A DNA stretch of 64,000 nucleotides. It comes from an uncultured Campylobacterales bacterium (GTDB lineage: Bacteria > Campylobacterota > Campylobacteria > Campylobacterales > Sulfurimonadaceae). Below, in pieces: positions 1 to 64,000 of the stretch. The DNA is taken from NCBI GenBank assembly GCA_903892995.1, contig CAITKP010000036.1:124001-188000 (forward strand). The letters are read 5' to 3'. The notes below the pieces were generated by a model, which had not been told where the DNA came from, ran no database searches, and saw only the letters and a list, made by a program, of their open reading frames with translations. Each line of letters begins with the position of its first letter. Position 1 is the first letter of the stretch. A program made the position numbers and the translations under genes.

Positions 1-1003
1 ATATTCGCTCTGTCGCCCAGCCCATATATTTATCTTCCAAAGGCGGTTTTCCAACAACAGTTGCTAAATAGACTGGTGATTTTTTCGTAGTAATGGCACT
101 TACTTCCATCACTGGATATTTCTCTTCCAAAGTATAATATCCCGTATGATCTCCAAAAGGCCCCTCAACTCTCATCTCTAAAGGATCAACCCATCCCTCA
201 ATTACATAATCCACATCAGAGGGAATATAGAGAGGATTTGTGAGTGATGACACAAGTTTTGCGGACTCTTTTTTGATCAGACCATAAAGTAAAAGTTCAT
301 TGACCCCATAAGGTAGCGGAGCAGTCGCACACCAAGTATAAATAGGATCACCACCGATCGCGACAGTGACAGGCATCTTTTTACCCGCTTTTTGGTATTG
401 ATCAAAAAAATGTGAAGAATCTTTATGGATCTGCCAGTGCATTCCAAGATGATTTTTATCATATACTTGGAGTCTATACATCCCAAGATTTACCATATCT
501 CCATCTAGACTTTGCGTATAAACTTGCCCCATTGTGATAAATGGACCGCCATCCTCTTCCCACGTGGTGAGCACTGGTAACTTATGTAGGTCAATATCAT
601 CATTTAAATATTTTATTTTTTGACACTCACCCTCACCTTTGAGACGTTTTGGAAAGATATCTTTGAGAGAAAAAAGATCGCCAAGCATAGAAAACTTCTC
701 TTTAAGTCCGCTTGGCGGCTTCATATGAAGAAGTTTTGTGATCTCATCAGCCACAGATTCGATCGGTCTGCCAAAAAGCAGTTCACATCTTTTATAGGAA
801 CCAAAAACATTCATAAGCACAAAAGAATCAAACTCAATCCCATTTTTACTATCTATAGGATTCTTAAAGAGCAGTGCTTTTCCGCCATCACTCTTTTTTA
901 CTTCTGCATAAGCAAGGTGTGGAATCTCCAAATATATATCAACTTTATCTTCAATGATTGTCAATTCATTTGATTTTTTTAATAAGGCTATTGTTTTTTG
1001 CAT
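1..1003 (-). CDS. UbiD-family decarboxylase, probable menaquinone-pathway decarboxylase (3' end beyond window)
   Basis: About 334 N-terminal residues are present; the gene runs off the left edge. The ATG is preceded by AAAGAG. The translation contains FVLMNVFGS near the N-terminus, then LPVLTTWEEDGGPFIT, IGGDPIYTW and EGPFGDHTGYY, which are family hallmarks of the prenylated-FMN-dependent UbiD decarboxylases; the last motif carries conserved acidic active-site residues. UbiD enzymes decarboxylate aromatic or conjugated acids. In Campylobacterota, which make menaquinone by the futalosine route, such a protein is expected to decarboxylate a naphthoate intermediate; that assignment is inference, supported by the mqnB-type gene at 36.1-36.8 kb. 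It follows hemC in the same direction, separated by 51 bases holding a long palindrome. Confidence 0.88.
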   Translation of the reverse strand, partial: MQKTIALLKKSNELTIIEDKVDIYLEIPHLAYAEVKKSDGGKALLFKNPIDSKNGIEFDSFVLMNVFGSYKRCELLFGRPIESVADEITKLLHMKPPSGLKEKFSMLGDLFSLKDIFPKRLKGEGECQKIKYLNDDIDLHKLPVLTTWEEDGGPFITMGQVYTQSLDGDMVNLGMYRLQVYDKNHLGMHWQIHKDSSHFFDQYQKAGKKMPVTVAIGGDPIYTWCATAPLPYGVNELLLYGLIKKESAKLVSSLTNPLYIPSDVDYVIEGWVDPLEMRVEGPFGDHTGYYTLEEKYPVMEVSAITTKKSPVYLATVVGKPPLEDKYMGWATERI

Positions 1004-1019
1004 ATTTTCTCTTTGGTAG

Positions 1020-1045
1020 AATTTTCCTTACATGTAAGGAAAATT
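1020..1045. repeat. 26-base perfect palindrome centred on TTACATGTAA
   Basis: The exact 10-mer at 1028-1037 is extended by eight further complementary bases on each side, giving a perfect 26-base dyad in the short gap between hemC and the UbiD-family gene. It could act as a weak terminator, a processing hairpin or a protein site. It is the longest perfect palindrome I found around any copy of this repeat. Confidence 0.85.
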
Positions 1046-1054
1046 ATAAAATTT

Positions 1055-2005
1055 TTATAGTGTAGATGGTGTTGCAGCGGCCATAATTTCTGCGCGGTGT
1101 AAAAGCTCTTTTGCACCCTTGTCAATCATATCTTGACCAATAACTCTTCCAATAGTTTTATATTCAGAAGTTTTTACCGTAATACTTTCACTCATAATCT
1201 CGCTTCCATCAGGAAGACCTAAAATAACTTTGATAGATACATCATCACCTTTTACAAGGGCATTTACACCGATTGGCACCTGACATCCGCCGTTGAGTGA
1301 ATCCACAAAATCTCTCTCTATTGTTGTTGCGATCATAGTTTCATCATCTTGTAATCGTGCCACCATTTCCAGTACTTCTGGATCATTGACAACCTCTATT
1401 CCAAGTGCACCCTGCCCCATAGAGGGAACCATCTCCTCAAGTGAAATATTATAAATATATTTGACAGAATCACCAAAACCTAAACGATTAATTCCAGCAG
1501 ATGCTAAAATAATCGCATCAAAATCACCATTTTTAAGTTTTTGTATGCGTGTATCAACATTTCCTCTTAGATCTTTTATAACAAGATCAGGACGCAGTGT
1601 TTCTATCTGCATACGTCTTCTCAAAGATGATGTTCCAACAACTGCTCCCTGTGGAAGCGCATCGATATTTTCATATTTTTCACTCAATAATGCATCTCTT
1701 GCATCTTCACGCTCAGTTATGGCGCCTAAAACAAACCCTTCTGGAAGCTCTGTTGGAACATCTTTGAGTGAATGCACAGCGATTTGTGCTTCACCGCGAA
1801 GCATCGCTTCTTCAAGCTCTTTTAGAAAAAGACCTTTCCCGCCAATTTGTGAAAGCGCTTTATCTAAAATACGATCTCCCGTTGTCACAATGACATTTAA
1901 CTCTACTTGAAGTCCTGGGTTTTGCATCTCTAAAACTGACTTTATGTGATTTGACTGCCACAATGCAAGTTGGCTTCCACGAGTCGCGATTGTTAATTTT
2001 TTCAT
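1055..2005 (-). CDS. hemC: hydroxymethylbilane synthase (porphobilinogen deaminase)
   Basis: This cytosolic enzyme condenses four porphobilinogen molecules to hydroxymethylbilane in haem synthesis. The 316-residue length is normal. It begins with the substrate-binding TRGSQLALWQ region, has the catalytic aspartate in HSLKDVPT (about D82), the GTSSLRR motif (about 124-130) and the cysteine in GGCQVPIG (C241) that carries the dipyrromethane cofactor. It starts three bases after the stop of the upstream Dsb-like gene, inside the run that also holds hemA, so two steps of haem synthesis are probably co-transcribed. Confidence 0.97.
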   Translation of the reverse strand: MKKLTIATRGSQLALWQSNHIKSVLEMQNPGLQVELNVIVTTGDRILDKALSQIGGKGLFLKELEEAMLRGEAQIAVHSLKDVPTELPEGFVLGAITEREDARDALLSEKYENIDALPQGAVVGTSSLRRRMQIETLRPDLVIKDLRGNVDTRIQKLKNGDFDAIILASAGINRLGFGDSVKYIYNISLEEMVPSMGQGALGIEVVNDPEVLEMVARLQDDETMIATTIERDFVDSLNGGCQVPIGVNALVKGDDVSIKVILGLPDGSEIMSESITVKTSEYKTIGRVIGQDMIDKGAKELLHRAEIMAAATPSTL

Positions 2006-2008
2006 ATT

Positions 2009-2863
2009 TTAGTGTACCTTTACGCTTTTATATTTCGTTTTTGCACTATCTTTTTCACCATCGAAATAGATTGTCGGCGTTCCATTTACCAAAAGAGCGC
2101 GTGCAATATCTTGACTTGCATTATATTGCGCTTCTACTTTAGCAGAATGGATGATATCTTTCGTGATTTTTTTACCAACAGCACCACTCACTACATCAAG
2201 AATCTTTTGCTCGTCTGTCTCTCTTGGATCGATTTTAAGGTCATAGATCTTAAAAATAGAATCCTTATCTCCCATCATCTCCAAAGAGATCGCTGCTTTA
2301 GAGATAGTTGGAGAGGCTGGATGTAAACCCTCAAGTGGAAAATGATAATAATAAACTGCAAAATCTCTTGGATATTTTTTCATATATGCTAGTGCTGATG
2401 GCACAAAGCTTTTACAAAATGGACAGAGTGGATCTGAAAAAACTGCTATTTTATGTGTAGCATTTACGCTTCCAAAGAGTAAATTCTCTTTTGTATAAAA
2501 ACTGTTTTTAAATTTAGGAGTGACAGAGTCGTTAAGTTTTGCACCTGTTTTCATATCTATAAGTTCTGTTGCTAGGATTCCATCTTTAGAAAAATAGATA
2601 GCACTTTGAGAGATCTTTTTCTCATCATTTCCAACTTTTGCTTTTCCATCAAAAGCTACAATATAAGCTTTCCAACCTTGTGGTTTTACAATATCTTTAG
2701 TTTCTACAACTTTTACATCAAGCGAAACAACCTGAGGATTTGAGCCTATGCTCTTTTTTAAAAAACTCACAACAGCAGCAGAATCATCCTGCGCCATTAC
2801 TCCAGCACCTATAAAACTACTTGTGAGTAATAGTGTCGTTAACAACTTCGACATCGATAACAT
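2009..2863 (-). CDS. DsbC/DsbG-like periplasmic thiol-disulfide protein
   Basis: Thioredoxin-fold protein with a CPFC redox site (about C147 and C150 from the chosen start) in the context FSDPLCPFCKSF, and a cis-proline loop VNGTPTIYF near the C-terminus. The N-terminus (KLLTTLLLTSSFIGAGVMAQ) is a signal peptide, so it acts in the periplasm, likely in disulfide isomerisation or reduction, possibly for cytochrome c maturation (inference). An upstream ATG at 2887 exists, but AGGA five bases before the ATG at 2863 favours that start; 2854 is also possible. The start lies about 47 bases inside fxsA in another frame. Confidence 0.85.
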   Translation of the reverse strand: MLSMSKLLTTLLLTSSFIGAGVMAQDDSAAVVSFLKKSIGSNPQVVSLDVKVVETKDIVKPQGWKAYIVAFDGKAKVGNDEKKISQSAIYFSKDGILATELIDMKTGAKLNDSVTPKFKNSFYTKENLLFGSVNATHKIAVFSDPLCPFCKSFVPSALAYMKKYPRDFAVYYYHFPLEGLHPASPTISKAAISLEMMGDKDSIFKIYDLKIDPRETDEQKILDVVSGAVGKKITKDIIHSAKVEAQYNASQDIARALLVNGTPTIYFDGEKDSAKTKYKSVKVH

Positions 2864-3239
2864 CTTCATCCTTTTTTCTAAATTCATCTTCCATTTTATA
2901 ATTTTGAGATTTTACATTGTATCGGTTAACAAACATCGATGTAACGACTGAAAATTGTAAAAGTATTCCTATGATATCTGTTAAAAATCCTGGTAAAATC
3001 AATAAAATCGCACCAATAATTGTAAAAAGATTAAGTCTTTGAAACTCTTTTACATCGATGCGTTGCAAAGAAACTGCTCGCAAATTTTGCATAAATGTGC
3101 TACCAAAATTCATTAAAATCGCTATTCCAAGCATCGCTGATGCAATGATCTCAAAAAAAGTAGCCAAGCCCCCAATGTAGGAGCTGATCTTTGTAGAGAT
3201 GAGCACTTCTAAAAAAAGATAGATTAGAAAATAAAACAC
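2817..3239 (-). CDS. fxsA: FxsA-family inner-membrane protein
   Basis: A 140-residue hydrophobic protein with a short tail rich in charged residues. The segment LILPGFLTDIIGILLQF is the family signature of FxsA, a small cytoplasmic-membrane protein best known in E. coli for suppressing phage F exclusion when overproduced; its normal role is unknown. Two to three membrane segments are visible (about 1-20, 20-48 and 73-100). It touches the proS stop codon and its 3' end overlaps the start of the Dsb-like gene, so translation of the two is probably coupled. Confidence 0.85.
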   Translation of the reverse strand: MFYFLIYLFLEVLISTKISSYIGGLATFFEIIASAMLGIAILMNFGSTFMQNLRAVSLQRIDVKEFQRLNLFTIIGAILLILPGFLTDIIGILLQFSVVTSMFVNRYNVKSQNYKMEDEFRKKDEDVIDVEVVNDTITHK

Positions 3240-4939
3240 TAAATGCGTTCCATCATTACATGTAAAATATTTTCAACTTGAATATTCTCTTTATTTGAAG
3301 TTGCACGTTCAAATATCTGAACCATACCATTTTCAAGCTCTTTTCCAATCACGATAGTGTATGGATATCCCACAAGCTCTGCATCTTTCATCTTAAAGCC
3401 AAAACGCTCTTTTCTATCATCTAAAACTACTTCTACTTTTTTGGATTTTAGCTCGGCATAAAGTTTCTCACCAAGAGCCATCTGCGCTTCATCTTTGACA
3501 TTTGAAACCATTACGTTGACCATATATGGAGCACTCTCTTTTGTCCAGATACATCCATTTTCATCGTGATGTTGCTCGATAATCGCAGCAACAAGACGGC
3601 TCACGCCCATCCCATACGTTCCCATGATAAATGGCTCTGCTTGACCACGTTCATTTAAAAATTCAGCTTTTAAAACTTTTGAATACGTTGTACCAAGTTT
3701 GAAGATATGTCCAACTTCAATCCCTTTTGTATAAGAGAGTTCTCCATCACAATAGGGACAGCCATCACCCTCTTTTACTTCCACGATATCAGCAAAAAAT
3801 GCATCATTTAAAACTGACATATCCACACCAACAAAATGATAATCTTTTTCATTCGCGCCACAGATCATATTTTTTGCTTCATACAAATCTGCATCTATGA
3901 CATACTTCACTTTATCCTGATCAAGTGGTCCCATAAATCCAGCGACAAGACCAATTTCTGAAAGTTCCTCTTCACTTGCATCAACGATATCAATCGCTTT
4001 TGTCACGCTTTGTGCTTTTTTCTCTTGAAGCGCATCACAACCGCGAAGGAAAAAGAGTGCTATCTCACTTCTATCCTCATAAACAAGACGTTTTGCAACC
4101 GCTTTTACAGTGTAGTATGCGTCAACTTTAAAAAATTCGCTTAACTCATCGATACTTTTTGTATCTGGTGTTAAAAATTTATTAAACTCTGCAACAGGCT
4201 CTTTTGGAATATCTGTTCGTTCTGATCTTTTTGCCGCTTCAATATTTGCGCCATATTCACATTTTGAGCAGACTGCTATCGTATCTTCACCACTATCAGC
4301 AAGTACCATCAGCTCTTTAGAACCTGTGCCGCCAATCGCACCGCTGTCAGCTTCTACGATTCTAAAATTAAGACCTAGACGTGTTAAAACTTTTTTGTAT
4401 GCTTCTTCAACTGCATTAAATTCTCTATCTAAATCTTCAACATTTGCGTGAAAACTATACCCATCTTTCATCAAAAATTCGCGTCCGCGCATAAGCCCAA
4501 ATCTAGGGCGCGCTTCATCACGAAACTTTGTTTTAATTTGGTAAAGATGCAAAGGAAGCTGTTTATAGCTTGTGACTTTGTTGCGTACTAGATTTACCAT
4601 CATCTCTTCATGCGTTGGGCCTAAAACAAAAAGATTCTCTTTTCTATCTTTAAAGCGTAAAAGTTCTTTTCCAAACTTCTCAATTCTCCCGCTCTCTTGC
4701 CAAAGCTCAGCTGGTGTAACAAAACTTAGTTCCACCTCTTGCGCACCTATAGCTTCCATCTCTTCATTGATAATATTTTCTATCTTTTTGAGAACCTTTT
4801 TTCCAAGAGGTAAAAAGTTGTAAAGTCCACTTGCTACTTGAGAGATAAATCCCGCGCGTGAAAGAAAGATATGACTTGGCAGCGATGCATCTGATGGTGC
4901 TTCTTTTGTTGTTGGTAAATATAAATTTGATAATCTCAT
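3239..4939 (-). CDS. proS: prolyl-tRNA synthetase
   Basis: Class II aminoacyl-tRNA synthetase of 566 residues that charges tRNA-Pro in the cytosol. Visible motifs are GPTHEEMM and [19 protein letters not shown] in the catalytic core and [10 protein letters not shown] (motif 3) near residue 440, followed by an anticodon-binding domain. The stretch between about residues 220 and 400 is long enough for the bacterial INS editing domain that hydrolyses Ala-tRNA-Pro. AAAGGG precedes the ATG, and only three bases separate it from hemA. Confidence 0.97.
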
Positions 4940-4942
4940 TGT

Positions 4943-6229
4943 TTAACCCTTTAGCATATGTTCACATTTGTATTTGTCTGGCACATTCGTTTTTTCATCA
5001 TTAAGCAAAAACTTAAGCGACTCAATCATCGTATCAGCATTTGATTCACCAGAGATCTGGCGTATTTTATGCGTGATATCATGTAAAAATCGTTTTAGAA
5101 CTTGTTGATTCATTTTAAGTATCTCTTTTTCATACTCTTTTGGAAGGTATCCACGAGAGAGAACACGCTCTGTCTCTTTTTGCGCGGCATATTGTGCATG
5201 CTCATAAATATCTTTTATCAACGGTTCAACAGAAAGCGTTCTCAACCATTCATAAAATTGCATCGTTTGACGGCCTATAATCGCGTAGGAGCGTTTTGCC
5301 TCATCCTCTCGAAGAGTCATATTTTCACTTACAATCGATTTTAGATCATCAATAACATATAGATTTATATTTTCTCCATGCGAAAAACTGATATCACGAG
5401 GCAAAGCCATATCAAACCAATAACGCTGAAATAGTTGAGATTCAATAATATCATCTGTAATGATTGGCTCTTTTGAAGACGTTGCTGTAAAAAGAATTTC
5501 ATACTCGTTAATGAGTCTAGGCAAGTCGCCAAAATCTTTTACTTTCGCTCCACATGTAATTGCAAGTTGCTCTGCATGCTCTCTTGTTCTATTGATAATA
5601 TCTACATGTACGCCATTTGATATGAGATGTTTGGCTGTTATCTCAGACATCTCTCCAACACCAATCACTAAAGCTTTTTTACCCTCAAGATCATTTAAAA
5701 TATCGCGTAGTTTTGCAACTGCTACACTAGCGATAGAAACGGGTTTTGAAGAGATATTTGTAAGATTTCTGATCTCAGCAGCACAGCGAAATGCGTAATG
5801 CATCGCACGAGAAAGTTTTTGTCCGCAATATCCATTGTCATAAGAGAAACGAAATGCATCTTTGAGTTGCCCTGCGATTTGTGTTTCTCCGACAACCAAA
5901 GAATCCAAAGAGGAGGTAACGCTAAAAAGGTGATGGATCGCTCCTTGATCATTAAAAATATCCGCACGCCCTTCAAGCTCTTCAATATGGATACCTGAGC
6001 GTTCACTTAAAAGCTTGAAGATATGCTCCGTTGCGCCCATCACGCTAGAACAACTTATAAACACTTCCATTCTATTACATGTAGAGATCAAAATACTCTC
6101 ATGAATAAAATTTGAACTGTTGAGTTTACTCAAACACTCTTTGAGTTGGTCATCCTCAGAAAATGAAAGCTTTTCGCGTATCTCAATCGTTGAATTTTTA
6201 TGTGTAAAGCTAATAGTCAAATAGTGCAT
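4943..6229 (-). CDS. hemA: glutamyl-tRNA reductase
   Basis: This enzyme reduces glutamyl-tRNA to glutamate-1-semialdehyde with NADPH, the committed step of the C5 route to haem. The 428 residues include the catalytic cysteine in STCNRMEVF (C51), the nucleotide-binding LVIGVGEMSE region (about 187-196) and MALPRDIS in the NADPH domain, then a C-terminal dimerisation helix. Its ATG overlaps the stop of the polyprenyl synthase gene by one base (TAATG), so they are translationally coupled. With hemC downstream it makes this a haem operon. Confidence 0.97.
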   Translation of the reverse strand: MHYLTISFTHKNSTIEIREKLSFSEDDQLKECLSKLNSSNFIHESILISTCNRMEVFISCSSVMGATEHIFKLLSERSGIHIEELEGRADIFNDQGAIHHLFSVTSSLDSLVVGETQIAGQLKDAFRFSYDNGYCGQKLSRAMHYAFRCAAEIRNLTNISSKPVSIASVAVAKLRDILNDLEGKKALVIGVGEMSEITAKHLISNGVHVDIINRTREHAEQLAITCGAKVKDFGDLPRLINEYEILFTATSSKEPIITDDIIESQLFQRYWFDMALPRDISFSHGENINLYVIDDLKSIVSENMTLREDEAKRSYAIIGRQTMQFYEWLRTLSVEPLIKDIYEHAQYAAQKETERVLSRGYLPKEYEKEILKMNQQVLKRFLHDITHKIRQISGESNADTMIESLKFLLNDEKTNVPDKYKCEHMLKG

Positions 6230-7119
6230 TAGTAACTTCTTTTTATCATAGTGTCTAGTATTGCGATCAATTCAACATCCTCTTTTATGACCTCTTTTGC
6301 CTCATCAGAGAGTTTGAGCGCAAGTGCAAAAGATTTTTCAACAACTTTATGTTCAGCCATCTTTTCTTTGATCCATAAACTCTCTTCTTGATCTATCTTT
6401 TTAGCATGCAAAGAGAGCAATTTTTCTTTTTGAGCATCATCAAGAGCATGGTAGAGATAGATGTAAGGCAGAGTACATTTTCCCTCTACAAAATCGTTCA
6501 TAGCAGGTTTTCCAAGCGTTGCTTCATCTGAAACAATATCTAAAATATCATCAATAATCTGAAATGAAAGCCCAAGATTTCTGCCATAAAGTGCATAAGA
6601 TGCTTCATCTTTTTTTGCCAAAAGTGCTGCTGCTGCCGCACTTGCTTCGATGAGCGAAGCAGTTTTTAGGTAAAGCATATCAAGATAGATATTTTCATCT
6701 GTATTAAAACTTTTTGCCAAAGATACATCTTGCATCTCTCCAATAGAGAGCGCTGTAACAGCAGATGAGATACGAGCAGCAATGGCTTTATCAAAATTCA
6801 CCAAAGAGGAAAACGCTTTTGAATACAAAATATCGCCAAGCATAATCGCTGTTTTGCTTCCATCAGTAGCATTTACCGATGGAGTTCCTCGTCTTAGAGA
6901 TGCATCATCGATCACATCATCATGGAGTAAACTAGCAGCATGGATGAGTTCAACAATAGCCGCAAGGTTTAAAGTTTCTTGGTTCTTTGATGCGATTTTT
7001 AAGATCAATTTTGCACGTAAACGTTTGCCCCCAGAGAGAGTTGCAAAAAGACGAGTGACCTCATCATAATTGATCTCTTGGAGTAATCTTTGTATCTCTT
7101 CTTCTACTTTTTCTATCAT
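6229..7119 (-). CDS. ispB: trans-polyprenyl diphosphate synthase (octaprenyl type)
   Basis: A 296-residue all-helical isoprenyl synthase. The first aspartate-rich motif is DDVIDDASLRRG (about 67-78) and the second is IIDDILDI (about 192-199), with the conserved GKPAMND loop after it. It would elongate allylic diphosphates with isopentenyl diphosphate to make the menaquinone side chain; chain length cannot be told from sequence by eye. Its start overlaps the stop of the upstream small secreted protein by four bases. IspB-type function is inferred from family and operon context. Confidence 0.88.
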   Translation of the reverse strand: MIEKVEEEIQRLLQEINYDEVTRLFATLSGGKRLRAKLILKIASKNQETLNLAAIVELIHAASLLHDDVIDDASLRRGTPSVNATDGSKTAIMLGDILYSKAFSSLVNFDKAIAARISSAVTALSIGEMQDVSLAKSFNTDENIYLDMLYLKTASLIEASAAAAALLAKKDEASYALYGRNLGLSFQIIDDILDIVSDEATLGKPAMNDFVEGKCTLPYIYLYHALDDAQKEKLLSLHAKKIDQEESLWIKEKMAEHKVVEKSFALALKLSDEAKEVIKEDVELIAILDTMIKRSY

Positions 7120-7544
7120 GCCTTTGGCGTTTCCTTAGTTAAAGACTTAAATTCTATCTGCTCTTTTTTATCATACAAGAAAAGCTCAAAAGTAGCTTCT
7201 TGCGTATTTGCATCAAATTTTACAAATTTTAAAATAATATACGGCAACATACGAAATGCCACCGAGCGAGGTTTTAGTTCTACACGAACCGATTGATTTG
7301 TATGGTTTAAATAGAGTACATCTTGTGCGACAAAGCGATCGTATGAACGTTTGACAACCAAACCATCGTTTTTATAAAGAGTCCAATTAAATTGGAATAT
7401 CTTTTCAAATTTTGCGTATTTTACAAGAAATTTTTCTGTTTTATCCTTTTTGAGCACTATTGTTTCTTTTATTCTGTATTCCACTGCATAAAGAGTGGCA
7501 TTCAAGAAAGAGAACAAGAGTAAAAAAGAGAAAAATTTTTTCAT
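7116..7544 (-). CDS. hypothetical secreted protein
   Basis: I do not recognise this 142-residue protein. It begins with a clear signal peptide (KKFFSFLLLFSFLNATLYA), and the mature part is basic and beta-rich with no cysteine pair, haem motif or lipobox. It sits between the DUF2018 gene (gap of five bases) and the polyprenyl synthase (overlap of four), so it belongs to the same transcript. A periplasmic location is inferred from the signal peptide; no function is proposed. Confidence 0.75.
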   Translation of the reverse strand: MKKFFSFLLLFSFLNATLYAVEYRIKETIVLKKDKTEKFLVKYAKFEKIFQFNWTLYKNDGLVVKRSYDRFVAQDVLYLNHTNQSVRVELKPRSVAFRMLPYIILKFVKFDANTQEATFELFLYDKKEQIEFKSLTKETPKA

Positions 7545-7549
7545 TTTTT

Positions 7550-7843
7550 TTACTCACATTGAGTCAAAATATTTCCCATACTCTCAATATAAAGACTTTT
7601 TGCTTTTACCTCAACCTCATCTTTTTTATCCCATGCAAACTGAGCTATCTCTTTTTCTAGCATCTCAACATCTTCGTGATTGAGCATCAACTCTAAAATA
7701 GCCATACGTTCTATTAGACGTTCAAGCTCATACTCCGCTACTCCACGGTTTGCATTGAAAACTACATCCAAAAATTTACTCTTTGGAGAACCCATAAAGA
7801 TATCATCTTCATCTTCAAATATATTGTACATGTAAACATCCAT
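7550..7843 (-). CDS. DUF2018 family protein
   Basis: A 97-residue soluble acidic protein. The arrangement of an acidic N-terminus, then GSPKSKFLDVVFNAN and a helical ERLIERMAILELMLN segment, resembles the DUF2018 family, which I know only from Campylobacterota; its function is unknown. It is the first gene of the ispB-hemA-proS-hemC run, with a TATAAT box upstream. A copy of the dispersed palindrome core overlaps codons 3-6 (VYMYN), so the start could instead be the fifth codon. Confidence 0.75.
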   Translation of the reverse strand: MDVYMYNIFEDEDDIFMGSPKSKFLDVVFNANRGVAEYELERLIERMAILELMLNHEDVEMLEKEIAQFAWDKKDEVEVKAKSLYIESMGNILTQCE

Positions 7844-7861
7844 TCTAAATAAAATTTGGCG

Positions 7862-7867
7862 ATTATA
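7862..7867 (-). promoter_or_regulatory. -10 box of the DUF2018-ispB-hemA-proS-hemC operon
   Basis: On the minus strand this is a perfect TATAAT in the context GTGCTATAATCGCC, about 18 bases before the DUF2018 start codon. Campylobacterota promoters rely mainly on the extended -10 element, with little -35 conservation. The transcript would start near 7855. Confidence 0.6.
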
Positions 7868-7890
7868 GCACTCGCATAATATAGAAACCC

Positions 7891-7900
7891 TTACATGTAA
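7891..7900. repeat. TTACATGTAA copy between the FtsL-like gene and the DUF2018 promoter
   Basis: The palindrome is flanked by GAAAC and GTTTC, forming a longer imperfect dyad (about 7885-7909) just downstream of the FtsL-like stop and upstream of the next promoter. A terminator role is possible but no clear U-run follows. Confidence 0.7.
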
Positions 7901-7925
7901 AGAGTTTCAAAAGAGTTTTAAAAAT

Positions 7926-8204
7926 TTAAAAGATAGTGTTCACTACCTGATTTTTAAACTTCAATGACTCGACTTTTGAACTGATAATCTCATTTTCTTC
8001 TTTGAGTGAATCATACTCACGTTTAAGTTTTGCTATCTCTCTACTTTTGTAGTAAATCTCATGCTGTAAAAACATCTTTGGAAATAAAACAACAAAAATA
8101 AAAGTCATAACCAAAAAGAAATGCAATAAAAACTTTGAGTCTAAAGCTTTTTTTTCTCTATTGAGCGATGAAAGCTCATTGAGCATCTGATTTTTTTCGT
8201 TCAT
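7926..8204 (-). CDS. FtsL-like bitopic division protein (candidate)
   Basis: A 92-residue protein with a charged N-terminus, one membrane segment (about 27-47, FLLHFFLVMTFIFVVLFP) and a following heptad-rich helix (IAKLKREYDSLKEENEIISSKVESL). This is the topology of FtsL, which forms a coiled coil with FtsB at the septum. It overlaps the rsmH stop by four bases, and ftsL follows rsmH (mraW) in many bacteria, so position and shape agree. FtsL is poorly conserved in sequence, so the assignment is an inference; a FtsB-like protein is the main alternative. Confidence 0.65.
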   Translation of the reverse strand: MNEKNQMLNELSSLNREKKALDSKFLLHFFLVMTFIFVVLFPKMFLQHEIYYKSREIAKLKREYDSLKEENEIISSKVESLKFKNQVVNTIF

Positions 8205-9127
8205 CTTTTTATCTTAAATACACGCAGTTTTGCACTACGGCTTCTTGGATTTTGTTTTAACTCATCATTTTGTGCGCTAAGAGGTTTTTTAAACTTTGCT
8301 TTACCTATCGCATTATCTTTGCTACATGTACATCTAAACGCTTCACTTGGGCAGATACAGTTTTGCGCCCAAGCGCTAAATTTTTGCTTTACGATTCTAT
8401 CTTCAAGTGAATGAAAAGAGATAATAGCTACATCTGTATCTGCAAGTGGAATCTTTTCTATCTCAGCTAAAAGAGTTTGTAATTCCCCGAGTTCATTATT
8501 GACCTCGATGCGGATTGCTTGCATCAAAAGTGTTGCTGGATGGATTTTTTTGCCATGAGGAAGAAGATGACGCAGTTTATCACTCAACTCTTTTGCAGAG
8601 TGAAAAGGTCGATTTGCAGCGATAGCAGAGGCTACTTGTTTATAGTTTCTCATCTCGCCATAATCTCGTAAAATACGCTCTAAATCAACGACACTATAGC
8701 CATTGATTACATCATATGCCGATAAAGGCGCATCTTTATCCATCCGCATATCAAGCGTATCACTCTCATAAGAAAACCCCCGCTCTTTTTGGTCAAGCTG
8801 CAGTGAAGAAACCCCAATATCTGCTAATATCCCTTTGATTTGCGAAATATCATATTCCTCTAAAATCTCTTTGATGACTTTAGAAAAACGCCCTTTTTTG
8901 ATCTCAACTCGATCTCCAAAAACAGAGAGTCTTTGTGTTGAAAAATCAATCGCAGTTTGGTCTTGATCGATTCCTATGAGTTTTATATTTGGTTTGTTCT
9001 CTAAAAGTAGTGAGGAGTGCCCGCCATATCCCATTGTACAATCCACAATGATCCCATCTTGTACATCATCAAATGCTTCTAAGACTTCACGATATAAAAC
9101 CGGAATATGTGGAATATCTTGGATCAA
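8201..9127 (-). CDS. rsmH: 16S rRNA (cytosine-1402-N4)-methyltransferase
   Basis: A SAM-dependent enzyme of 308 residues that methylates N4 of C1402 in the ribosomal P site. Visible family motifs are HIPVLYREVLEAF at the N-terminus, the SAM-binding DCTMGYGGHS (about 30-39), GILADIGVSSLQLD with ERGFS, and SFHSLEDRIVKQKF toward the C-terminus. A cysteine-rich patch (CICPSEAFRCTCS) near the end is also common in this family. It lies upstream of the FtsL-like gene as in classical dcw clusters, but no mraZ or other dcw gene accompanies it. Confidence 0.96.
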   Translation of the reverse strand: MIQDIPHIPVLYREVLEAFDDVQDGIIVDCTMGYGGHSSLLLENKPNIKLIGIDQDQTAIDFSTQRLSVFGDRVEIKKGRFSKVIKEILEEYDISQIKGILADIGVSSLQLDQKERGFSYESDTLDMRMDKDAPLSAYDVINGYSVVDLERILRDYGEMRNYKQVASAIAANRPFHSAKELSDKLRHLLPHGKKIHPATLLMQAIRIEVNNELGELQTLLAEIEKIPLADTDVAIISFHSLEDRIVKQKFSAWAQNCICPSEAFRCTCSKDNAIGKAKFKKPLSAQNDELKQNPRSRSAKLRVFKIKR

Positions 9128-9164
9128 TCACAAACCTTTTATTTTTTTTGGAGCAGAATTATAG

Positions 9165-10031
9165 CTAATTCGAGATAAACTTCATAAAATCATCAACAAG
9201 TACACTGCTTTTTTTGTCTTTTCTCATAATCAAAATAAAGTCTCGCCTAAAATCATACCCGCGAATATGAAGTTCAAACAATGAACCCTCTTTTAACTCT
9301 TGCTCAACTGAGATACGTGGTAAGCAAGCAATATAGTTTGTGCTCAATTTTAAAAACTTTTTTATTGTTTCGGTATGGTCAAACTCCATATAGGTATTGA
9401 CTCTCTCGGGATAGATCGCATCTAAAAATGCTGATCGCGTTCCTGAACCCACCTCTCTCATGATCCACTGCATATCGCTTAATGTGTCGATAAAATGCTC
9501 ATCTTTTTTGGCTAATTCTTGATTGCTTGTTATGACGATGAGTTCATCGGAACTAATCTTCTTACATGTAAGCATCTCATCGTTGCATTTATCTTCAATA
9601 AAACCAATATCATAAACGCCCTCTTTAATAAAACGTATTACATCATTTGTATTTGTGGACTTTAATGAAAATTTTACATTTTCATGCAACTTATTATAAG
9701 CATCTATATATTTTGGCATAAGATAGTTTGCTATCGTCACACTTGCACAAAGGCGTAGATTTCCCTCGATTTTTTGAGAGGAAAAGTTTGTAAACACTTT
9801 TTGTAAAGCATCTACATGTAAGGCAGTTTGTTCTAAAAACAACACACCTCTTTCATTGAGAGCAAGGCGTTTGCCGATCCGCTCAAAAAGTTTTTCACCG
9901 ACAATTTTTTCAAGCTCTTTTATTGACATAGATATGGCTGATTGGCTCATACCAAACTCAGTTGCAACGTCAATAACCTTTTGGCTGCGCGATAAAGAGA
10001 TAAAAATTTCTAGTTGTTTGAGTGTAAACAT
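9165..10031 (-). CDS. LysR-type transcriptional regulator
   Basis: A 288-residue regulator with the N-terminal winged helix-turn-helix (TLKQLEIFISLSRSQKVIDVATEFGMSQ, about 3-30) and a two-lobed effector-binding domain. It is divergent from sorAB and separated by 123 bases that contain a dyad, the usual arrangement for a LysR protein controlling its neighbour. Control of sulfite oxidation genes is therefore likely but inferred; the effector cannot be read from the sequence. Two copies of the dispersed palindrome lie inside the gene (9562 and 9813), encoding TCK and LHV. Confidence 0.92.
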   Translation of the reverse strand: MFTLKQLEIFISLSRSQKVIDVATEFGMSQSAISMSIKELEKIVGEKLFERIGKRLALNERGVLFLEQTALHVDALQKVFTNFSSQKIEGNLRLCASVTIANYLMPKYIDAYNKLHENVKFSLKSTNTNDVIRFIKEGVYDIGFIEDKCNDEMLTCKKISSDELIVITSNQELAKKDEHFIDTLSDMQWIMREVGSGTRSAFLDAIYPERVNTYMEFDHTETIKKFLKLSTNYIACLPRISVEQELKEGSLFELHIRGYDFRRDFILIMRKDKKSSVLVDDFMKFISN

Positions 10032-10055
10032 TACTTTTCCTTTATAACTTCCTTG

Positions 10056-10061
10056 ATTATA
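10056..10061 (-). promoter_or_regulatory. -10 box of the LysR gene
   Basis: On the minus strand it reads TGTATATAAT, an extended -10 element. The transcript would begin about 18 bases before the start codon, and AAAGGAAA lies eight bases ahead of the ATG. Confidence 0.6.
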
Positions 10062-10086
10062 TACAGAAAAATTGAATAATAAGATT

Positions 10087-10109
10087 AAGAAATAATATTA
10101 TTATATCTT
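10087..10109. promoter_or_regulatory. 23-base dyad, candidate LysR operator for sorAB
   Basis: AAGAAATAATA and TATTATATCTT are inverted with 10 of 11 pairs matching around a central base. The dyad lies between the divergent LysR and sorA starts and contains an ATAAT-ATTAT core fitting the T-N11-A type of LysR box. A likely sorA promoter (TGTGATAAAC, about 10119-10128) lies just downstream, so binding here could activate sorA and repress the regulator gene. This is inferred from position and symmetry. Confidence 0.5.
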
Positions 10110-10154
10110 GATATTTTTGTGATAAACTTTCACAAAACAGAAGGAGCATATATT

Positions 10155-11360
10155 ATGAAAAGAAGAGATTTCTTTAAAACTGCTGCTGTAGTCGGGGCTG
10201 CAACTCTCGGCAGCAACGCCTTTGCAAGCGATATTGTAATGAGACAACCTAGAAATATAGGTCCAGCTCCTACAATAAACTTTCCAGAAAAAAGACCAAT
10301 GGTGGCATACTCTGATCGTCCTCCACTACTAGAAACTCCGCGTGAAGTTTTTACACACGCGATTACTCCAAATGATCAATTTTTCGTTCGTTGGCATATG
10401 CCAGAGATCCCAACTTTAACAGACACTGAGAGTTTTACTATCAGCGTTAATGGTCTAGTTAAAAACGAATTTAAAGTAACTCTTAAACAACTTAAAACTG
10501 AGTTTGAGCAAGTTGAAGTAACAGCAGTTCTTCAATGTGGTGGAAACGGACGTTCTGCATTTTCACCGACAACTGGTGGTGTTCAATGGGGCAATGGCGC
10601 AATGGGTTGTGCAAGATGGAAAGGCGTGAGACTTCGTGACCTTCTTCACCGTGCAGGACTCAAAGAGGGAGCTGAGTGGATCGGTTTCAATGGTTTAGAA
10701 CATGCAGCATATTATGAAACGCCTAACTTCGTTCGTGAACTTCAAATACATGAGCTTGATGATCATGTTATCGTAGCGTATGAGATGAATGGCGAAGATC
10801 TTCCATACTTAAATGGATATCCTGTTCGTCTTGTTATTCCAGGTTATTACTCTGATAGCTGGGTTAAAATGCTAAGTAACATCACAGTAACTGATAAATA
10901 CAAAAGCCTCTTCTTTATGGATCATGCCTACCGTGTGCCTGATAATGCAACAGAATCTGAAACACCAGAAAAAGAGTTCAAAAAAACAAAACCTATCACG
11001 CTTATGAATCTCAAATCAGTTATTGGGTTCCCTCAAAACGATGCAGTGATCACTTATGGTTCTCAGCTTGTCGTTCGCGGTGTTGCATTTGACAGCGGGA
11101 TTGGTATTGCTAAAGTTCTCGTCTCTCTTGATGATGGAAAAACATGGGAAGAAGCACTTCTAGATGATGGAAAAGCTGGACGTTATGCGTATAGAGCATT
11201 TAGATACAGCTTTAAACCAAAAACATATGGTGATATGAGAATCATGGCAAGAGCTGTTGATAAATTTGGTAAAGAGCAACCTCTTACTCAAGATGTACTA
11301 TGGAATCATGGCGGTTATAAATTTAATGGTGTTGAAGTTATCAACGTCAAAGTGGTTTAA
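10155..11360 (+). CDS. sorA: sulfite:cytochrome c oxidoreductase, molybdopterin subunit (SorA-like)
   Basis: Oxidises sulfite to sulfate in the periplasm and passes electrons to a c-type cytochrome. The chosen start (AAGGAG nine bases upstream) gives a Tat signal, MKRRDFFKTAAVVGAATLG. The molybdenum-ligand cysteine is C128 in AVLQCGGNGRS, followed by the Moco-binding core with NGYPVRLVIPGYY, and a C-terminal immunoglobulin-like dimerisation domain (about 290-400, with VRGVAFDSGIGIAKV). The 401-residue size fits the sulfite oxidase family, and the downstream monohaem cytochrome supports SorAB. Another member of this family, such as a YedY-like reductase, is less likely given that partner. Confidence 0.88.
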   Translation: MKRRDFFKTAAVVGAATLGSNAFASDIVMRQPRNIGPAPTINFPEKRPMVAYSDRPPLLETPREVFTHAITPNDQFFVRWHMPEIPTLTDTESFTISVNGLVKNEFKVTLKQLKTEFEQVEVTAVLQCGGNGRSAFSPTTGGVQWGNGAMGCARWKGVRLRDLLHRAGLKEGAEWIGFNGLEHAAYYETPNFVRELQIHELDDHVIVAYEMNGEDLPYLNGYPVRLVIPGYYSDSWVKMLSNITVTDKYKSLFFMDHAYRVPDNATESETPEKEFKKTKPITLMNLKSVIGFPQNDAVITYGSQLVVRGVAFDSGIGIAKVLVSLDDGKTWEEALLDDGKAGRYAYRAFRYSFKPKTYGDMRIMARAVDKFGKEQPLTQDVLWNHGGYKFNGVEVINVKVV

Positions 11361-11372
11361 AAGGAGCAAAAC

Positions 11373-11675
11373 ATGAAAAAGATACTATTAATGATGCTTA
11401 TTGCTTTTGCACCTTTGTTTGCACAAGTGAGTGAAAGTATTGAAGTTCCATATATCGCGTATGAGATAAAAATGGGTAAAGGGTTTGAAGAGGTCAATGC
11501 AAACTGTCTTATGTGTCACTCTTTTGGATACATGACAAACCAAGGTCCTCAATCTCGCCAGTTTTGGAAAGAGAAAGTAGATAAAATGAGAAATAGCTTT
11601 AAGGCACCTATCTCAGAGAAAGATTCTAAGACTATTGTGGATTATTTTTCAAAACATTATGGAAACGGTAAATAA
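11373..11675 (+). CDS. sorB: monohaem cytochrome c subunit (SorB-like)
   Basis: A 100-residue periplasmic cytochrome with signal peptide KKILLMMLIAFAPLFA and one CLMCH haem-binding motif (about residue 46). Mature length near 84 residues suits a single-domain class I cytochrome. It starts 12 bases after sorA with its own AAGGAG and would accept electrons from the molybdenum subunit and hand them to the respiratory chain. The role is inferred from the pairing with SorA. Confidence 0.85.
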   Translation: MKKILLMMLIAFAPLFAQVSESIEVPYIAYEIKMGKGFEEVNANCLMCHSFGYMTNQGPQSRQFWKEKVDKMRNSFKAPISEKDSKTIVDYFSKHYGNGK

Positions 11676-11683
11676 ATTTCCAC

Positions 11684-11703
11684 CTCTTTTAGACCCAAAA
11701 GAG
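11684..11703 (+). terminator. hairpin after sorB
   Basis: CTCTTTT and AAAAGAG form a seven-base stem around the six-base loop AGACCC, starting nine bases after the sorB stop. The stem is AT-rich and no immediate U-run follows, but a T7 run occurs at 11722-11728 within the next hairpin. Confidence 0.45.
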
Positions 11704-11708
11704 TGCTT

Positions 11709-11740
11709 GTACATGTAAGGATTTTTTTCTTACATGTAAG
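11709..11740. repeat. paired TACATGTA palindromes flanking a T-rich loop
   Basis: GTACATGTAAG and CTTACATGTAAG lie 11 bases apart with a T7 run between them. Because each copy is self-complementary, the two can also pair with one another as one larger stem. Placed after sorB and before the next promoter, the pair may end sorAB transcription. Confidence 0.6.
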
Positions 11741-11786
11741 TGCCCTTTTACGATAAGCTTTAACTTCTTCATAAACTTTTGTGTTC

Positions 11787-11792
11787 TATAAT
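11787..11792 (+). promoter_or_regulatory. -10 box of the receiver-PilZ operon
   Basis: A perfect TATAAT in the context TTCTATAATCAAAC. Transcription would begin near 11799, just before AGAAGGA and the TTG codon at 11817. This rules against the upstream in-frame GTG at 11781 as start. Confidence 0.65.
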
Positions 11793-11816
11793 CAAACTAC
11801 AAAGAAGGAATACAAG

Positions 11817-12923
11817 TTGATTGATATCCAAAATTTTAAACAAAAAAGTATCGGTCTTTCCATCTTACATGTAGATGCAAATCACAAATTTTTAGAAAAC
11901 TCTCGCAATCTTCTTCAAAAACTTTTTGACAATGTAGCCCTAAGCGATAATACAACGAGTGCTCTGCAAATCCTCAAAGAAAACCAGTTTGATATTTTAA
12001 TCACTGATATAGAGTTTGCGGATGAAGATGGAATCGAATTTATCCAAGAACTAAAAAATTTTTCTCCAAACATAAAGATTATTGTTATTACTGCGCATGA
12101 TACAAAAGAGAATCTCTTAAAACTTATCTCTCTTGGTCTTTTTAAGCTCCTAGAAAAACCTATCCATGCACCGAACCTAGTGCAAACACTCTATGATGCA
12201 ATCATTTCGATAGAGGAGCAAAAAAATGCTCAGTTATCACACGAACAACTCGAAGAGAAAAACAGCTTACTTACATTTCTTGAAACTTTATGCCAAAATC
12301 AAGAAATCATTCAGCTTCATAACTACTATAAAGGTTTGAGTATTACAAACAATGCTCTCATCAAAAATGTAGGAACACATCACATCACTTTTTCGACAAG
12401 CGATATACAGCTTCAAGCGATTCAGTATGAAACCAAGACCATCGTAACATCTGAACTTTTAAATAGTGCTCTTGTATGCAAAAATATTTTAAAACTTGAA
12501 TTTAACAGTGGAACTGTCAATTTTAAAGATTTCATTCTGCACAAAACTTCGCCTATTTTAAGAAAAGCGGTTCGTGTAAATGTCGAGAGTCTGCATAGTG
12601 TTGCGCTGAGTATCAATGAACATCTTTTTCTTGGTAATATTTCCATAGCCGATATCTCAGTTGAAGCCGTAAAATTGGAACTAGATGCCCTTCCAGCTGG
12701 AGTTCATTTAGCCAATAATTCTATAAAGATTGACATAAATATCCAAAATGGTCTAGAGAATGTTGTTTTAAACGCAGATGGCAAATATTTAAGAGAAGAT
12801 GAAAATGATTCAAGCTATAGTGTTGTGTTTATGCTCTCTTACGATCTTGCACAAAAGAGTGCACTTGTAAAATATATAGCAAAAAGACAGATGGAACTTA
12901 TACGAGAATTTAAAAGGTTATAG
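11817..12923 (+). CDS. response regulator receiver protein with PilZ-like C-terminal domain
   Basis: About 368 residues from a TTG start preceded by AAGGA. Residues 14-125 form a receiver domain: D20 in the acidic pocket, phospho-acceptor D64 in LITDIEF, T92 in VITAHD and K114 in LLEKPI. A linker helix (about 125-150) leads to an uncharacterised middle region, then a C-terminal segment (about 250-368) with RVNVESLHSVAL and GNISIADISVEAVKLEL, shaped like a PilZ domain, though the RxxxR and DxSxxG signatures are weak. It may couple phosphorylation to c-di-GMP or motility output. The next gene, one base away, encodes a diiron-type protein. Confidence 0.8.
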   Translation: MIDIQNFKQKSIGLSILHVDANHKFLENSRNLLQKLFDNVALSDNTTSALQILKENQFDILITDIEFADEDGIEFIQELKNFSPNIKIIVITAHDTKENLLKLISLGLFKLLEKPIHAPNLVQTLYDAIISIEEQKNAQLSHEQLEEKNSLLTFLETLCQNQEIIQLHNYYKGLSITNNALIKNVGTHHITFSTSDIQLQAIQYETKTIVTSELLNSALVCKNILKLEFNSGTVNFKDFILHKTSPILRKAVRVNVESLHSVALSINEHLFLGNISIADISVEAVKLELDALPAGVHLANNSIKIDINIQNGLENVVLNADGKYLREDENDSSYSVVFMLSYDLAQKSALVKYIAKRQMELIREFKRL

Positions 12924-12924
12924 T

Positions 12925-13683
12925 ATGCAAAATCAAGAAAAAATACTCTTTGACAACGGTACACATAAATTTATTATGTTTAGTTTTGATGATGAGACAC
13001 ACGAAGATTCCTATCTTTCTGTCAACCAATACCTTATTGTCCAAAATAATATGGGTGTTTTAATCGATCCAGGAAGTGAAGCAATTTTTGATGAACTCAG
13101 CGAAGCTGTTACAAAACATGTTGCTCTTGAAAATATAAAATATATCTTTTTATCGCATCAAGATCCTGATGTATCGGGCTCTATTACGCAATGGAGTGTT
13201 ACCACTCCTGCAAAATTTATCATCTCTTCGCTTTGGGTGAGATTTATGAGTCATTATGGTTTTTTAGATATGGGTCGTATTATGTCTCTGCCAGATCATG
13301 GAGCAAAAATCCATTTTGGAGAGAACTATATTCAGTTTGTTCCAGCGCATTTTCTTCACTCCCCAGGAAATTTCTCACTCTATGATTCTTTATCGAAGAT
13401 TCTTTTTAGCGGAGATATCGGAGCTGCGATAGTGCCAGCACATGATGAATATAAACATGTCGATAATTTTGAAAAGCATAAAAAAAATCTTGAGGGGTTT
13501 CACAAACGCTATATGGGTTCCAATAAACTTTGCCGTGCGTGGGTCTCTCATGTAGAAAAACTAGATATAAATATCATCGCCCCACAACATGGACTTCTTT
13601 TTGAGGGAGGCGATGCGCAACTCTTTTTAGAGTGGCTCAAAGAGCTCGAATGCGGAAGTGATCTTTTAAGTGAGCTTTACTAA
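12925..13683 (+). CDS. diiron metallo-beta-lactamase-fold protein (ODP/flavodiiron-like, no flavodoxin domain)
   Basis: A 252-residue metallo-beta-lactamase-fold protein. Candidate metal ligands follow the flavodiiron pattern: H78, D80 and D82 in LSHQDPDVSGS, H145 in HFLHSPGN, D164 in FSGDIGA and H222 in APQHGLLF. Position 80 is acidic, as in flavodiiron oxidases, not histidine as in hydrolases, and no FMN domain follows. Stand-alone proteins of this type are known as oxygen-binding diiron proteins that signal oxygen to chemotaxis proteins. Here it is translated just after a receiver-PilZ protein, so a sensing role is plausible; oxygen or nitric oxide reduction is the alternative. Confidence 0.8.
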   Translation: MQNQEKILFDNGTHKFIMFSFDDETHEDSYLSVNQYLIVQNNMGVLIDPGSEAIFDELSEAVTKHVALENIKYIFLSHQDPDVSGSITQWSVTTPAKFIISSLWVRFMSHYGFLDMGRIMSLPDHGAKIHFGENYIQFVPAHFLHSPGNFSLYDSLSKILFSGDIGAAIVPAHDEYKHVDNFEKHKKNLEGFHKRYMGSNKLCRAWVSHVEKLDINIIAPQHGLLFEGGDAQLFLEWLKELECGSDLLSELY

Positions 13684-13689
13684 GCTCAC
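13670..13689. terminator. convergent hairpin containing both stop codons
   Basis: GTGAGCTT, loop TACT, AAGCTCAC: a perfect eight-base stem that covers the TAA of the diiron gene and the TGA of bioA, whose ends are only two bases apart. It probably ends transcription from both sides, though U-runs are poor. Confidence 0.5.
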
Positions 13690-14981
13690 AGTCGTGCAAT
13701 TGCCTTAAATGCTACATCAAACATCTTATCTATCTCTTCATTTGTGATGATATATGGAGGCATAAAGTAGATCGTAGTTCCAAGCGGTCTTAAAAGTACT
13801 CCATTTTCAAGCCCATAACTGTACACTTTTAACCCTATTCTCTCTTTTGGATCAAACCCCACAAGATCAAGCGCACAAATCATCCCCGTTTGTCTAATAG
13901 ATCCAACTTGCTCTAACTCCAAAAATCTTTGTAGTTTTTCATACATGTAAACGGCAGTTTTTTTGTTATTTTCTAGAACATTATTGTTTTCAAATAGATC
14001 TAAAGTCGCATTTGCAGCGGCACAGGCAAGGGCATTTCCCGTGTAACTATGTGAATGTAAAAAAGCTTTTTGTTCACTATAATCGCAATAAAAACTATTA
14101 TAGATCTCATCAGTGCTCAGTACAACTGAAAGTGGCAGGTACCCACCCGTCAATCCTTTAGAAAGCACCATAAAATCGGGGGATATTTGGGCTTGCTCGC
14201 AGGCAAACATCGTCCCTGTTCTACCAAAACCAACCATCACTTCATCAGCTATAAGATGGATTCCAAAACGCTTACATGTAAGGCTTACAAGCGATAAAAA
14301 TTCTGGATGATACATATGCATCGATCCAGCACCTTGAACGAGTGGCTCAAGGATAAGCGCGGATATCTCGCTGGCTTTTTCTTCACAAAGCTTTTCAAAT
14401 TTTTTAGCAGCTTCGATTGCAGATTCTAATCTCTGATCTTTTGGAACATCTGTTTGGATTGAACGGATTAAAAGTGGCTCATACGTTTGCTTATAGAGCT
14501 CGACATCTCCCACTGAAAGAGCGCCTATCGTCTCTCCATGATAACTATTTTTGAGTGAAACAAAAAGAGTTCTTTCACAACCACTGTTTTTATGAGCGTG
14601 ATAGCTCATCTTAAGTGCGACTTCTATAGCGCTAGAACCATTATCAGCATAAAAACAGCGATTAAGTCCCGCTGGAGTAAGTGCAACAAGCCTTTTTGAG
14701 AGTTTAATAATCGCTTCATGCGTAAATCCCGCAAGGATAACATGCTCCAAACTATCAAGCTGCTCTTTTATTTTCTGATTGATATATTCATTGGTATGTC
14801 CAAAAATATTGACCCACCAGCTACTGATGGCATCTATATAACGATTTCCCTCAAAATCTTCCAGATAAACGCCATGTGCTTTTTTAATCGGCACAATTGG
14901 CAAAAACTCATGATCTTTCATTTGTGTGCATGGATGCCAAATATGTTCTAAATCCTGACGCGATAATTCTTTATTCTTCAT
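13686..14981 (-). CDS. bioA: adenosylmethionine-8-amino-7-oxononanoate aminotransferase
   Basis: PLP-dependent class III aminotransferase of 431 residues that makes 7,8-diaminopelargonate in biotin synthesis. WHPCTQMKDHE at the N-terminus is specific to BioA; SSWWVNIFGH, the DEVMVGFGRTG strand and the PLP lysine in SKGLTGGYLPLS (about 275) complete the active site. AGAGGATTGAGC precedes the ATG. It stands alone as a transcription unit, convergent with the diiron gene and divergent from the ppiD-like gene. Its product feeds biotin that the BirA ligase at 51.9 kb attaches to carboxylases. Confidence 0.97.
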   Translation of the reverse strand: MKNKELSRQDLEHIWHPCTQMKDHEFLPIVPIKKAHGVYLEDFEGNRYIDAISSWWVNIFGHTNEYINQKIKEQLDSLEHVILAGFTHEAIIKLSKRLVALTPAGLNRCFYADNGSSAIEVALKMSYHAHKNSGCERTLFVSLKNSYHGETIGALSVGDVELYKQTYEPLLIRSIQTDVPKDQRLESAIEAAKKFEKLCEEKASEISALILEPLVQGAGSMHMYHPEFLSLVSLTCKRFGIHLIADEVMVGFGRTGTMFACEQAQISPDFMVLSKGLTGGYLPLSVVLSTDEIYNSFYCDYSEQKAFLHSHSYTGNALACAAANATLDLFENNNVLENNKKTAVYMYEKLQRFLELEQVGSIRQTGMICALDLVGFDPKERIGLKVYSYGLENGVLLRPLGTTIYFMPPYIITNEEIDKMFDVAFKAIARL

Positions 14982-15117
14982 ATGCTCAATCCTCTTGCAA
15001 AATCATACCAAAACTACATAAAATCAAGATATTAATCTCTTATCAAGCCCTATTTTATACAGTTTTAATACGAAATATCATAAAATAAACGAATTCTACA
15101 AATAAGGTATATTTTTT

Positions 15118-16584
15118 ATGATTTCATGGATGCAAAAACACCACAAATGGTTAGTTATTACAATTTGGATATCAGCAATTGCTTTTATTGGCGCAGGCGT
15201 TGTTGGCTGGGGACAGTACAATTATGGAAAAAAAGCAACTTCCGTGGCAAAAGTTGGCGATGTTGAGATCTCTTATCAAGAGCTGCAACAAAGCTATACG
15301 CAGATGTATAACTACTTCAATCAGATGATGCAAGGAAAATTTGATGAAGAGCAAGCAAAACAGTTTGGTCTTCAAAAACAAGCACTCAATCAGCTTATTA
15401 ATCAAGCATTGATCCTCAATCTTGCAAAAAGTTATAACATCCAAGTAACTGACGCTGAGATTCTGAATGTTATCACAACGCAACAAGCATTTTTTACAAA
15501 TGGTGTTTTTGATAAAGAGCTTTACAAAACTCTTCTTGCAAAAAATAATCTCACAACAAAAGAGTATGAAGAGGGACTGAAAAAAGAGATGCTTATCTCA
15601 AAAACACTCAATCTATTAGCCCTCAATCCAACAACTTTAGAGAAAAAATCTGTACAAACAGCTTTAAGTGTAGCAGATAAACTAAACTACAAAATTTTAG
15701 ACACTTCAATGGTTAACGTCAATGCATCCCAAGAGAAACTGAAAGCTCTTTGGGAGAGTAAAAAATCTGAGTTTATGACAGAAGCGGGTTATGATATCTC
15801 TTATGTCGTACAACCATCTATAAACAAACAATACAGCGATGGAGAGTTGACTGATTACTACAATGCCAATAAATCTCAGTTTGTAGATGCCAACGGAAAT
15901 ATACAAACTGAGGCTGATGCAAGAGAACAGATCACAAAACTTTTAAATCAAGAAGCCACAAAAAAAGAGTCTTTAAAAACATATATCACATTTAAAAAGG
16001 GTGAACTTGATAAGAACATCCCTATCAAAAATGTCTCAATTTCTAGCTCAAACAATATTTTCAATCAAGATGTTTTAAAAGAGTTGGCTGGACTAAGCAC
16101 ACAAAAATCATTTATGAAACCAAAACTTGTCAATAATGAATTTGTAATTATTAAACTTAACAAAAAGATCCCATCTGTACAAAAAAGTTTTGAAGAAGCA
16201 AAACCACAAGTCTATGCACTTTTTATGGCAACTGCTAAAGAAGAGGAACTTTTAAAAATTGCTCAAAACTCTGTTGCAACATTTAATGGTACTAGCACAG
16301 AGTTTATCACAGTCAAAGATGCTAAATCTATCACAGGTTTAAACGAGCAAGAGGGAGCTGAGTTTCTTGGCAAGCTTTATTCTACTAACAAAAAAAGAGG
16401 ATTTGTTACACTAAATGACAAAAGAATCGTACTTTTCAATATTTTGGAACAAAAGTTGCTAACAAACTCCCAAGATGATGTAAACTCTCTTGTCTTAAAG
16501 TTAAAAACTGATTTACTCAATGAAAATCTTCTAAAGATTTTGAGAAAACAGTATAAAACTGAAATATTCGCAGAAGGACTATAA
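15118..16584 (+). CDS. PpiD/SurA-like membrane-anchored periplasmic folding factor
   Basis: A 488-residue protein with an N-terminal membrane anchor (about 11-32, LVITIWISAIAFIGAGVVGW) and a SurA_N-type chaperone region (about 36-180, with VGDVEISYQELQQSYTQMYN and ALNQLINQALI). I see no intact parvulin active-site motif in the C-terminal half, so isomerase activity is doubtful and a chaperone role more likely. AAGG lies ten bases before the ATG. Its end carries the ribosome-binding site of ftsA, linking envelope folding and division genes. Confidence 0.85.
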   Translation: MISWMQKHHKWLVITIWISAIAFIGAGVVGWGQYNYGKKATSVAKVGDVEISYQELQQSYTQMYNYFNQMMQGKFDEEQAKQFGLQKQALNQLINQALILNLAKSYNIQVTDAEILNVITTQQAFFTNGVFDKELYKTLLAKNNLTTKEYEEGLKKEMLISKTLNLLALNPTTLEKKSVQTALSVADKLNYKILDTSMVNVNASQEKLKALWESKKSEFMTEAGYDISYVVQPSINKQYSDGELTDYYNANKSQFVDANGNIQTEADAREQITKLLNQEATKKESLKTYITFKKGELDKNIPIKNVSISSSNNIFNQDVLKELAGLSTQKSFMKPKLVNNEFVIIKLNKKIPSVQKSFEEAKPQVYALFMATAKEEELLKIAQNSVATFNGTSTEFITVKDAKSITGLNEQEGAEFLGKLYSTNKKRGFVTLNDKRIVLFNILEQKLLTNSQDDVNSLVLKLKTDLLNENLLKILRKQYKTEIFAEGL

Positions 16585-16585
16585 C

Positions 16586-17989
16586 TTGAGTAAAACTGTT
16601 TTAGCCATAGACATCGGTTCAACGAAAGTTTGTGCGCTTATCGCCGAAATAGGTGATAACGGTAGCGGCATTCAGATCACAGGTTCTGGTAAAGCTAAAT
16701 CACAAGGTGTAAGACGTGGAAGTATTACAAATATTGAACTCGCATCAAAGTCTATAAAAACGGCAATAGCTGATGCAAAGCGTATGGCTGGCACAGATAT
16801 TAAAAGTGCTGTAGTTTCTATCTCTGGAGCTTATACTAAGAGTTTAAACTCTAGTGGAATTGTAAATATTCCAAACAAAGAGATCAGCATCAAAGAGATA
16901 AACCGTGTTATGCACACAGCTCTATACAATGCCAACATCCCAAATGAGTATGAGGTACTTCACGCCCTGCCATATAACTTCAAAGTTGATGAACAAGATT
17001 ATATAGAAGATCCTCTTGGTATGAATGCAACGAGACTTGAAGTTGAAACACATATTATTACAACACAAAAATCAAACCTTCATAATCTTAAAAAAGCTGT
17101 GAAAGCTGCTGGTGTAGAAGTGGAAAATGTTATCCTCTCTGGATATGCTTCTGCTATTGCAACACTCAATGATGATGAAAAAGAGCTTGGTGTTGCTGTT
17201 ATAGATATGGGTGGTAATACATGTAATATTGTAGTTCGCTCTGGAAACTCTATAAAGTACAATGATTTTATCGGTGTTGGTTCAAACCATATTACAAGTG
17301 ACCTTTCAATGGCACTTCATACTCCGCTTAATATTGCGGAAAAAGTAAAAATGAACTATGGTTCACTCAATGCTCCAAGCAACGATCTAATCGAATTACC
17401 TATCATCGGAGATGAAAACTCTACGCATGAAGTCTCTTTAGAAGTTGTCCATAATGTCATTTATGCGAGAGTCGAAGAGACACTTATGATCATTGCTCAG
17501 TCGATTGAAAAAAGCAGACTCAAAGAGCATTTAGGTGCGGGGATCGTTCTTACAGGCGGATTTAGCAATATGGAGGGTTTAAGAGAGCTCGCTGTTGCAA
17601 TCTTTGACAATATGCCAGTACGCATCGCTCAACCAAATGAGATGGGCGGTCTTTTTTATGATGTTCGCAGTGGTGAATATGCTGCTGCTGTTGGTCTTAT
17701 CAAATATGCAGCGGACAGCTATTCAAGCTATGAGATAGATGTCAATAAACGTATGAGACATCATGGTGAAGCTCCCGTACATGACATAGGTTTTGAAACT
17801 GCTTTAGAAGAAGCGATGCTTGAAGATCCTATTCCTGTTACTATGACAGAGACAGGTGAACAAGCATCAAGACTTTCTAATCTTTCAAAGCTTGCAAAGC
17901 TACCAAAGATGTCACCAGAAAAAGAAAGAAACAACCATGAAGTTAGCGTAGTATCCAAGTTTTGGAACTGGGCTACTCAATTATTTTAA
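16586..17989 (+). CDS. ftsA: cell division protein FtsA
   Basis: Actin-like ATPase of 467 residues that tethers FtsZ to the membrane and recruits the later division proteins. Visible are the phosphate-1 motif AIDIGSTKVCALI at the N-terminus, the 1C subdomain, phosphate-2 VIDMGGNTCNIV (about 206-217), and LTGGFSNMEGL in the adenosine site. The C-terminus ends SVVSKFWNWATQLF, an amphipathic membrane-targeting helix. The start is TTG, with AGAAGGA inside the end of the preceding gene; the weak codon may hold FtsA below FtsZ. Confidence 0.97.
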   Translation: MSKTVLAIDIGSTKVCALIAEIGDNGSGIQITGSGKAKSQGVRRGSITNIELASKSIKTAIADAKRMAGTDIKSAVVSISGAYTKSLNSSGIVNIPNKEISIKEINRVMHTALYNANIPNEYEVLHALPYNFKVDEQDYIEDPLGMNATRLEVETHIITTQKSNLHNLKKAVKAAGVEVENVILSGYASAIATLNDDEKELGVAVIDMGGNTCNIVVRSGNSIKYNDFIGVGSNHITSDLSMALHTPLNIAEKVKMNYGSLNAPSNDLIELPIIGDENSTHEVSLEVVHNVIYARVEETLMIIAQSIEKSRLKEHLGAGIVLTGGFSNMEGLRELAVAIFDNMPVRIAQPNEMGGLFYDVRSGEYAAAVGLIKYAADSYSSYEIDVNKRMRHHGEAPVHDIGFETALEEAMLEDPIPVTMTETGEQASRLSNLSKLAKLPKMSPEKERNNHEVSVVSKFWNWATQLF

Positions 17990-18015
17990 GCAATCAAATC
18001 AAAGGAGAGTGTAAG

Positions 18016-19134
18016 ATGGATCCATTTTCAGTAGAAGAAGCAAGAGCAGCGAGTGGTGCTCGTATAGTTGCAGTAGGTGTTGGCGGCGGCGGCGGTAATA
18101 TGATCGGTCATATGGTTCGCGAAGGTGTAAGTGGCATAGAGATGATCGTTGTCAATACTGATGCTCAAGTTCTTGAAGAATCAGGTGCTGCAAGAAAAAT
18201 TCAAATCGGTACAAAACTTACTAAAGGTCTTGGCGCTGGGATGAAACCAGAAGTTGGTAAAGAATCAGCTTTAGAGAGTTATGATGAAATTCGTAGTGCA
18301 CTTGTTGGTGCAGATATCGTTTTCGTGGCTGCTGGTCTTGGTGGTGGAACTGGTACAGGTGCTGCTCCAGTTGTTGCACAAATTGCAAAAGAGATTGGTG
18401 CTTTAACTATCTCTATTGTTACTAAGCCATTTGCATTTGAGGGTAAAAAACGTCTTACTCTTGCACAAGCTGGTCTTGATGAACTCAAGCATGAGAGTGA
18501 TAGTATCGTTGTTATCCCAAATGACAAACTACTTTCAATCATTGATCGTAAACTTGGTATGAAAGATAGTTTTAAAATTGTTGACTCAGTTTTAGCGCAA
18601 GCAGTAAGTGGAACATCTGGTGTTATTCTTTCAAGCGGTGAAAATGATATCAACCTTGACTTTGCTGACTTACAAACTGTTATGAGTCACAAAGGTATGG
18701 CACTTATGGGTGTTGGCGAGCATCAAGGTGAAAATGCTGCTTATGAAGCTATCAAAGCGGCTATTGAGTCTCCGTTACTTGACAATATGTCTATCAATGG
18801 CGCTCTTGGTGTACTTGTTCACTTCAGTATGCATCCAAACTTCTCTATGATAGAGCTTGCAAACTCAATGGAAATCGTGCATGAAAGCGCGCATGAAGAT
18901 GCAGATGTAATCTTTGGAACATCTACAGATGCTTCTCTTCCTGAAGATTATGTACGTATCACTTTAGTAGCAACAGGTTTTGAAAAAGATATCAAAACAA
19001 ATAACGCTCACTTTGAACCAGAAATAAAAACAGTAGCACCTAGAGCTGTTGTACGCCCTAGACTTGTCGTTGGCGGAGATATCGGAGATGATTATCTTGA
19101 AGTACCAACATATATGAGAAGACAACAAGACTGA
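18016..19134 (+). CDS. ftsZ: cell division protein FtsZ
   Basis: Tubulin-like GTPase that forms the division ring. The chosen ATG has AAAGGAG upstream and gives MDPFSVEEA; 372 residues is normal. The nucleotide-binding region shows GVGGGGGNMIGHM, the tubulin signature GGGTGTGAAPVVA and the T7-loop NDINLDFADL. The C-terminus ends VGGDIGDDYLEVPTYMRRQQD, a conserved tail (LEVPTYMRRQ) that binds FtsA. It starts 26 bases after the ftsA stop with a strong ribosome-binding site, consistent with higher FtsZ output. Confidence 0.98.
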   Translation: MDPFSVEEARAASGARIVAVGVGGGGGNMIGHMVREGVSGIEMIVVNTDAQVLEESGAARKIQIGTKLTKGLGAGMKPEVGKESALESYDEIRSALVGADIVFVAAGLGGGTGTGAAPVVAQIAKEIGALTISIVTKPFAFEGKKRLTLAQAGLDELKHESDSIVVIPNDKLLSIIDRKLGMKDSFKIVDSVLAQAVSGTSGVILSSGENDINLDFADLQTVMSHKGMALMGVGEHQGENAAYEAIKAAIESPLLDNMSINGALGVLVHFSMHPNFSMIELANSMEIVHESAHEDADVIFGTSTDASLPEDYVRITLVATGFEKDIKTNNAHFEPEIKTVAPRAVVRPRLVVGGDIGDDYLEVPTYMRRQQD

Positions 19135-19140
19135 TCCACT

Positions 19141-19443
19141 TTGTCCTCCTTTGAAAAACTCATAAAGGCCAAAACACTCCTTGGCCTGAGTGAAAAAGCC
19201 TCCCTTTTAGAAATCAAAACAAAATATAAAAACCTTATGAAAAAATGGCATCCTGATAAAAACAGTGATGACTTTGAGACTGCCACTCAAATGAGCGCGC
19301 AGATCAATGAAGCGTATGAGACTGTACTTAGCTATTGTAACAGTTATGAATATCCATTTGATGAAGAGGTTTTAAAGAAGATTTCTCTCTCTCCGCAAGA
19401 ATGGTGGGAAGAGAGATTTGGAACAAAACGAAATACTATTTAA
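19141..19443 (+). CDS. small J-domain protein
   Basis: A 100-residue protein consisting almost only of a J domain: helix I (FEKLIKAKTLLGL), helix II and the HPD motif in MKKWHPDKN (about 37-45), then helix III (ATQMSAQINEAYETVLSY). J domains stimulate DnaK-type Hsp70 ATPases. There is no glycine-phenylalanine or zinc region, so it is not DnaJ. It begins with TTG six bases after the ftsZ stop, so it is likely co-transcribed with ftsAZ; the client is unknown. Confidence 0.85.
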   Translation: MSSFEKLIKAKTLLGLSEKASLLEIKTKYKNLMKKWHPDKNSDDFETATQMSAQINEAYETVLSYCNSYEYPFDEEVLKKISLSPQEWWEERFGTKRNTI

Positions 19444-19457
19444 CTCATTTGAGATAA

Positions 19458-19937
19458 CTAGCGAAGACGAAGAAGCATTAAGCGTCTTACAAAAAGCACT
19501 AGAAGTGCGACTGCAAGTATTTTAAAGTCGATCTCACTGCCTACATGTATAGCATCAAAAGTATCACTGCCCGTTGCTTCTCTGCCCATTGCTTGAAGTT
19601 CAAGTATTTTTGGAACATACACAGCACTAAACATCAGTGAAGTTGAGACAATAAAAAATGCACTCACAAAAGCAATCCTATCTCTTTGCCCCGTTTTATA
19701 CATAGCCGCCTCATAAAAAGCTACACAAAATGCTAAAAAATAAAGCATATAACTAAATCTCAAAAAGATCTCACCCATGATAACACCAGCGTTATAGCGA
19801 TCGATCAAGACATCTACATGTAAGGCATCTGTATGAAAAATGACAGCCGCTACAATCGCACCTAAAACCATTACCGCTCCAAAAGAAGCCGCTAGCAAAA
19901 TCAAATAACTAAAATCTGCATATATTCTTTTACTCAT
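19458..19937 (-). CDS. DUF4149-type membrane protein
   Basis: A 159-residue integral membrane protein with four apparent membrane segments (about 10-35, 58-80, 88-108 and 137-153). The spacing and the VAAVIFHTDAL and GEIFLRFSYML segments fit DUF4149, a family without assigned function. Its start overlaps the prmC stop by eight bases on the same strand, and its 3' end faces the J-domain gene 14 bases away. Two palindrome-core copies encode IHVG and LHVD. Confidence 0.7.
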   Translation of the reverse strand: MSKRIYADFSYLILLAASFGAVMVLGAIVAAVIFHTDALHVDVLIDRYNAGVIMGEIFLRFSYMLYFLAFCVAFYEAAMYKTGQRDRIAFVSAFFIVSTSLMFSAVYVPKILELQAMGREATGSDTFDAIHVGSEIDFKILAVALLVLFVRRLMLLRLR

Positions 19938-20769
19938 TTTTTGCCTTTATTGTAAATCCCCTATCAAAACCACTTAGGTCATTATAGAACTCTATGCTTT
20001 GAAAACTTTTCTCTTTTAAAAACTCTCTTATTTTATCCTCTTGGTCATAACCCATTTCGCAACTAAAATAGTTAATCCCTCTTCTTAAAAACTCTATAAG
20101 AAGTTCTTGTATAAGTTCATCTCCTATACTACCGCCAAAAAGTGCATTTTGCGGTTCATAGGCGAGATTTGACTCAAGTTGTGCATCATTTGCGATGTAG
20201 GGAGGATTTGAGACAAGATAGTCTATCTTTTCATTTACAGGCTCTAAAAGTGAGCCCAAGCGCAGTTCTATCCTATCTTCAAGTCCAAATCTTTTAATAT
20301 TTTCTCTTGCTATTTTTAAAGCAGCAGGAGAAATATCTACAGCAATAAATTTTGTATTTACAAGATGCTGTGCTAAAACAATAGAGATAATTCCGCTTCC
20401 AACACCAACTTCTGCAAAGAGCATTGTCTCCTCTTTGTTTGCAATACGTTTTAATACTTCATCAATAAGAAGTTCTGTTTCAGGCCTTGGAATCAGCGCT
20501 CCATAATCGATAAAAAACTCTTGAGAATAGAAGCTAACATGATTGGTAATATACTCTAAAGGCTCATTTTTCGCACGTCTGTGAGCATACTCTAAAATCT
20601 TCTCAACATCTTTAAGCAGATCATTTTTGTGCATCATAAGCCATAATTCATCGCATGAATAAGCGTGCATAAGAAGCAATTGCGCTTCACGAGCAGGACG
20701 TTCGATATTGCCCTGCTCTAAAATAGTAACAAGCTTTTTTTGAAGCTCTTCTAATCTATACTCGGACAT
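19930..20769 (-). CDS. prmC: peptide chain release factor N5-glutamine methyltransferase
   Basis: SAM-dependent methyltransferase of 279 residues that modifies the GGQ glutamine of release factors RF1 and RF2. It has a helical N-terminal domain, the SAM-binding EVGVGSGIISIVLAQ (motif I, about 119-133) and the catalytic SNPPYIA (about 187-193) that contacts the glutamine. It overlaps the M48 protease gene by 19 bases, so the two are probably coupled. No release-factor gene is next to it here. Confidence 0.95.
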   Translation of the reverse strand: MSEYRLEELQKKLVTILEQGNIERPAREAQLLLMHAYSCDELWLMMHKNDLLKDVEKILEYAHRRAKNEPLEYITNHVSFYSQEFFIDYGALIPRPETELLIDEVLKRIANKEETMLFAEVGVGSGIISIVLAQHLVNTKFIAVDISPAALKIARENIKRFGLEDRIELRLGSLLEPVNEKIDYLVSNPPYIANDAQLESNLAYEPQNALFGGSIGDELIQELLIEFLRRGINYFSCEMGYDQEDKIREFLKEKSFQSIEFYNDLSGFDRGFTIKAKNE

Positions 20770-22007
20770 GCACCCTCTAAAGCTGTTTTATCATTTGAAG
20801 ATATATCCATACCAAGCGCTTTGAGCCTTTCAATAACGGGCGGATGGGTATAATGAAAAAAGATATAAATTGGATGAGAAAGAGGAAAACTTTTGTTTTC
20901 TGTAACAAGCTTCACAAGCGCATTTGCAAGCTCTATCTCTCCGCCGCTTCCACTTAAGTGAACGCCCATTTTATCTGCTTCATACTCGTTATGCCTGCTT
21001 ACAATGCCCATTATTGGCATCATAACAAATCCTAAAACAGGCATAAAAATCAAAAACAAAATCATCACAATAGATGGTGATGAAGCAAGTCCTAGTTCAA
21101 GATAAAGCGTTTGAGGAAAATTGCCAAAGAGTGCAAACATTGCCAAAAGCATTGCTCCCATCATTGCCATATTTTTATAAAGATCTCCATGCGCAAAGTG
21201 ACCTAGCTCATGACCTAGTACTGCTAGGAGTTCTCTTTTTTCCAATTTTTGTAGCAAAGTATCATATAAAACGACTCTTTTACTCTTGCCTAGACCACCA
21301 AAGTATGCATTGAGTCGTGCATCTCTTTTGCTTGCATCACTTACAAACACACCACTGCTATGAAAGCCCGTCTCATCCATGATTTTTTGAATTTGAGATG
21401 AGAGTTCTTTGTCTTCAAGCGGAATCAATTTATCAAAAAAAAGTGCTCTGATTGTTGGAAAAAGCATATTGATAAGCACAATAACACCAAAAATAAAAAG
21501 AAAACTCCAAAACCACCATAAAGCGAAACTGCTCATAATCAGGTAAATTCCCCAAATGACAGCTCCACCAAATATGATACTCAGCACAAGCGTAATAGCT
21601 GTATCTTTGATAAACTGTCCAACACTTGATTTGTTAAATCCAAATTTTTCATCTAGCACAAATTTTTCATACACAGAAAAAGGTAAAGAGATAAGAGAGT
21701 TGATTATAATAAAACCAAGTACAACTATGACGCTTTTTAATGCTTCATTTTGCATAAAAAGTGCATTGCTAAGCGTGCTGAGTCCAAAAGAAAGCCATGC
21801 TAAGACAGCTACATAGTCAATAATTGTTCGAGCAATTGAGAGACGCTCTTTGGCAATGGCGTAATTACCTGCCTTTACAAACTCAGAAGCTCCCATCAAA
21901 ACAGGCGTTTTTCTTTTTGCTTGAGAGATATAGCCAATTTGCATCGTGCTGACATAGAGATTGATTAAAACATAAAGTGAGTAGAGCGTTATTAACGTCA
22001 TAAGCAT
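20751..22007 (-). CDS. M48 family membrane zinc metalloprotease (Ste24/CAAX-protease-like)
   Basis: A 418-residue integral membrane protease with several N-terminal membrane segments, the zinc site HELGH (266-270) and a downstream EADKMGVHL glutamate ligand. The arrangement and the C-terminal HYTHPPVIERLKAL match the Ste24 (CAAX prenyl protease 1) branch more than the shorter HtpX. Bacteria lack prenylated CAAX proteins, so a membrane quality-control role is inferred. AAAGG lies seven bases before the ATG. Confidence 0.9.
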   Translation of the reverse strand: MLMTLITLYSLYVLINLYVSTMQIGYISQAKRKTPVLMGASEFVKAGNYAIAKERLSIARTIIDYVAVLAWLSFGLSTLSNALFMQNEALKSVIVVLGFIIINSLISLPFSVYEKFVLDEKFGFNKSSVGQFIKDTAITLVLSIIFGGAVIWGIYLIMSSFALWWFWSFLFIFGVIVLINMLFPTIRALFFDKLIPLEDKELSSQIQKIMDETGFHSSGVFVSDASKRDARLNAYFGGLGKSKRVVLYDTLLQKLEKRELLAVLGHELGHFAHGDLYKNMAMMGAMLLAMFALFGNFPQTLYLELGLASSPSIVMILFLIFMPVLGFVMMPIMGIVSRHNEYEADKMGVHLSGSGGEIELANALVKLVTENKSFPLSHPIYIFFHYTHPPVIERLKALGMDISSNDKTALEGACPSID

Positions 22008-22031
22008 CTTGTGACCTTTTGCGATTTTAAT

Positions 22032-22223
22032 TTATTGTACAGGAATAGTTCCTATTTTTTTCTCCACAGGAAGTGAATCGCTAACATTACCAAAATATGT
22101 ATAACTTACAACATAAATTGCACCGATAATCAAACCGACTAAGATTGCGATCCATACAACTTTTTTCTTTTTTCCTGAGAGCGTATCGTAATCTGAAATA
22201 TCTTCTAATGTTGGTTCTGACAT
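22032..22223 (-). CDS. small single-pass membrane protein, unknown
   Basis: A 63-residue protein not recognised. It has a charged cytoplasmic N-terminus ending KKKK, one membrane segment (about 23-45, VVWIAILVGLIIGAIYVVSY) and a short periplasmic tail. AAAGGATACAAA before the ATG is a good ribosome-binding site, which supports its being a real gene despite the length. It precedes the M48 protease on the same strand by 24 bases and may be co-transcribed. Confidence 0.65.
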   Translation of the reverse strand: MSEPTLEDISDYDTLSGKKKKVVWIAILVGLIIGAIYVVSYTYFGNVSDSLPVEKKIGTIPVQ

Positions 22224-22356
22224 TTTGTATCCTTTAATTTTATATGTTGCAATAATATCGAAATAAAAAAATGCAATGATAAATGAGCAGATATAGTATG
22301 ACGAATTAAGTTTTCTTTTTACTCTATTTTATCGTCATTTAATAGTTCATTAACAT

Positions 22357-22362
22357 TATAAT
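22357..22362 (+). promoter_or_regulatory. -10 box of the cytochrome c gene
   Basis: A TATAAT in ACATTATAATGATAG, 36 bases before the start codon of the cytochrome gene. Transcription would begin near 22369, leaving a leader of about 30 bases that is mostly the palindrome at 22380. Confidence 0.55.
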
Positions 22363-22379
22363 GATAGAATCCAAATATC

Positions 22380-22389
22380 TTACATGTAA
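22380..22389. repeat. TTACATGTAA copy providing the ribosome-binding site of the cytochrome gene
   Basis: The palindrome continues as TAAGG, seven bases before the ATG at 22399. No other Shine-Dalgarno sequence is present, so the repeat itself supplies it. Confidence 0.65.
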
Positions 22390-22398
22390 GGCTAATTT

Positions 22399-22803
22399 AT
22401 GAAAAAATATCTTTTTACCTCTTTGCTTTTATCTTCAATCGCCTTTGGAGATCAGGGATATGAAGTGTATAAAAACAACTGTATGGCATGCCATGCTGAA
22501 CTATTGACAAAAAAAGATGTCATGGCAAATATGAACAATCTCAAAGCACCTCCAATGAATGAGGTCTCAAATCGTCTCAAAGAAAATATCATTATTGCAG
22601 ATAAAAATGAAGAGGTGAAAAAAAGGGTTGTTATCGCCTTTATCAAAGATTATATCCAAGAGCCACTGATTGGAGATACTATGTGCCATGCCGGCGCTGT
22701 TGAGAGATTTGGTCTGATGCCAGCTATTACACATCTCAAAGCTGATGAACTCCAAGCTGTTGCTGAGTGGATATATGAACGCTATGAGAATATGAAGTTT
22801 TAA
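22399..22803 (+). CDS. periplasmic cytochrome c
   Basis: A 134-residue protein with signal peptide KKYLFTSLLLSSIAFG and one CMACH haem motif (about 32-36). A methionine in MPAITHLKADELQAVAEWIY near the C-terminus is the probable axial ligand, and the closing helix is typical of class I cytochromes. Two further cysteines are rare (one in DTMCHAG). Small soluble cytochromes of this kind shuttle electrons to terminal oxidases or peroxidases; the partner is unknown. It is followed after one base by a small membrane protein gene. Confidence 0.88.
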   Translation: MKKYLFTSLLLSSIAFGDQGYEVYKNNCMACHAELLTKKDVMANMNNLKAPPMNEVSNRLKENIIIADKNEEVKKRVVIAFIKDYIQEPLIGDTMCHAGAVERFGLMPAITHLKADELQAVAEWIYERYENMKF

Positions 22804-22804
22804 A

Positions 22805-23101
22805 ATGGAACACAATTTTTTAGAGCTTATAGAACCAACACCTACTTTAAAAAGTAAAAAGTGCCAAATCGGCGCTTCTTTACTTGCATTTTTACTCAAT
22901 TATTTAACACTCATCATCTCACTTACCGCATGGTATTTGTATGATTATTTCATTGCTGGTGCTACTTTACTTATCACTTTTTTAGTTATTGGCATCATCC
23001 GTTCTAAACTTAGAAATGATGTAATTCCACTCAACCAAAGAGAGTTTCACTATACAGATAAAGCTATCGCTTCTTGGTATTTTTCCAAAAAGATTTGCTA
23101 A
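22805..23101 (+). CDS. small two-span membrane protein, unknown
   Basis: A 98-residue protein with two adjacent membrane segments (about 24-46 and 49-67) between charged ends. It begins one base after the cytochrome stop and so is probably translated from the same mRNA. I see no metal, haem or catalytic motif. It could assist the cytochrome, but that is only context. Confidence 0.7.
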   Translation: MEHNFLELIEPTPTLKSKKCQIGASLLAFLLNYLTLIISLTAWYLYDYFIAGATLLITFLVIGIIRSKLRNDVIPLNQREFHYTDKAIASWYFSKKIC

Positions 23102-23215
23102 AAAACTACTATTTTTGACACAGGAAAGTTTTGATATTGGAAAGTGTAAAGATCTACTAGATAGATTTGAATGAGATATTAATCGATAATCCACTAAAAT
23201 ACGGCTTTAAAAACC

Positions 23216-23225
23216 TTACATGTAA
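23216..23225. repeat. TTACATGTAA copy just before the ABC-F start
   Basis: The palindrome continues as TAAAGAA nine bases before the ATG at 23235 and seems to serve as its ribosome-binding site. Confidence 0.6.
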
Positions 23226-23234
23226 AGAACTTTT

Positions 23235-25172
23235 ATGGCATTGATCGACCTACTTAATATATCCAAACATTATGAAGCACAAAAAATCTTAACAGATATA
23301 AATTTTCATGTCGATGAGGGCGAACGTATCGTTATCATCGGTAAAAATGGTAGTGGTAAATCCACTTTGATGAAGATCGTTGATGGTTCTCTTGATGCTG
23401 ATGCAGGAGAGCGTATCACTCGTCAAGATTTAGAGGTAAAGATGCTCTCACAGCGTCCTGAATTTAAAGAGGGACAAAGTGTTCGAGAAGCGGTAAAAGA
23501 TGGACTCAAAGAGCTCATTGAGGCAAAAAAACGCTATGATGAACTCTCTTTATTACTCGCAGATAATTTTGACAATAGAAACCTTTTAGATGAGCATGCA
23601 AAACTTGGGCACTATCTTGACCATCATAACGCTTGGAGTTTAGATGATAAGATTGAGCGCATTATTGAGCACTTTAAACTCCAAGAGTTTGAAAACAAAC
23701 CCGTTTTACTTCTCAGCGGAGGGGAACAACGCCGTGTTGCGCTTGCATCTTTGCTTCTACAAAAACCCGATGTTTTACTTCTTGATGAACCTACAAACCA
23801 CCTTGATGTTTATATGGTTGAGTTTTTAGAAGAGCTGCTCTTAAAAGAAAAATTTACCCTTGTTTTCATCTCTCACGATAGATATTTTATAGATCGTATT
23901 GCGACAAAAAGTATTGAGGTAGAGGATTGTAAACTCCGTGAATTTAAGGGTGGTTACAGCGATTATCTCTCACAAAAAGAGGAGATTTTACGTACTATGC
24001 AGCAACAGCACGACAATCTTTTACGCCTTGTTCGAGCTGAAAATGAATGGTACTCACGCGGTGTTCGTGCAAGGCTCAAGCGCAATGAGGGGAGAAAAGC
24101 CCGTCTTATGAATCTGCGTGAAGATGCTAAAACAAATCCAGCGCGTATTCGTAAAATGAGTGTAGAACTCGAGCGTGAAGCCAAACACTTTAACCGCGAT
24201 AAAAGTGTCAATAGACAAAAGATGCTCTTTGAAGTAGAAAATCTCGGCATCACGCTTGGAGAAAAAAAGCTCATTGAAAACTTTACAACACGCATCCTGC
24301 AAAAAGATGTCATCGCCATTGTGGGCCCAAATGGAAGCGGTAAATCAACTCTTTTAAAAGCTCTGCTTGGAAGACTCAAACCTAGTTCTGGAACTATTGA
24401 TCGAGGAGAGTTCACCATAGGTTACTTTGACCAACACAGAGAAATGCTTGATGATAGCAAAGACCTCATCGAGACGTTTTGTCCAAATGGCGGTGACAGA
24501 GTCGATGTAGGCGGAAAAAATATGCATGTTTATGGGTATTTAAAAAACTTTCTTTTTCCTAGAGAGTTTTTAGATAAAAAAGTGGGGATACTCAGCGGAG
24601 GCGAAAAAAATCGCGTTGCCCTTGCCCTACTCTTTACCAAGAAAGTGGATATTCTTATTCTCGATGAACCAACAAACGATCTTGATATCCCGACAATCAA
24701 CATCTTAGAAGAGAAACTCACAAATTTTGGCGGAGCGGTTATCATCGTCAGTCACGATAGATATTTTGTGGATAAAATCGCTAAAAAACTCTATATTTTT
24801 AAAGGCGATGGAAAGATAGAGGAGAGTCATCAGCAATACAGCGAGTATTTAGAGATCGAACATGAGCTAGCAGAGCTCGCAAGTATGGAAAAAGAGAGTG
24901 TAAAAGAGAAACCCCAAGAGAGAGTCAAACAAAAAGAGTTGAAACTTACTTTTAAAGAAAAAATTGCACTTGAAAAACTTCCAATAGAAATAGAAGAACT
25001 CGAAAAGCTTATAGATGAAAAAAATCTCTGTCTTTCCAATCCTTCATGTTATGAAAAAATCGGTATCACGACTTTGGCACAGGAGTTACAAAAACTCAAA
25101 GAAAGCTATGAAGAAAAAGTAGATGAACTCCTCAGCATTGAGGAGAAAGCTGAAGAGATAGCATCTCTTTAG
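23235..25172 (+). CDS. ABC-F family ATPase (Uup-like)
   Basis: A 645-residue soluble protein with two ABC cassettes and no membrane segments. Walker A motifs are GKNGSGKST (about 37-45) and GPNGSGKST (about 364-372); signatures LLSGGEQRRVAL and LSGGEKNRVAL precede Walker B LLLDEPTNHLD and LILDEPTNDLD. A charged linker (about 245-330, rich in arginine) joins them, and a C-terminal coiled coil (about 570-640) points to the Uup branch. ABC-F proteins bind the ribosome exit site and relieve stalling; the exact target is unknown. Confidence 0.92.
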   Translation: MALIDLLNISKHYEAQKILTDINFHVDEGERIVIIGKNGSGKSTLMKIVDGSLDADAGERITRQDLEVKMLSQRPEFKEGQSVREAVKDGLKELIEAKKRYDELSLLLADNFDNRNLLDEHAKLGHYLDHHNAWSLDDKIERIIEHFKLQEFENKPVLLLSGGEQRRVALASLLLQKPDVLLLDEPTNHLDVYMVEFLEELLLKEKFTLVFISHDRYFIDRIATKSIEVEDCKLREFKGGYSDYLSQKEEILRTMQQQHDNLLRLVRAENEWYSRGVRARLKRNEGRKARLMNLREDAKTNPARIRKMSVELEREAKHFNRDKSVNRQKMLFEVENLGITLGEKKLIENFTTRILQKDVIAIVGPNGSGKSTLLKALLGRLKPSSGTIDRGEFTIGYFDQHREMLDDSKDLIETFCPNGGDRVDVGGKNMHVYGYLKNFLFPREFLDKKVGILSGGEKNRVALALLFTKKVDILILDEPTNDLDIPTINILEEKLTNFGGAVIIVSHDRYFVDKIAKKLYIFKGDGKIEESHQQYSEYLEIEHELAELASMEKESVKEKPQERVKQKELKLTFKEKIALEKLPIEIEELEKLIDEKNLCLSNPSCYEKIGITTLAQELQKLKESYEEKVDELLSIEEKAEEIASL

Positions 25173-25212
25173 GGCTTTCTTCTTTCACAAAGTTTTTTTG
25201 GCTTCCAAATAA

Positions 25213-25226
25213 GCTTACATGTAAGC
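25213..25226. repeat. GCTTACATGTAAGC palindrome between convergent genes
   Basis: A 14-base perfect palindrome in the 57-base gap between the ABC-F and Dabb stops. It is well placed for a bidirectional terminator, but the stem leaves almost no loop. Confidence 0.6.
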
Positions 25227-25229
25227 AGT

Positions 25230-25532
25230 TTATTTTGTTGCACTCTTGATATAATCCACGACTCTTGTTTTTTCAACAACCTCTTTAATAAAAGCTAAAA
25301 CTTCCAAATGTGCGGGATCTGTTGCATAAAGATCAAGATCTTCTCTTGTTGCAAAAGTTGAGTAGAGACTCATATCACACGCTCTCTCACTTCTGTTAAA
25401 ATCGATGCCGACTTCCATACTTAAAAGAGACTCTATCTTAGAAGGTAAAGTTTCAAGTAACTCCCTTACATGTAAGATATTTTCAGCTTTGTTTTCCTCT
25501 TTAAAATCAAACATTACAATGTGAACTATCAT
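25230..25532 (-). CDS. Dabb family (stress-responsive alpha-beta barrel) protein
   Basis: A 100-residue dimeric ferredoxin-like protein. The opening MIVHIVMFDFKEE, the central VGIDFNRSERACDMSLYSTFATREDLDLYATDPAHLEV and the final VVDYIKSA match the Dabb fold, where the VxHxVxF strand begins the barrel. Function is not known; relatives include stress-induced proteins and a few cyclases. It lies downstream of gpsA on the same strand with a 28-base gap, and contains a palindrome copy coding for LHV. Confidence 0.85.
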   Translation of the reverse strand: MIVHIVMFDFKEENKAENILHVRELLETLPSKIESLLSMEVGIDFNRSERACDMSLYSTFATREDLDLYATDPAHLEVLAFIKEVVEKTRVVDYIKSATK

Positions 25533-25560
25533 ATTTTTTTCCTTTTTAATATTTAGAATT

Positions 25561-26448
25561 TTATCTACTCAATAGATCTCTCAAACTCGCTTTAGGATTT
25601 TTTCCCTCTAAGATATTATAAACTTCCGTTGCGATTGGAAGATATATTTTTTTCTCTTTTGCGATTACATGTAAAGCGTATGCTGTTCCAACGCCCTCTG
25701 CCACTTCACCTAGCTCTTTTATGATCTGCTCTTTTGATTTCCCATTTGCCAAACCAAGCCCGACTCTAAAGTTTCTTGACATTGTTGAGGAAGCTGTTAA
25801 AAAAAGATCTCCAGCACCGCTGAGTCCTATAAAACTCTCATCACGAGCACCGTAATTGTGTCCAAATCTTTGCATCTCTACAAGCCCACGGGAAATAAGA
25901 GAAGCCGCTGCATTTTTCCCAAGAGAGAGTCCCTCACATATCCCAGCAGCAATGGCAATAACATTTTTATAAGCACCCGCAACCTCTGCGCCCATCACAT
26001 CTGTTGATGTATATGTTTTGATAAAAGATGGAAAAAATGAGGCAAATTGTGCACTCAACTCCTCATTTTTAGAGTTGATCACCAAAGCGGTAGGAAGGGA
26101 TTGCATCACCTCTGTTGCAAAAGATGGGCCCGATAAAAAACAAACATTTTCTTCTGGAAGATACTCACTGTAAATCTCATTTAAAAACTTTCCACTGCTC
26201 GCTTCTATCCCCTTTGACGCTACAAGAATCTTTTGCCCGCTAAAGAGAAAGTTCTCTTTTAACCACTGAGAAATCTCTTGGGCAGGAATGGTAATCACCA
26301 AATACTCAAGTTGCAGTATCTCTTGCATCGGTATGAAATTTTTTATCTCTCTTGGAGTGCGTGAACTGATAAAAACATCATTTTTTTCTTCAAGTGCAAA
26401 ACTAAGCGCGCTGCCCCATTTTCCAGCTCCAATTACCCCTATTTTCAT
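25561..26448 (-). CDS. gpsA: glycerol-3-phosphate dehydrogenase [NAD(P)+]
   Basis: Makes sn-glycerol-3-phosphate from dihydroxyacetone phosphate for phospholipid synthesis. The 295 residues hold the Rossmann motif IGVIGAGKWGSAL at the N-terminus, LSGPSFATEVMQ in the centre, the catalytic lysine in GAYKNVIAIAAGICEGL (about 165) and LSGAGDLFLTASSTMSRN in the helical C-domain. Length is slightly short of the usual 330, as often in this phylum. It overlaps the RCK-type gene by four bases. Confidence 0.96.
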   Translation of the reverse strand: MKIGVIGAGKWGSALSFALEEKNDVFISSRTPREIKNFIPMQEILQLEYLVITIPAQEISQWLKENFLFSGQKILVASKGIEASSGKFLNEIYSEYLPEENVCFLSGPSFATEVMQSLPTALVINSKNEELSAQFASFFPSFIKTYTSTDVMGAEVAGAYKNVIAIAAGICEGLSLGKNAAASLISRGLVEMQRFGHNYGARDESFIGLSGAGDLFLTASSTMSRNFRVGLGLANGKSKEQIIKELGEVAEGVGTAYALHVIAKEKKIYLPIATEVYNILEGKNPKASLRDLLSR

Positions 26449-27146
26449 AACGTCTTACCTCTATATCTTGATTTAAAAACTTCTATATCATACTTAAAAC
26501 CGACGATTACTAAAATATCTCCCTCTTTTAAAGGCTCGTGATTCGCTTTTTTTGTATAAATAAATGAGGTGTCAAGGTTTGCACGGATTACTGCTAAAAT
26601 GATAAGTCCATATTTATATTTCCAATCCACATCTTCGATGTTTTCTCCAATAAATTCGGCATTTTTTGGGATACTCCATTGAGCGATTTTGAGTTCATTT
26701 TCAGCAAACAAAATAGTATTTAAGATTTCTGTCACTAATGGACGTTCTAATATCTCTGTGATAATATTGACCGTTGTTTGTGTGATGGGAATGATCTTAT
26801 TTGCTCCAGCCATTTTAAGCTTTCTTCCGCTCTCTTGGTCAGTTGAAAGAGCGATAATAAGTAACTTCTCAAAAGTAGCTCGAAGCGATATAGTCAAAAA
26901 TATATTTTGTGAACTCTCTTCAAGTGCACAAAAAACAATAAGTTTGTCTAAATCATACTCTGTCTCAAAAGTTGACCATTCATCCAAAAGATCAAATTTT
27001 GCAACCTTAAATCCCCTATCTTGTAAAAGTTTTTTATCCTCATCTTGTAGCACAAAAAGTGTAATATCACTATATTTTGTTTTGAGGCTTTGTGCTATCT
27101 CTAAAGCGAATTCATTGTAACCAAATATGACAGCAGATTTCATCAT
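26445..27146 (-). CDS. RCK/TrkA-type potassium channel regulatory protein
   Basis: A soluble 233-residue protein with a TrkA-N-like Rossmann domain (about 3-130) and a TrkA-C-like domain (about 150-230, ending LKEGDILVIVGFKYDIEVF). The usual GxGxxG is degenerate (FGYNEFALEIA), so nucleotide binding is uncertain. It overlaps the channel gene upstream by four bases. Having a separate RCK subunit beside a channel that already carries one suggests a hetero-oligomeric gating ring; this is inference. Confidence 0.82.
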   Translation of the reverse strand: MMKSAVIFGYNEFALEIAQSLKTKYSDITLFVLQDEDKKLLQDRGFKVAKFDLLDEWSTFETEYDLDKLIVFCALEESSQNIFLTISLRATFEKLLIIALSTDQESGRKLKMAGANKIIPITQTTVNIITEILERPLVTEILNTILFAENELKIAQWSIPKNAEFIGENIEDVDWKYKYGLIILAVIRANLDTSFIYTKKANHEPLKEGDILVIVGFKYDIEVFKSRYRGKTL

Positions 27147-28705
27147 CCCCCTTTTTTATGAAGATGTTTTTTAAACTCTTCGATAAATATATAATCGCCT
27201 ACAATTATCAAAAGATCACCCGTTTCCAAAAGAGTATTATCAAGAGGATTAAATAAAAAATTTTTACTAGAATTTTTATAAACCCCAAGCATTAAAAGTT
27301 TAAATTTTTGGCAATGCATCTCACTGAGGTCTCCATGATAACGCAGCATAATCTCATCTACTAATATCTCAGAAATCCCAATTCCATTCGTTGCTGAACG
27401 CAGAGCATGAATAAGCTCAAAAGCAACAGGCTGACCAATATACTCTTTGGCTATAAGACCTATAAACTCTTGAGAATAGATGATCTTATTGACTCCTGCC
27501 ATCTCAAATTTTTTGTGATTATTTTTTGACTGAAGCGTTGAAATAATCTCAACATGTTTTGTAATAGAGCGTACAGTCAAAGTCGTATAGATATTTTCCA
27601 CATCACTCTCATCCAAACATAAAACCGCCTTCACTTGTGTAGCAAAATCAATTTTCAAATCCTCGTAAGTGCTTAAAAGACCTGAATCGAAGGCAAAAGC
27701 TCTCAGTCCATCTCGCAGTGCTTCTTTTACATGTACTGGATTTTTTTCTAAAACGATTATATTGGAGCCACTGTTTTTGAGTTTTAATGCTACTTGACGA
27801 CCGATCTCTTTATACCCGCAAACTAAATAGATTTTCTTTAATTTGGAGATATCCTCAATACTTTTAATCTCTTTTATCTCTTCAATCTTTTCTGTGAATG
27901 CAGAAACGAACAAAGAGGTCGTAAATGCCATAACAGCCACTCCAGATAGGATTACAAAAATTGCAACAACTCTTCCAGCTTCACTCACAGGTACAACGTC
28001 GCCATACCCAACTGTTGACATAGTAACAATAGACCAGTAAAAAGCATCAAAAAGAGTCCTCACCTCCGATAATGGATTGTGCGCTTCCATAACATAAACT
28101 AAAACGGAGGAAACAAAGACAATAATTGAAGCAAATATACCAAGCGTCAAAAATTCAAACTGTTTTGATGCCAAGACAGAAGCAAATGTTTTCACACTTC
28201 TTGTATATCGAAAAAGTTTAAAGATTCGAAAAAGAATAAAAATGCGCAGCAATCTCAGTTCATGGAAAAATGGAACAATTGCTAGAAGGTCGATAAGTGA
28301 GCTAATAGAGCGGATATGTGTAAACTTTGATACTAAAACTTTATAAAGTGCATGTCTGAGTCGAAACTCTCTTGAGAGAGTAATGTCTTTTTCATACTGA
28401 ACGATAATAATCGATGTCACACTCTCATGAAGCCACAAACGAACAACATACTCAACCATAAAAACAATAGAGATCACATAATCATTGAAAAATTTTATAT
28501 CTGGTTGAACGTTTGATTTTACTTCTCTAATCAAAATAAAAACGCTTGAAAAGATAAGAAAAATCATAAAAAAGTCAACATACTTTTTATATTTATACTG
28601 ATCATTCTCAAAAAAATTATAAAAGGTATGTTTTAAATGCGCATATCTATCTGAACCGTTTAGGGCATAAACAGCTCCAATAAATAAACGCTTGAAGATG
28701 TGCAT
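27143..28705 (-). CDS. voltage-sensor-type potassium channel with RCK domain
   Basis: A 520-residue channel. The N-terminal half has six membrane segments, with an S4-like helix rich in arginine and lysine (about 151-169, RLLRIFILFRIFKLFRYTR). The pore loop is FYWSIVTMSTVGYGDVVP, with the selectivity filter TVGYGD at 231-236. From about 290 comes an RCK/TrkA-N domain (IYLVCGYKEIGRQVALKL, lacking the middle glycine of GxGxxG) and a TrkA-C domain ending ETGDLLIIVGDYIFIEEF. It is likely the counterpart of the HpKchA channel of Helicobacter. Confidence 0.9.
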   Translation of the reverse strand: MHIFKRLFIGAVYALNGSDRYAHLKHTFYNFFENDQYKYKKYVDFFMIFLIFSSVFILIREVKSNVQPDIKFFNDYVISIVFMVEYVVRLWLHESVTSIIIVQYEKDITLSREFRLRHALYKVLVSKFTHIRSISSLIDLLAIVPFFHELRLLRIFILFRIFKLFRYTRSVKTFASVLASKQFEFLTLGIFASIIVFVSSVLVYVMEAHNPLSEVRTLFDAFYWSIVTMSTVGYGDVVPVSEAGRVVAIFVILSGVAVMAFTTSLFVSAFTEKIEEIKEIKSIEDISKLKKIYLVCGYKEIGRQVALKLKNSGSNIIVLEKNPVHVKEALRDGLRAFAFDSGLLSTYEDLKIDFATQVKAVLCLDESDVENIYTTLTVRSITKHVEIISTLQSKNNHKKFEMAGVNKIIYSQEFIGLIAKEYIGQPVAFELIHALRSATNGIGISEILVDEIMLRYHGDLSEMHCQKFKLLMLGVYKNSSKNFLFNPLDNTLLETGDLLIIVGDYIFIEEFKKHLHKKGG

Positions 28706-28706
28706 A

Positions 28707-30131
28707 TTAGCTGAGCTTAGACTTTAAGAGATCATTCACAGCTTGAGGATTTGCACTTCCTTTTGAAACTTTCATAATCTGTCCTACAAAAAAACCAAAG
28801 AGTTTATCTTTACCGCTTCTATATTCTGCGACTTTATCTTGATTTGCATTGAGTATTTCATCAATCATCGCTTCAATCGCGCCTGTATCACTCACCTGTT
28901 TGAGACCGAGTTTCTCGATTGCATCATCAACGCTGCTCTCATTTTCCATCAAATAATCAAGTACATCTTTTGCAGCTTTTCCGCTGATAGTGTTATCTTC
29001 AATACGTTTTACAATAGTGCCTAGTTTTTTTGCATCAACTGGAGAGTTCTCAACGCTCATGCCGCCTTTAAGGCGACCAAGAAGTTCAACACTGAGCCAT
29101 GTAACCGCATTTTTTGCGCTTATTCCCTCTTGCATCATCTCTTCAAAAAACTTTGCCATCTCTAAAGCTGAAGTGATAACAGATGCATTATATTCATTCA
29201 TTCCATATTCATTTACAAAACGAAGCTTTTTCTCATCTGGAAGTTCTGGGATCTGCGTCGCAATCGCATACATCTCATCTGTTACAACAGCTTTAAGCAA
29301 ATCAGGCTCTGGAAAATAGCGATAATCCGCTGCTTCTTCTTTACCGCGCATACTTCTTGTTTCTTGTTTTGCTTGATCAAACAAACGTGTTTCTTGAACG
29401 ATCTCTTTCTCATAAACACCATCTTCCCAAGCCTCTTTTTGACGAAGGACTTCAAGTTCTATGGCTTTTTGAATAAATCTAAATGAGTTGATGTTTTTGA
29501 TCTCAACGCGAGTATAAAGCTTCTCATCCCCTTTTGGACGGATAGAGACGTTTACATCCACACGAAATGAGCCCTCTTGCATATTTGCATCACTGATATC
29601 TAAGTATCTTACAATTGAGTGAAGCTTTTTAAGGTATAAAATCGCTTCCTCCGCACTTCTCATGTCCGGCTCTGAAACGATCTCTAAAAGTGGCGTTCCT
29701 GCACGGTTTAAGTCCACTTTTGAGATATCGCCATCATGGATATTTTTTCCAGCATCCGCTTCGATGTGCGCACGGTTGATACCAATGATCTTTTTGCTTC
29801 CATCTTCAAAATCGATCTCTAGCTTTCCATGTTCAACAATAGGCGTGTAAAGTTGAGTGATCTGATAAGCCGACGGGCTATCTGGATAAAAATAGCTTTT
29901 GCGGTCAAAGTAAGATGTTCTATTGATGGTCGCACCAATAGCTGTTCCAAACATCACCGCTTTTTTTAAGACCTCTTTATTTAAAACAGGAAGAGCTCCA
30001 GGAAGTGCTAAACATGTTGGACATGTGTTCGTGTTTTGCTGGTGGTTAAAACTTGTTGGGCATGAGCAAAAAAGTTTTGTATTTGTGTTGAGTTGGACGT
30101 GGACTTCAAGTCCTATGACTGTTTCGAACAT
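28707..30131 (-). CDS. gatB: aspartyl/glutamyl-tRNA amidotransferase subunit B
   Basis: The tRNA-binding kinase subunit of GatCAB, which converts Glu-tRNA-Gln and Asp-tRNA-Asn to their amides in organisms lacking GlnRS or AsnRS. The 474 residues start with [18 protein letters not shown], have the zinc cysteines CSCPTSF and NTCPTC (C22, C24 and the pair near C38-C41), then [17 protein letters not shown], and end with a helical YqeY-like tail ([13 protein letters not shown]). It stands between the channel gene and a ThiE-like gene; gatA and gatC are not in the window. Confidence 0.97.
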
Positions 30132-30144
30132 TCTTTTGTAAACC

Positions 30145-30696
30145 TTATATAAATTTTCTTATCGATGCATAAGCAAACACTCCGCAAGATGCTACAGCTT
30201 CAATCTGTTCATCTGTTGTTATGCCACCTAGTGCAATTATTTTGGTATTTATTTTACCTACAATTTCTTTTAAAGGAGCTAAACCCTTTGGCTCTCCCTT
30301 GTTTGGAGAGGTAAATATCGGACTAAAAGTCACGGCATCTGCTCCAAAAGAGTTTGCTGCTTCGCTCTCTTTTAAATTATGTGTGCTTATTACAACAAAG
30401 AGTCCCAATTTTTTTGCATCTTTTATAAGATCAAACTGAGTAGAGTTGAGATGCACACCAAAAGCGCCCAACTTGTATGCCAATTTATAATCTTGATGCA
30501 AAAGTGCTAAAACATTTTTTTGCTTACATGTAAACAAAAATTCTCGTGCAAAAAGTTCATAATTGGGATTTTTTTTATCTCGATAAAGAGCAAAATCGAC
30601 GCTATTTTTATCGATTATGGATGTAAGTGTCTGAGTAAAACTGTTAAGATCATTCCCGTAAAAATCGGGATCAGTTATCAAGTAACTTTTGATCAT
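30145..30696 (-). CDS. ThiE/TenI-family protein, exact role uncertain
   Basis: A 183-residue TIM-barrel protein, shorter than the usual 210 of ThiE. It keeps [10 protein letters not shown], the GAFGVHL strand, [20 protein letters not shown] and the C-terminal [12 protein letters not shown] phosphate-binding loop. The ThiE motifs QLRxK, ND and GQxDL are altered (ALYRDK, LLHQDY, LNSTQFD), which fits TenI-like thiazole tautomerases or a divergent thiamine phosphate synthase. It overlaps the small membrane protein upstream by 26 bases and precedes gatB. Confidence 0.75.
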
Positions 30697-30952
30697 TGAA
30701 ATTTTTTTCTATTCTTTGTAATATCTCTGTCTGTTTCTTTTGTTCATCCAAAACTTCTCTTTTTATTTTGAGTGAGTCTATAAGTAAAAGAACAACTAAA
30801 GAGAGAAAAATAAAAACAAAACTGACAGATAATGCTTGAGAAAGTCCAAAGGAGAGAAAAAATGTAAATGTAGCAAAAGTGCCCAATAGAACAAATGCTA
30901 TTGAAGCACCATGCAAGAAACTAAGTATTCTATTAAATAAAGATTCTTGCAT
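30671..30952 (-). CDS. small two-span membrane protein, unknown
   Basis: A 93-residue protein with two hydrophobic segments (about 15-36 and 38-62) and a charged C-terminal helix with heptad character (DEQKKQTEILQRIEKNF). Its 3' end overlaps the ThiE-like gene and it starts 11 bases after the atpB stop, so it may share the atpB transcript. No family is recognised. Confidence 0.7.
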   Translation of the reverse strand: MQESLFNRILSFLHGASIAFVLLGTFATFTFFLSFGLSQALSVSFVFIFLSLVVLLLIDSLKIKREVLDEQKKQTEILQRIEKNFNDQKLLDN

Positions 30953-30963
30953 GAAAGAGGTTT

Positions 30964-31641
30964 TTAGTGATCTTCAGAAATTGCGATCGCTCCGCCAAGG
31001 TAAACGTATGTAAGCATCATAAAAATGAACGCTTGCAAGAATGCCATGAACGTAAGCAATGCAAATGGGATAATCGGCAAGAACCAAGGTGCAAGCATAA
31101 GGATTACCATCAAGAACATATCATCACCTTTAACGTTTCCAAAAAGACGGAAGCTCAAAGAGATGATACGAGAGATATGAGAAACGATCTCGATTGGGAA
31201 CATTAACCATGCTAACCACCAAACAGGACCCATAAAGTGTGCAAAATACGTGACAACACCATTACGGCGAATACCCTCGAAGTTGTAGTAAAAGAACACT
31301 AAAAGTGCCAATGCTAAGGTAAAGTTTAATGAAGCAGATGGCGCTTCAAAACCAGGAATAACACCGATAAGGTTAGCAACACCAACAAATAAACCGATTG
31401 TAGCTACAAGCGGAAGATAACGACGAGACTCTTCGTGACCCATAACGTCTGCGCCCATTGAAACTACACCACTTAGGTATGCCTCAAATACATTTTGAGT
31501 TCCTGTTGGAATCAAACGTAAGTTTGCCATAGCAACCTTTGCTAAAATAAGCACGATCACAGCTGTTAAAAGCATGTGTGTGATAAAAATGAACGTATGG
31601 TCTTCTGAAATCAAACCAAAAAAAGTAAATAATTCACCCAT
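30964..31641 (-). CDS. atpB: F1Fo ATP synthase subunit a
   Basis: The proton-channel subunit of Fo, 225 residues from the ATG at 31641 (AGGGG about ten bases upstream). The longer frame to 31686 would add residues spanning the promoter, so it is rejected. Several membrane helices are visible; the essential arginine lies in [20 protein letters not shown] and the C-terminal helix carries [22 protein letters not shown]. As in other Campylobacterota it is separated from the other atp genes, here by about 13 kb. Confidence 0.96.
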
Positions 31642-31674
31642 TTGTGTATGCCCCTGTCTTGAAATAATGGCGAG

Positions 31675-31680
31675 ATTATA
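31675..31680 (-). promoter_or_regulatory. -10 box of atpB
   Basis: On the minus strand TATAAT in GCACTATAATCTCGCC, about 34 bases before the atpB ATG at 31641. It is divergent from the flavoprotein promoter 85 bases away. Confidence 0.6.
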
Positions 31681-31696
31681 GTGCAACTTGCATTAA

Positions 31697-31760
31697 ATTA
31701 ATCTTTTTAAACACCTGAGTAAAAAAGTAAAAGAGTTATAGGGAGATAAAAAAGATTAAT
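31697..31760. repeat. 12-base inverted repeat between divergent promoters
   Basis: ATTAATCTTTTT at 31697-31708 and AAAAAGATTAAT at 31749-31760 are perfect reverse complements, 40 bases apart, between the -10 boxes of atpB and the BaiN-type gene. It could be a pair of operator half-sites or a DNA loop; an RNA stem in either leader is excluded because both arms lie upstream of the transcription starts. Confidence 0.6.
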
Positions 31761-31764
31761 AAGC

Positions 31765-31770
31765 TATAAT
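31765..31770 (+). promoter_or_regulatory. -10 box placing transcription start on the ATG (leaderless candidate)
   Basis: TATAAT ends six bases before the ATG at 31777, so the expected transcription start coincides with the A of the start codon, and there is no Shine-Dalgarno sequence between them. Confidence 0.55.
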
Positions 31771-31776
31771 CTTATC

Positions 31777-33012
31777 ATGAAAAAAGTAGCTATTATCGGG
31801 GCTGGCGCAGCGGGTTTGAGTGCGGCAGTAACCCTTGCAAGATTTGGTTTTGCAGTTGATGTTTTTGAGAAAAATGCAAAAAATGCAAAAAAAATCCTCG
31901 TCTCTGGAAACGGACATTGCAATATCACAAACAGATTTTTAGATAGTTCTAAATATATCAGTGAAAATCCGAACTTCATAGAACCCACACTCAAACGCTT
32001 TGGATATCACGAACTTGAACGCTTTATGAACTCTATTGGAATTCTCTTTAATACAAAAGATGATGGACGCACTTTTCCACTTTCTTATGAAGCCTCAAGT
32101 GTTGTGCGGGCTTTTGAAGAGACCCTCTCGCATCTGAATGTCACTATTTTCAATGAGTGTAAAATTGATTCTATCCAAAAAAAGAACAGTTTTACGCTTA
32201 CATGTAAAGATAAAAATTATAGTGCTTACGATGCCCTTATCGTAGCAACGGGACTGCTTGCTTATCCTCAACTTGGCGGATGCGATGATGGCGTGCATTT
32301 TGCGCACTCTTTTGGACATACAAGCATCGAGACTTACCCTTCACTTGTAGGACTGCATCTGGATTCTTTTAGACATGAAGAACTCGCAGGAGTAAAAGTT
32401 GAGGGAGAGGTCACGCTTTTTATTGATGGATTTAGGGAAAAAACTATGCAAGGCGATATCCTTTTTACAAAATATGGAGTTTCAGGACTTGCGATTTTTG
32501 ATATCTCACAAATCGCTTCAAAAGCGCTCATCGATTTTTGTAATGTAGAAATATCACTCAATCTTTTAAAAAATTTCAACCCGCAATCTTTATCAACGCA
32601 GATTTTAAATCTTTGCAAGGCACTTCCTGAGAATAAAATCTCTACTGTTTTGGGCGCTATTTTACCAGCTAAATTAGCGTCTGCTGTTTTAAAAGAATCC
32701 AAAATTGAGACGCATACAAAAGCCTTACATGTAAACACTAAAATGATTAAAACGCTTATTAACAGATTGCAAAACTGGAGATTTAAAGTGAGTGATACGC
32801 ATGGTTTTTCTCATGCAGAGGTGTGTGGCGGCGGAGTCAATACACTTGAAATAGATGAAAAAAGTTTTGAATCAAAAAAGGTAAAAAATCTCTATTTTAT
32901 CGGAGAAGTTTTAGATGTTTTAGGCGAGCGAGGCGGATACAATTTTCAGTTTGCCTTTAGCTCTGGAATCCTTTGTGCAGAGGCAATATCGAAAGATTTT
33001 CTATCAAAATAA
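31777..33012 (+). CDS. BaiN/HI0933-type FAD-dependent oxidoreductase
   Basis: A 411-residue flavoprotein. The dinucleotide-binding motif is VAIIGAGAAGLSAAVTLARFG at the N-terminus, followed by VSGNGHCNITNRF, a family-specific FAD contact, and near the C-terminus HAEVCGGGVNT, LYFIGEVLDVLGERGGYNFQFAFSSG that binds FAD. Family members reduce carbon-carbon double bonds (for example in bile acid metabolism) or are uncharacterised; the substrate here is unknown. The ATG follows a -10 box directly, so the mRNA is probably leaderless. Two palindrome copies are in the coding region. Confidence 0.9.
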   Translation: MKKVAIIGAGAAGLSAAVTLARFGFAVDVFEKNAKNAKKILVSGNGHCNITNRFLDSSKYISENPNFIEPTLKRFGYHELERFMNSIGILFNTKDDGRTFPLSYEASSVVRAFEETLSHLNVTIFNECKIDSIQKKNSFTLTCKDKNYSAYDALIVATGLLAYPQLGGCDDGVHFAHSFGHTSIETYPSLVGLHLDSFRHEELAGVKVEGEVTLFIDGFREKTMQGDILFTKYGVSGLAIFDISQIASKALIDFCNVEISLNLLKNFNPQSLSTQILNLCKALPENKISTVLGAILPAKLASAVLKESKIETHTKALHVNTKMIKTLINRLQNWRFKVSDTHGFSHAEVCGGGVNTLEIDEKSFESKKVKNLYFIGEVLDVLGERGGYNFQFAFSSGILCAEAISKDFLSK

Positions 33013-33056
33013 AATTATTTATTCAACTCATTTAATAACTATTTTTAAAACTCGAC

Positions 33057-33062
33057 TATAAT
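33057..33062 (+). promoter_or_regulatory. -10 box of the EI24-type gene
   Basis: TATAAT in CGACTATAATTGCGCG, which would give a leader of about 66 bases ending in GGAG and the TTG start. Confidence 0.5.
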
Positions 33063-33134
33063 TGCGCGAAATTATGTGCTGAGTTTAAAATCCCTCACAG
33101 AATTAAAATTAAATGAAAAACTATGGAGTAAACC

Positions 33135-33935
33135 TTGAATCAAGATAATATATTTATCACTAGTATCAAAGATTTTTTTTCATTTCGTATGATAAAGTTT
33201 TCTATTGCACCCTTTTTTATAACACTTTTACTCATTTACACTATTGTTTTTTCATTTGCACATATAACCCTCAGAGACCTTCGTCACGCTTCTTTACATG
33301 TACAACAATCACAAACAACTATTGTCGATGGTTTAGAAAATATTGATACAAGCGCGCTTGATCTGCAAGGTTCTTCTCTTACAAACTTCTTTATGAGTCA
33401 TGCTTTCACATCTTGGGTCGCAACTTTTTTTGTGTACACTATGGGAAGTATGCTTGCCCTTGTTGTAACGATTTTTATCTCTCTTTTAGTCGTCACATTT
33501 TTAACCCCTCATATTCTCAAAAATATTCATAAACTCCATTATAGTGACCTCGAAATAGGCGATGATGAAAATATTTTTTGGGCAATTTTGAAAATATTTC
33601 GATGGTTTGTAATCATGCTTGGGATGTTTTTGCTTTTTATCCCTTTTTACTTTGTGCCTGTTTTAAATGTGATTATGTTCAATCTGCCAATGTACTACTT
33701 TTTCCATAAAATACTCACTTATGATGTAGCGTCTCACATCTGTACAAAAAATGAGTATAAAAAAATTATGTTTTTCTCAGGCACAGAGATACGAATCAAG
33801 ACCTTTATTCTCTATCTTGTTTCTCTTATCCCTTTTGCGATTCTTTTTGCTGGAGTTTTTTACATTATTTTTATGGGGCATACCTATTTTAGGGAGACAA
33901 AAGAGTTAAGAGAGAGTGGCAATCACTCTTTCTAG
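33135..33935 (+). CDS. EI24-domain membrane protein (CysZ-like)
   Basis: A 266-residue integral membrane protein with four main hydrophobic segments (about 20-46, 95-130, 154-190 and 225-250). The layout, with FYFVPVLNVIMFNLPMYYFFHKILTYDV in the middle, matches the EI24/CysZ family; CysZ is a sulfate transporter, but the Campylobacterota members are not characterised. The start is TTG with GGAG six bases upstream. The 3' end overlaps the convergent YigZ gene by 30 bases. Confidence 0.82.
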   Translation: MNQDNIFITSIKDFFSFRMIKFSIAPFFITLLLIYTIVFSFAHITLRDLRHASLHVQQSQTTIVDGLENIDTSALDLQGSSLTNFFMSHAFTSWVATFFVYTMGSMLALVVTIFISLLVVTFLTPHILKNIHKLHYSDLEIGDDENIFWAILKIFRWFVIMLGMFLLFIPFYFVPVLNVIMFNLPMYYFFHKILTYDVASHICTKNEYKKIMFFSGTEIRIKTFILYLVSLIPFAILFAGVFYIIFMGHTYFRETKELRESGNHSF

Positions 33936-34481
33936 CGCTACATGTAAAGCTTTTAAACTCTCTTGCTCCGCTTGAATTTTAAAGCGTACTTCTGCTTCAA
34001 AAAACTTCTCAACAACGCTCACGCCTAATTTAGAGCATTCATACTCCACTCTTCCCATATCGCTATATGAAAATGAGATCATCTGGCATATCTCTTTTTT
34101 ATAAAGATGCAACTGTGCTATCCTAACCGCCATATTGACAGCATCACTGTAAGCACGCACAAGTCCGCCTGTGCCTAGCTTTGTACCTCCAAAATAACGC
34201 ACAACGATAACAGCTGCATTGATCAGTTCATTTCCCTGCAAAACACAGAGTGTAGGTTTTCCCGAAGTTCCCTTTGGCTCGCCATCATCGTTTGAGTTTT
34301 CAACGATTTGGTCAAACTCATTGAGGTAGCGGTAAGATGTCACAAAATGGCGTGCTTTTGGATGCTCCGCTTTGAGAGCAGCTAACAACTCATCATAAGA
34401 TTTATACGGGATAAGATGCGCTATAAATTTTGATTGTTTTTCTTCGTAAGTCGCGGTAAAATGGGAGGTGATATAAAACAT
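33906..34481 (-). CDS. YigZ/IMPACT family protein
   Basis: A 191-residue cytosolic protein. The family core is seen in KQSKFIAHLIPYKSYDELLAAL, HFVTSYRYL, NSNDDGEPKGTSGKP and VVRYFGGTKLGTGGLVRAYSDAV; a DUF1949-like domain follows. In yeast and mammals the family controls Gcn2 and translation; the bacterial function is unresolved. The 3' end overlaps EI24, and the 58 bases before the start hold three copies of the dispersed palindrome. Confidence 0.93.
   Translation of the reverse strand: MFYITSHFTATYEEKQSKFIAHLIPYKSYDELLAALKAEHPKARHFVTSYRYLNEFDQIVENSNDDGEPKGTSGKPTLCVLQGNELINAAVIVVRYFGGTKLGTGGLVRAYSDAVNMAVRIAQLHLYKKEICQMISFSYSDMGRVEYECSKLGVSVVEKFFEAEVRFKIQAEQESLKALHVALERVIATLS
33913..33929. 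terminator. hairpin in the convergent EI24/YigZ overlap
   Basis: AGAGTG, loop GCAAT, CACTCT, followed on the plus strand by TTTCT. It lies inside both reading frames near their ends and could terminate EI24 transcription. Confidence 0.35.
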
Positions 34482-34489
34482 TATAATGC

Positions 34490-34533
34490 TTACATGTAGA
34501 GATGTTTACATGTAAGAAAATGCTTACATGTAA
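34490..34533. repeat. cluster of three TACATGTA palindromes
   Basis: TTACATGTAG (34490), TTACATGTAA (34506) and TTACATGTAA (34524) have centres 16 and 18 bases apart. They fill most of the gap between the yebC stop and the yigZ start, the densest cluster in the window. Any two copies can pair to make a hairpin in RNA. Confidence 0.85.
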
Positions 34534-34539
34534 GGGTTT

Positions 34540-35250
34540 TTATGAGAAGTTTGTAAAGATGTTTTGAACATCTTCATCATCTTCTAGTCTGTCTATCATT
34601 TTATTGATATGTTCCATTTGCTCATCAGTTAACTCGATTGGAGTGTTTGCAACACGCTCTAAAACAGCTTTTTTCAGTTCGATTTTAAGATTTTCAAATG
34701 CAGTTTGCAGGTTTCCAAAATCTTTATAATCAGCCGTTACAATAACAAGCCCCTCTTCCTCTTCAATCTCTTCAAGACCAGCATCGATAAGTTCAAGCTC
34801 AAGCTCTTCTAAATCCATATTTGCAGGCTTGTCAAACTCAAAAATCGCTTTACGAGAAAACATAAACTCCAAAGAACCGTTTGTTAAAACCTCTCCACCA
34901 TTTTTGTTTACAGTCGATTTTACATTGGCAACTGTTCTTGTGTTGTTGTCTGTTGCACACTCTATGAAAAGTTGTACGCCATAAGGAGCTTTGGCTTCAA
35001 AGTTTACTTCAAGCATCGATGCAGTATCTTTTGCTGTCGCTCTTTTTATCGCTGCATCGATGTTATCTTTTGGCATATTTTCAGCTTTTGCATTTAAAAT
35101 AGCTGTACGAAGTCTTGGGTTCATATCTGGATCAGATCCACCCTCTTTTGCTGCCATAGTGATAATTTTGCCAAGTTTTGGAAATACTTTAGACATATTT
35201 CCCCAGCGTTTCATCTTCGCTGCTTTTCTATATTCAAATGCTCTACCCAT
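34540..35250 (-). CDS. yebC: YebC/PmpR family protein
   Basis: A 236-residue cytosolic protein. The start [27 protein letters not shown], then [29 protein letters not shown], is the conserved N-terminal domain, followed by the three-domain YebC body with [13 protein letters not shown]. Members were described as transcriptional regulators (PmpR) and more recently as factors that help ribosomes pass proline stretches. Here it is monocistronic or follows the ttcA-like gene after 75 bases. Confidence 0.95.
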
Positions 35251-35325
35251 AGTTACATTCCTAATAAATATTTTGCGCGATTATAGCAAAGGGAGGTTTA
35301 AGGGGGTGTTAAAAGCAGATAAATC

Positions 35326-36099
35326 TTAAAGATTGAATTTATCTACCTCAAAAAAACTCTCAGTGGAGATATTTTTAAATGCGGAGTTCATGGATACAAA
35401 AAGTGAAGGATACTTTTGCTCCATCTCAAAAAGCATCTCTTTCATATCGGCTCTTGCGTGTGGCATTTTTATATCAAAACGCATCGATGGACAGGCTTCA
35501 TCGCCGATTGTTGGCATACCATTTTCAAGAGCTGCGGCGTAGAGTTGGCGTTCACGCATCTGAATGAGCGGACGGATCACGATAAGACCGTTCTCTGCTT
35601 TATATTTTGGAGCTAGACTACGAAGTTGCCCATTGTAGATAAAGTTCATAAAAAAGCTCTCAGCCGCGTCATCTAAATGATGTCCAAGAGCGACTTTGTT
35701 ACAGCCGTATTTTTCTGCCGCACTGTACAGGGAACCGCGTCTCATTCGCGAAAAAAAGCTACAGAAAGAGGAGTTTTTACGGATTTTGTCTTCTGCAAGA
35801 TCATAGATATTTGTGTCATAAATCTCGTGTGGTATATCATACTGCGCACAGTGTGCTTTGAGCTTGTCAAAGTTTTCATTCATTCCATAAGAAACAGTCA
35901 CTGCTAAAAACTCAAACTTAAAAGGAGCGCGGCGTTGCTGCTCTTTCATGGCATGAACCATTGTGAGAGAGTCCTTTCCGCCACTAAGACCTACTAAAAT
36001 CTTATCGCCCTCTTCTATGAGGTTGAACTCGGCGTTTGTTTTGCCAAGTTTACTCATAATCTTTTTAGATAGTTTGATACTCTCAGCCAAGTTTTTCAA
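35326..36099 (-). CDS. ttcA: TtcA-like tRNA thiolation protein with an altered cluster motif
   Basis: A PP-loop ATPase of 257 residues. SGGKDS (39-44) binds ATP, and SFCSFFSRMRRGSLYSAA with GHHLDDAAES is diagnostic of TtcA, which makes 2-thiocytidine at tRNA position 32 using an iron-sulfur cluster. TtcA normally has CxxC at this place plus a third cysteine; here C113 is kept, position 116 is phenylalanine (codon TTT at 35752-35754) and the third cysteine is C203 in DEACPS. The cluster may be bound differently or the protein may act otherwise. It overlaps mqnB by 17 bases. Confidence 0.85.
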   Translation of the reverse strand: MKNLAESIKLSKKIMSKLGKTNAEFNLIEEGDKILVGLSGGKDSLTMVHAMKEQQRRAPFKFEFLAVTVSYGMNENFDKLKAHCAQYDIPHEIYDTNIYDLAEDKIRKNSSFCSFFSRMRRGSLYSAAEKYGCNKVALGHHLDDAAESFFMNFIYNGQLRSLAPKYKAENGLIVIRPLIQMRERQLYAAALENGMPTIGDEACPSMRFDIKMPHARADMKEMLFEMEQKYPSLFVSMNSAFKNISTESFFEVDKFNL

Positions 36100-36772
36100 C
36101 CATTTTCATAACAAACTCCGCACTGATCTTTGCACTGCTTTCTAAGAAAGCATCAAAACTAAAACTCGCATCCATATCTGCTGCGTCGCTAATCGCGCGA
36201 AGGATAAAAAACGGTACATGTAAAGCATCACAAACAACAGCAACGCTTCCACCCTCCATCTCTAACGCATCTGCACCAAATGTGCTTCCAATCCAGTTTT
36301 TACGCTCTTCATTTGCAACAAATTGATCGCCCGTTGCGATGATCCCTTCTTTTACATGTAAGCCCATTTCGCTTGCGACTATTTTTGAAAGAGCAAGGAG
36401 TTGGGCATCAGTCTCAACAAAAACTTTTCCCTCTGGCACATAACCAAAGGGGTGTCCAAATGCTGTAATATCAAGATCATGTTGAGAAAGTTTTGTTGCA
36501 ACTATGAGATCACCGACTTTAAGTTCACTGCTAATTGCTCCTGCAACTCCGCTAAAGAGAAGTTTTTGCGCACCAAAATGTTCTATCATCGTTGCTGCTG
36601 TGAGTGTTGAAAACACCTTGCCTATTTTTGAATAAGCGATGACCAAATCGACGTTATTGTACGTCGCTTCGTAGTATCTGTTTCCAGCGAACTCAGTTGT
36701 TGTGTATGTTCCGATCTTTTCTAAGATTGGTGCGATCTCTTCGGGCATTGCGCCCATAATTGCTAATTTCAA
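36083..36772 (-). CDS. mqnB: aminodeoxyfutalosine / MTA-SAH nucleosidase
   Basis: A 229-residue PNP-fold hydrolase that splits adenine from 6-amino-6-deoxyfutalosine, methylthioadenosine and S-adenosylhomocysteine. Visible are LAIMGAMPEEI at the N-terminus, SGVAGAISSELKVGDLIVA in the centre, the substrate-binding EMEGGSVAVVC (about 170-180) and the catalytic aspartate in RAISDAAD. In Campylobacterota this enzyme belongs to the futalosine menaquinone route as well as methyl-cycle recycling, a point taken from family knowledge. It overlaps the nitrilase-type gene by four bases. Confidence 0.92.
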   Translation of the reverse strand: MKLAIMGAMPEEIAPILEKIGTYTTTEFAGNRYYEATYNNVDLVIAYSKIGKVFSTLTAATMIEHFGAQKLLFSGVAGAISSELKVGDLIVATKLSQHDLDITAFGHPFGYVPEGKVFVETDAQLLALSKIVASEMGLHVKEGIIATGDQFVANEERKNWIGSTFGADALEMEGGSVAVVCDALHVPFFILRAISDAADMDASFSFDAFLESSAKISAEFVMKMVEKLG

Positions 36773-37503
36773 ATATCTACCTCGATTGTTTTATTTATTT
36801 CATCAAAAAGTGGTAATTGGTGGAGTACTTTTGCATTGTTTTGTATAAAACAGCTTCCGCCCCAAAATCCCAAACCATCTTCAAAACCGACACGATTGAC
36901 AAAAACGACTTTTGTATCGCAGTGCAGTGCTAAAGATTTTAATAACGCCATCCACTGTTCTTGGATGAGTAAAGAATCATCTTCAAATCCTCGCGCAGGG
37001 GATGCCGCTAAAACATAGACGATGCGAGGCTTTTGAGCATAGAGTTCAGCCACAGCTTGCGGATGCCAAACATCTTCACAAACAAGCATTGCGACCTTTC
37101 CATAAGAGGTATTAAAAGTTTCAAACTTTTCACCGCTATCAAAATATCTCGCTTCTTCAAACATTCCATAATTTGGAGGATGCACTTTTTTATGCAGACT
37201 TAAAAGTTCTCCGCGACTAAAATAAAGTGCACAGTTAAAATACTCATTTTCAATGTTTATAGCGCCACCGATAACAATATCTCTCTCTTTACTTGCATCA
37301 CAAAGTTCTTGAAGCTCTTCTAATCTAAAAGCATCCTCTGCGAGTTTATCTTGTAAAAGATAGCCATTAAGAGAAAGCTCACTAAAGATGATAAGATCAC
37401 TCTTAGATGCAGAGTGCCCTTTGGGTGCAAGCACTTCGTTGACGACATAAGAGAGATTTTTTCTACTTAGTTTTGGTGCATTTTGAACGAGAGTGATTGT
37501 CAT
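36769..37503 (-). CDS. carbon-nitrogen hydrolase (nitrilase superfamily)
   Basis: A 244-residue protein with the nitrilase Glu-Lys-Cys triad: E in IIFSELSLNGYLL (about 42), K in LLSLHKKVHPPNYGMF (about 105) and C in VAMLVCEDVWHPQAV (about 141). Such enzymes hydrolyse amides, carbamoyl compounds or nitriles; the substrate is not predictable. It sits between fabD (four-base gap) and mqnB, with overlap, so all are likely co-transcribed. Confidence 0.88.
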   Translation of the reverse strand: MTITLVQNAPKLSRKNLSYVVNEVLAPKGHSASKSDLIIFSELSLNGYLLQDKLAEDAFRLEELQELCDASKERDIVIGGAINIENEYFNCALYFSRGELLSLHKKVHPPNYGMFEEARYFDSGEKFETFNTSYGKVAMLVCEDVWHPQAVAELYAQKPRIVYVLAASPARGFEDDSLLIQEQWMALLKSLALHCDTKVVFVNRVGFEDGLGFWGGSCFIQNNAKVLHQLPLFDEINKTIEVDI

Positions 37504-37507
37504 ATAA

Positions 37508-38446
37508 CTACGCTTTTAAGGCTTCGACAACACTGTTTAAAGAATCCATATCTGCTACGTTTAATGTATCGATATCTTTTGCGATTCTTTTGTTGAGTCC
37601 TTTTAAAACATTTCCATTTCCAAACTCTATAAATAGATCAACATCATTTGCAATCGCTTCGATTGATTGTTTATATTTCACTGGTTTAACGAGTTGATCT
37701 TTTAAAAGAGCGATCGCTTCATCTTTTGTGCTATATGGTTTTGTTGTTACATTTGAGATGATTGGAGCCAAAAAGTTTTCTGTAACCATCGCTTTCATCG
37801 CTTCTTCTAATGGCGCTTGTGCGCTTAAGAGAAGTTCGCAATGGCTTGCAACTGACATATTTAATAGAATCGCGCGTTTTGCACCAGCTTCTTTAAAAGT
37901 GCTCTCCATATCTACAAGATCTGCCTTCATTCCAGCGACAACAACTTGACCATCTTGGTTGAAGTTGGCAGCCCAAACTTTTTTACCACTTTCTCTTGCA
38001 TCTGCACACACTTTTTCAACACTCGCATCATCCATACCCACAAGTGCCATCATCCCCGCTTCAATACTTTCACACGCACTTTGCATTAATGCACCACGTT
38101 TGTGAACAAGTTCAACCGCATCAACATAATCAATTGCGCCACTTGCACATAAAGCGCTAAATTCACCTAAAGAGTGCCCTAAAAAAAGTGCAGGTGTTAT
38201 AGGATTTTGTTCTTGAAATAGTTTATACGCGATAATACTTACAAGTAAAATTGCTGGCTGTGTATATGCAGTTTGTGCTAGTTGCTCATTCTCTTCAAAG
38301 AGTAGTTTTTCAAAATCAACACCGATTCTCTCACCTGCTTTTTTAAACATCTCACGTGCCACTTCACTGTTTTCAAAAAAAGATTTTCCCATTCCTACTG
38401 TTTGACTTCCCTGACCTGGAAAAATCATCGCTATTTTTTTACTCAT
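37508..38446 (-). CDS. fabD: malonyl-CoA:ACP transacylase
   Basis: Transfers malonyl from CoA to acyl carrier protein for fatty acid synthesis. The 312-residue sequence opens with IAMIFPGQGSQTVGMGK, has the nucleophilic serine in GHSLGEFSAL (S92), the malonate-binding arginine region QSACESIEAGMMALVG and the catalytic histidine in MSVASHCELL (about 200). AAAGGGAG precedes the ATG. It heads the fabD, nitrilase, mqnB, ttcA run. Confidence 0.97.
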   Translation of the reverse strand: MSKKIAMIFPGQGSQTVGMGKSFFENSEVAREMFKKAGERIGVDFEKLLFEENEQLAQTAYTQPAILLVSIIAYKLFQEQNPITPALFLGHSLGEFSALCASGAIDYVDAVELVHKRGALMQSACESIEAGMMALVGMDDASVEKVCADARESGKKVWAANFNQDGQVVVAGMKADLVDMESTFKEAGAKRAILLNMSVASHCELLLSAQAPLEEAMKAMVTENFLAPIISNVTTKPYSTKDEAIALLKDQLVKPVKYKQSIEAIANDVDLFIEFGNGNVLKGLNKRIAKDIDTLNVADMDSLNSVVEALKA

Positions 38447-38466
38447 AAAACTCCCTTTATTAATTT

Positions 38467-39228
38467 TTATAATCCAAATTCACTGTTTTCAGCGATTTTT
38501 TTTCTAAGTGTATTTCGATTGAGTCCCAATCGATCTGCTAATTGTAATTGTGACTTAAATTTTTTCAGTCCCGCACGGATAAGTGGAACTTCATAGATAT
38601 AGAGATGATTTCTATAATCGCTATTTGTGCCAATTTTATCCTCTAAATAGTGTTCAATGAGGTGCATCAATTCATTGATTGTAATATTTTCCAAAAATGC
38701 ATAAGAAAATATCTGTTTTTTTAAAGAGATAGAGTTATCACAAAGGTCAGGAACAAAATTATCTCGATTAAACTTGACATCCTCTCGCACAATATCTTTT
38801 ATCTCATCTAAATAGATCTCAATTAAAGCTTCAACATCTTCCATTCGTTTTGTCAATGGAGGGAGGTCAAACTTTACACTGAAGATATCATCATAAATCT
38901 CATTGGGGTTTATGCTTGAAGAAGTGGCAACGACGCGTATTTTTTTCTCTTTAATGATCTGAAATATTCTGTGAATATTTGGAGAAGTTTCAATATTTGT
39001 AATAATGATTTCATTACTACTCTCTATTGCAGCTACAAGTTCATCAAATGAAGAAGCATCGATAACAGATGCATTTGGAACGATATATTTTGCAAGTGTT
39101 TTTTTACCAGTGCCTCGTTCACCGTAAATAAGAGTATTTACAGTGAGAGATTTCAATAAGTTAGCAGTTTTAAACGCCTCTTTAGAAGCGTTTGATGCAG
39201 TGATAAACTTAGTGACAGCCACAGCCAT
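38467..39228 (-). CDS. degenerate NtrC-like AAA+ protein with Fis-type DNA-binding domain
   Basis: About 253 residues. A Walker A-like GERGTGKKTLA (about 36-46) begins an AAA+ core, but the Walker B strand reads EIIITNIET without the usual aspartate-glutamate pair, and no GAFTGA sigma-54 loop is visible, so it probably cannot activate sigma-54 promoters in the standard way. The C-terminus holds a Fis-like helix-turn-helix (LQLADRLGLNRNTLRKKI). The frame opens 36 bases further up inside slyD; the ATG at 39228 (or a GTG at 39222) gives a more natural start. A phylum-specific regulator is inferred. Confidence 0.72.
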   Translation of the reverse strand: MAVAVTKFITASNASKEAFKTANLLKSLTVNTLIYGERGTGKKTLAKYIVPNASVIDASSFDELVAAIESSNEIIITNIETSPNIHRIFQIIKEKKIRVVATSSSINPNEIYDDIFSVKFDLPPLTKRMEDVEALIEIYLDEIKDIVREDVKFNRDNFVPDLCDNSISLKKQIFSYAFLENITINELMHLIEHYLEDKIGTNSDYRNHLYIYEVPLIRAGLKKFKSQLQLADRLGLNRNTLRKKIAENSEFGL

Positions 39229-39730
39229 GGCCACCGCCAGTACCACAACAACCAGAATCATCAACCATATTTTCTACAGGAACCCCGCTAAGTAGCTCTT
39301 CAGCAGATGCTTCACGAATATTATTGATAGTTACGCTAAACATCAACTCTTTACCAGCTAAAGGGTGGTTAAAATCGATTACAACTGAATCTTCACCGAT
39401 CTCTTTTACGATAACTTGTACAGTTGAGCCATCTTCGCCTTGACCATAAAGACTCATTCCCATCTCTAATTCAATGCCAGCAAACTGCTCACGAGGCAAC
39501 TCTTGAACTGCTTCGTCATTGTATTCACCATAAGCATCTTCAGCTTTTACAAGAACATCGCCTTTTTCACCAATAGCCATGTTTTGGATACCATTTTCAA
39601 GACCTGGAATAATTTGACCTTTTCCAAACATAAATACCAGTGGAGCACCACCAACATTACTGTCTACAACGTTATTTCCATCACGTACTTCATACTCAAT
39701 AGATACTATCTGATTTTTTTCAATTGCCAT
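39209..39730 (-). CDS. slyD: SlyD-type FKBP peptidyl-prolyl isomerase
   Basis: A 173-residue cytosolic isomerase and chaperone. It has the FKBP opening IVSIEYEVRDGNNVVDS, FGKGQIIPGLENGIQNM, the inserted IF chaperone domain (about 70-125) and VIDFNHPLAGKELMFSV. The C-terminal tail (about 157-173, SGCCGTGGGHGCGCH) is rich in cysteine and histidine and binds nickel or other metals, as in E. coli and Helicobacter SlyD. Its end overlaps the Fis-type gene. Confidence 0.95.
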   Translation of the reverse strand: MAIEKNQIVSIEYEVRDGNNVVDSNVGGAPLVFMFGKGQIIPGLENGIQNMAIGEKGDVLVKAEDAYGEYNDEAVQELPREQFAGIELEMGMSLYGQGEDGSTVQVIVKEIGEDSVVIDFNHPLAGKELMFSVTINNIREASAEELLSGVPVENMVDDSGCCGTGGGHGCGCH

Positions 39731-39739
39731 AATTTCACC

Positions 39740-39749
39740 TTACATGTAT
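39740..39749. repeat. TTACATGTAT copy supplying the slyD ribosome-binding site
   Basis: On the minus strand the repeat reads ATACATGTAA and continues as GGTGAAATT then ATG, so its TAAGG end is the only Shine-Dalgarno candidate for slyD. Confidence 0.6.
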
Positions 39750-39808
39750 TTTGTCGGATTGTATCGAATATAATTTTCATATAGGCTGAAAAATTATATT
39801 TGAGAACT

Positions 39809-40729
39809 TTATTTTAATCCAGAGAGAATTTTCTTCGCCTCTTTTGTTTCAGGCGCAGTTGGATAATTCTCAACAAGAGCATTTAAAAACTGCTTTGCGG
39901 TACTTGTCTCTTTTGTTTTTTGCATAGAGATCGCAGTATGAAGCATTAAACTTGGCATATAAACTGCCTTTTCATTACGCATTCCGCTCTCTTTATAATA
40001 AGAGATTGCATCTGCATAATTTTTTGTTTTATAACTAATCTCACCAGCCATATAGTTTGCATAAGCAGCCTTATGATTTTTTGAGATTAAAAGAACATAA
40101 TACTCTTTTGCTTTATCATACTCTTTTGCTTTATAAGAATTTTCTGCATTAGTATATATCTGCGCAGCACTCATAGTCTCAGAGCTTACATGTAAAGGTT
40201 TTGCAGAAGACTTTAACTGCGTGCCTAAAACAGCTTTAAGATCATTAATATCTTTCACTAAACCATTGAACTCATCTTTTGAGACATAGTTTTTATTAAT
40301 CGTATCCACAACTGCAGACATTTCTGTTATTAGTGATCTTAGTTTTTCAATATTATCACTATTGGATTTAATCAAAGTATCTATTTTTTGACTACGTTCA
40401 CTTTGAGAGATTGAGTTGTCTTTGCTATTTTGAAGAAGTGTATTTATATCTATACTATTTTGATTTGATGTTTTTGAAACAGTTTCAACAAGAGTTTGAA
40501 AACCATCAACCCTTTCACGTAATGAATCTATTTTGTTGTCAACAGAAGAAGTTCTTTGACTTAAGCCATCCAACTTTTTTTTATTTTCAAGTACAATTTT
40601 TTCATTTTGTGTAAGCCCATAAGGCGAAGAAGAATCTAAATCACCAGCTCCAAACGCAGATGGTTCGGAACTATAAAGTGATAAAGGAAGTAACGTAGCC
40701 GTAACTAAAACTGAGAGTACGTGCTTCAT
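39809..40729 (-). CDS. ybgF: Tol-Pal system protein YbgF/CpoB
   Basis: A 306-residue periplasmic protein with an N-terminal signal peptide (HVLSVLVTATLLPLSLYS). A long coiled coil (about 40-175, with regular polar heptads) mediates trimerisation, and three TPR-like repeats follow (about 190-306, for example YTNAENSYKAKEYDKAKEYY). CpoB links the Tol machine to peptidoglycan synthesis during constriction. It follows pal by eight bases in the usual tol order. Confidence 0.9.
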   Translation of the reverse strand: MKHVLSVLVTATLLPLSLYSSEPSAFGAGDLDSSSPYGLTQNEKIVLENKKKLDGLSQRTSSVDNKIDSLRERVDGFQTLVETVSKTSNQNSIDINTLLQNSKDNSISQSERSQKIDTLIKSNSDNIEKLRSLITEMSAVVDTINKNYVSKDEFNGLVKDINDLKAVLGTQLKSSAKPLHVSSETMSAAQIYTNAENSYKAKEYDKAKEYYVLLISKNHKAAYANYMAGEISYKTKNYADAISYYKESGMRNEKAVYMPSLMLHTAISMQKTKETSTAKQFLNALVENYPTAPETKEAKKILSGLK

Positions 40730-40737
40730 AATTTTTA

Positions 40738-41325
40738 TTATGGAAGAAGTTTAAAATCTACACGACGGTTTTTAGACCAACACTCTTTTGTTTTATCAGT
40801 ACAAACTGGAGCACTTTTACCTAAACTCACCATTGAAATACGAGCAGCATCAACACCTTCGCTTATCAATCCAGTTTTAACTGCTTGAGCACGTTTTAGA
40901 CCAAGTGCCATATTGTATTCATCGCTTCCCCACTCATCACAATTACCTTCAAGTTTCACTGAGTACGCTGCAGCTGCTGCTTTAGCTACATTTACATCGT
41001 TAGTAACATTTGCTTTCATATCTTCACGAATATCAAATTTGTCAAAATCAAAATATACAGAAGTCATATTTTTTGCAATATCTTCTGCTGTAGATCCCGA
41101 ATTTGAAGCTGCATTATTTGCTGCATTTTCTGCTGCAGAAGCATCAGAAGCTACCGTCGCACCTGAATTACTATTGCTATTGATTGAAGATGACTCCAAT
41201 GCAGGTGTAACTACAGTTTGAGCTGTAGTTTTACTAGTTTCATCTACTGTTGGCTTGTTTGTACTACATCCACTAAACAATAACATTGCAACAGCAACAC
41301 TTGATAATATCACATTTTTTTTCAT
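40738..41325 (-). CDS. pal: peptidoglycan-associated lipoprotein Pal
   Basis: Outer-membrane lipoprotein of 195 residues from the ATG at 41325 (AAAGG upstream). The lipobox LLFSGC gives acylated C20. A low-complexity linker (about 25-85, rich in A, S and N) leads to the OmpA-like peptidoglycan-binding domain (about 90-195), with SVYFDFDKFDIR, LEGNCDEWGSDEYNMALGLKRA and the final NRRVDFKLLP. Pal anchors the outer membrane to the wall and interacts with TolB. Confidence 0.95.
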   Translation of the reverse strand: MKKNVILSSVAVAMLLFSGCSTNKPTVDETSKTTAQTVVTPALESSSINSNSNSGATVASDASAAENAANNAASNSGSTAEDIAKNMTSVYFDFDKFDIREDMKANVTNDVNVAKAAAAAYSVKLEGNCDEWGSDEYNMALGLKRAQAVKTGLISEGVDAARISMVSLGKSAPVCTDKTKECWSKNRRVDFKLLP

Positions 41326-41396
41326 GGCACTTACCTTTGATTTAATATATCGCAATTGTAACAAAAATATAGTTAATGCTTAGGTTATTAAGCGTT

Positions 41397-42647
41397 TTAC
41401 CAGTCAATTGATTGGATCTTTCCATATATCAATGGGAAAAGAAAGTTTTTATTGAATTTTAGTCTAATAACTCCTATAGAGCTCTGCTGTGAACTCTCTT
41501 GAACATATAAGACCGCATCACCTTCTCTTGAAAATCTTGGGAACTCGTTCACACCATTCGCAGTTAAGCGTCTTACTGAACCATTTTGTGTAGAGATAAG
41601 ATGTAAATTAAAAGTATTTGCCTCAAAAACATCTGAACTTTCTCGTGCCTTATACACAACATTATCATTAAATGCACTGCATGAAGAGTTACTTTTTCCA
41701 CTAAAAACAAGCTGTTGTACAGCATTACTTCCAATTGTTAGTGAAAATAGATTTGGATAGCCCAAACGGTTTGAAATAAAAGCCACTCTATTATTGCTCA
41801 TAAATTGGCCATTTACATCAATCCCTTGAAATGTAGTTAAACGTGTAGATTTTTTAACAGCAACATCATATAAATAGATGTCTGGTTGCCCCTCTGGAGC
41901 CATTGTAACAAGAAGTTTTTTTCCATCTGCACTCACATCTGAACAGATCATCATTCCATCTGAAGATAAAATATCTGAAGTTTTTCCCGTTGCGATCTCT
42001 ACCTCTTTTAACAAAGGTCGTCTTCCATTTAAGGATGTGTAGTAAAACTTCGTTTGCTCATTGTTAGCCCATCTTGGAAATAGGTTTATCCCACCTTTAA
42101 CGATTCTTTGAGAAAATGTCAATGTGTAATCACAAACAACTATCTCACTCTGACCTGAAGAAACTAAACGTGAAATCAAAACTTTTCTTTTCATCCACTC
42201 AACGGGCTCACCACCCATATATTCATTTAAATCATATGCCATAGCATGTGCGACAAATACATAAAGATTTTTGTTTTTAATCTTATAGTTTTTCGTTTTA
42301 ACAAGAACAGATTTTTGTAAAATTTTCATAGAAACATTAAAAGTTTTATCACTATCTTCAAAAATTTTATATCTGATAACATATTCTTTATCCTTATTTT
42401 CTAAAACAACACTCGTATTATCAAATTGCGTGCTGTAAGGATGATGGTCAACATTAAAAAATGAGAGTACATTAACGTCGCTCACTAGAGTTTTAAAAAA
42501 TGATTTTTTTAAGGAATCGTCATAAGCTGTTGTTCCATCTTCTATAGCAAGACTAGGAAGTGTATCAACTTTTTTTACAACTTCTATCGATCCATCAGCT
42601 CCAAATGCTAATGCAATAAAAAAAAATAAATTCAATAAAATACGCAA
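41397..42647 (-). CDS. tolB: Tol-Pal system beta-propeller protein TolB
   Basis: A 416-residue periplasmic protein. It has a signal peptide (RILLNLFFFIALAFG), an N-terminal alpha/beta domain (about 20-150) and a six-blade propeller marked by repeats such as LFPRWANNEQTKFYYTS, VSADGKKLLVTMAPEGQPDIYLYDV and NEFPRFSREGDAVLYVQ. TolB shuttles between Pal and porins or TolA. The start is TTG with AAGGA upstream, two bases after tolA, which suggests reduced output. Confidence 0.95.
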   Translation of the reverse strand: MRILLNLFFFIALAFGADGSIEVVKKVDTLPSLAIEDGTTAYDDSLKKSFFKTLVSDVNVLSFFNVDHHPYSTQFDNTSVVLENKDKEYVIRYKIFEDSDKTFNVSMKILQKSVLVKTKNYKIKNKNLYVFVAHAMAYDLNEYMGGEPVEWMKRKVLISRLVSSGQSEIVVCDYTLTFSQRIVKGGINLFPRWANNEQTKFYYTSLNGRRPLLKEVEIATGKTSDILSSDGMMICSDVSADGKKLLVTMAPEGQPDIYLYDVAVKKSTRLTTFQGIDVNGQFMSNNRVAFISNRLGYPNLFSLTIGSNAVQQLVFSGKSNSSCSAFNDNVVYKARESSDVFEANTFNLHLISTQNGSVRRLTANGVNEFPRFSREGDAVLYVQESSQQSSIGVIRLKFNKNFLFPLIYGKIQSIDW

Positions 42648-42649
42648 AA

Positions 42650-43444
42650 CTATTCCTTAGCGACTAATGTAATATTATAAATTCCTGATTTACCATCTGG
42701 ACTTTGTGGAAATTTAATTCTAAAAATTCTCGTTTTAAGTCTATCGACCTCTGCATTAAAAAACTCATTTGCTGCATATGAGACTATCTTGAAATCCAAT
42801 ACAGTTCCATCTGCACCTAGCCTAATGATAACTCTGGCACTTTGCCCTTGAGTATTAAGTGGTGGAAAAAAATTATCATAAATATATCCTTGAATTTTAG
42901 CACTATATTTATTTACTTCTTCTCCAGTTGATGCGCTTTGACTTGTAACCTGAACAGTTGCTTTTGAAAATTTTGTCTCAGCTATCTTTTGTTTCATTGA
43001 ACTAACATCATTTTTACTTGCCATATTCGTTTTTTGTGTTAATTGTAAAAACTTTTTCTCATCAATTTTTGGTGAGTTATCAATTTTTTTAGTATCAACA
43101 CTTTTTGTTACAACATTTGAGAAAAGTGAAGAAACATCTTTTTTTTCAACTAGTTTCGTATTAGTTTTAATCTCTTTATCTTCATTATTTTCGGGAGTTT
43201 GTACCTTTTGTTCTTCTATTGCTTTTACATCTTCTGCTTTTGTATCTTCTGTTTTTTTCTCGACATTTTTATTTGGAACGTCCATTGCAAGAGATATATT
43301 GATAGCCTTATCCTTTACAAGTGCATAAGACTTCATTTCTTTCACAGATAAAAGAGTATAAGAAAAGAGTGCAAACACTAGCAATAAAATAAGAAAGGAG
43401 ATGAGGCCACCTAAATAAAAGTAGCTATTACTATTATTATCCAT
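42650..43444 (-). CDS. tolA: TolA/TonB-like energy transducer
   Basis: A 264-residue protein with one N-terminal membrane anchor (about 9-32, FYLGGLISFLILLLVFALFSYTLL), a charged, lysine- and glutamate-rich linker (about 50-170) and a TonB-like C-terminal domain (about 180-264, KYSAKIQGYIYDNFFPPL and VIIRLGADGTVLDFKI). It spans the periplasm and couples TolQR motion to Pal. Start and stop overlap or abut tolR and tolB. Confidence 0.88.
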   Translation of the reverse strand: MDNNSNSYFYLGGLISFLILLLVFALFSYTLLSVKEMKSYALVKDKAINISLAMDVPNKNVEKKTEDTKAEDVKAIEEQKVQTPENNEDKEIKTNTKLVEKKDVSSLFSNVVTKSVDTKKIDNSPKIDEKKFLQLTQKTNMASKNDVSSMKQKIAETKFSKATVQVTSQSASTGEEVNKYSAKIQGYIYDNFFPPLNTQGQSARVIIRLGADGTVLDFKIVSYAANEFFNAEVDRLKTRIFRIKFPQSPDGKSGIYNITLVAKE

Positions 43445-43829
43445 TTGTTGCTAAAGATATCTCAGTAAATCCAGCTTGCTTGACAGCTGCGATAATGTAC
43501 ATCACAACACCATAATCAAGTGATTTATCTGCACTAATTGTTACTGTAGATTTTTCTCCAAAAGATTGAGAAAATTGCATGAAGTTATCTGCGAAACTAT
43601 TAAAGTCATAATTATTATTATTGACCTTAATATTTTTATCTTTATCTATAGTTATATGAACAGGTGACATTTTAGATATCTGCTTTGTAGCTGATCCTTG
43701 AGGTAAGTTTATCAATTCTTCATATACTATATTTGGTGCGATCACCATCAAGATAGCAAGTAAAACTAGCATCACATCCACTAATGGAGTGATGTTTAGT
43801 TCAGGTTTATCATCCCAGTCATACTGCAT
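43437..43829 (-). CDS. tolR: ExbD/TolR family proton-channel subunit
   Basis: A 130-residue protein with one N-terminal membrane helix: ELNITPLVDVMLVLLAILMVIAPNIV. The aspartate in PLVDVML (about residue 18) is the conserved protonatable residue of ExbD and TolR. The periplasmic domain (about 45-130) ends with an AAVKQAGFTEISL helix. It is coupled by a one-base overlap to tolQ and by eight bases to tolA. Confidence 0.95.
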   Translation of the reverse strand: MQYDWDDKPELNITPLVDVMLVLLAILMVIAPNIVYEELINLPQGSATKQISKMSPVHITIDKDKNIKVNNNNYDFNSFADNFMQFSQSFGEKSTVTISADKSLDYGVVMYIIAAVKQAGFTEISLATNG

Positions 43830-44398
43830 TAGTAAGCTTTTTTTGAAAGTATTGAATCAGATTGCATTTTTAACAAACCCGAAAGTTCAAATGCTTCTCT
43901 CTTTAAAATTTGATGATATGTATAAGCAAAAATAGCAACAAAGATACCACTCGCAGTTGCAACTAAAGCATCTGAAACACCTGCTGCAATAATAGTCATT
44001 GTTCCACTAACTTGACCTATATGACTAAAAGTGTCCAATATCGACACAACGGTACCAAAAAGACCAATAAATGGAGATGTTGAAGCTACAATAGAAAGAA
44101 ATGAAAGTCCTTTTGTTGCATCTTTCGTTGCAGCAAAATGTGCTAGATCAAACAACTCTTTAGAAACTACAGAAGTACTTTTAATAAAATAGCTTAAATA
44201 TGAATTTTTTGCAATATTTGCAGAACCCATTAATAAGGTTTCTAATGAGGAACTCTCTTTAGTTATCCATGCTGACAACGAGAAATATCGGTAAAAGAAA
44301 ATCCAATTAATAATGAAGAAATAAAGTGTCAAAACTGCCAACACAAAGAGTGTGACAGGATGACTTTTAAGATAAAAATCTATGATATGATTAAACAT
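43829..44398 (-). CDS. tolQ: ExbB/TolQ family proton-channel subunit
   Basis: A 189-residue membrane protein with three helices (about 15-38, 100-125 and 140-165). The segment FLSIVASTSPFIGLFGTVVSILDTF with MTIIAAGVSDALVATASGIFVAIFAYTYH is the conserved MotA/TolQ/ExbB proton channel. It begins six bases after atpC, so the Tol system probably shares the ATP synthase transcript, a linkage seen in this phylum. No strong ribosome-binding site is seen; coupling to atpC is likely. Confidence 0.94.
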   Translation of the reverse strand: MFNHIIDFYLKSHPVTLFVLAVLTLYFFIINWIFFYRYFSLSAWITKESSSLETLLMGSANIAKNSYLSYFIKSTSVVSKELFDLAHFAATKDATKGLSFLSIVASTSPFIGLFGTVVSILDTFSHIGQVSGTMTIIAAGVSDALVATASGIFVAIFAYTYHQILKREAFELSGLLKMQSDSILSKKAY

Positions 44399-44404
44399 AA
44401 AAAA

Positions 44405-44797
44405 TTATATTAATCTTTGAGCTGCATTTTCAAGTTTTGCAGATACAGAAGCTATAGCAACAGACGAATCTGAGACATCTTCTATTAGTTTTTTAGCTTC
44501 AGCTAAAGCCTTAGCTATTTCACTCTCTGACTCACCTTTAATAGAAACAGCACCATCGACAAGCACAACTACTTTTGACTCATCAACTTGTACAACACCC
44601 CAATTAACAGCAACTGATTCTAGCGTATTATGATCTGTTGATAGGTCGATCACTCCCGCTTGCAACAAGGTTGTTAACGATGCGTGATGTGCCATAACTC
44701 CAAACTCGCCCTCTTCACCAGGAAGAGTTACACTAATGACATTACCCATAAAGATAGCGCCATTAGGAGTTAGGATTTCTAGTTTGAATGTATCCAT
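44405..44797 (-). CDS. atpC: F1Fo ATP synthase epsilon subunit
   Basis: A 130-residue protein with the beta-sandwich N-domain (FKLEILTPNGAIFMGNVISVTLPGEEGEFGVMAHHASLTTLL) and a short two-helix C-domain that can inhibit ATP hydrolysis. AAAGGATTGTT precedes the ATG. It ends the atp cluster and leads into tolQ. Confidence 0.96.
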   Translation of the reverse strand: MDTFKLEILTPNGAIFMGNVISVTLPGEEGEFGVMAHHASLTTLLQAGVIDLSTDHNTLESVAVNWGVVQVDESKVVVLVDGAVSIKGESESEIAKALAEAKKLIEDVSDSSVAIASVSAKLENAAQRLI

Positions 44798-44822
44798 AAC
44801 AATCCTTTAGAGTTTATATGGA

Positions 44823-47113
<2,291 letters not shown>

Positions 47114-47125
47114 AGAAATACTTCC

Positions 47126-48643
47126 TTACGCTACTACGAAACTAGTTTTAAACTCTTCTAGTGCTTTTTTCATCAACGCATGAGTATCATCGTCAATTTT
47201 TGATGTAGTTCTGATACTCTCAAAAATTTGAGGGTAAGAAGCTTCAACAAATGGGTATAACTCAGCTTCAAAACGAACAACATTACTTGCGCTCATATCA
47301 TCTAAGAAACCTTCATTTCCTGCAAAAATCACAAGAGCCTGTTTCTCAGCTGAAAGTGGAGAATATGGAGGTTGTTTAAGAACTTCAACCATTCTTTGTC
47401 CACGCTCAAGTTGTTTACGAGAAACTTCATCAAGATCAGATGCAAATTGAGCAAATGCTTGAAGCTCACGATATTGAGCAAGATCAAGACGTAGTGTACC
47501 AGCAACTTGTTTAGTAGCTTTGATTTGAGCAGCACCACCAACACGAGAAACTGAAAGACCAACATTGATAGCTGGACGTACACCTGAGTTGAACAAGTCA
47601 GTCTCAAGGAAAATCTGTCCATCAGTGATCGAAATAACGTTTGTTGGAATATATGCCGCAACGTCACCTGCTTGTGTTTCAATGATTGGAAGAGCAGTTA
47701 AAGAACCCGCACCTTTCTCATCACTTAACTTAGCAGCACGCTCTAATAAACGAGAGTGGATATAAAAAACATCACCTGGGTAAGCTTCACGGCCTGGAGG
47801 GCGACGTAAAATTAGTGACATCTCACGGTAAGCAACTGCATGTTTAGAAAGATCATCATAAACAATTAGACCATGACGTGCGTTATCACGGAAATATTCT
47901 CCCATTGTAACACCAGTATATGGAGCCAAAAATTGTAATGCAGCAGCTTCAGCAGCAGTTGCAGATACGATAATTGTATAGTCCATTGCACCGCTCTCTT
48001 CTAAACGACGAACAACGTTTGCAACTGTTGATTGTTTTTGACCAACAGCAACATAGATACATACAACACCGTTACCTTTTTGATTGATAATCGCGTCTAA
48101 AGCAACAGTTGTTTTTCCAGTTTGACGGTCACCAATGATAAGCTCACGTTGTCCACGTCCGATTGGAACAAGAGCATCGATCGCTTTGATACCTGTTGCA
48201 AGAGGCTCATGAACAGATTTACGAGCCATGATTCCTGGTGCTTTTTCTTCAACAAAACGAGTTTCAGTCGTTTCAATTGGGCCTTTGCCATCGATTGGCT
48301 CACCAAGCGCATTAACTACGCGACCTAAAAGAGCATCACCAACTGGTACACTTAAAAGTTTTCCTAAACGTTTAACGCTCATTCCCTCTTTTAATGCATT
48401 ACCGCTACCTAGAGTAACAATACCTGCTGTACTCTCCTCTAAGTTCATAGCAAGACCACGAGTTCCATCTTCGAACTCAACCATCTCACCAGCCATAACA
48501 TTATTTAAACCATAAACCTGCGCAACACCATCAGCATACGAAACAACTTTACCTGTTTCATTGATATCAACACTTAGTTCAAAATTTTCGATACGTTCTT
48601 TTATAATAGAACTAATTTCGTCAGCTTTTACTTTTGCTACCAC
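47126..48643 (-). CDS. atpA: F1Fo ATP synthase alpha subunit
   Basis: A 505-residue non-catalytic nucleotide-binding subunit. The P-loop is [11 protein letters not shown] (about 170-180), and the signature [17 protein letters not shown] lies near 365-380, including the arginine finger. It starts with GTG, preceded by AGGAG. Upstream atpH ends 20 bases away. Confidence 0.97.
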
Positions 48644-48663
48644 TACTATTCTCCTCTCTTCGT

Positions 48664-49197
48664 TTAAATTGCTTTTAAAATATGCTCAACAATTTGAGTA
48701 TTTATTCTAGATTTTGAAAAATCTATTTCAAGTCCAAGATCTTCAATTTGCATCTTCACACCGTCAAAATCGTTTTTAACGAATTGTAAAGTTACATTTG
48801 AGTTAATCTTTTTACTAATTCCTGAGCCTAATTCATTTAAAGTTGTCGCGTCAATATCGCTATTGCTGTAAACTATACCTGTGTACGTATTGTTAATTTT
48901 TGCAATCTCTTTTTTCATTACAGATGAGAGTGCAGGAATAACACTTACGCGTTTATGTTCAACCAGTAATTGAATAAAGCTATTTAACTCTTTAGATTCA
49001 ACAGATTTTACAGCATCTAAAAGAATCTCCAATTTTTGACTTTTTGCTACGTTTGGATTATCCATAATTTTTGACATTTTTGGATTCTCAAATTCACTAG
49101 AAAGTGAGCATAATACTTCACTTACTTCAGTCAATTCACTGCTACTAAAAACATTTTTAAGTGCTTTTACATAACGTTTTGCAATCAATTCTTCCAT
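48664..49197 (-). CDS. atpH: F1Fo ATP synthase delta subunit
   Basis: A 177-residue protein of the peripheral stalk cap (OSCP type). The helical N-domain ([16 protein letters not shown]) binds alpha, and the C-terminal part ends [24 protein letters not shown], close to the family pattern. The start overlaps the atpF stop by one base (TAATG), so translation is coupled. Confidence 0.94.
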
Positions 49198-49712
49198 TAT
49201 GCAACCTTTTTCAAGATAACATCAACCATAGCTTTTTTATCAAAACTATTGTTATCTTGTTCGAGTAATTCACTTAACGTAGTATCAACTACATCTCTTA
49301 CCATTTTTCTTTTTTCAAGTTCCATCAAAGCAATGTTTTGCTTTGTAATAACCTCAAGATCAGTATTACACTGATTTATTATTGCATCTTGAACAACTTT
49401 ATTCTCTTTTTTAGAGTTTTCCAAAATCTCTTTAGCCAATCTCTCAGCATCATTCAATTTTTGTAAAGCTTTCTCTTTTGCAATTTTTGATTCATTGAGT
49501 TTATCTTGAACCTTTTGAAGCTCGTCTGCAATAGATTTACTTCTTCCAGAAAAATAGTTTTTTGCAGGTTCAGCTACAAAATACCAAACAATTCCTGCGA
49601 ATACTAAAAAGTTAATAGTACGCCAAAGAATATCTGTCGAGTGCTCAGCACCATTTTCAGATGCCAGTGCATATGTTGATACCATAAGCATTAATAATAT
49701 AATTCTACTCAT
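49197..49712 (-). CDS. atpF: F1Fo ATP synthase subunit b
   Basis: A 171-residue stalk subunit from the ATG at 49712 (AAGG six bases before it; the ATG at 49718 overlaps that site). A hydrophobic N-terminal stretch (RIILLMLMVSTYALAS) looks like a cleavable signal and a second membrane span follows (about 29-47, LWRTINFLVFAGIVWYFVA). The rest is a long charged helix that forms the dimeric stator with b'. Confidence 0.92.
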   Translation of the reverse strand: MSRIILLMLMVSTYALASENGAEHSTDILWRTINFLVFAGIVWYFVAEPAKNYFSGRSKSIADELQKVQDKLNESKIAKEKALQKLNDAERLAKEILENSKKENKVVQDAIINQCNTDLEVITKQNIALMELEKRKMVRDVVDTTLSELLEQDNNSFDKKAMVDVILKKVA

Positions 49713-49720
49713 GAACATCC

Positions 49721-50143
49721 TTACAGCTGACTAAATTTAGCTTTTATAGCTTCTTTAAACAATGGAGCTTGTGATAGCAAGGCATTATTTAACTCTTTAC
49801 GCTCTTGAGCTAGTGTTTGTTCAAACTCAAGATATTCACTTGCTAATTCAGCACGTTTTACTTCTAACTTGCTTTGTGCTAATTCCTTAGCATCTGCAAT
49901 AACTTTCTCCCTTAAAGCTGCCGCTTCGAGTTTAGCATCCATAACAGTCTGCTCAGACTTTGCGATTAGCACGCTAACCTCATCATCATTTGATCCAACT
50001 TGTTGCAAATCTCTTTTTAGATCAGCATCACGTTTGCTCATATAAGATAGCAAAGGACGATAGAGCCAACTGTTTAGAACGGCAATAAGGATAAGAAATA
50101 CAACCAGTGTTACACCAAGTAGTATCGGACTTATATCTAACAT
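49721..50143 (-). CDS. atpF': F1Fo ATP synthase subunit b'
   Basis: A 140-residue second b-type subunit: one membrane helix at the N-terminus (about 5-28, PILLGVTLVVFLILIAVLNSWLYRPLL) and a long helix rich in K, E and A. AGGAGG lies close to the ATG. Having separate b and b' genes is usual in Campylobacterota. It is the first gene of the atp operon after the promoter at 50166. Confidence 0.92.
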   Translation of the reverse strand: MLDISPILLGVTLVVFLILIAVLNSWLYRPLLSYMSKRDADLKRDLQQVGSNDDEVSVLIAKSEQTVMDAKLEAAALREKVIADAKELAQSKLEVKRAELASEYLEFEQTLAQERKELNNALLSQAPLFKEAIKAKFSQL

Positions 50144-50165
50144 AGCACCTCCTAAAAGTTGCGTG

Positions 50166-50171
50166 ATTATA
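50166..50171 (-). promoter_or_regulatory. -10 box of the atp-tol operon
   Basis: On the minus strand TATAAT in ATAGTATAATCACGC, 22 bases before the atpF' ATG, in the 86-base gap between parB and atpF'. It would start transcription of the seven atp genes and probably the tol genes beyond. Confidence 0.6.
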
Positions 50172-50229
50172 CTATGTGTAAATTGAAACGACAGTTAAAG
50201 AAGGGATTTTTTTTATGAAATTGATTTTT

Positions 50230-51075
50230 TTATGAAAGTTTTGAAAGAAATTGTTCTATTTGTAACTCATTGGAAAATTCAATTATTATTCTATTTGACT
50301 TAAAACTTGTTTTCAATCTATATTCATCAAGTTTTTTCTTTAAAGAAGAAAAATCATATGACAAAGACTCTTTTTCTTCAAAAGGTGCTCTTTGAGTATC
50401 ATTTTTTAAAGATTTTACCATGCTCTCAACATCTCGAACACTTAATTTCTGTCCGATAATAGAATCAACTAATAATTGTTGATCTTTTTCACCTAAACCA
50501 ACAAGAGTTCTTGCATGTCCTGAAGATATTTTATTATCAATTAAAGCTTTTTGAGTTTTTTCAGAAAGTTGTAAGAGACGCATAGTATTTGTAATATGTG
50601 CTCTACTTTTATGAATACGAGTACCAAGCTCATCATGTGTAATGTTATGAATTTTAATAAGCTCTTCATACGCGATAGCAAGTTCTATAGAATTAAGTTC
50701 ATCCCGTTGAATATTTTCTATCAAAGCTAGATGACGCATTCTATCATCATCAACTTTCATACAAATTGCACGAATTGTTTTGAGTTTCATCAATTTTGAA
50801 GCACGAAGTCTTCTTTCACCAGAAACAAGCGTGTAGCCATCAATATCTGATATAACAACTATCGGCTGGAGCAAACCATCATTTTTGATCGACTCTCCAA
50901 GTTCAAGTAAAGATTCTTCATTGAAACTTTTTCTAGGTTGATAAGGATTTGGTTTGATACTTTTTAGCGGTATTTCTAAAATAGCATCATCATTTGGAAC
51001 TTCATTATCGTATGCTTGTTCTATCTCTCCTAAAAGAGCACCAAGCCCTCTTCCCAATGCCTTGTTTTTTATCAC
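50230..51075 (-). CDS. parB: chromosome partitioning protein ParB
   Basis: A 281-residue CTPase-type DNA clamp. N-terminal LGRGLGALLGEI binds ParA; IPLKSIKPNPYQPRKSF and LVSGERRLRASKLM form the nucleotide-binding fold; a helix-turn-helix (HDELGTRIHKSRAHITNTMRLLQL, about 145-170) reads parS. I did not see a parS-like 16-mer near the gene. It overlaps parA by four bases. Confidence 0.94.
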   Translation of the reverse strand: MIKNKALGRGLGALLGEIEQAYDNEVPNDDAILEIPLKSIKPNPYQPRKSFNEESLLELGESIKNDGLLQPIVVISDIDGYTLVSGERRLRASKLMKLKTIRAICMKVDDDRMRHLALIENIQRDELNSIELAIAYEELIKIHNITHDELGTRIHKSRAHITNTMRLLQLSEKTQKALIDNKISSGHARTLVGLGEKDQQLLVDSIIGQKLSVRDVESMVKSLKNDTQRAPFEEKESLSYDFSSLKKKLDEYRLKTSFKSNRIIIEFSNELQIEQFLSKLS

Positions 51076-51854
51076 GCTATAATCGCTTGAGCTAAATCTT
51101 GATATGCTTCAGAACCGCTTGATTTTACATCATACAAAATCACAGGTTTACCAAAAGATGGAGATTCTGCAAGTTTTACATTTCTTGGAATAACTATAAA
51201 CTCATTTGCAGTATCTTTAAAAAGTTTCCCTTGAAAATGTTGTCTTAGATCTGCAAACACTTGTTTTGAAAGATTGTTTTGTGAACTAAACATTGTTGGC
51301 AAAAAGCCTTTAATAGAAAGCTTTGGATTGATTGTTTTTCTAATTAAGCGTACAGTGTTGAGTAATTGCGCCAATCCTTCTAATGCAAAAAATTCACATT
51401 GAATAGGAATAATCACTGAGTTTGATGCCGAAAGTGCATTTATAGTCATCGGTCCAAGTGCTGGAGGAGAATCTATGATAATGTAATCGTAATCTTTAAT
51501 CACTAAAGAGATCGCTTTTTTTAGGACAAGTTCTCTTCCTGCTGAATTTCCAGATTCATAGTACTCTTTTTCAATTCCAACCAAACCAATATTTGAAGGT
51601 GCGAGATGTAGTGTCGGTAGTGCAGATTTTAGAATGATCTCTTTTAGTTTCTTTGTACCAATAAGAACATGATAGATATTAAACTCATAATCATTTCTAT
51701 GAAATCCCAAAGATGTCGTTGCATTCGCTTGGGGATCTGCATCGATTAAAAGAACTTTTTTTTCAGCAACTGCCAAAGATGCAGCTAAATTGACAGCTGT
51801 TGTAGTCTTACCTACTCCACCTTTTTGGTTTGCTATTACTATTACTTCACTCAT
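51072..51854 (-). CDS. parA: chromosome partitioning ATPase ParA (Soj)
   Basis: A 260-residue deviant Walker ATPase. KGGVGKTTTAVNLAASLA (about 10-27) is the P-loop with the signature lysine, DADPQANATTSLG binds magnesium and DYIIIDSPPALGP is the Walker B. With ParB it positions chromosome origins and polar machinery. Four-base overlaps join it to birA and parB. Confidence 0.96.
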   Translation of the reverse strand: MSEVIVIANQKGGVGKTTTAVNLAASLAVAEKKVLLIDADPQANATTSLGFHRNDYEFNIYHVLIGTKKLKEIILKSALPTLHLAPSNIGLVGIEKEYYESGNSAGRELVLKKAISLVIKDYDYIIIDSPPALGPMTINALSASNSVIIPIQCEFFALEGLAQLLNTVRLIRKTINPKLSIKGFLPTMFSSQNNLSKQVFADLRQHFQGKLFKDTANEFIVIPRNVKLAESPSFGKPVILYDVKSSGSEAYQDLAQAIIA

Positions 51855-52486
51855 CTTAAACTAAATATCCTTTGACCATCACTGACTATCGATCCATCAT
51901 CTTGCAATGAAGCATCACCTAGGGAAAATCTCTTATCCCCACTATGCGCAAAATAGTTTTTGCTCTTGCAAAATTCTAACTTATAATTGCTAAAAATATG
52001 CTTCCATGATACCCTGTTTTTTAAATAATTAAAATAATCATTTAAAATATTTTCTATCGAAATTTCAATATCAAGTTTTGCAAACCCTTGGGGAGCACTG
52101 ACTATATTCAAGCCTATTCCACATACTAGATCATCTCTTACGATATTAGTAATCGTTCCACCCAATTTTAGATCATCCATATAAAAATCATTGGGCCATT
52201 TGAGCCAAATTTTTGAACCATGTTCTTGCAAAACCTGCTTCATTATGTAAGAAAAATAGATCGAAGAGGATTCAAGTTTTAAATCACTTGGAAGCTCTTT
52301 TATAGGATAAGCAAAAGATAAAAAAAGATTTCCTTTCTCTCCAATCCAGCTATTTCCTCTGCTACCCTGCCCATTGCTTTGTGTATGTGCTACTACGGCC
52401 ACCGGAGAGCTACATTCTCCAGATTTTAAAAGTTCTTTTAAATAGCGTTGTGTAGAATCGATCTCATCAAGATAGTATGTCGTCAA
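51851..52486 (-). CDS. birA: biotin--[acetyl-CoA-carboxylase] ligase
   Basis: A 211-residue catalytic-only BirA: no helix-turn-helix precedes the ligase core, so it cannot repress biotin genes. The core shows YLDEIDSTQRYLKE, QSNGQGSRGNSWIGEKGNLFLSF (the biotinyl-AMP loop, GxGxxG-like), KWPNDFYMDDLKLGGTI and CGIGLNI. It biotinylates the BCCP carrier protein. It overlaps fmt by 20 bases and parA by four. Confidence 0.93.
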   Translation of the reverse strand: MTTYYLDEIDSTQRYLKELLKSGECSSPVAVVAHTQSNGQGSRGNSWIGEKGNLFLSFAYPIKELPSDLKLESSSIYFSYIMKQVLQEHGSKIWLKWPNDFYMDDLKLGGTITNIVRDDLVCGIGLNIVSAPQGFAKLDIEISIENILNDYFNYLKNRVSWKHIFSNYKLEFCKSKNYFAHSGDKRFSLGDASLQDDGSIVSDGQRIFSLR

Positions 52487-53375
52487 CTTTTAAACGCTTT
52501 CCATTGCAATAAGAGAGCACATCCATCTCATTTTTTGACTCAGGCTGTACTCTCATTATTTTTAAAGAGCCAAGTGTACATCCCACAACAATATGATCTT
52601 TGTTGATCTCTACAATTTTTCCCGCTTCAAAAGTTCTACAAGCAGAATGAATCTTGATCTCTTTGAGTTTCAATCCGCTTTCTAAATGAACTCCCGGCCA
52701 TGGAGTAAATGCTCTATATCTGTTATAAATCGCCATTGCATCTTTAAACTCTATTTGTGCATCATTTTTTGTGATCTTGGAACAGTGCGTTGCGAGGGCG
52801 TCATCTTGCTTGAGTGCAGTTAAAGTTTCATACTCTCTTAAAACATCAAGAGTGAGATCACTCGCGACATAAGTAAGTTTTTCAAAAAGTGAATCAGCCA
52901 TCTCATCATCATCAATATCAATTTTAGAAATCTTTAAAATATCTCCAGTATCAAGTCCTATATCCATTTTCATCGCAGTCACACCGGTTTCTTTATCACC
53001 ATGAAGTAGCGCTTCTTGAATCGGACTTGCTCCTCTATATTTTGGAAGAATTGATGCATGAAGATTGATACAAGGCGCATGATCTAGTATCGCTTTTGGA
53101 AGAATCTGTCCATAAGCAGCGACAACGATAAAGTCACACTCTATTTTTAGAAGTTCATCGACAACTAAAACTTCTCTTAGTCTCGCAGGTTGAAAAACAT
53201 CGATACCAGCTTCAATTGCTGTCAATTTTACAGGAGGTGGCGTCATGATCTTTTTTCGGCCAACTGGTTTATCTGGCTGGGTATAAACCGCCACAACCTC
53301 CATATCACTTGCTTTTATAAGATCTTGTAAAATCTTTTGCGCATAAGTCGGTGTTCCCATAAAAATAATTTTCAA
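52467..53375 (-). CDS. fmt: methionyl-tRNA formyltransferase
   Basis: Formylates initiator Met-tRNA using 10-formyl-tetrahydrofolate. The true start is a TTG at 53375, giving LKIIFMGTP, with AAGGA eight bases before it; that site is formed by the end of a palindrome copy. The frame to 53423 would add residues inside proB. The formyl-binding CINLHASILPKYRGASPIQEALLHGD (about 110-135) contains the catalytic N, H and downstream D. The C-terminal tRNA-binding domain is complete. It lies one base after the proB stop. Confidence 0.94.
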   Translation of the reverse strand: MKIIFMGTPTYAQKILQDLIKASDMEVVAVYTQPDKPVGRKKIMTPPPVKLTAIEAGIDVFQPARLREVLVVDELLKIECDFIVVAAYGQILPKAILDHAPCINLHASILPKYRGASPIQEALLHGDKETGVTAMKMDIGLDTGDILKISKIDIDDDEMADSLFEKLTYVASDLTLDVLREYETLTALKQDDALATHCSKITKNDAQIEFKDAMAIYNRYRAFTPWPGVHLESGLKLKEIKIHSACRTFEAGKIVEINKDHIVVGCTLGSLKIMRVQPESKNEMDVLSYCNGKRLKVDDILS

Positions 53376-53376
53376 C

Positions 53377-54144
53377 TCAAATATCCTTACATGTAAAGAG
53401 TGTTCCACCCAAATGTTTCTCATCTAAGAGAAAACTTCTCACATCACTCAGATCAAAACCGCTTGCTAAAAACATTTCACGCTTACATGTAAGCATATAA
53501 GAAGCTGCTTTGAGCTTTGTCACAATTCCACCCGTTGCAAATTCGCTATTTGGAGAAGCCTCTTGAGCTAGCTCGTTTTGATCTATTTGACCAACAACTT
53601 TTCTCACCTTCGCATTGGGATTTTGATGTGGATCACTGTCATAATAAGCGTCAATATCTGAAAGTATAAGAAGCATATCTGCATCGATATTACACGCAAC
53701 ATAAGCTGAGAGTTGGTCGTTATCGCCCACACCAAGCTCATCTGTTGCTGTTGCATCATTTTCATTGACAATTGGTACAACACCATTTTCAAGTAAAATA
53801 TTCATCGTATTTTTGATTTTTTGATTTTGATTTGGAGTATTGAGATTTGCGGCAGTCAATAGTATCTGCGCGCAAAGTTCATGATGTTCTGCAAAAGCAA
53901 GGCGATATTTTTTCATAAGTAAAGGCTGCCCAATTGCAGCGAGGGCTTGCTTGTTTTGGAGTATTTTTTTGTCAAGTTGTAGCTGTGTATATCCAGCAGA
54001 AACTGCTCCAGAAGAGACAAGCACTACTTCATATTTTTTTTTCAAATCAACAAGAAGTTTCACAATATTTGTCAATCTATCTTCTGCAATCTGAAGATTT
54101 TCAGTTAAAACGGCCGTACCAACTTTTAAAACGATTCGTTTCAT
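53377..54144 (-). CDS. proB: glutamate 5-kinase
   Basis: A 255-residue amino acid kinase that starts proline synthesis. KVGTAVLT binds phosphate, [12 protein letters not shown] follows, and [29 protein letters not shown] is the active site. It lacks the C-terminal PUA domain of the E. coli enzyme (367 residues), as in several short ProB proteins. It holds two palindrome copies (53387, 53483), both encoding TCK. The start overlaps obgE by four bases. Confidence 0.94.
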
Positions 54145-55247
54145 TTTTGCTTTCTGTCAGTATGGACTAAATTAAATAAAGCATATTTCAATGCTTCAAT
54201 ATTTTTACTTGTAGCAGATGAGATCGGTGCTACAAAATATGGTTTTTCTCTCTCGTATCCAAGTGTTTCATCCGCACTCTCTTGAATAAAATATGGCAAT
54301 GACGGATCAAAATCAAATTCACTTTTAGTGTTTGCACTTAAACCAAGAAGAGCCAAGAAACCATTTACAAGTTCACTCAACTCCTCTGGCGCAATAACAT
54401 CCGATCTTGTAAGAGCGATAGCATATTTACTGTTTCCTAAAATATCTGAAAAAGCAGCGACTTCATTTTTAAGTGTTTCAAACTGCTCTTTAAGATCACG
54501 ATATGATGCTAAGTCAACCATAAAAAGAAGCGTTTTTGTTCTCTCAATGTGGCGTAAAAACTGGATTCCCAATCCTTTACCCTCGTGTGCTCCACCAATA
54601 ATCCCTGGGATATCTGCCATAACAAAAGATTCAAAATCGCCAATATTTACTTGACCGAGTTTTGGAGTTAGTGTTGTAAACTCATAATTAGCAATCTCTG
54701 GACGTGCATTTGAGACGGTTGAGATTAATGTTGATTTTCCAACATTTGGAAACCCTACAAGCCCAACATCTGCGATAAGTTTTAAATCAAGTTTAATCTC
54801 TTGCGTTTGTCCCGCTTCTCCTGGTTGACAATGTGTTGGTCTTTGATTTGTAGAGGATTTAAAGTGAGTGTTTCCAAGCCCGCCTTTTCCACCTTCTAAA
54901 AATAAAACTTCCTGTCCATCTTCTAGCATATCAAAAAGAACTTTTCCACTCTCTTTATCTATAATCTGTGTTCCTGGAGGAACGATGATCACTTTCTTGC
55001 CACCAGATTTTCCAGTCATATTTCTTGGAGCACCAGGGACACCATTATCCGCTTTTATATGCATATTTTTTTGAAAATGCGAGAGCGTGTGTGTGTTGTT
55101 ATCACACTTAAACCAGATGTCACCACCTTTTCCACCATCACCACCATTTGGTCCGCCGTTTACAACAAACTTTTCACGACGAAATGAAGCACATCCAGCT
55201 CCACCTTTACCAGAAGAGATGGTAAGCTCTACGCTATCTATAAACAT
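54141..55247 (-). CDS. obgE: Obg-family GTPase (ObgE/CgtA)
   Basis: A 368-residue ribosome-associated GTPase. The glycine-rich Obg fold (about 1-158) shows [31 protein letters not shown]; the G domain has G1 [11 protein letters not shown] (about 165-175), G3 [17 protein letters not shown] and G4 ALTRSDV. It acts in 50S maturation and the stringent response. AAGGATTTTT precedes the ATG. It leads the operon obgE-proB-fmt-birA-parA-parB, all genes overlapping or nearly so. Confidence 0.96.
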
Positions 55248-55283
55248 AAAAATCCTTGTGCAATATTTAAAAATCGATTCTGC

Positions 55284-55293
55284 TTACATGTAA
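55284..55293. repeat. TTACATGTAA copy in the obgE leader
   Basis: Lies in the 160-base gap between rpmA and obgE, about 36 bases before the obgE start and within the mRNA expected from the -10 box at 55334. Confidence 0.8.
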
Positions 55294-55333
55294 GGTTAAA
55301 TGAACTGTTAAAGATTGAAATTTAAAAAATGAA

Positions 55334-55339
55334 ATTATA
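55334..55339 (-). promoter_or_regulatory. -10 box of the obgE-parB operon
   Basis: On the minus strand TATAAT in AACTATAATTTCAT, giving a leader of about 80 bases that includes a palindrome copy. It lies just downstream of the rpmA terminator, so this operon can be transcribed independently of rplU-rpmA. Confidence 0.5.
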
Positions 55340-55376
55340 GTTAAAAAAATTATTTTAAAAAAGAGTTTGTCAGAAA

Positions 55377-55401
55377 TTCTTCAGACTAAAAGCCTGAAGA
55401 A
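55377..55401 (-). terminator. terminator after rpmA
   Basis: TTCTTCAG and CTGAAGAA form a perfect eight-base stem with a nine-base loop, six bases past the rpmA stop on the minus strand, followed by a T-rich stretch. Confidence 0.7.
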
Positions 55402-55407
55402 AGAAAA

Positions 55408-55665
55408 TTACGCAGCAGGTACGATTGAAACTTGTTTACGAGTTTTATCTTTACGACCAAACTCAACAATACCGTCTACTAGTGCATATAAAGTATGGTC
55501 TTTGCCCATACCGATATTTAGACCTGGATGAATTTTTGTTCCTCTTTGACGAACGATAATGTTACCAGCTACAACTGTTTGTCCACCGTATTTTTTAACA
55601 CCAAGTCTACGACCAGCTGAATCACGGTTATTCTGTGTACTACCCTGACCTTTCTTATGAGCCAT
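55408..55665 (-). CDS. rpmA: 50S ribosomal protein L27
   Basis: An 85-residue protein at the peptidyl transferase centre. [29 protein letters not shown] is the classic start, with no N-terminal cleavage extension as in Firmicutes. [27 protein letters not shown] completes the family. AGGAG precedes the ATG. Confidence 0.98.
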
Positions 55666-55688
55666 CTTATTCTCCTACTTTTAGTTAA

Positions 55689-55997
55689 TTACGCTGTGAT
55701 TTTAGTAACACAAACACGCGTGAAGTCTCTTCTGAAACCACGTTTTGTTTTACTATCTTTACGACGACGTTTTTTGAATGTAATGACTTTTTTGCCACGA
55801 CCTTCATTGATAACTTCTAATGTTACAACAGCACCCTCAACAAATGGAGTACCTACTTTTAGTTCACCAGCGTTAACTGCAAGAACTTCTTTAACTTCAA
55901 CGATGTCTTTTGGTTCAAGAGTCATCTTATCTAATAATAAGATATCACCTTCTTGAACTTTGTATTGTTTACCACCGTTTTTGATGATTGCGTACAT
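55689..55997 (-). CDS. rplU: 50S ribosomal protein L21
   Basis: A 102-residue protein: [20 protein letters not shown] at the N-terminus and [27 protein letters not shown] near the end. It pairs with L27 as in most bacteria. AAGGAAGCGCT precedes the ATG, and a TGTATATAAT promoter lies upstream. Confidence 0.98.
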
Positions 55998-56038
55998 AGC
56001 GCTTCCTTAAATCTTAATGGGTATATAAAAAGTTCGAA

Positions 56039-56044
56039 ATTATA
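56039..56044 (-). promoter_or_regulatory. -10 box of rplU-rpmA
   Basis: On the minus strand TGTATATAAT, an extended -10 element, about 42 bases before rplU. Confidence 0.6.
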
Positions 56045-56078
56045 TACAAACTAGCTTTAAGTAATGTTTAAACCCGTC

Positions 56079-59000
56079 TTACTTTTTCTTTTCATACCAC
56101 TTTCTAAGCCATCTATCAAATGGATAGATTAACTTGTAAATAACTGGAACGATTAATAATGTTAAAAACATAGAGCTGAGTAATCCTCCAATGACAGCTA
56201 TTGCCATCGGTGCTTTTGTTTCACTTCCTAAACTTGTACTGATTGCAATCGGGATCATCGCAAAGATCATCGCGATCGTTGTCATAAGAATAGGACGCAA
56301 CCTTTTTTCGCCTGCTTCTATTAATGCATCGTCCACATTTTTTCCATTTTCAACAGCACTATTTGCAAAATCTACTAAAAGTACAGCATTTTTTCCAACC
56401 ATTCCCATAAGTAACATAAATCCTATCATAACAAAAAGGCTAAAATGTTGGCCACTAACAAAGAGCGCCAGCATAACACCTACGATACTCAGCGGTAAAG
56501 CTATCATAATGATAATAGGCTGAATAAGAGACTCATAAAGAATCGCAAGAATAATGAACATTAATATCACAGAAAGACCAATCGCTGTTGCAAATGCTTT
56601 TCCAGTTTTTACCATCTCCTCTGCAAAACCTGTAAACTGATAACTCACGCTAGCTGGCAATAGCTTATCGATTCCAGCTTTTGTATATCCAACGGCACCA
56701 CCTAAATCAAGCCCAAAAAGGTCTGCATAAACACTTACCTGACGCTGTCTATTGTAATGATAGATAGAAGCTTGCGAAGATGTTTCTTTAAAACGAACCA
56801 AACCACTCAAATAGACAAGTTCTCCATTGGTTCCTCGTAACTGTATTTTGGTGAGATCCTCTATCCCTACTCTATGCGCATCATCAAAGCGCAATGTTAT
56901 GTTGTACTGTTTACCATTTTCTTCAAAATTTGATATCTCAATATCACTAGAAAAGGCCGTAGAGATCGCCTCTGAGATCTGCGCTGCAGTGATTCCATAT
57001 CTTGCAGCGTTTTCTCTGATGATGTTGATATCTATTTGCGGTTTTCCATCATCAAGATTGGTATCAATGTCCACAAACCCTTTTTTAGCTTTGAGATACT
57101 CAGTGAGATTTTTCGTTGCGACTTTAAGATCATCAAACGAATCTGATTTTAAAACGATCTGATATGGCACACTCACACCTGCACCTTTAATATTTGGAAT
57201 TGCAGCAGCGGTTATAAACATATCTTTATTTTGGTATGGTTTGAGCTTATCTCTTAGATTTTGAACGATCTGTTCTTGATCCTCTTTTCGTTGCTCTTTT
57301 GAAACCAATTTAACATAAATAGTCGCCTTATTTTTCTCAGCAACACTATTTGAACCTACACTTAAAGTGGTAAATTCAACCTCTTTATTGCCTTTGATAA
57401 GCGCTTCGATAGCTTTAGATTTTTTAATCATCTCTTCAAGAGAGATGCCTGTATTTGCTTTGAGCGCAACTTCAAACTCTGCTTTATCCTCTTTAGGAAT
57501 AAAATCCATCCCAATTTTTGGAAAAAGACTCAAAGAACCCACAAATAGGATCAAAACAAAAACAATAGTTATCACTTTAAATCTCAATACAAATTTTAAA
57601 GTTTTTTCATACATACGGTCAAAAAGTTTAAAAATCCCCTCTGTCGCATTGTAAAATCTACTCTCGCCCTTATGCAAAACTCTCGCACTCAAACTCGGCA
57701 TAAAACTCATTGCCACTGTATAGGAGATAACAACTGCAAAACCAACAGTCATCGCAAAACTCTCAAAGAACTTCCCGACAATCCCGCTCATATTTGCAAC
57801 TGGGATAAATACAGCAAGTAACATCGCAGAGATCGCAAGAATTGCAAATGCCATCTCTTTGACTCCCTCATACGCCGCTTCCAAACGTCCCATGCCAGCT
57901 TCCATCTTTTTGTAGATGTTTTCTAAAACTACAATCGCATCATCGATAATAATTCCGATGGAAAGTGTAAGACCGATAAGTGTCATCTTGTTGAGATCAA
58001 ATCCCATAAAATGCATAAAAGCGATTGTTCCCATTATAGAAATAGGAATAGAAAGTGCAGAAACAGCCGTAATAGTCGCATTTCTCAAAAATCCAAAAAC
58101 GATAATTACTGCCAAAAAAGCACCATATACAAGATCAAACTCAACATCTTCAAGAGAATGGATAATAAATGGCCCCGTGTCTTGAAGCGTTTGCACTCCA
58201 TAATCATTACCAGCCATCTTTTGAAGGTTTGGAACGACTGCTTTCACACGATTGATAATATCAAGTGTATTTGTTCCTGAGATCTTTTGTACCTCAAGCA
58301 TTACGCCCTCTTGACCATTATAAGAAGCGTAATTTTTTGGATCACTGAGTCCATCTTCAACACGCGCGACATCTCGCAGTTTGATCCCATCTTTGATGAC
58401 CATCTCTCTTAGTTCGGCAACGCTCAAGGCATCCGCTTTTGTTTTTAGTACCACCTCTTTTTCGCTAGAGATCAGTTTTCCTCCACCGATTTTGACGTTT
58501 TCACGTGCTACGATGTTGTTGAGTTCTGCAACAGAGATCCCAAATTTATTTAAAAGGTTTGGATCTGGAAAGATGCGAATCTCTCTATCTTTATAACCGA
58601 TAATATTGATCGCTCCGACACCCTCGATCTTTTGTAATGATGGTTTTACCTTTTCATCTGCAAAAAGCATAAGATCTTTAATATTGCTCTTTTTAGCAGT
58701 CAAAAAGACGTTGATAACCGAAGCTGAACCGATGTCAAGCTTGCTCACCAATGGTGATTTTGCATTAGTCGGAAGACGTACCGCTGAAACTTTGTCACGA
58801 ACATCATTTGTCGCTTCATCGATATTTCTCTCTAAAAAGAATTTGATGGTTACAACACTCACACCATCACTACTTGTTGAAACAATAGAATCCACTCCAT
58901 CGATGCCAGAAACAGACTCTTCTATCTTATCTGTAACCTGAGATTCCACTGTAGAAGATTCAGCTCCCGCATAAACAGTTTTTACTGTAACGATCGGAAA

Positions 59001-59117
59001 ATCAACATTTGGAAAAAGTGCCGCTGGCATCGCTTTAAAACTTTGGTATCCAAAGAAAAGCAGTGTCAGGACATACATTAAGGTCGCTATGGGCCTATTT
59101 ATTGCAAATTTATACAT
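56079..59117 (-). CDS. RND efflux transporter, HAE1 type
   Basis: A 1012-residue inner-membrane proton antiporter with twelve membrane helices and two large periplasmic loops. The proton-relay aspartate pair is in TLSIGIIIDDAIVVLENIY (about 395-410), and IVSTSSDGVSVVTIKFFLERNIDEATNDV marks the porter domain. It expels hydrophobic compounds such as drugs, solvents or bile-like agents; the range cannot be read from sequence. It is the last gene of the TetR-TolC-MFP-RND operon and ends at 56079. Confidence 0.95.
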   Translation of the reverse strand: MYKFAINRPIATLMYVLTLLFFGYQSFKAMPAALFPNVDFPIVTVKTVYAGAESSTVESQVTDKIEESVSGIDGVDSIVSTSSDGVSVVTIKFFLERNIDEATNDVRDKVSAVRLPTNAKSPLVSKLDIGSASVINVFLTAKKSNIKDLMLFADEKVKPSLQKIEGVGAINIIGYKDREIRIFPDPNLLNKFGISVAELNNIVARENVKIGGGKLISSEKEVVLKTKADALSVAELREMVIKDGIKLRDVARVEDGLSDPKNYASYNGQEGVMLEVQKISGTNTLDIINRVKAVVPNLQKMAGNDYGVQTLQDTGPFIIHSLEDVEFDLVYGAFLAVIIVFGFLRNATITAVSALSIPISIMGTIAFMHFMGFDLNKMTLIGLTLSIGIIIDDAIVVLENIYKKMEAGMGRLEAAYEGVKEMAFAILAISAMLLAVFIPVANMSGIVGKFFESFAMTVGFAVVISYTVAMSFMPSLSARVLHKGESRFYNATEGIFKLFDRMYEKTLKFVLRFKVITIVFVLILFVGSLSLFPKIGMDFIPKEDKAEFEVALKANTGISLEEMIKKSKAIEALIKGNKEVEFTTLSVGSNSVAEKNKATIYVKLVSKEQRKEDQEQIVQNLRDKLKPYQNKDMFITAAAIPNIKGAGVSVPYQIVLKSDSFDDLKVATKNLTEYLKAKKGFVDIDTNLDDGKPQIDINIIRENAARYGITAAQISEAISTAFSSDIEISNFEENGKQYNITLRFDDAHRVGIEDLTKIQLRGTNGELVYLSGLVRFKETSSQASIYHYNRQRQVSVYADLFGLDLGGAVGYTKAGIDKLLPASVSYQFTGFAEEMVKTGKAFATAIGLSVILMFIILAILYESLIQPIIIMIALPLSIVGVMLALFVSGQHFSLFVMIGFMLLMGMVGKNAVLLVDFANSAVENGKNVDDALIEAGEKRLRPILMTTIAMIFAMIPIAISTSLGSETKAPMAIAVIGGLLSSMFLTLLIVPVIYKLIYPFDRWLRKWYEKKK

Positions 59118-59125
59118 CTAGTTTC

Positions 59126-59869
59126 CTATTTTGTTACAATGGTGCCGTCGCCATAAAGTCCGACAATAAGATCATTTGCAAGCACCTCAGCTTTCATCTT
59201 TCTGTTTGTTGCGCTAGAAGCTGGGTAGATTTTAGAGATTTTGCCCATATGCTCTTTGATATCTCCATCTACTTTATACTTAAAGCTATCTCCAACTCTC
59301 ACTTTGTTCCAATTTGCTTGATCAAACTCGACGATAAGCTTTCTGCTTGAGAGGCTTTGAAGTGAGAAAACTGTTTTTATAGCCATAGAGTTTACAACAT
59401 CTCCAACTTCTAATTTTTTATCTGTAATCACTCCTGCAAAGGGTGCATAAAGAGTGCTATTGTTCAATTGAGTCTGTTTAAACTTGACATTTGCCTCAGC
59501 TGCCAATACTGCCACTCTTGCTCTTTCATATGCAAGTCTAACTCTATCAAAAGTCGCTTCATCAACTAGATGCTGTACTTTTTGCTCTCTTTCATAATCT
59601 CTAGCAGCAAAATCCAAAGCTACTTTCGTATCTGCCAAAGAACTTTTTGCTATTTGCAAAGAAGCACGTAGTTCATCACTTTGAAGTTGTGCTAATTTTT
59701 GACCCTTTTTTACTTTTGAGTTAATATCCACATAAAGTGTTTCAACCACTCCACTTGCATTAAATGCCAAATCTGCACTTTTTGCAGGCAAAATATTAAA
59801 AGTTGCATAGATATTTTCCGCATTTGCGCTACTTAACAATAAAACCAAAACAAATAATACTTTTCTCAT
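59126..59869 (-). CDS. RND periplasmic adaptor (membrane fusion protein)
   Basis: A 247-residue periplasmic adaptor, shorter than the usual 350-400. Signal peptide RKVLFVLVLLLSSANA; the lipoyl halves are FNASGVVETLYVDINSKVKKGQKLAQL and STLYAPFAGVITDKKLEVGDVV, flanking a coiled coil (about 75-125), followed by a beta-barrel domain. The membrane-proximal domain appears reduced or lost. Overlaps the TolC gene by four bases. Confidence 0.9.
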   Translation of the reverse strand: MRKVLFVLVLLLSSANAENIYATFNILPAKSADLAFNASGVVETLYVDINSKVKKGQKLAQLQSDELRASLQIAKSSLADTKVALDFAARDYEREQKVQHLVDEATFDRVRLAYERARVAVLAAEANVKFKQTQLNNSTLYAPFAGVITDKKLEVGDVVNSMAIKTVFSLQSLSSRKLIVEFDQANWNKVRVGDSFKYKVDGDIKEHMGKISKIYPASSATNRKMKAEVLANDLIVGLYGDGTIVTK

Positions 59870-61098
59870 TTCAAAAACTCCTTGATATTTTTTCCACTAT
59901 AATAATAATATGTTCCATACGCGATTTGCGTATCATTAAGAGCCTTTACATGTAAGGCTTTTGCATTCGTCAATGATGCAAGCGCATCAAGATAATTTAC
60001 ATTATCTACTATCCCCGCATTATACTTTTGCTCAATCATATCAAATGCACTTTTTGCAGCTTTAAGCGCACTTTGAGCGCTTGTCACTTCGATTTTACTT
60101 GTATTTATTCTCTCTTGTGCTATCTCGAAATTGATTTTTTGCTCTTTTGTGAGATATGTTATTTGAGAATTAAGTGCTTGCGCATTAATGACTATCGCTT
60201 CTTTGTTTTTTTCAACTGAACCATTGTCAAAGATTCTCATCCCTAGTGTAACCATCAGTTTATTTTGTTGATCTGGCTGTGCTGGAATTGTTGGAGATGT
60301 ATCGACATTGCCATATCCATTGAGTGAATAGGTATCTTCAACCCGAAGCACTGGATAGTATGTACTCATCAAAGCGCGTGCACCTGAATCGAGTGACTCC
60401 TTTTGTGCGATCAGTGATTTGAGATTGTCACTTTGTTCAAAACTCTGTGATGGCAGTTCTATAAATGAAGAATCTTCAAAACTTTCCACATCTTTGCCAA
60501 CTTTCAAAGCGAGTATCTTTTTTGCAGACAACATTTGCAGTTTTGTTGCCTCGATCTCATAAGCATTTGTATCAAACGCCGCTTGAAGACGATCAATAGC
60601 ATCTTGTGTTGCCATTTTTGCTACAAAAAACTGCTTCACACGACTCAGTTGTGCTGCGAGTGATTTTTGTGCGTCCTCTTTTGCATTCAAAGTCGCTTTG
60701 AGTGTTTTGATATTGAAATAATCCTGCACAATACCAAGAGAAAGATTTTTCTTTGTCGCCTCCGTATCAAAACTGCTCGCTTGAAGCTCTTTTGACTTTT
60801 TATCTACAAGAGCTGAAGTCATTCCACCATCATAAATATTGATACCCACTTTTGCAAATCCGCTATAAGTCTCTCCTGGCATAAATGGACTTTTTTCATC
60901 AAGTCTCTGATAGAATGCACCAACATCCAAAGTCGGATAATAGGAACTTTTTTGTGCTTGTAACTCTTTATTTTTTCCATCTTGCGTTAAGCTTTTTGCT
61001 ACAACAAGATCACTCTTTGAAGTAGCATAGTCAAGCAGAGATTTCAGATCATCCGCGCCTAAAAGTGCGGGCAATAACAAAAACGCGACTCTTTTCAT
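59866..61098 (-). CDS. TolC-family outer-membrane efflux protein
   Basis: A 410-residue protein with signal peptide (RVAFLLLPALLGA) and the duplicated helical barrel of TolC (about 30-210 and 220-400), with YPTLDVGAFYQRL and YPVLRVEDTYSLNGYG at equivalent places of each half. It forms the outer channel of the efflux complex. It overlaps tetR and the adaptor gene by four bases each. Confidence 0.92.
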   Translation of the reverse strand: MKRVAFLLLPALLGADDLKSLLDYATSKSDLVVAKSLTQDGKNKELQAQKSSYYPTLDVGAFYQRLDEKSPFMPGETYSGFAKVGINIYDGGMTSALVDKKSKELQASSFDTEATKKNLSLGIVQDYFNIKTLKATLNAKEDAQKSLAAQLSRVKQFFVAKMATQDAIDRLQAAFDTNAYEIEATKLQMLSAKKILALKVGKDVESFEDSSFIELPSQSFEQSDNLKSLIAQKESLDSGARALMSTYYPVLRVEDTYSLNGYGNVDTSPTIPAQPDQQNKLMVTLGMRIFDNGSVEKNKEAIVINAQALNSQITYLTKEQKINFEIAQERINTSKIEVTSAQSALKAAKSAFDMIEQKYNAGIVDNVNYLDALASLTNAKALHVKALNDTQIAYGTYYYYSGKNIKEFLK

Positions 61099-61688
61099 TT
61101 TTTCACCTCGATTAAATCAAATAATGTATCTATATAACTCTCAATCTCATCTTGGAGCTTGTCGTTGGAGTTTGTTGCACAGCTTGAGAGAAACATCCCT
61201 TTGCCAAGTGCGAAGAGTCCATTTGAAAGTGCGATGGATTGTTCAATAATCTCACCCTCTTTTACACCCTCTTGCAGTATTGTTTTAAACCACGCAGAGT
61301 ATGAAGCATAACATTTGGCATGAAACTCGCTCATTTCACTATTTGGCTCGCTCAAAGAAATAGCAACAAACTCTTTATAAAGTCCTCTTAGTTCTACTTC
61401 GTCATTATAAAAAAACTCAAAAAAGCATTTGACTTTCTCTTTTGTAGAGCTCGCTTGTGCCATTTTTTTCTCTTTGAGTGCATCATGTTCAGCTAAAAGA
61501 ATATTGACGATCTCAAAAACGATATCTTCTTTGTTTTTAAAATAATCATAAAGCGTGCCCTTGCCCACTCCTGCCTCTTTTGCAATCTCAGATATTGTGA
61601 GATTTTTTATCCCGCGATGTACAAAAATATCCTTACATGTAAGGGCAATATCTCTTCTTTTTTGGATCTTATCAACAATGATCGCCAC
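61095..61688 (-). CDS. TetR-family regulator of the efflux operon
   Basis: About 197 residues. A GTG at 61688 with AGGAGG four bases before it is preferred over the TTG at 61706, which lies close to the transcription start expected from a TTTAAT box (about 61707-61712). The helix-turn-helix is NLTISEIAKEAGVGKGTLYDYFKNKEDI (about 30-58), the rest a ligand-binding helical bundle. It is the first gene of its own operon, upstream of tolC, so it is likely an autorepressor released by efflux substrates. A 21-base dyad at 61713-61733 is the probable operator. Confidence 0.92.
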   Translation of the reverse strand: MAIIVDKIQKRRDIALTCKDIFVHRGIKNLTISEIAKEAGVGKGTLYDYFKNKEDIVFEIVNILLAEHDALKEKKMAQASSTKEKVKCFFEFFYNDEVELRGLYKEFVAISLSEPNSEMSEFHAKCYASYSAWFKTILQEGVKEGEIIEQSIALSNGLFALGKGMFLSSCATNSNDKLQDEIESYIDTLFDLIEVKK

Positions 61689-61712
61689 AAAGCCTCCTAT
61701 GGTCAAGATTAA

Positions 61713-61733
61713 AATGACCGACCATCAGTCATT
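61713..61733. promoter_or_regulatory. candidate TetR operator
   Basis: AATGACCGACCATCAGTCATT is symmetrical at 8 of 10 base pairs, with arms AATGAC and GTCATT. It overlaps the promoter region of the efflux operon immediately upstream of a TTTAAT -10 candidate. Size and position suit a TetR dimer. Confidence 0.6.
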
Positions 61734-61778
61734 GAAAGAATTTTAGAGTCTTTGTGCTTTATTTTTTCTAAAACATTT

Positions 61779-62495
61779 TCAGATAGCCATCTCAATAAAT
61801 AAAAAATGGGTTTGAGAGATTGCTCTTATATATAAGGCTTTTTCATCCACTATTTTTAAAGCGTCACCATTGCTTGCATCACACTTTACATGTAAGCCTT
61901 CAATCAAAGCTTCACCCTCGATCTGCACATAGTAAATCTGTCTATTTTGCGAGATTTCAAAATCTATCTCTTTGCCTGCATCGAGTTCACACACATAGAT
62001 ATTTACATCTTGATAGAGCTTTACTTTGGCATCATCAGCATCTTTATTTGACGCTACATGTAAGAGTCTGTTTTTTCTCTCATCTTCTTTGTAAAGTACA
62101 TCACCGTAATGCGGTTGCAAGCCCTTTTGCGGCGGTAATATCCATATTTGCAAAAGCCGTAAATCTTTACTTTTATGATTGTTATACTCCGAGTGCATTA
62201 CACCTGTTCCTGCACTCATATACTGCACTTCGCCCCGAGAGAGTGTTCTCTCATTTCCCATCGAGTCTTTGTGCGTAATTTCGCCATCAACAATATAAGA
62301 GATGATCTCCATATCATTATGCGGATGCATGCCAAAGCCGCTTTGTGGATGGATGATATCATCATTTAAAACGCGAAGTGAGCCAAAATTGATGTTGTTA
62401 AAATCTCTATACTCCGCAAATGAGAAGTGAAAACGGCTCTTAAGCCACCCTTGGTTTGATACAAACATCTGCTCTTTTTTAATTAAAGTTACCAT
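61779..62495 (-). CDS. pirin family protein
   Basis: About 238 residues from the ATG at 62495 (AGGAG upstream); a longer frame to 62663 overlaps the dioxygenase gene and is rejected. The cupin metal site is GFGMHPHNDMEIISYIVDGEITHKDSMG and GTGVMHSEYN, with three histidines and a glutamate. Pirins include quercetin dioxygenases and redox sensors. It follows the dioxygenase gene by one base. Two palindrome copies (61886, 62055) encode LHV. Confidence 0.93.
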   Translation of the reverse strand: MVTLIKKEQMFVSNQGWLKSRFHFSFAEYRDFNNINFGSLRVLNDDIIHPQSGFGMHPHNDMEIISYIVDGEITHKDSMGNERTLSRGEVQYMSAGTGVMHSEYNNHKSKDLRLLQIWILPPQKGLQPHYGDVLYKEDERKNRLLHVASNKDADDAKVKLYQDVNIYVCELDAGKEIDFEISQNRQIYYVQIEGEALIEGLHVKCDASNGDALKIVDEKALYIRAISQTHFLFIEMAI

Positions 62496-62496
62496 T

Positions 62497-63279
62497 TTAT
62501 TCTCCTGTTTTCCAGCAGCGCATGCTGAGATTTGCGTGTTCAAAACCCTCATATACAAAACTGCTTTTTTTATCATCGTTTGATGCACCTGCGATATATA
62601 AAAGCGGTATAAAATGCTCTTTTGTGGGGTGCGCTCGGTCTGCGTAACGCTGTAACTTTTCAAAATTCACAAGTGCATCAAAATCCCGCCTGATAAGCGC
62701 ATCTTTAACAAACTCATCAAACTCTTTTGCCCATGTATCAACGGGTGCATCTTTATTTGAAAGATTTGCCTCTCGTAGATTGTGCGTGACATTGCCACTT
62801 CCCACAATCATAACGCCCTCTTCTCTTAAAACACTGAGAACTTTTCCCATCTCATAATGCTCTTGCATAGAAAAGTTTGTGTTGATACTCATCTGTAAAA
62901 CCGGAATATCGGCATCAGGAAAAAGATGAACCAAAACACTCCAAACACCATGATCAAGAGCACGCTTTTGTACTCTTAAATCTTTGATGAGTTCTTGAAC
63001 TCCAGCAATCAAAAAATCTGCACTTTTTGCGGGATAACTCACCATATAAAGCTCTTTTGGAAATCCATACATATCATAGTAAAGTTCGCTTTCATGCAGA
63101 CTCACCGCGCTATAAGGCGTAGTCCAATGCGCAGAGATCACCAAAACAGCCTTAGGACGTGGCAGAGTTTTACCGACTCTTTTAAGTGAATCGACAAACA
63201 GGTTCTCATCTATGGCGTTCATGGGATTGCCATGCCCCAGAAAAAGAGCCGGCATTCTTGCGCTATTTTCTTTTAGCAT
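62497..63279 (-). CDS. class III extradiol dioxygenase (YgiD/DODA type)
   Basis: A 260-residue iron or zinc enzyme. ALFLGHGNPMNAI, VISAHWTTPY and LDHGVWSVLVHLFPDADIPVLQMSIN supply the histidine ligands of the LigB fold. Relatives open the ring of DOPA or other catechols. AAAGGAAAATGCC is the ribosome-binding site. It sits between yceI and the pirin gene, so it likely acts on an aromatic or quinone-related compound; the substrate is unknown. Confidence 0.9.
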   Translation of the reverse strand: MLKENSARMPALFLGHGNPMNAIDENLFVDSLKRVGKTLPRPKAVLVISAHWTTPYSAVSLHESELYYDMYGFPKELYMVSYPAKSADFLIAGVQELIKDLRVQKRALDHGVWSVLVHLFPDADIPVLQMSINTNFSMQEHYEMGKVLSVLREEGVMIVGSGNVTHNLREANLSNKDAPVDTWAKEFDEFVKDALIRRDFDALVNFEKLQRYADRAHPTKEHFIPLLYIAGASNDDKKSSFVYEGFEHANLSMRCWKTGE

Positions 63280-63290
63280 GGCATTTTCCT

Positions 63291-63860
63291 TTATTTTTGT
63301 AGTATCCCCTCGATCTCTACGCTCATCTTGACCTCATCGCCGACCATCACACCGCCAGCTTCAATCGCTTGATTCCACATCAAACCAAAATCTTTTCTAT
63401 TGATAGTCCCATTTAAAGAAAGCCCTGTTCTCACATTGCCCCAAGGGTCTTTAACCACATTGCCACTAAGGTCTAAATCCATTTTCACCTCTTTTGTGAT
63501 GCCGTGAATCGTGAGTTTTCCATACGCCGTATTTCCTACGACTTTCTCTAGGTTATAGCTCATAGTCGGGTATTTTGCTACATCAAAGAAGTCAGCACTT
63601 TTTAAATGCCCATCACGTTTGGCGATACCAGTTGAGATAGATGTCACATCCACATCTCCATGCAATGCGCTCAGAGTTTTCGTTTTTTCATCATACACAA
63701 AATTTCCGCTGAACTTTCCAAACTCGCCTTTGACATTTGAGACCATCATGTGTTTGACTTTAAATCCTACACTTGTATGCTCGGTATCGACTTTATAATT
63801 TCCCGCGAACAGCGTTGTTGCTGTGAGTAGTGTCGCTAAAAGTATTGTTTTGAGTTTCAT
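63291..63860 (-). CDS. YceI-family periplasmic protein
   Basis: A 189-residue protein with signal peptide (KLKTILLATLLTATTLFA). The lipocalin-like barrel shows NYKVDTEHTSVGFKVKHMMVSNVKGEFGKFSG at the N-terminus, and VRTGLSLNGTINRKDFGLMWN near the C-terminus, which are family features. YceI proteins bind isoprenoid lipids such as polyprenyl quinone precursors. It starts ten bases after the MarR-type stop and leads to the dioxygenase gene. Confidence 0.93.
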   Translation of the reverse strand: MKLKTILLATLLTATTLFAGNYKVDTEHTSVGFKVKHMMVSNVKGEFGKFSGNFVYDEKTKTLSALHGDVDVTSISTGIAKRDGHLKSADFFDVAKYPTMSYNLEKVVGNTAYGKLTIHGITKEVKMDLDLSGNVVKDPWGNVRTGLSLNGTINRKDFGLMWNQAIEAGGVMVGDEVKMSVEIEGILQK

Positions 63861-63870
63861 AATAGATCCT

Positions 63871-64000
63871 TTATTGGGCTTTTTTTAGTTTTCTCAAAAG
63901 AGAGAACAGTGTATCTACCTCATCATCGCTCAAGACTTCAAAATAGTTTTGAAAGTTTTTAGCATGATCTGGAAACAATGATTCTATGATATCTTTGCCC
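63871..64000 (-). CDS. MarR-family regulator, C-terminal fragment (5' end beyond window)
   Basis: The last 42 codons of a gene that enters from the right edge. The translation ends KNFQNYFEVLSDDEVDTLFSLLRKLKKAQ, the dimerisation tail pattern (VLSxEEVxTLxxLLxKL) typical of MarR regulators. The stop lies ten bases before yceI, so it is probably the first gene of the MarR-YceI-dioxygenase-pirin run. The DNA-binding domain is outside the window, so the call rests on the tail alone. Confidence 0.65.
   Translation of the reverse strand, partial: GKDIIESLFPDHAKNFQNYFEVLSDDEVDTLFSLLRKLKKAQ

Follow-up and report, generated by a model that had tools for sequence, protein, structure and literature searches.

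A conserved pairing of a receiver-PilZ gene with an oxygen-binding diiron protein gene in Campylobacterota, and its possible role in signalling

In the window (the whole 64-kb stretch of DNA that was analysed), two open frames on the plus strand, gene 1 (11817-12923) and gene 2 (12925-13683), are parted only by base 12924, which lies between the stop of the first and the start of the second, as the original prediction had stated. Gene 1 encodes a receiver-PilZ protein and gene 2, judged from its family matches, an oxygen-binding diiron protein (ODP). The pair is conserved across many Campylobacterota, and we consider it fairly probable that it constitutes a soluble sensor-effector module, in which the state of the ODP is passed to the receiver-PilZ protein as output.

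The diiron protein and its receiver-PilZ partner

Gene 2 (12925..13683, plus strand; 252 aa) encodes a protein that, by sequence, is a member of the ODP family. It matches PF19583 with an E-value of 9.7e-75 (251 bits, against a cut-off of 27.2) and the solved ODPs 6qrq (5.9e-78) and 6qnm (4.7e-70) over almost its full length, whereas its matches to flavodiiron proteins are far weaker (4.7e-10 at best). Flavodiiron proteins have the fold and most metal ligands in common with gene 2. However, the gene 2 protein has no flavodoxin (FMN) domain and carries Asp where the HxExD motif has Glu. The original description of a stand-alone diiron protein without an FMN domain is thus upheld by the family matches and by the length of the protein, which consists of the diiron domain alone. 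The ligands proposed at that stage (H78, D80, D82, H145, D164 and H222) are all found in the protein and do not vary among relatives, and the ODP set adds Q221. A Gln ligand was noted in the Thermotoga ODP in a published comparison (PMC7785958). The full set of seven ligands is invariant across the paired ODPs and, with incomplete frames set aside, the same set is kept in all ODP domains examined, whether stand-alone, fused to GGDEF or kinase domains, or from other phyla. From its family, the gene 2 protein is expected to bind oxygen. That gene 2 encodes a di-zinc hydrolase is unlikely, given the family identity and the ligands.

Gene 1 (11817..12923, plus strand; 368 aa) has the order receiver-PilZN-PilZ. 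The receiver domain occupies residues 16-125 (11862..12191, plus strand; PF00072, E 9.3e-22). Its functional residues had been predicted to be intact. This is true of the phospho-acceptor D64 and of T92 and K114. In the Mg-binding acid pair, however, the second position is Ala21, where 43 of the 47 aligned sequences have Asp. The acid pocket reads D20-A21-N22 in the window protein, D-S-S in the sister species and E-D-N in 41/47. The relatives also have about 130 extra residues between the receiver and the PilZ half, which are missing in the window protein and in the sister. Weak PAS matches in 11 members, together with a mixed alpha-beta model, indicate a PAS-like domain in this region. By this alignment, the gene 1 protein is shorter than its relatives for lack of their PAS-like middle domain, and both the loss of the acid and the missing domain are common to the window protein and its sister. 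In a longer ODP partner (L084, 2988-4946, plus strand; L204), a GGDEF-like, apparently degenerate domain is located between the receiver and the PilZ half.

The C-terminal half of gene 1 had been said to resemble PilZ, and a YcgR-type PilZ fold is now confirmed at the level of profile match and predicted structure. Searched alone, this half matches PF07238 with an E-value of 1.1e-4 (22.9 bits, just over the cut-off of 22.5), and PilZ matches are found in 26/47 homologs. A plain Pfam search with the whole protein misses the domain. The AlphaFold model of gene 1 has a mean pLDDT of 93.1, and a Foldseek search with it returns, besides receivers, MrkH, MotI/DgrA, PP4397 and VCA0042 (E 2e-8 to 1e-6), all of which we take to be two-domain PilZ proteins. 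The TM-scores of these matches are low because the domain orientation differs. The fold search alone detected this relationship, as a profile of the C-terminal half gave no sequence match to solved structures. The first beta domain of this half, residues 164-245 (12306..12551, plus strand; pLDDT 93), is covered by the Foldseek matches to two-domain PilZ proteins and appears YcgR-N-like by position and fold. The PilZ domain with a C-terminal helix follows at residues 246-368 (12552..12920, plus strand). It carries R249xxxR253, D279 and S281. The two-domain beta-rich architecture and the RxxxR and DxS motifs are common to it and the YcgR-type proteins. Gene 1 differs from them in its added N-terminal receiver (and its relatives also in the PAS-like domain), and in the Gly of the [DN]xSxxG motif, which is Ala284 in the window protein and likewise Ala in 30/47 homologs. 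Binding of c-di-GMP by the PilZ half is therefore uncertain. A six-frame search of the genome with PF07238 gave zero matches and missed even gene 1, and is thus uninformative about the number of PilZ proteins in this genome. No relative of gene 1 was found in the plasmid collection.

Neighbourhoods and fusions of ODP

Conservation of the two families as neighbours was among the checks proposed with the original prediction, and the outcome is in its favour. Neither of the refuting outcomes named there came about, as the neighbours are conserved and the model of the C-terminal half is similar to PilZ proteins. Among the 15 best ODP matches in 299 genomes of the order, a receiver-PilZ gene directly precedes the ODP gene in 13, and one is present within a few genes in the other 2. 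In named Campylobacterota genomes, the PilZ gene lies immediately 5' of the ODP gene in 51/53 loci with room upstream, a kinase gene follows ODP in 27/55 loci, and a receiver-HD-GYP gene is close by in 21/55; these loci include related species and are not independent events. The titles of their records include Sulfurimonas, Sulfuricurvum and Arcobacter, and ODP identity ranges down to 47%. A chance or one-off neighbourhood is rejected by this conservation across the order and the named genomes. Receiver-PAS-PilZ relatives without an adjoining ODP also exist; therefore, the PilZ family does not require ODP.

In the phylogenetic tree, the window protein groups with its sister with full support, and the two share a long branch (0.87); the clade of 25 paired proteins that contains them is well supported. 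The ODP-linked PilZ proteins as a whole do not form a single clade, and a single origin of the pairing is therefore not established by the tree.

In chemotaxis, ODP has an established role as an oxygen sensor. Among 25 ODP loci from other groups (Aquificales, Thermotogota, Spirochaetota and others), 21 have a short chemoreceptor gene right behind the ODP gene, as is known from Treponema, and the examined stretches of these 25 loci contain no relatives of gene 1. Thus, in the loci examined, PilZ and chemoreceptor neighbourhoods separate by phylum. In Treponema denticola, ODP (TDE2498) is coupled to the chemoreceptor homolog TDE2496 (PMC7666581). The gene 2 protein belongs to the same family as TDE2498 and the Thermotoga maritima ODP over its full length, has the same ligands and also adjoins a signalling partner gene, but the partner is a receiver-PilZ protein instead of a chemoreceptor. 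No soluble chemoreceptor gene neighbours the window ODP gene, and the receiver-PilZ gene stands in its place; a chemoreceptor neighbour is context, not a condition of membership in the family. This suggests, short of proof, that these bacteria have wired the ODP sensor to a different signalling circuit. In two gammaproteobacteria (L213, L214), tandem ODP genes are followed by an HD-GYP gene.

Other loci of the order carry ODP as an N-terminal domain: it is fused to GGDEF in 28 distinct loci and to a histidine kinase in at least 15, and most of the kinase fusions have a receiver gene alongside. All diiron ligands are kept in both kinds of fusion. Other stand-alone ODPs of the order adjoin GGDEF, GGDEF-EAL, kinase or HD-GYP genes. 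The domain calls for the fusions and for these order-wide neighbours were made with small purpose-built profiles, not with Pfam. These fusions, seen among the order-wide ODP hits (L018-L032, L114-L146), are possibly the broader finding. Because of the fusions and the PilZ, kinase and HD-GYP neighbours, ODP is here very probably a module that provides input to c-di-GMP and two-component signalling.

Non-heme diiron input to c-di-GMP signalling is already known from hemerythrin-domain enzymes of another fold, Vibrio cholerae Bhr-DGC and Ferrovum Bhr-HD-GYP, in which it conveys oxygen or redox state (PMC9388753). The pair proposed here would likewise use a non-heme diiron centre. However, the fold and ligands of the Bhr domains are unrelated to those of ODP, and the Bhr sensor is fused to its enzyme, whereas the window ODP is a separate protein encoded beside a PilZ protein (ODP-GGDEF fusions occur elsewhere in the order). 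Among the open-licence papers searched, none describing ODP together with PilZ or GGDEF was found, which is not proof of novelty. If ODP also feeds c-di-GMP circuits, by way of partner proteins and of its GGDEF and kinase fusions, a single diiron sensor fold would serve several kinds of output, and a testable route leading from oxygen to swimming or attachment would exist in many Campylobacterota. As a small two-protein system, the shortened pair of this genome is amenable to study in the test tube.

Possible signalling routes

In the mechanism that we favour, ODP would bind oxygen, or change its redox or metal state, at the diiron site, and would pass this state on to the product of the gene immediately before its own, the receiver-PilZ protein. 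This protein would deliver the output and is most likely an effector of motility or attachment that responds to c-di-GMP. For many other Campylobacterota, ODP probably tunes a small phosphorelay that includes the histidine kinase and the receiver-HD-GYP protein and whose targets would be a c-di-GMP effector as well as a c-di-GMP phosphodiesterase. The window lineage lacks a local kinase, the PAS-like domain and the Mg-binding acid of the receiver, so its ODP would probably signal to the receiver-PilZ protein through contact and not by phosphorylation. The altered sequences thus hint that the ODP of this lineage acts on its partner without phosphorylation. The contact itself, c-di-GMP binding and the physiological output are inferred. 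In its most specific form, which is tentative and to our minds somewhat doubtful, the pair would be a kinase-free oxygen switch: oxygen-loaded ODP would bind directly to a receiver no longer open to normal phosphorylation, which would act only as a docking platform, and would so gate the PilZ effector. Outputs in motility or attachment are possible, since the genome encodes flagellin and has 23 GGDEF matches that exceed the cut-off. The original prediction had suggested that the pair could link oxygen to c-di-GMP or motility; its first half is borne out insofar as fusions and neighbours tie ODP to c-di-GMP enzymes, but the link to motility is unsupported.

Alternatively, ODP may signal only to a histidine kinase, which would phosphorylate the receiver-PilZ protein with no contact between the latter and ODP; in the window species, this kinase would be encoded elsewhere. 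The ODP-kinase fusions with adjoining receiver genes, the kinases directly behind ODP in many loci, and the report that ODP alters CheA ordering in Treponema (PMC7666581) are all consistent with such a route. However, the constant neighbour of ODP is the PilZ gene and the kinase gene is less so, the window locus has no kinase gene, and the receiver has lost its Mg-binding acid in both the window protein and the sister. Taken together, these observations make a kinase-only route rather unlikely, and the passing of the ODP state to the PilZ partner remains the preferred reading.

An enzymatic role is less probable still. A small oxygen- or NO-consuming enzyme that uses a separate electron donor, with a receiver-PilZ gene that is merely co-regulated, would fit the fold and the majority of ligands, which the gene 2 protein has in common with flavodiiron oxygen and NO reductases. 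However, the gene 2 protein lacks the flavodoxin domain, a separate flavodiiron-like gene (G000:C105, 422 aa) is present in the genome, and the GGDEF and kinase fusions, as well as the chemoreceptor neighbours in other phyla, favour signalling.

That the window copy is a decaying, functionless relic of a full module seems very improbable: the long branch, the lost acid and PAS-like domain, and the broken pair in the near species G302 (L101, L067), where the ODP is a remnant and the receiver-PilZ gene is gone with the flanking genes still in place, would all fit decay, but the frames are full in two species, the PilZ arginines and the ODP ligands are kept, and both genes are under purifying selection against the sister species (dN/dS 0.056 for ODP and 0.215 for receiver-PilZ, rough values since dS is high, 1.3-1.5).

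Start codon and upstream region of the pair

There are two candidate starts of gene 1: GTG at 11781, called mechanically and giving 380 aa, and TTG at 11817. The latter is most likely the better start, because AAGGA, a likely ribosome-binding site (11805..11809, plus strand), lies 7 bases ahead of it, the N-termini of the homologs fall at the same point, and the residue numbering of the original prediction also counts from this TTG. The start at 11787 given there does not hold, as this position is not a codon and falls on the hexamer TATAAT (11787..11792, plus strand). The hexamer, read directly from the sequence, is a possible -10 box with no clear -35; the promoter scan, which requires a -35 match, does not list it. 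Promoter-like sites in the consensus scan are no commoner than in shuffles.

Between the upstream operon and the pair, there is a strong RNA hairpin (11697..11749, plus strand; MFE -21.4 kcal/mol, z -4.65). It is made from two copies of ACATGTAAG. The hairpin was not flagged by the terminator scan and is a possible terminator or regulatory element. The sequence of a hairpin and then TATAAT makes the proposed single promoter for both genes plausible, but the consensus scan adds nothing to it beyond the level of shuffled sequence. On the other side of the hairpin, just upstream (10119-11675), are the genes of a molybdopterin oxidoreductase with a Tat-like signal (PF00174 and PF03404) and of a small protein with a weak cytochrome match, which together form a sulfite-dehydrogenase-like pair.
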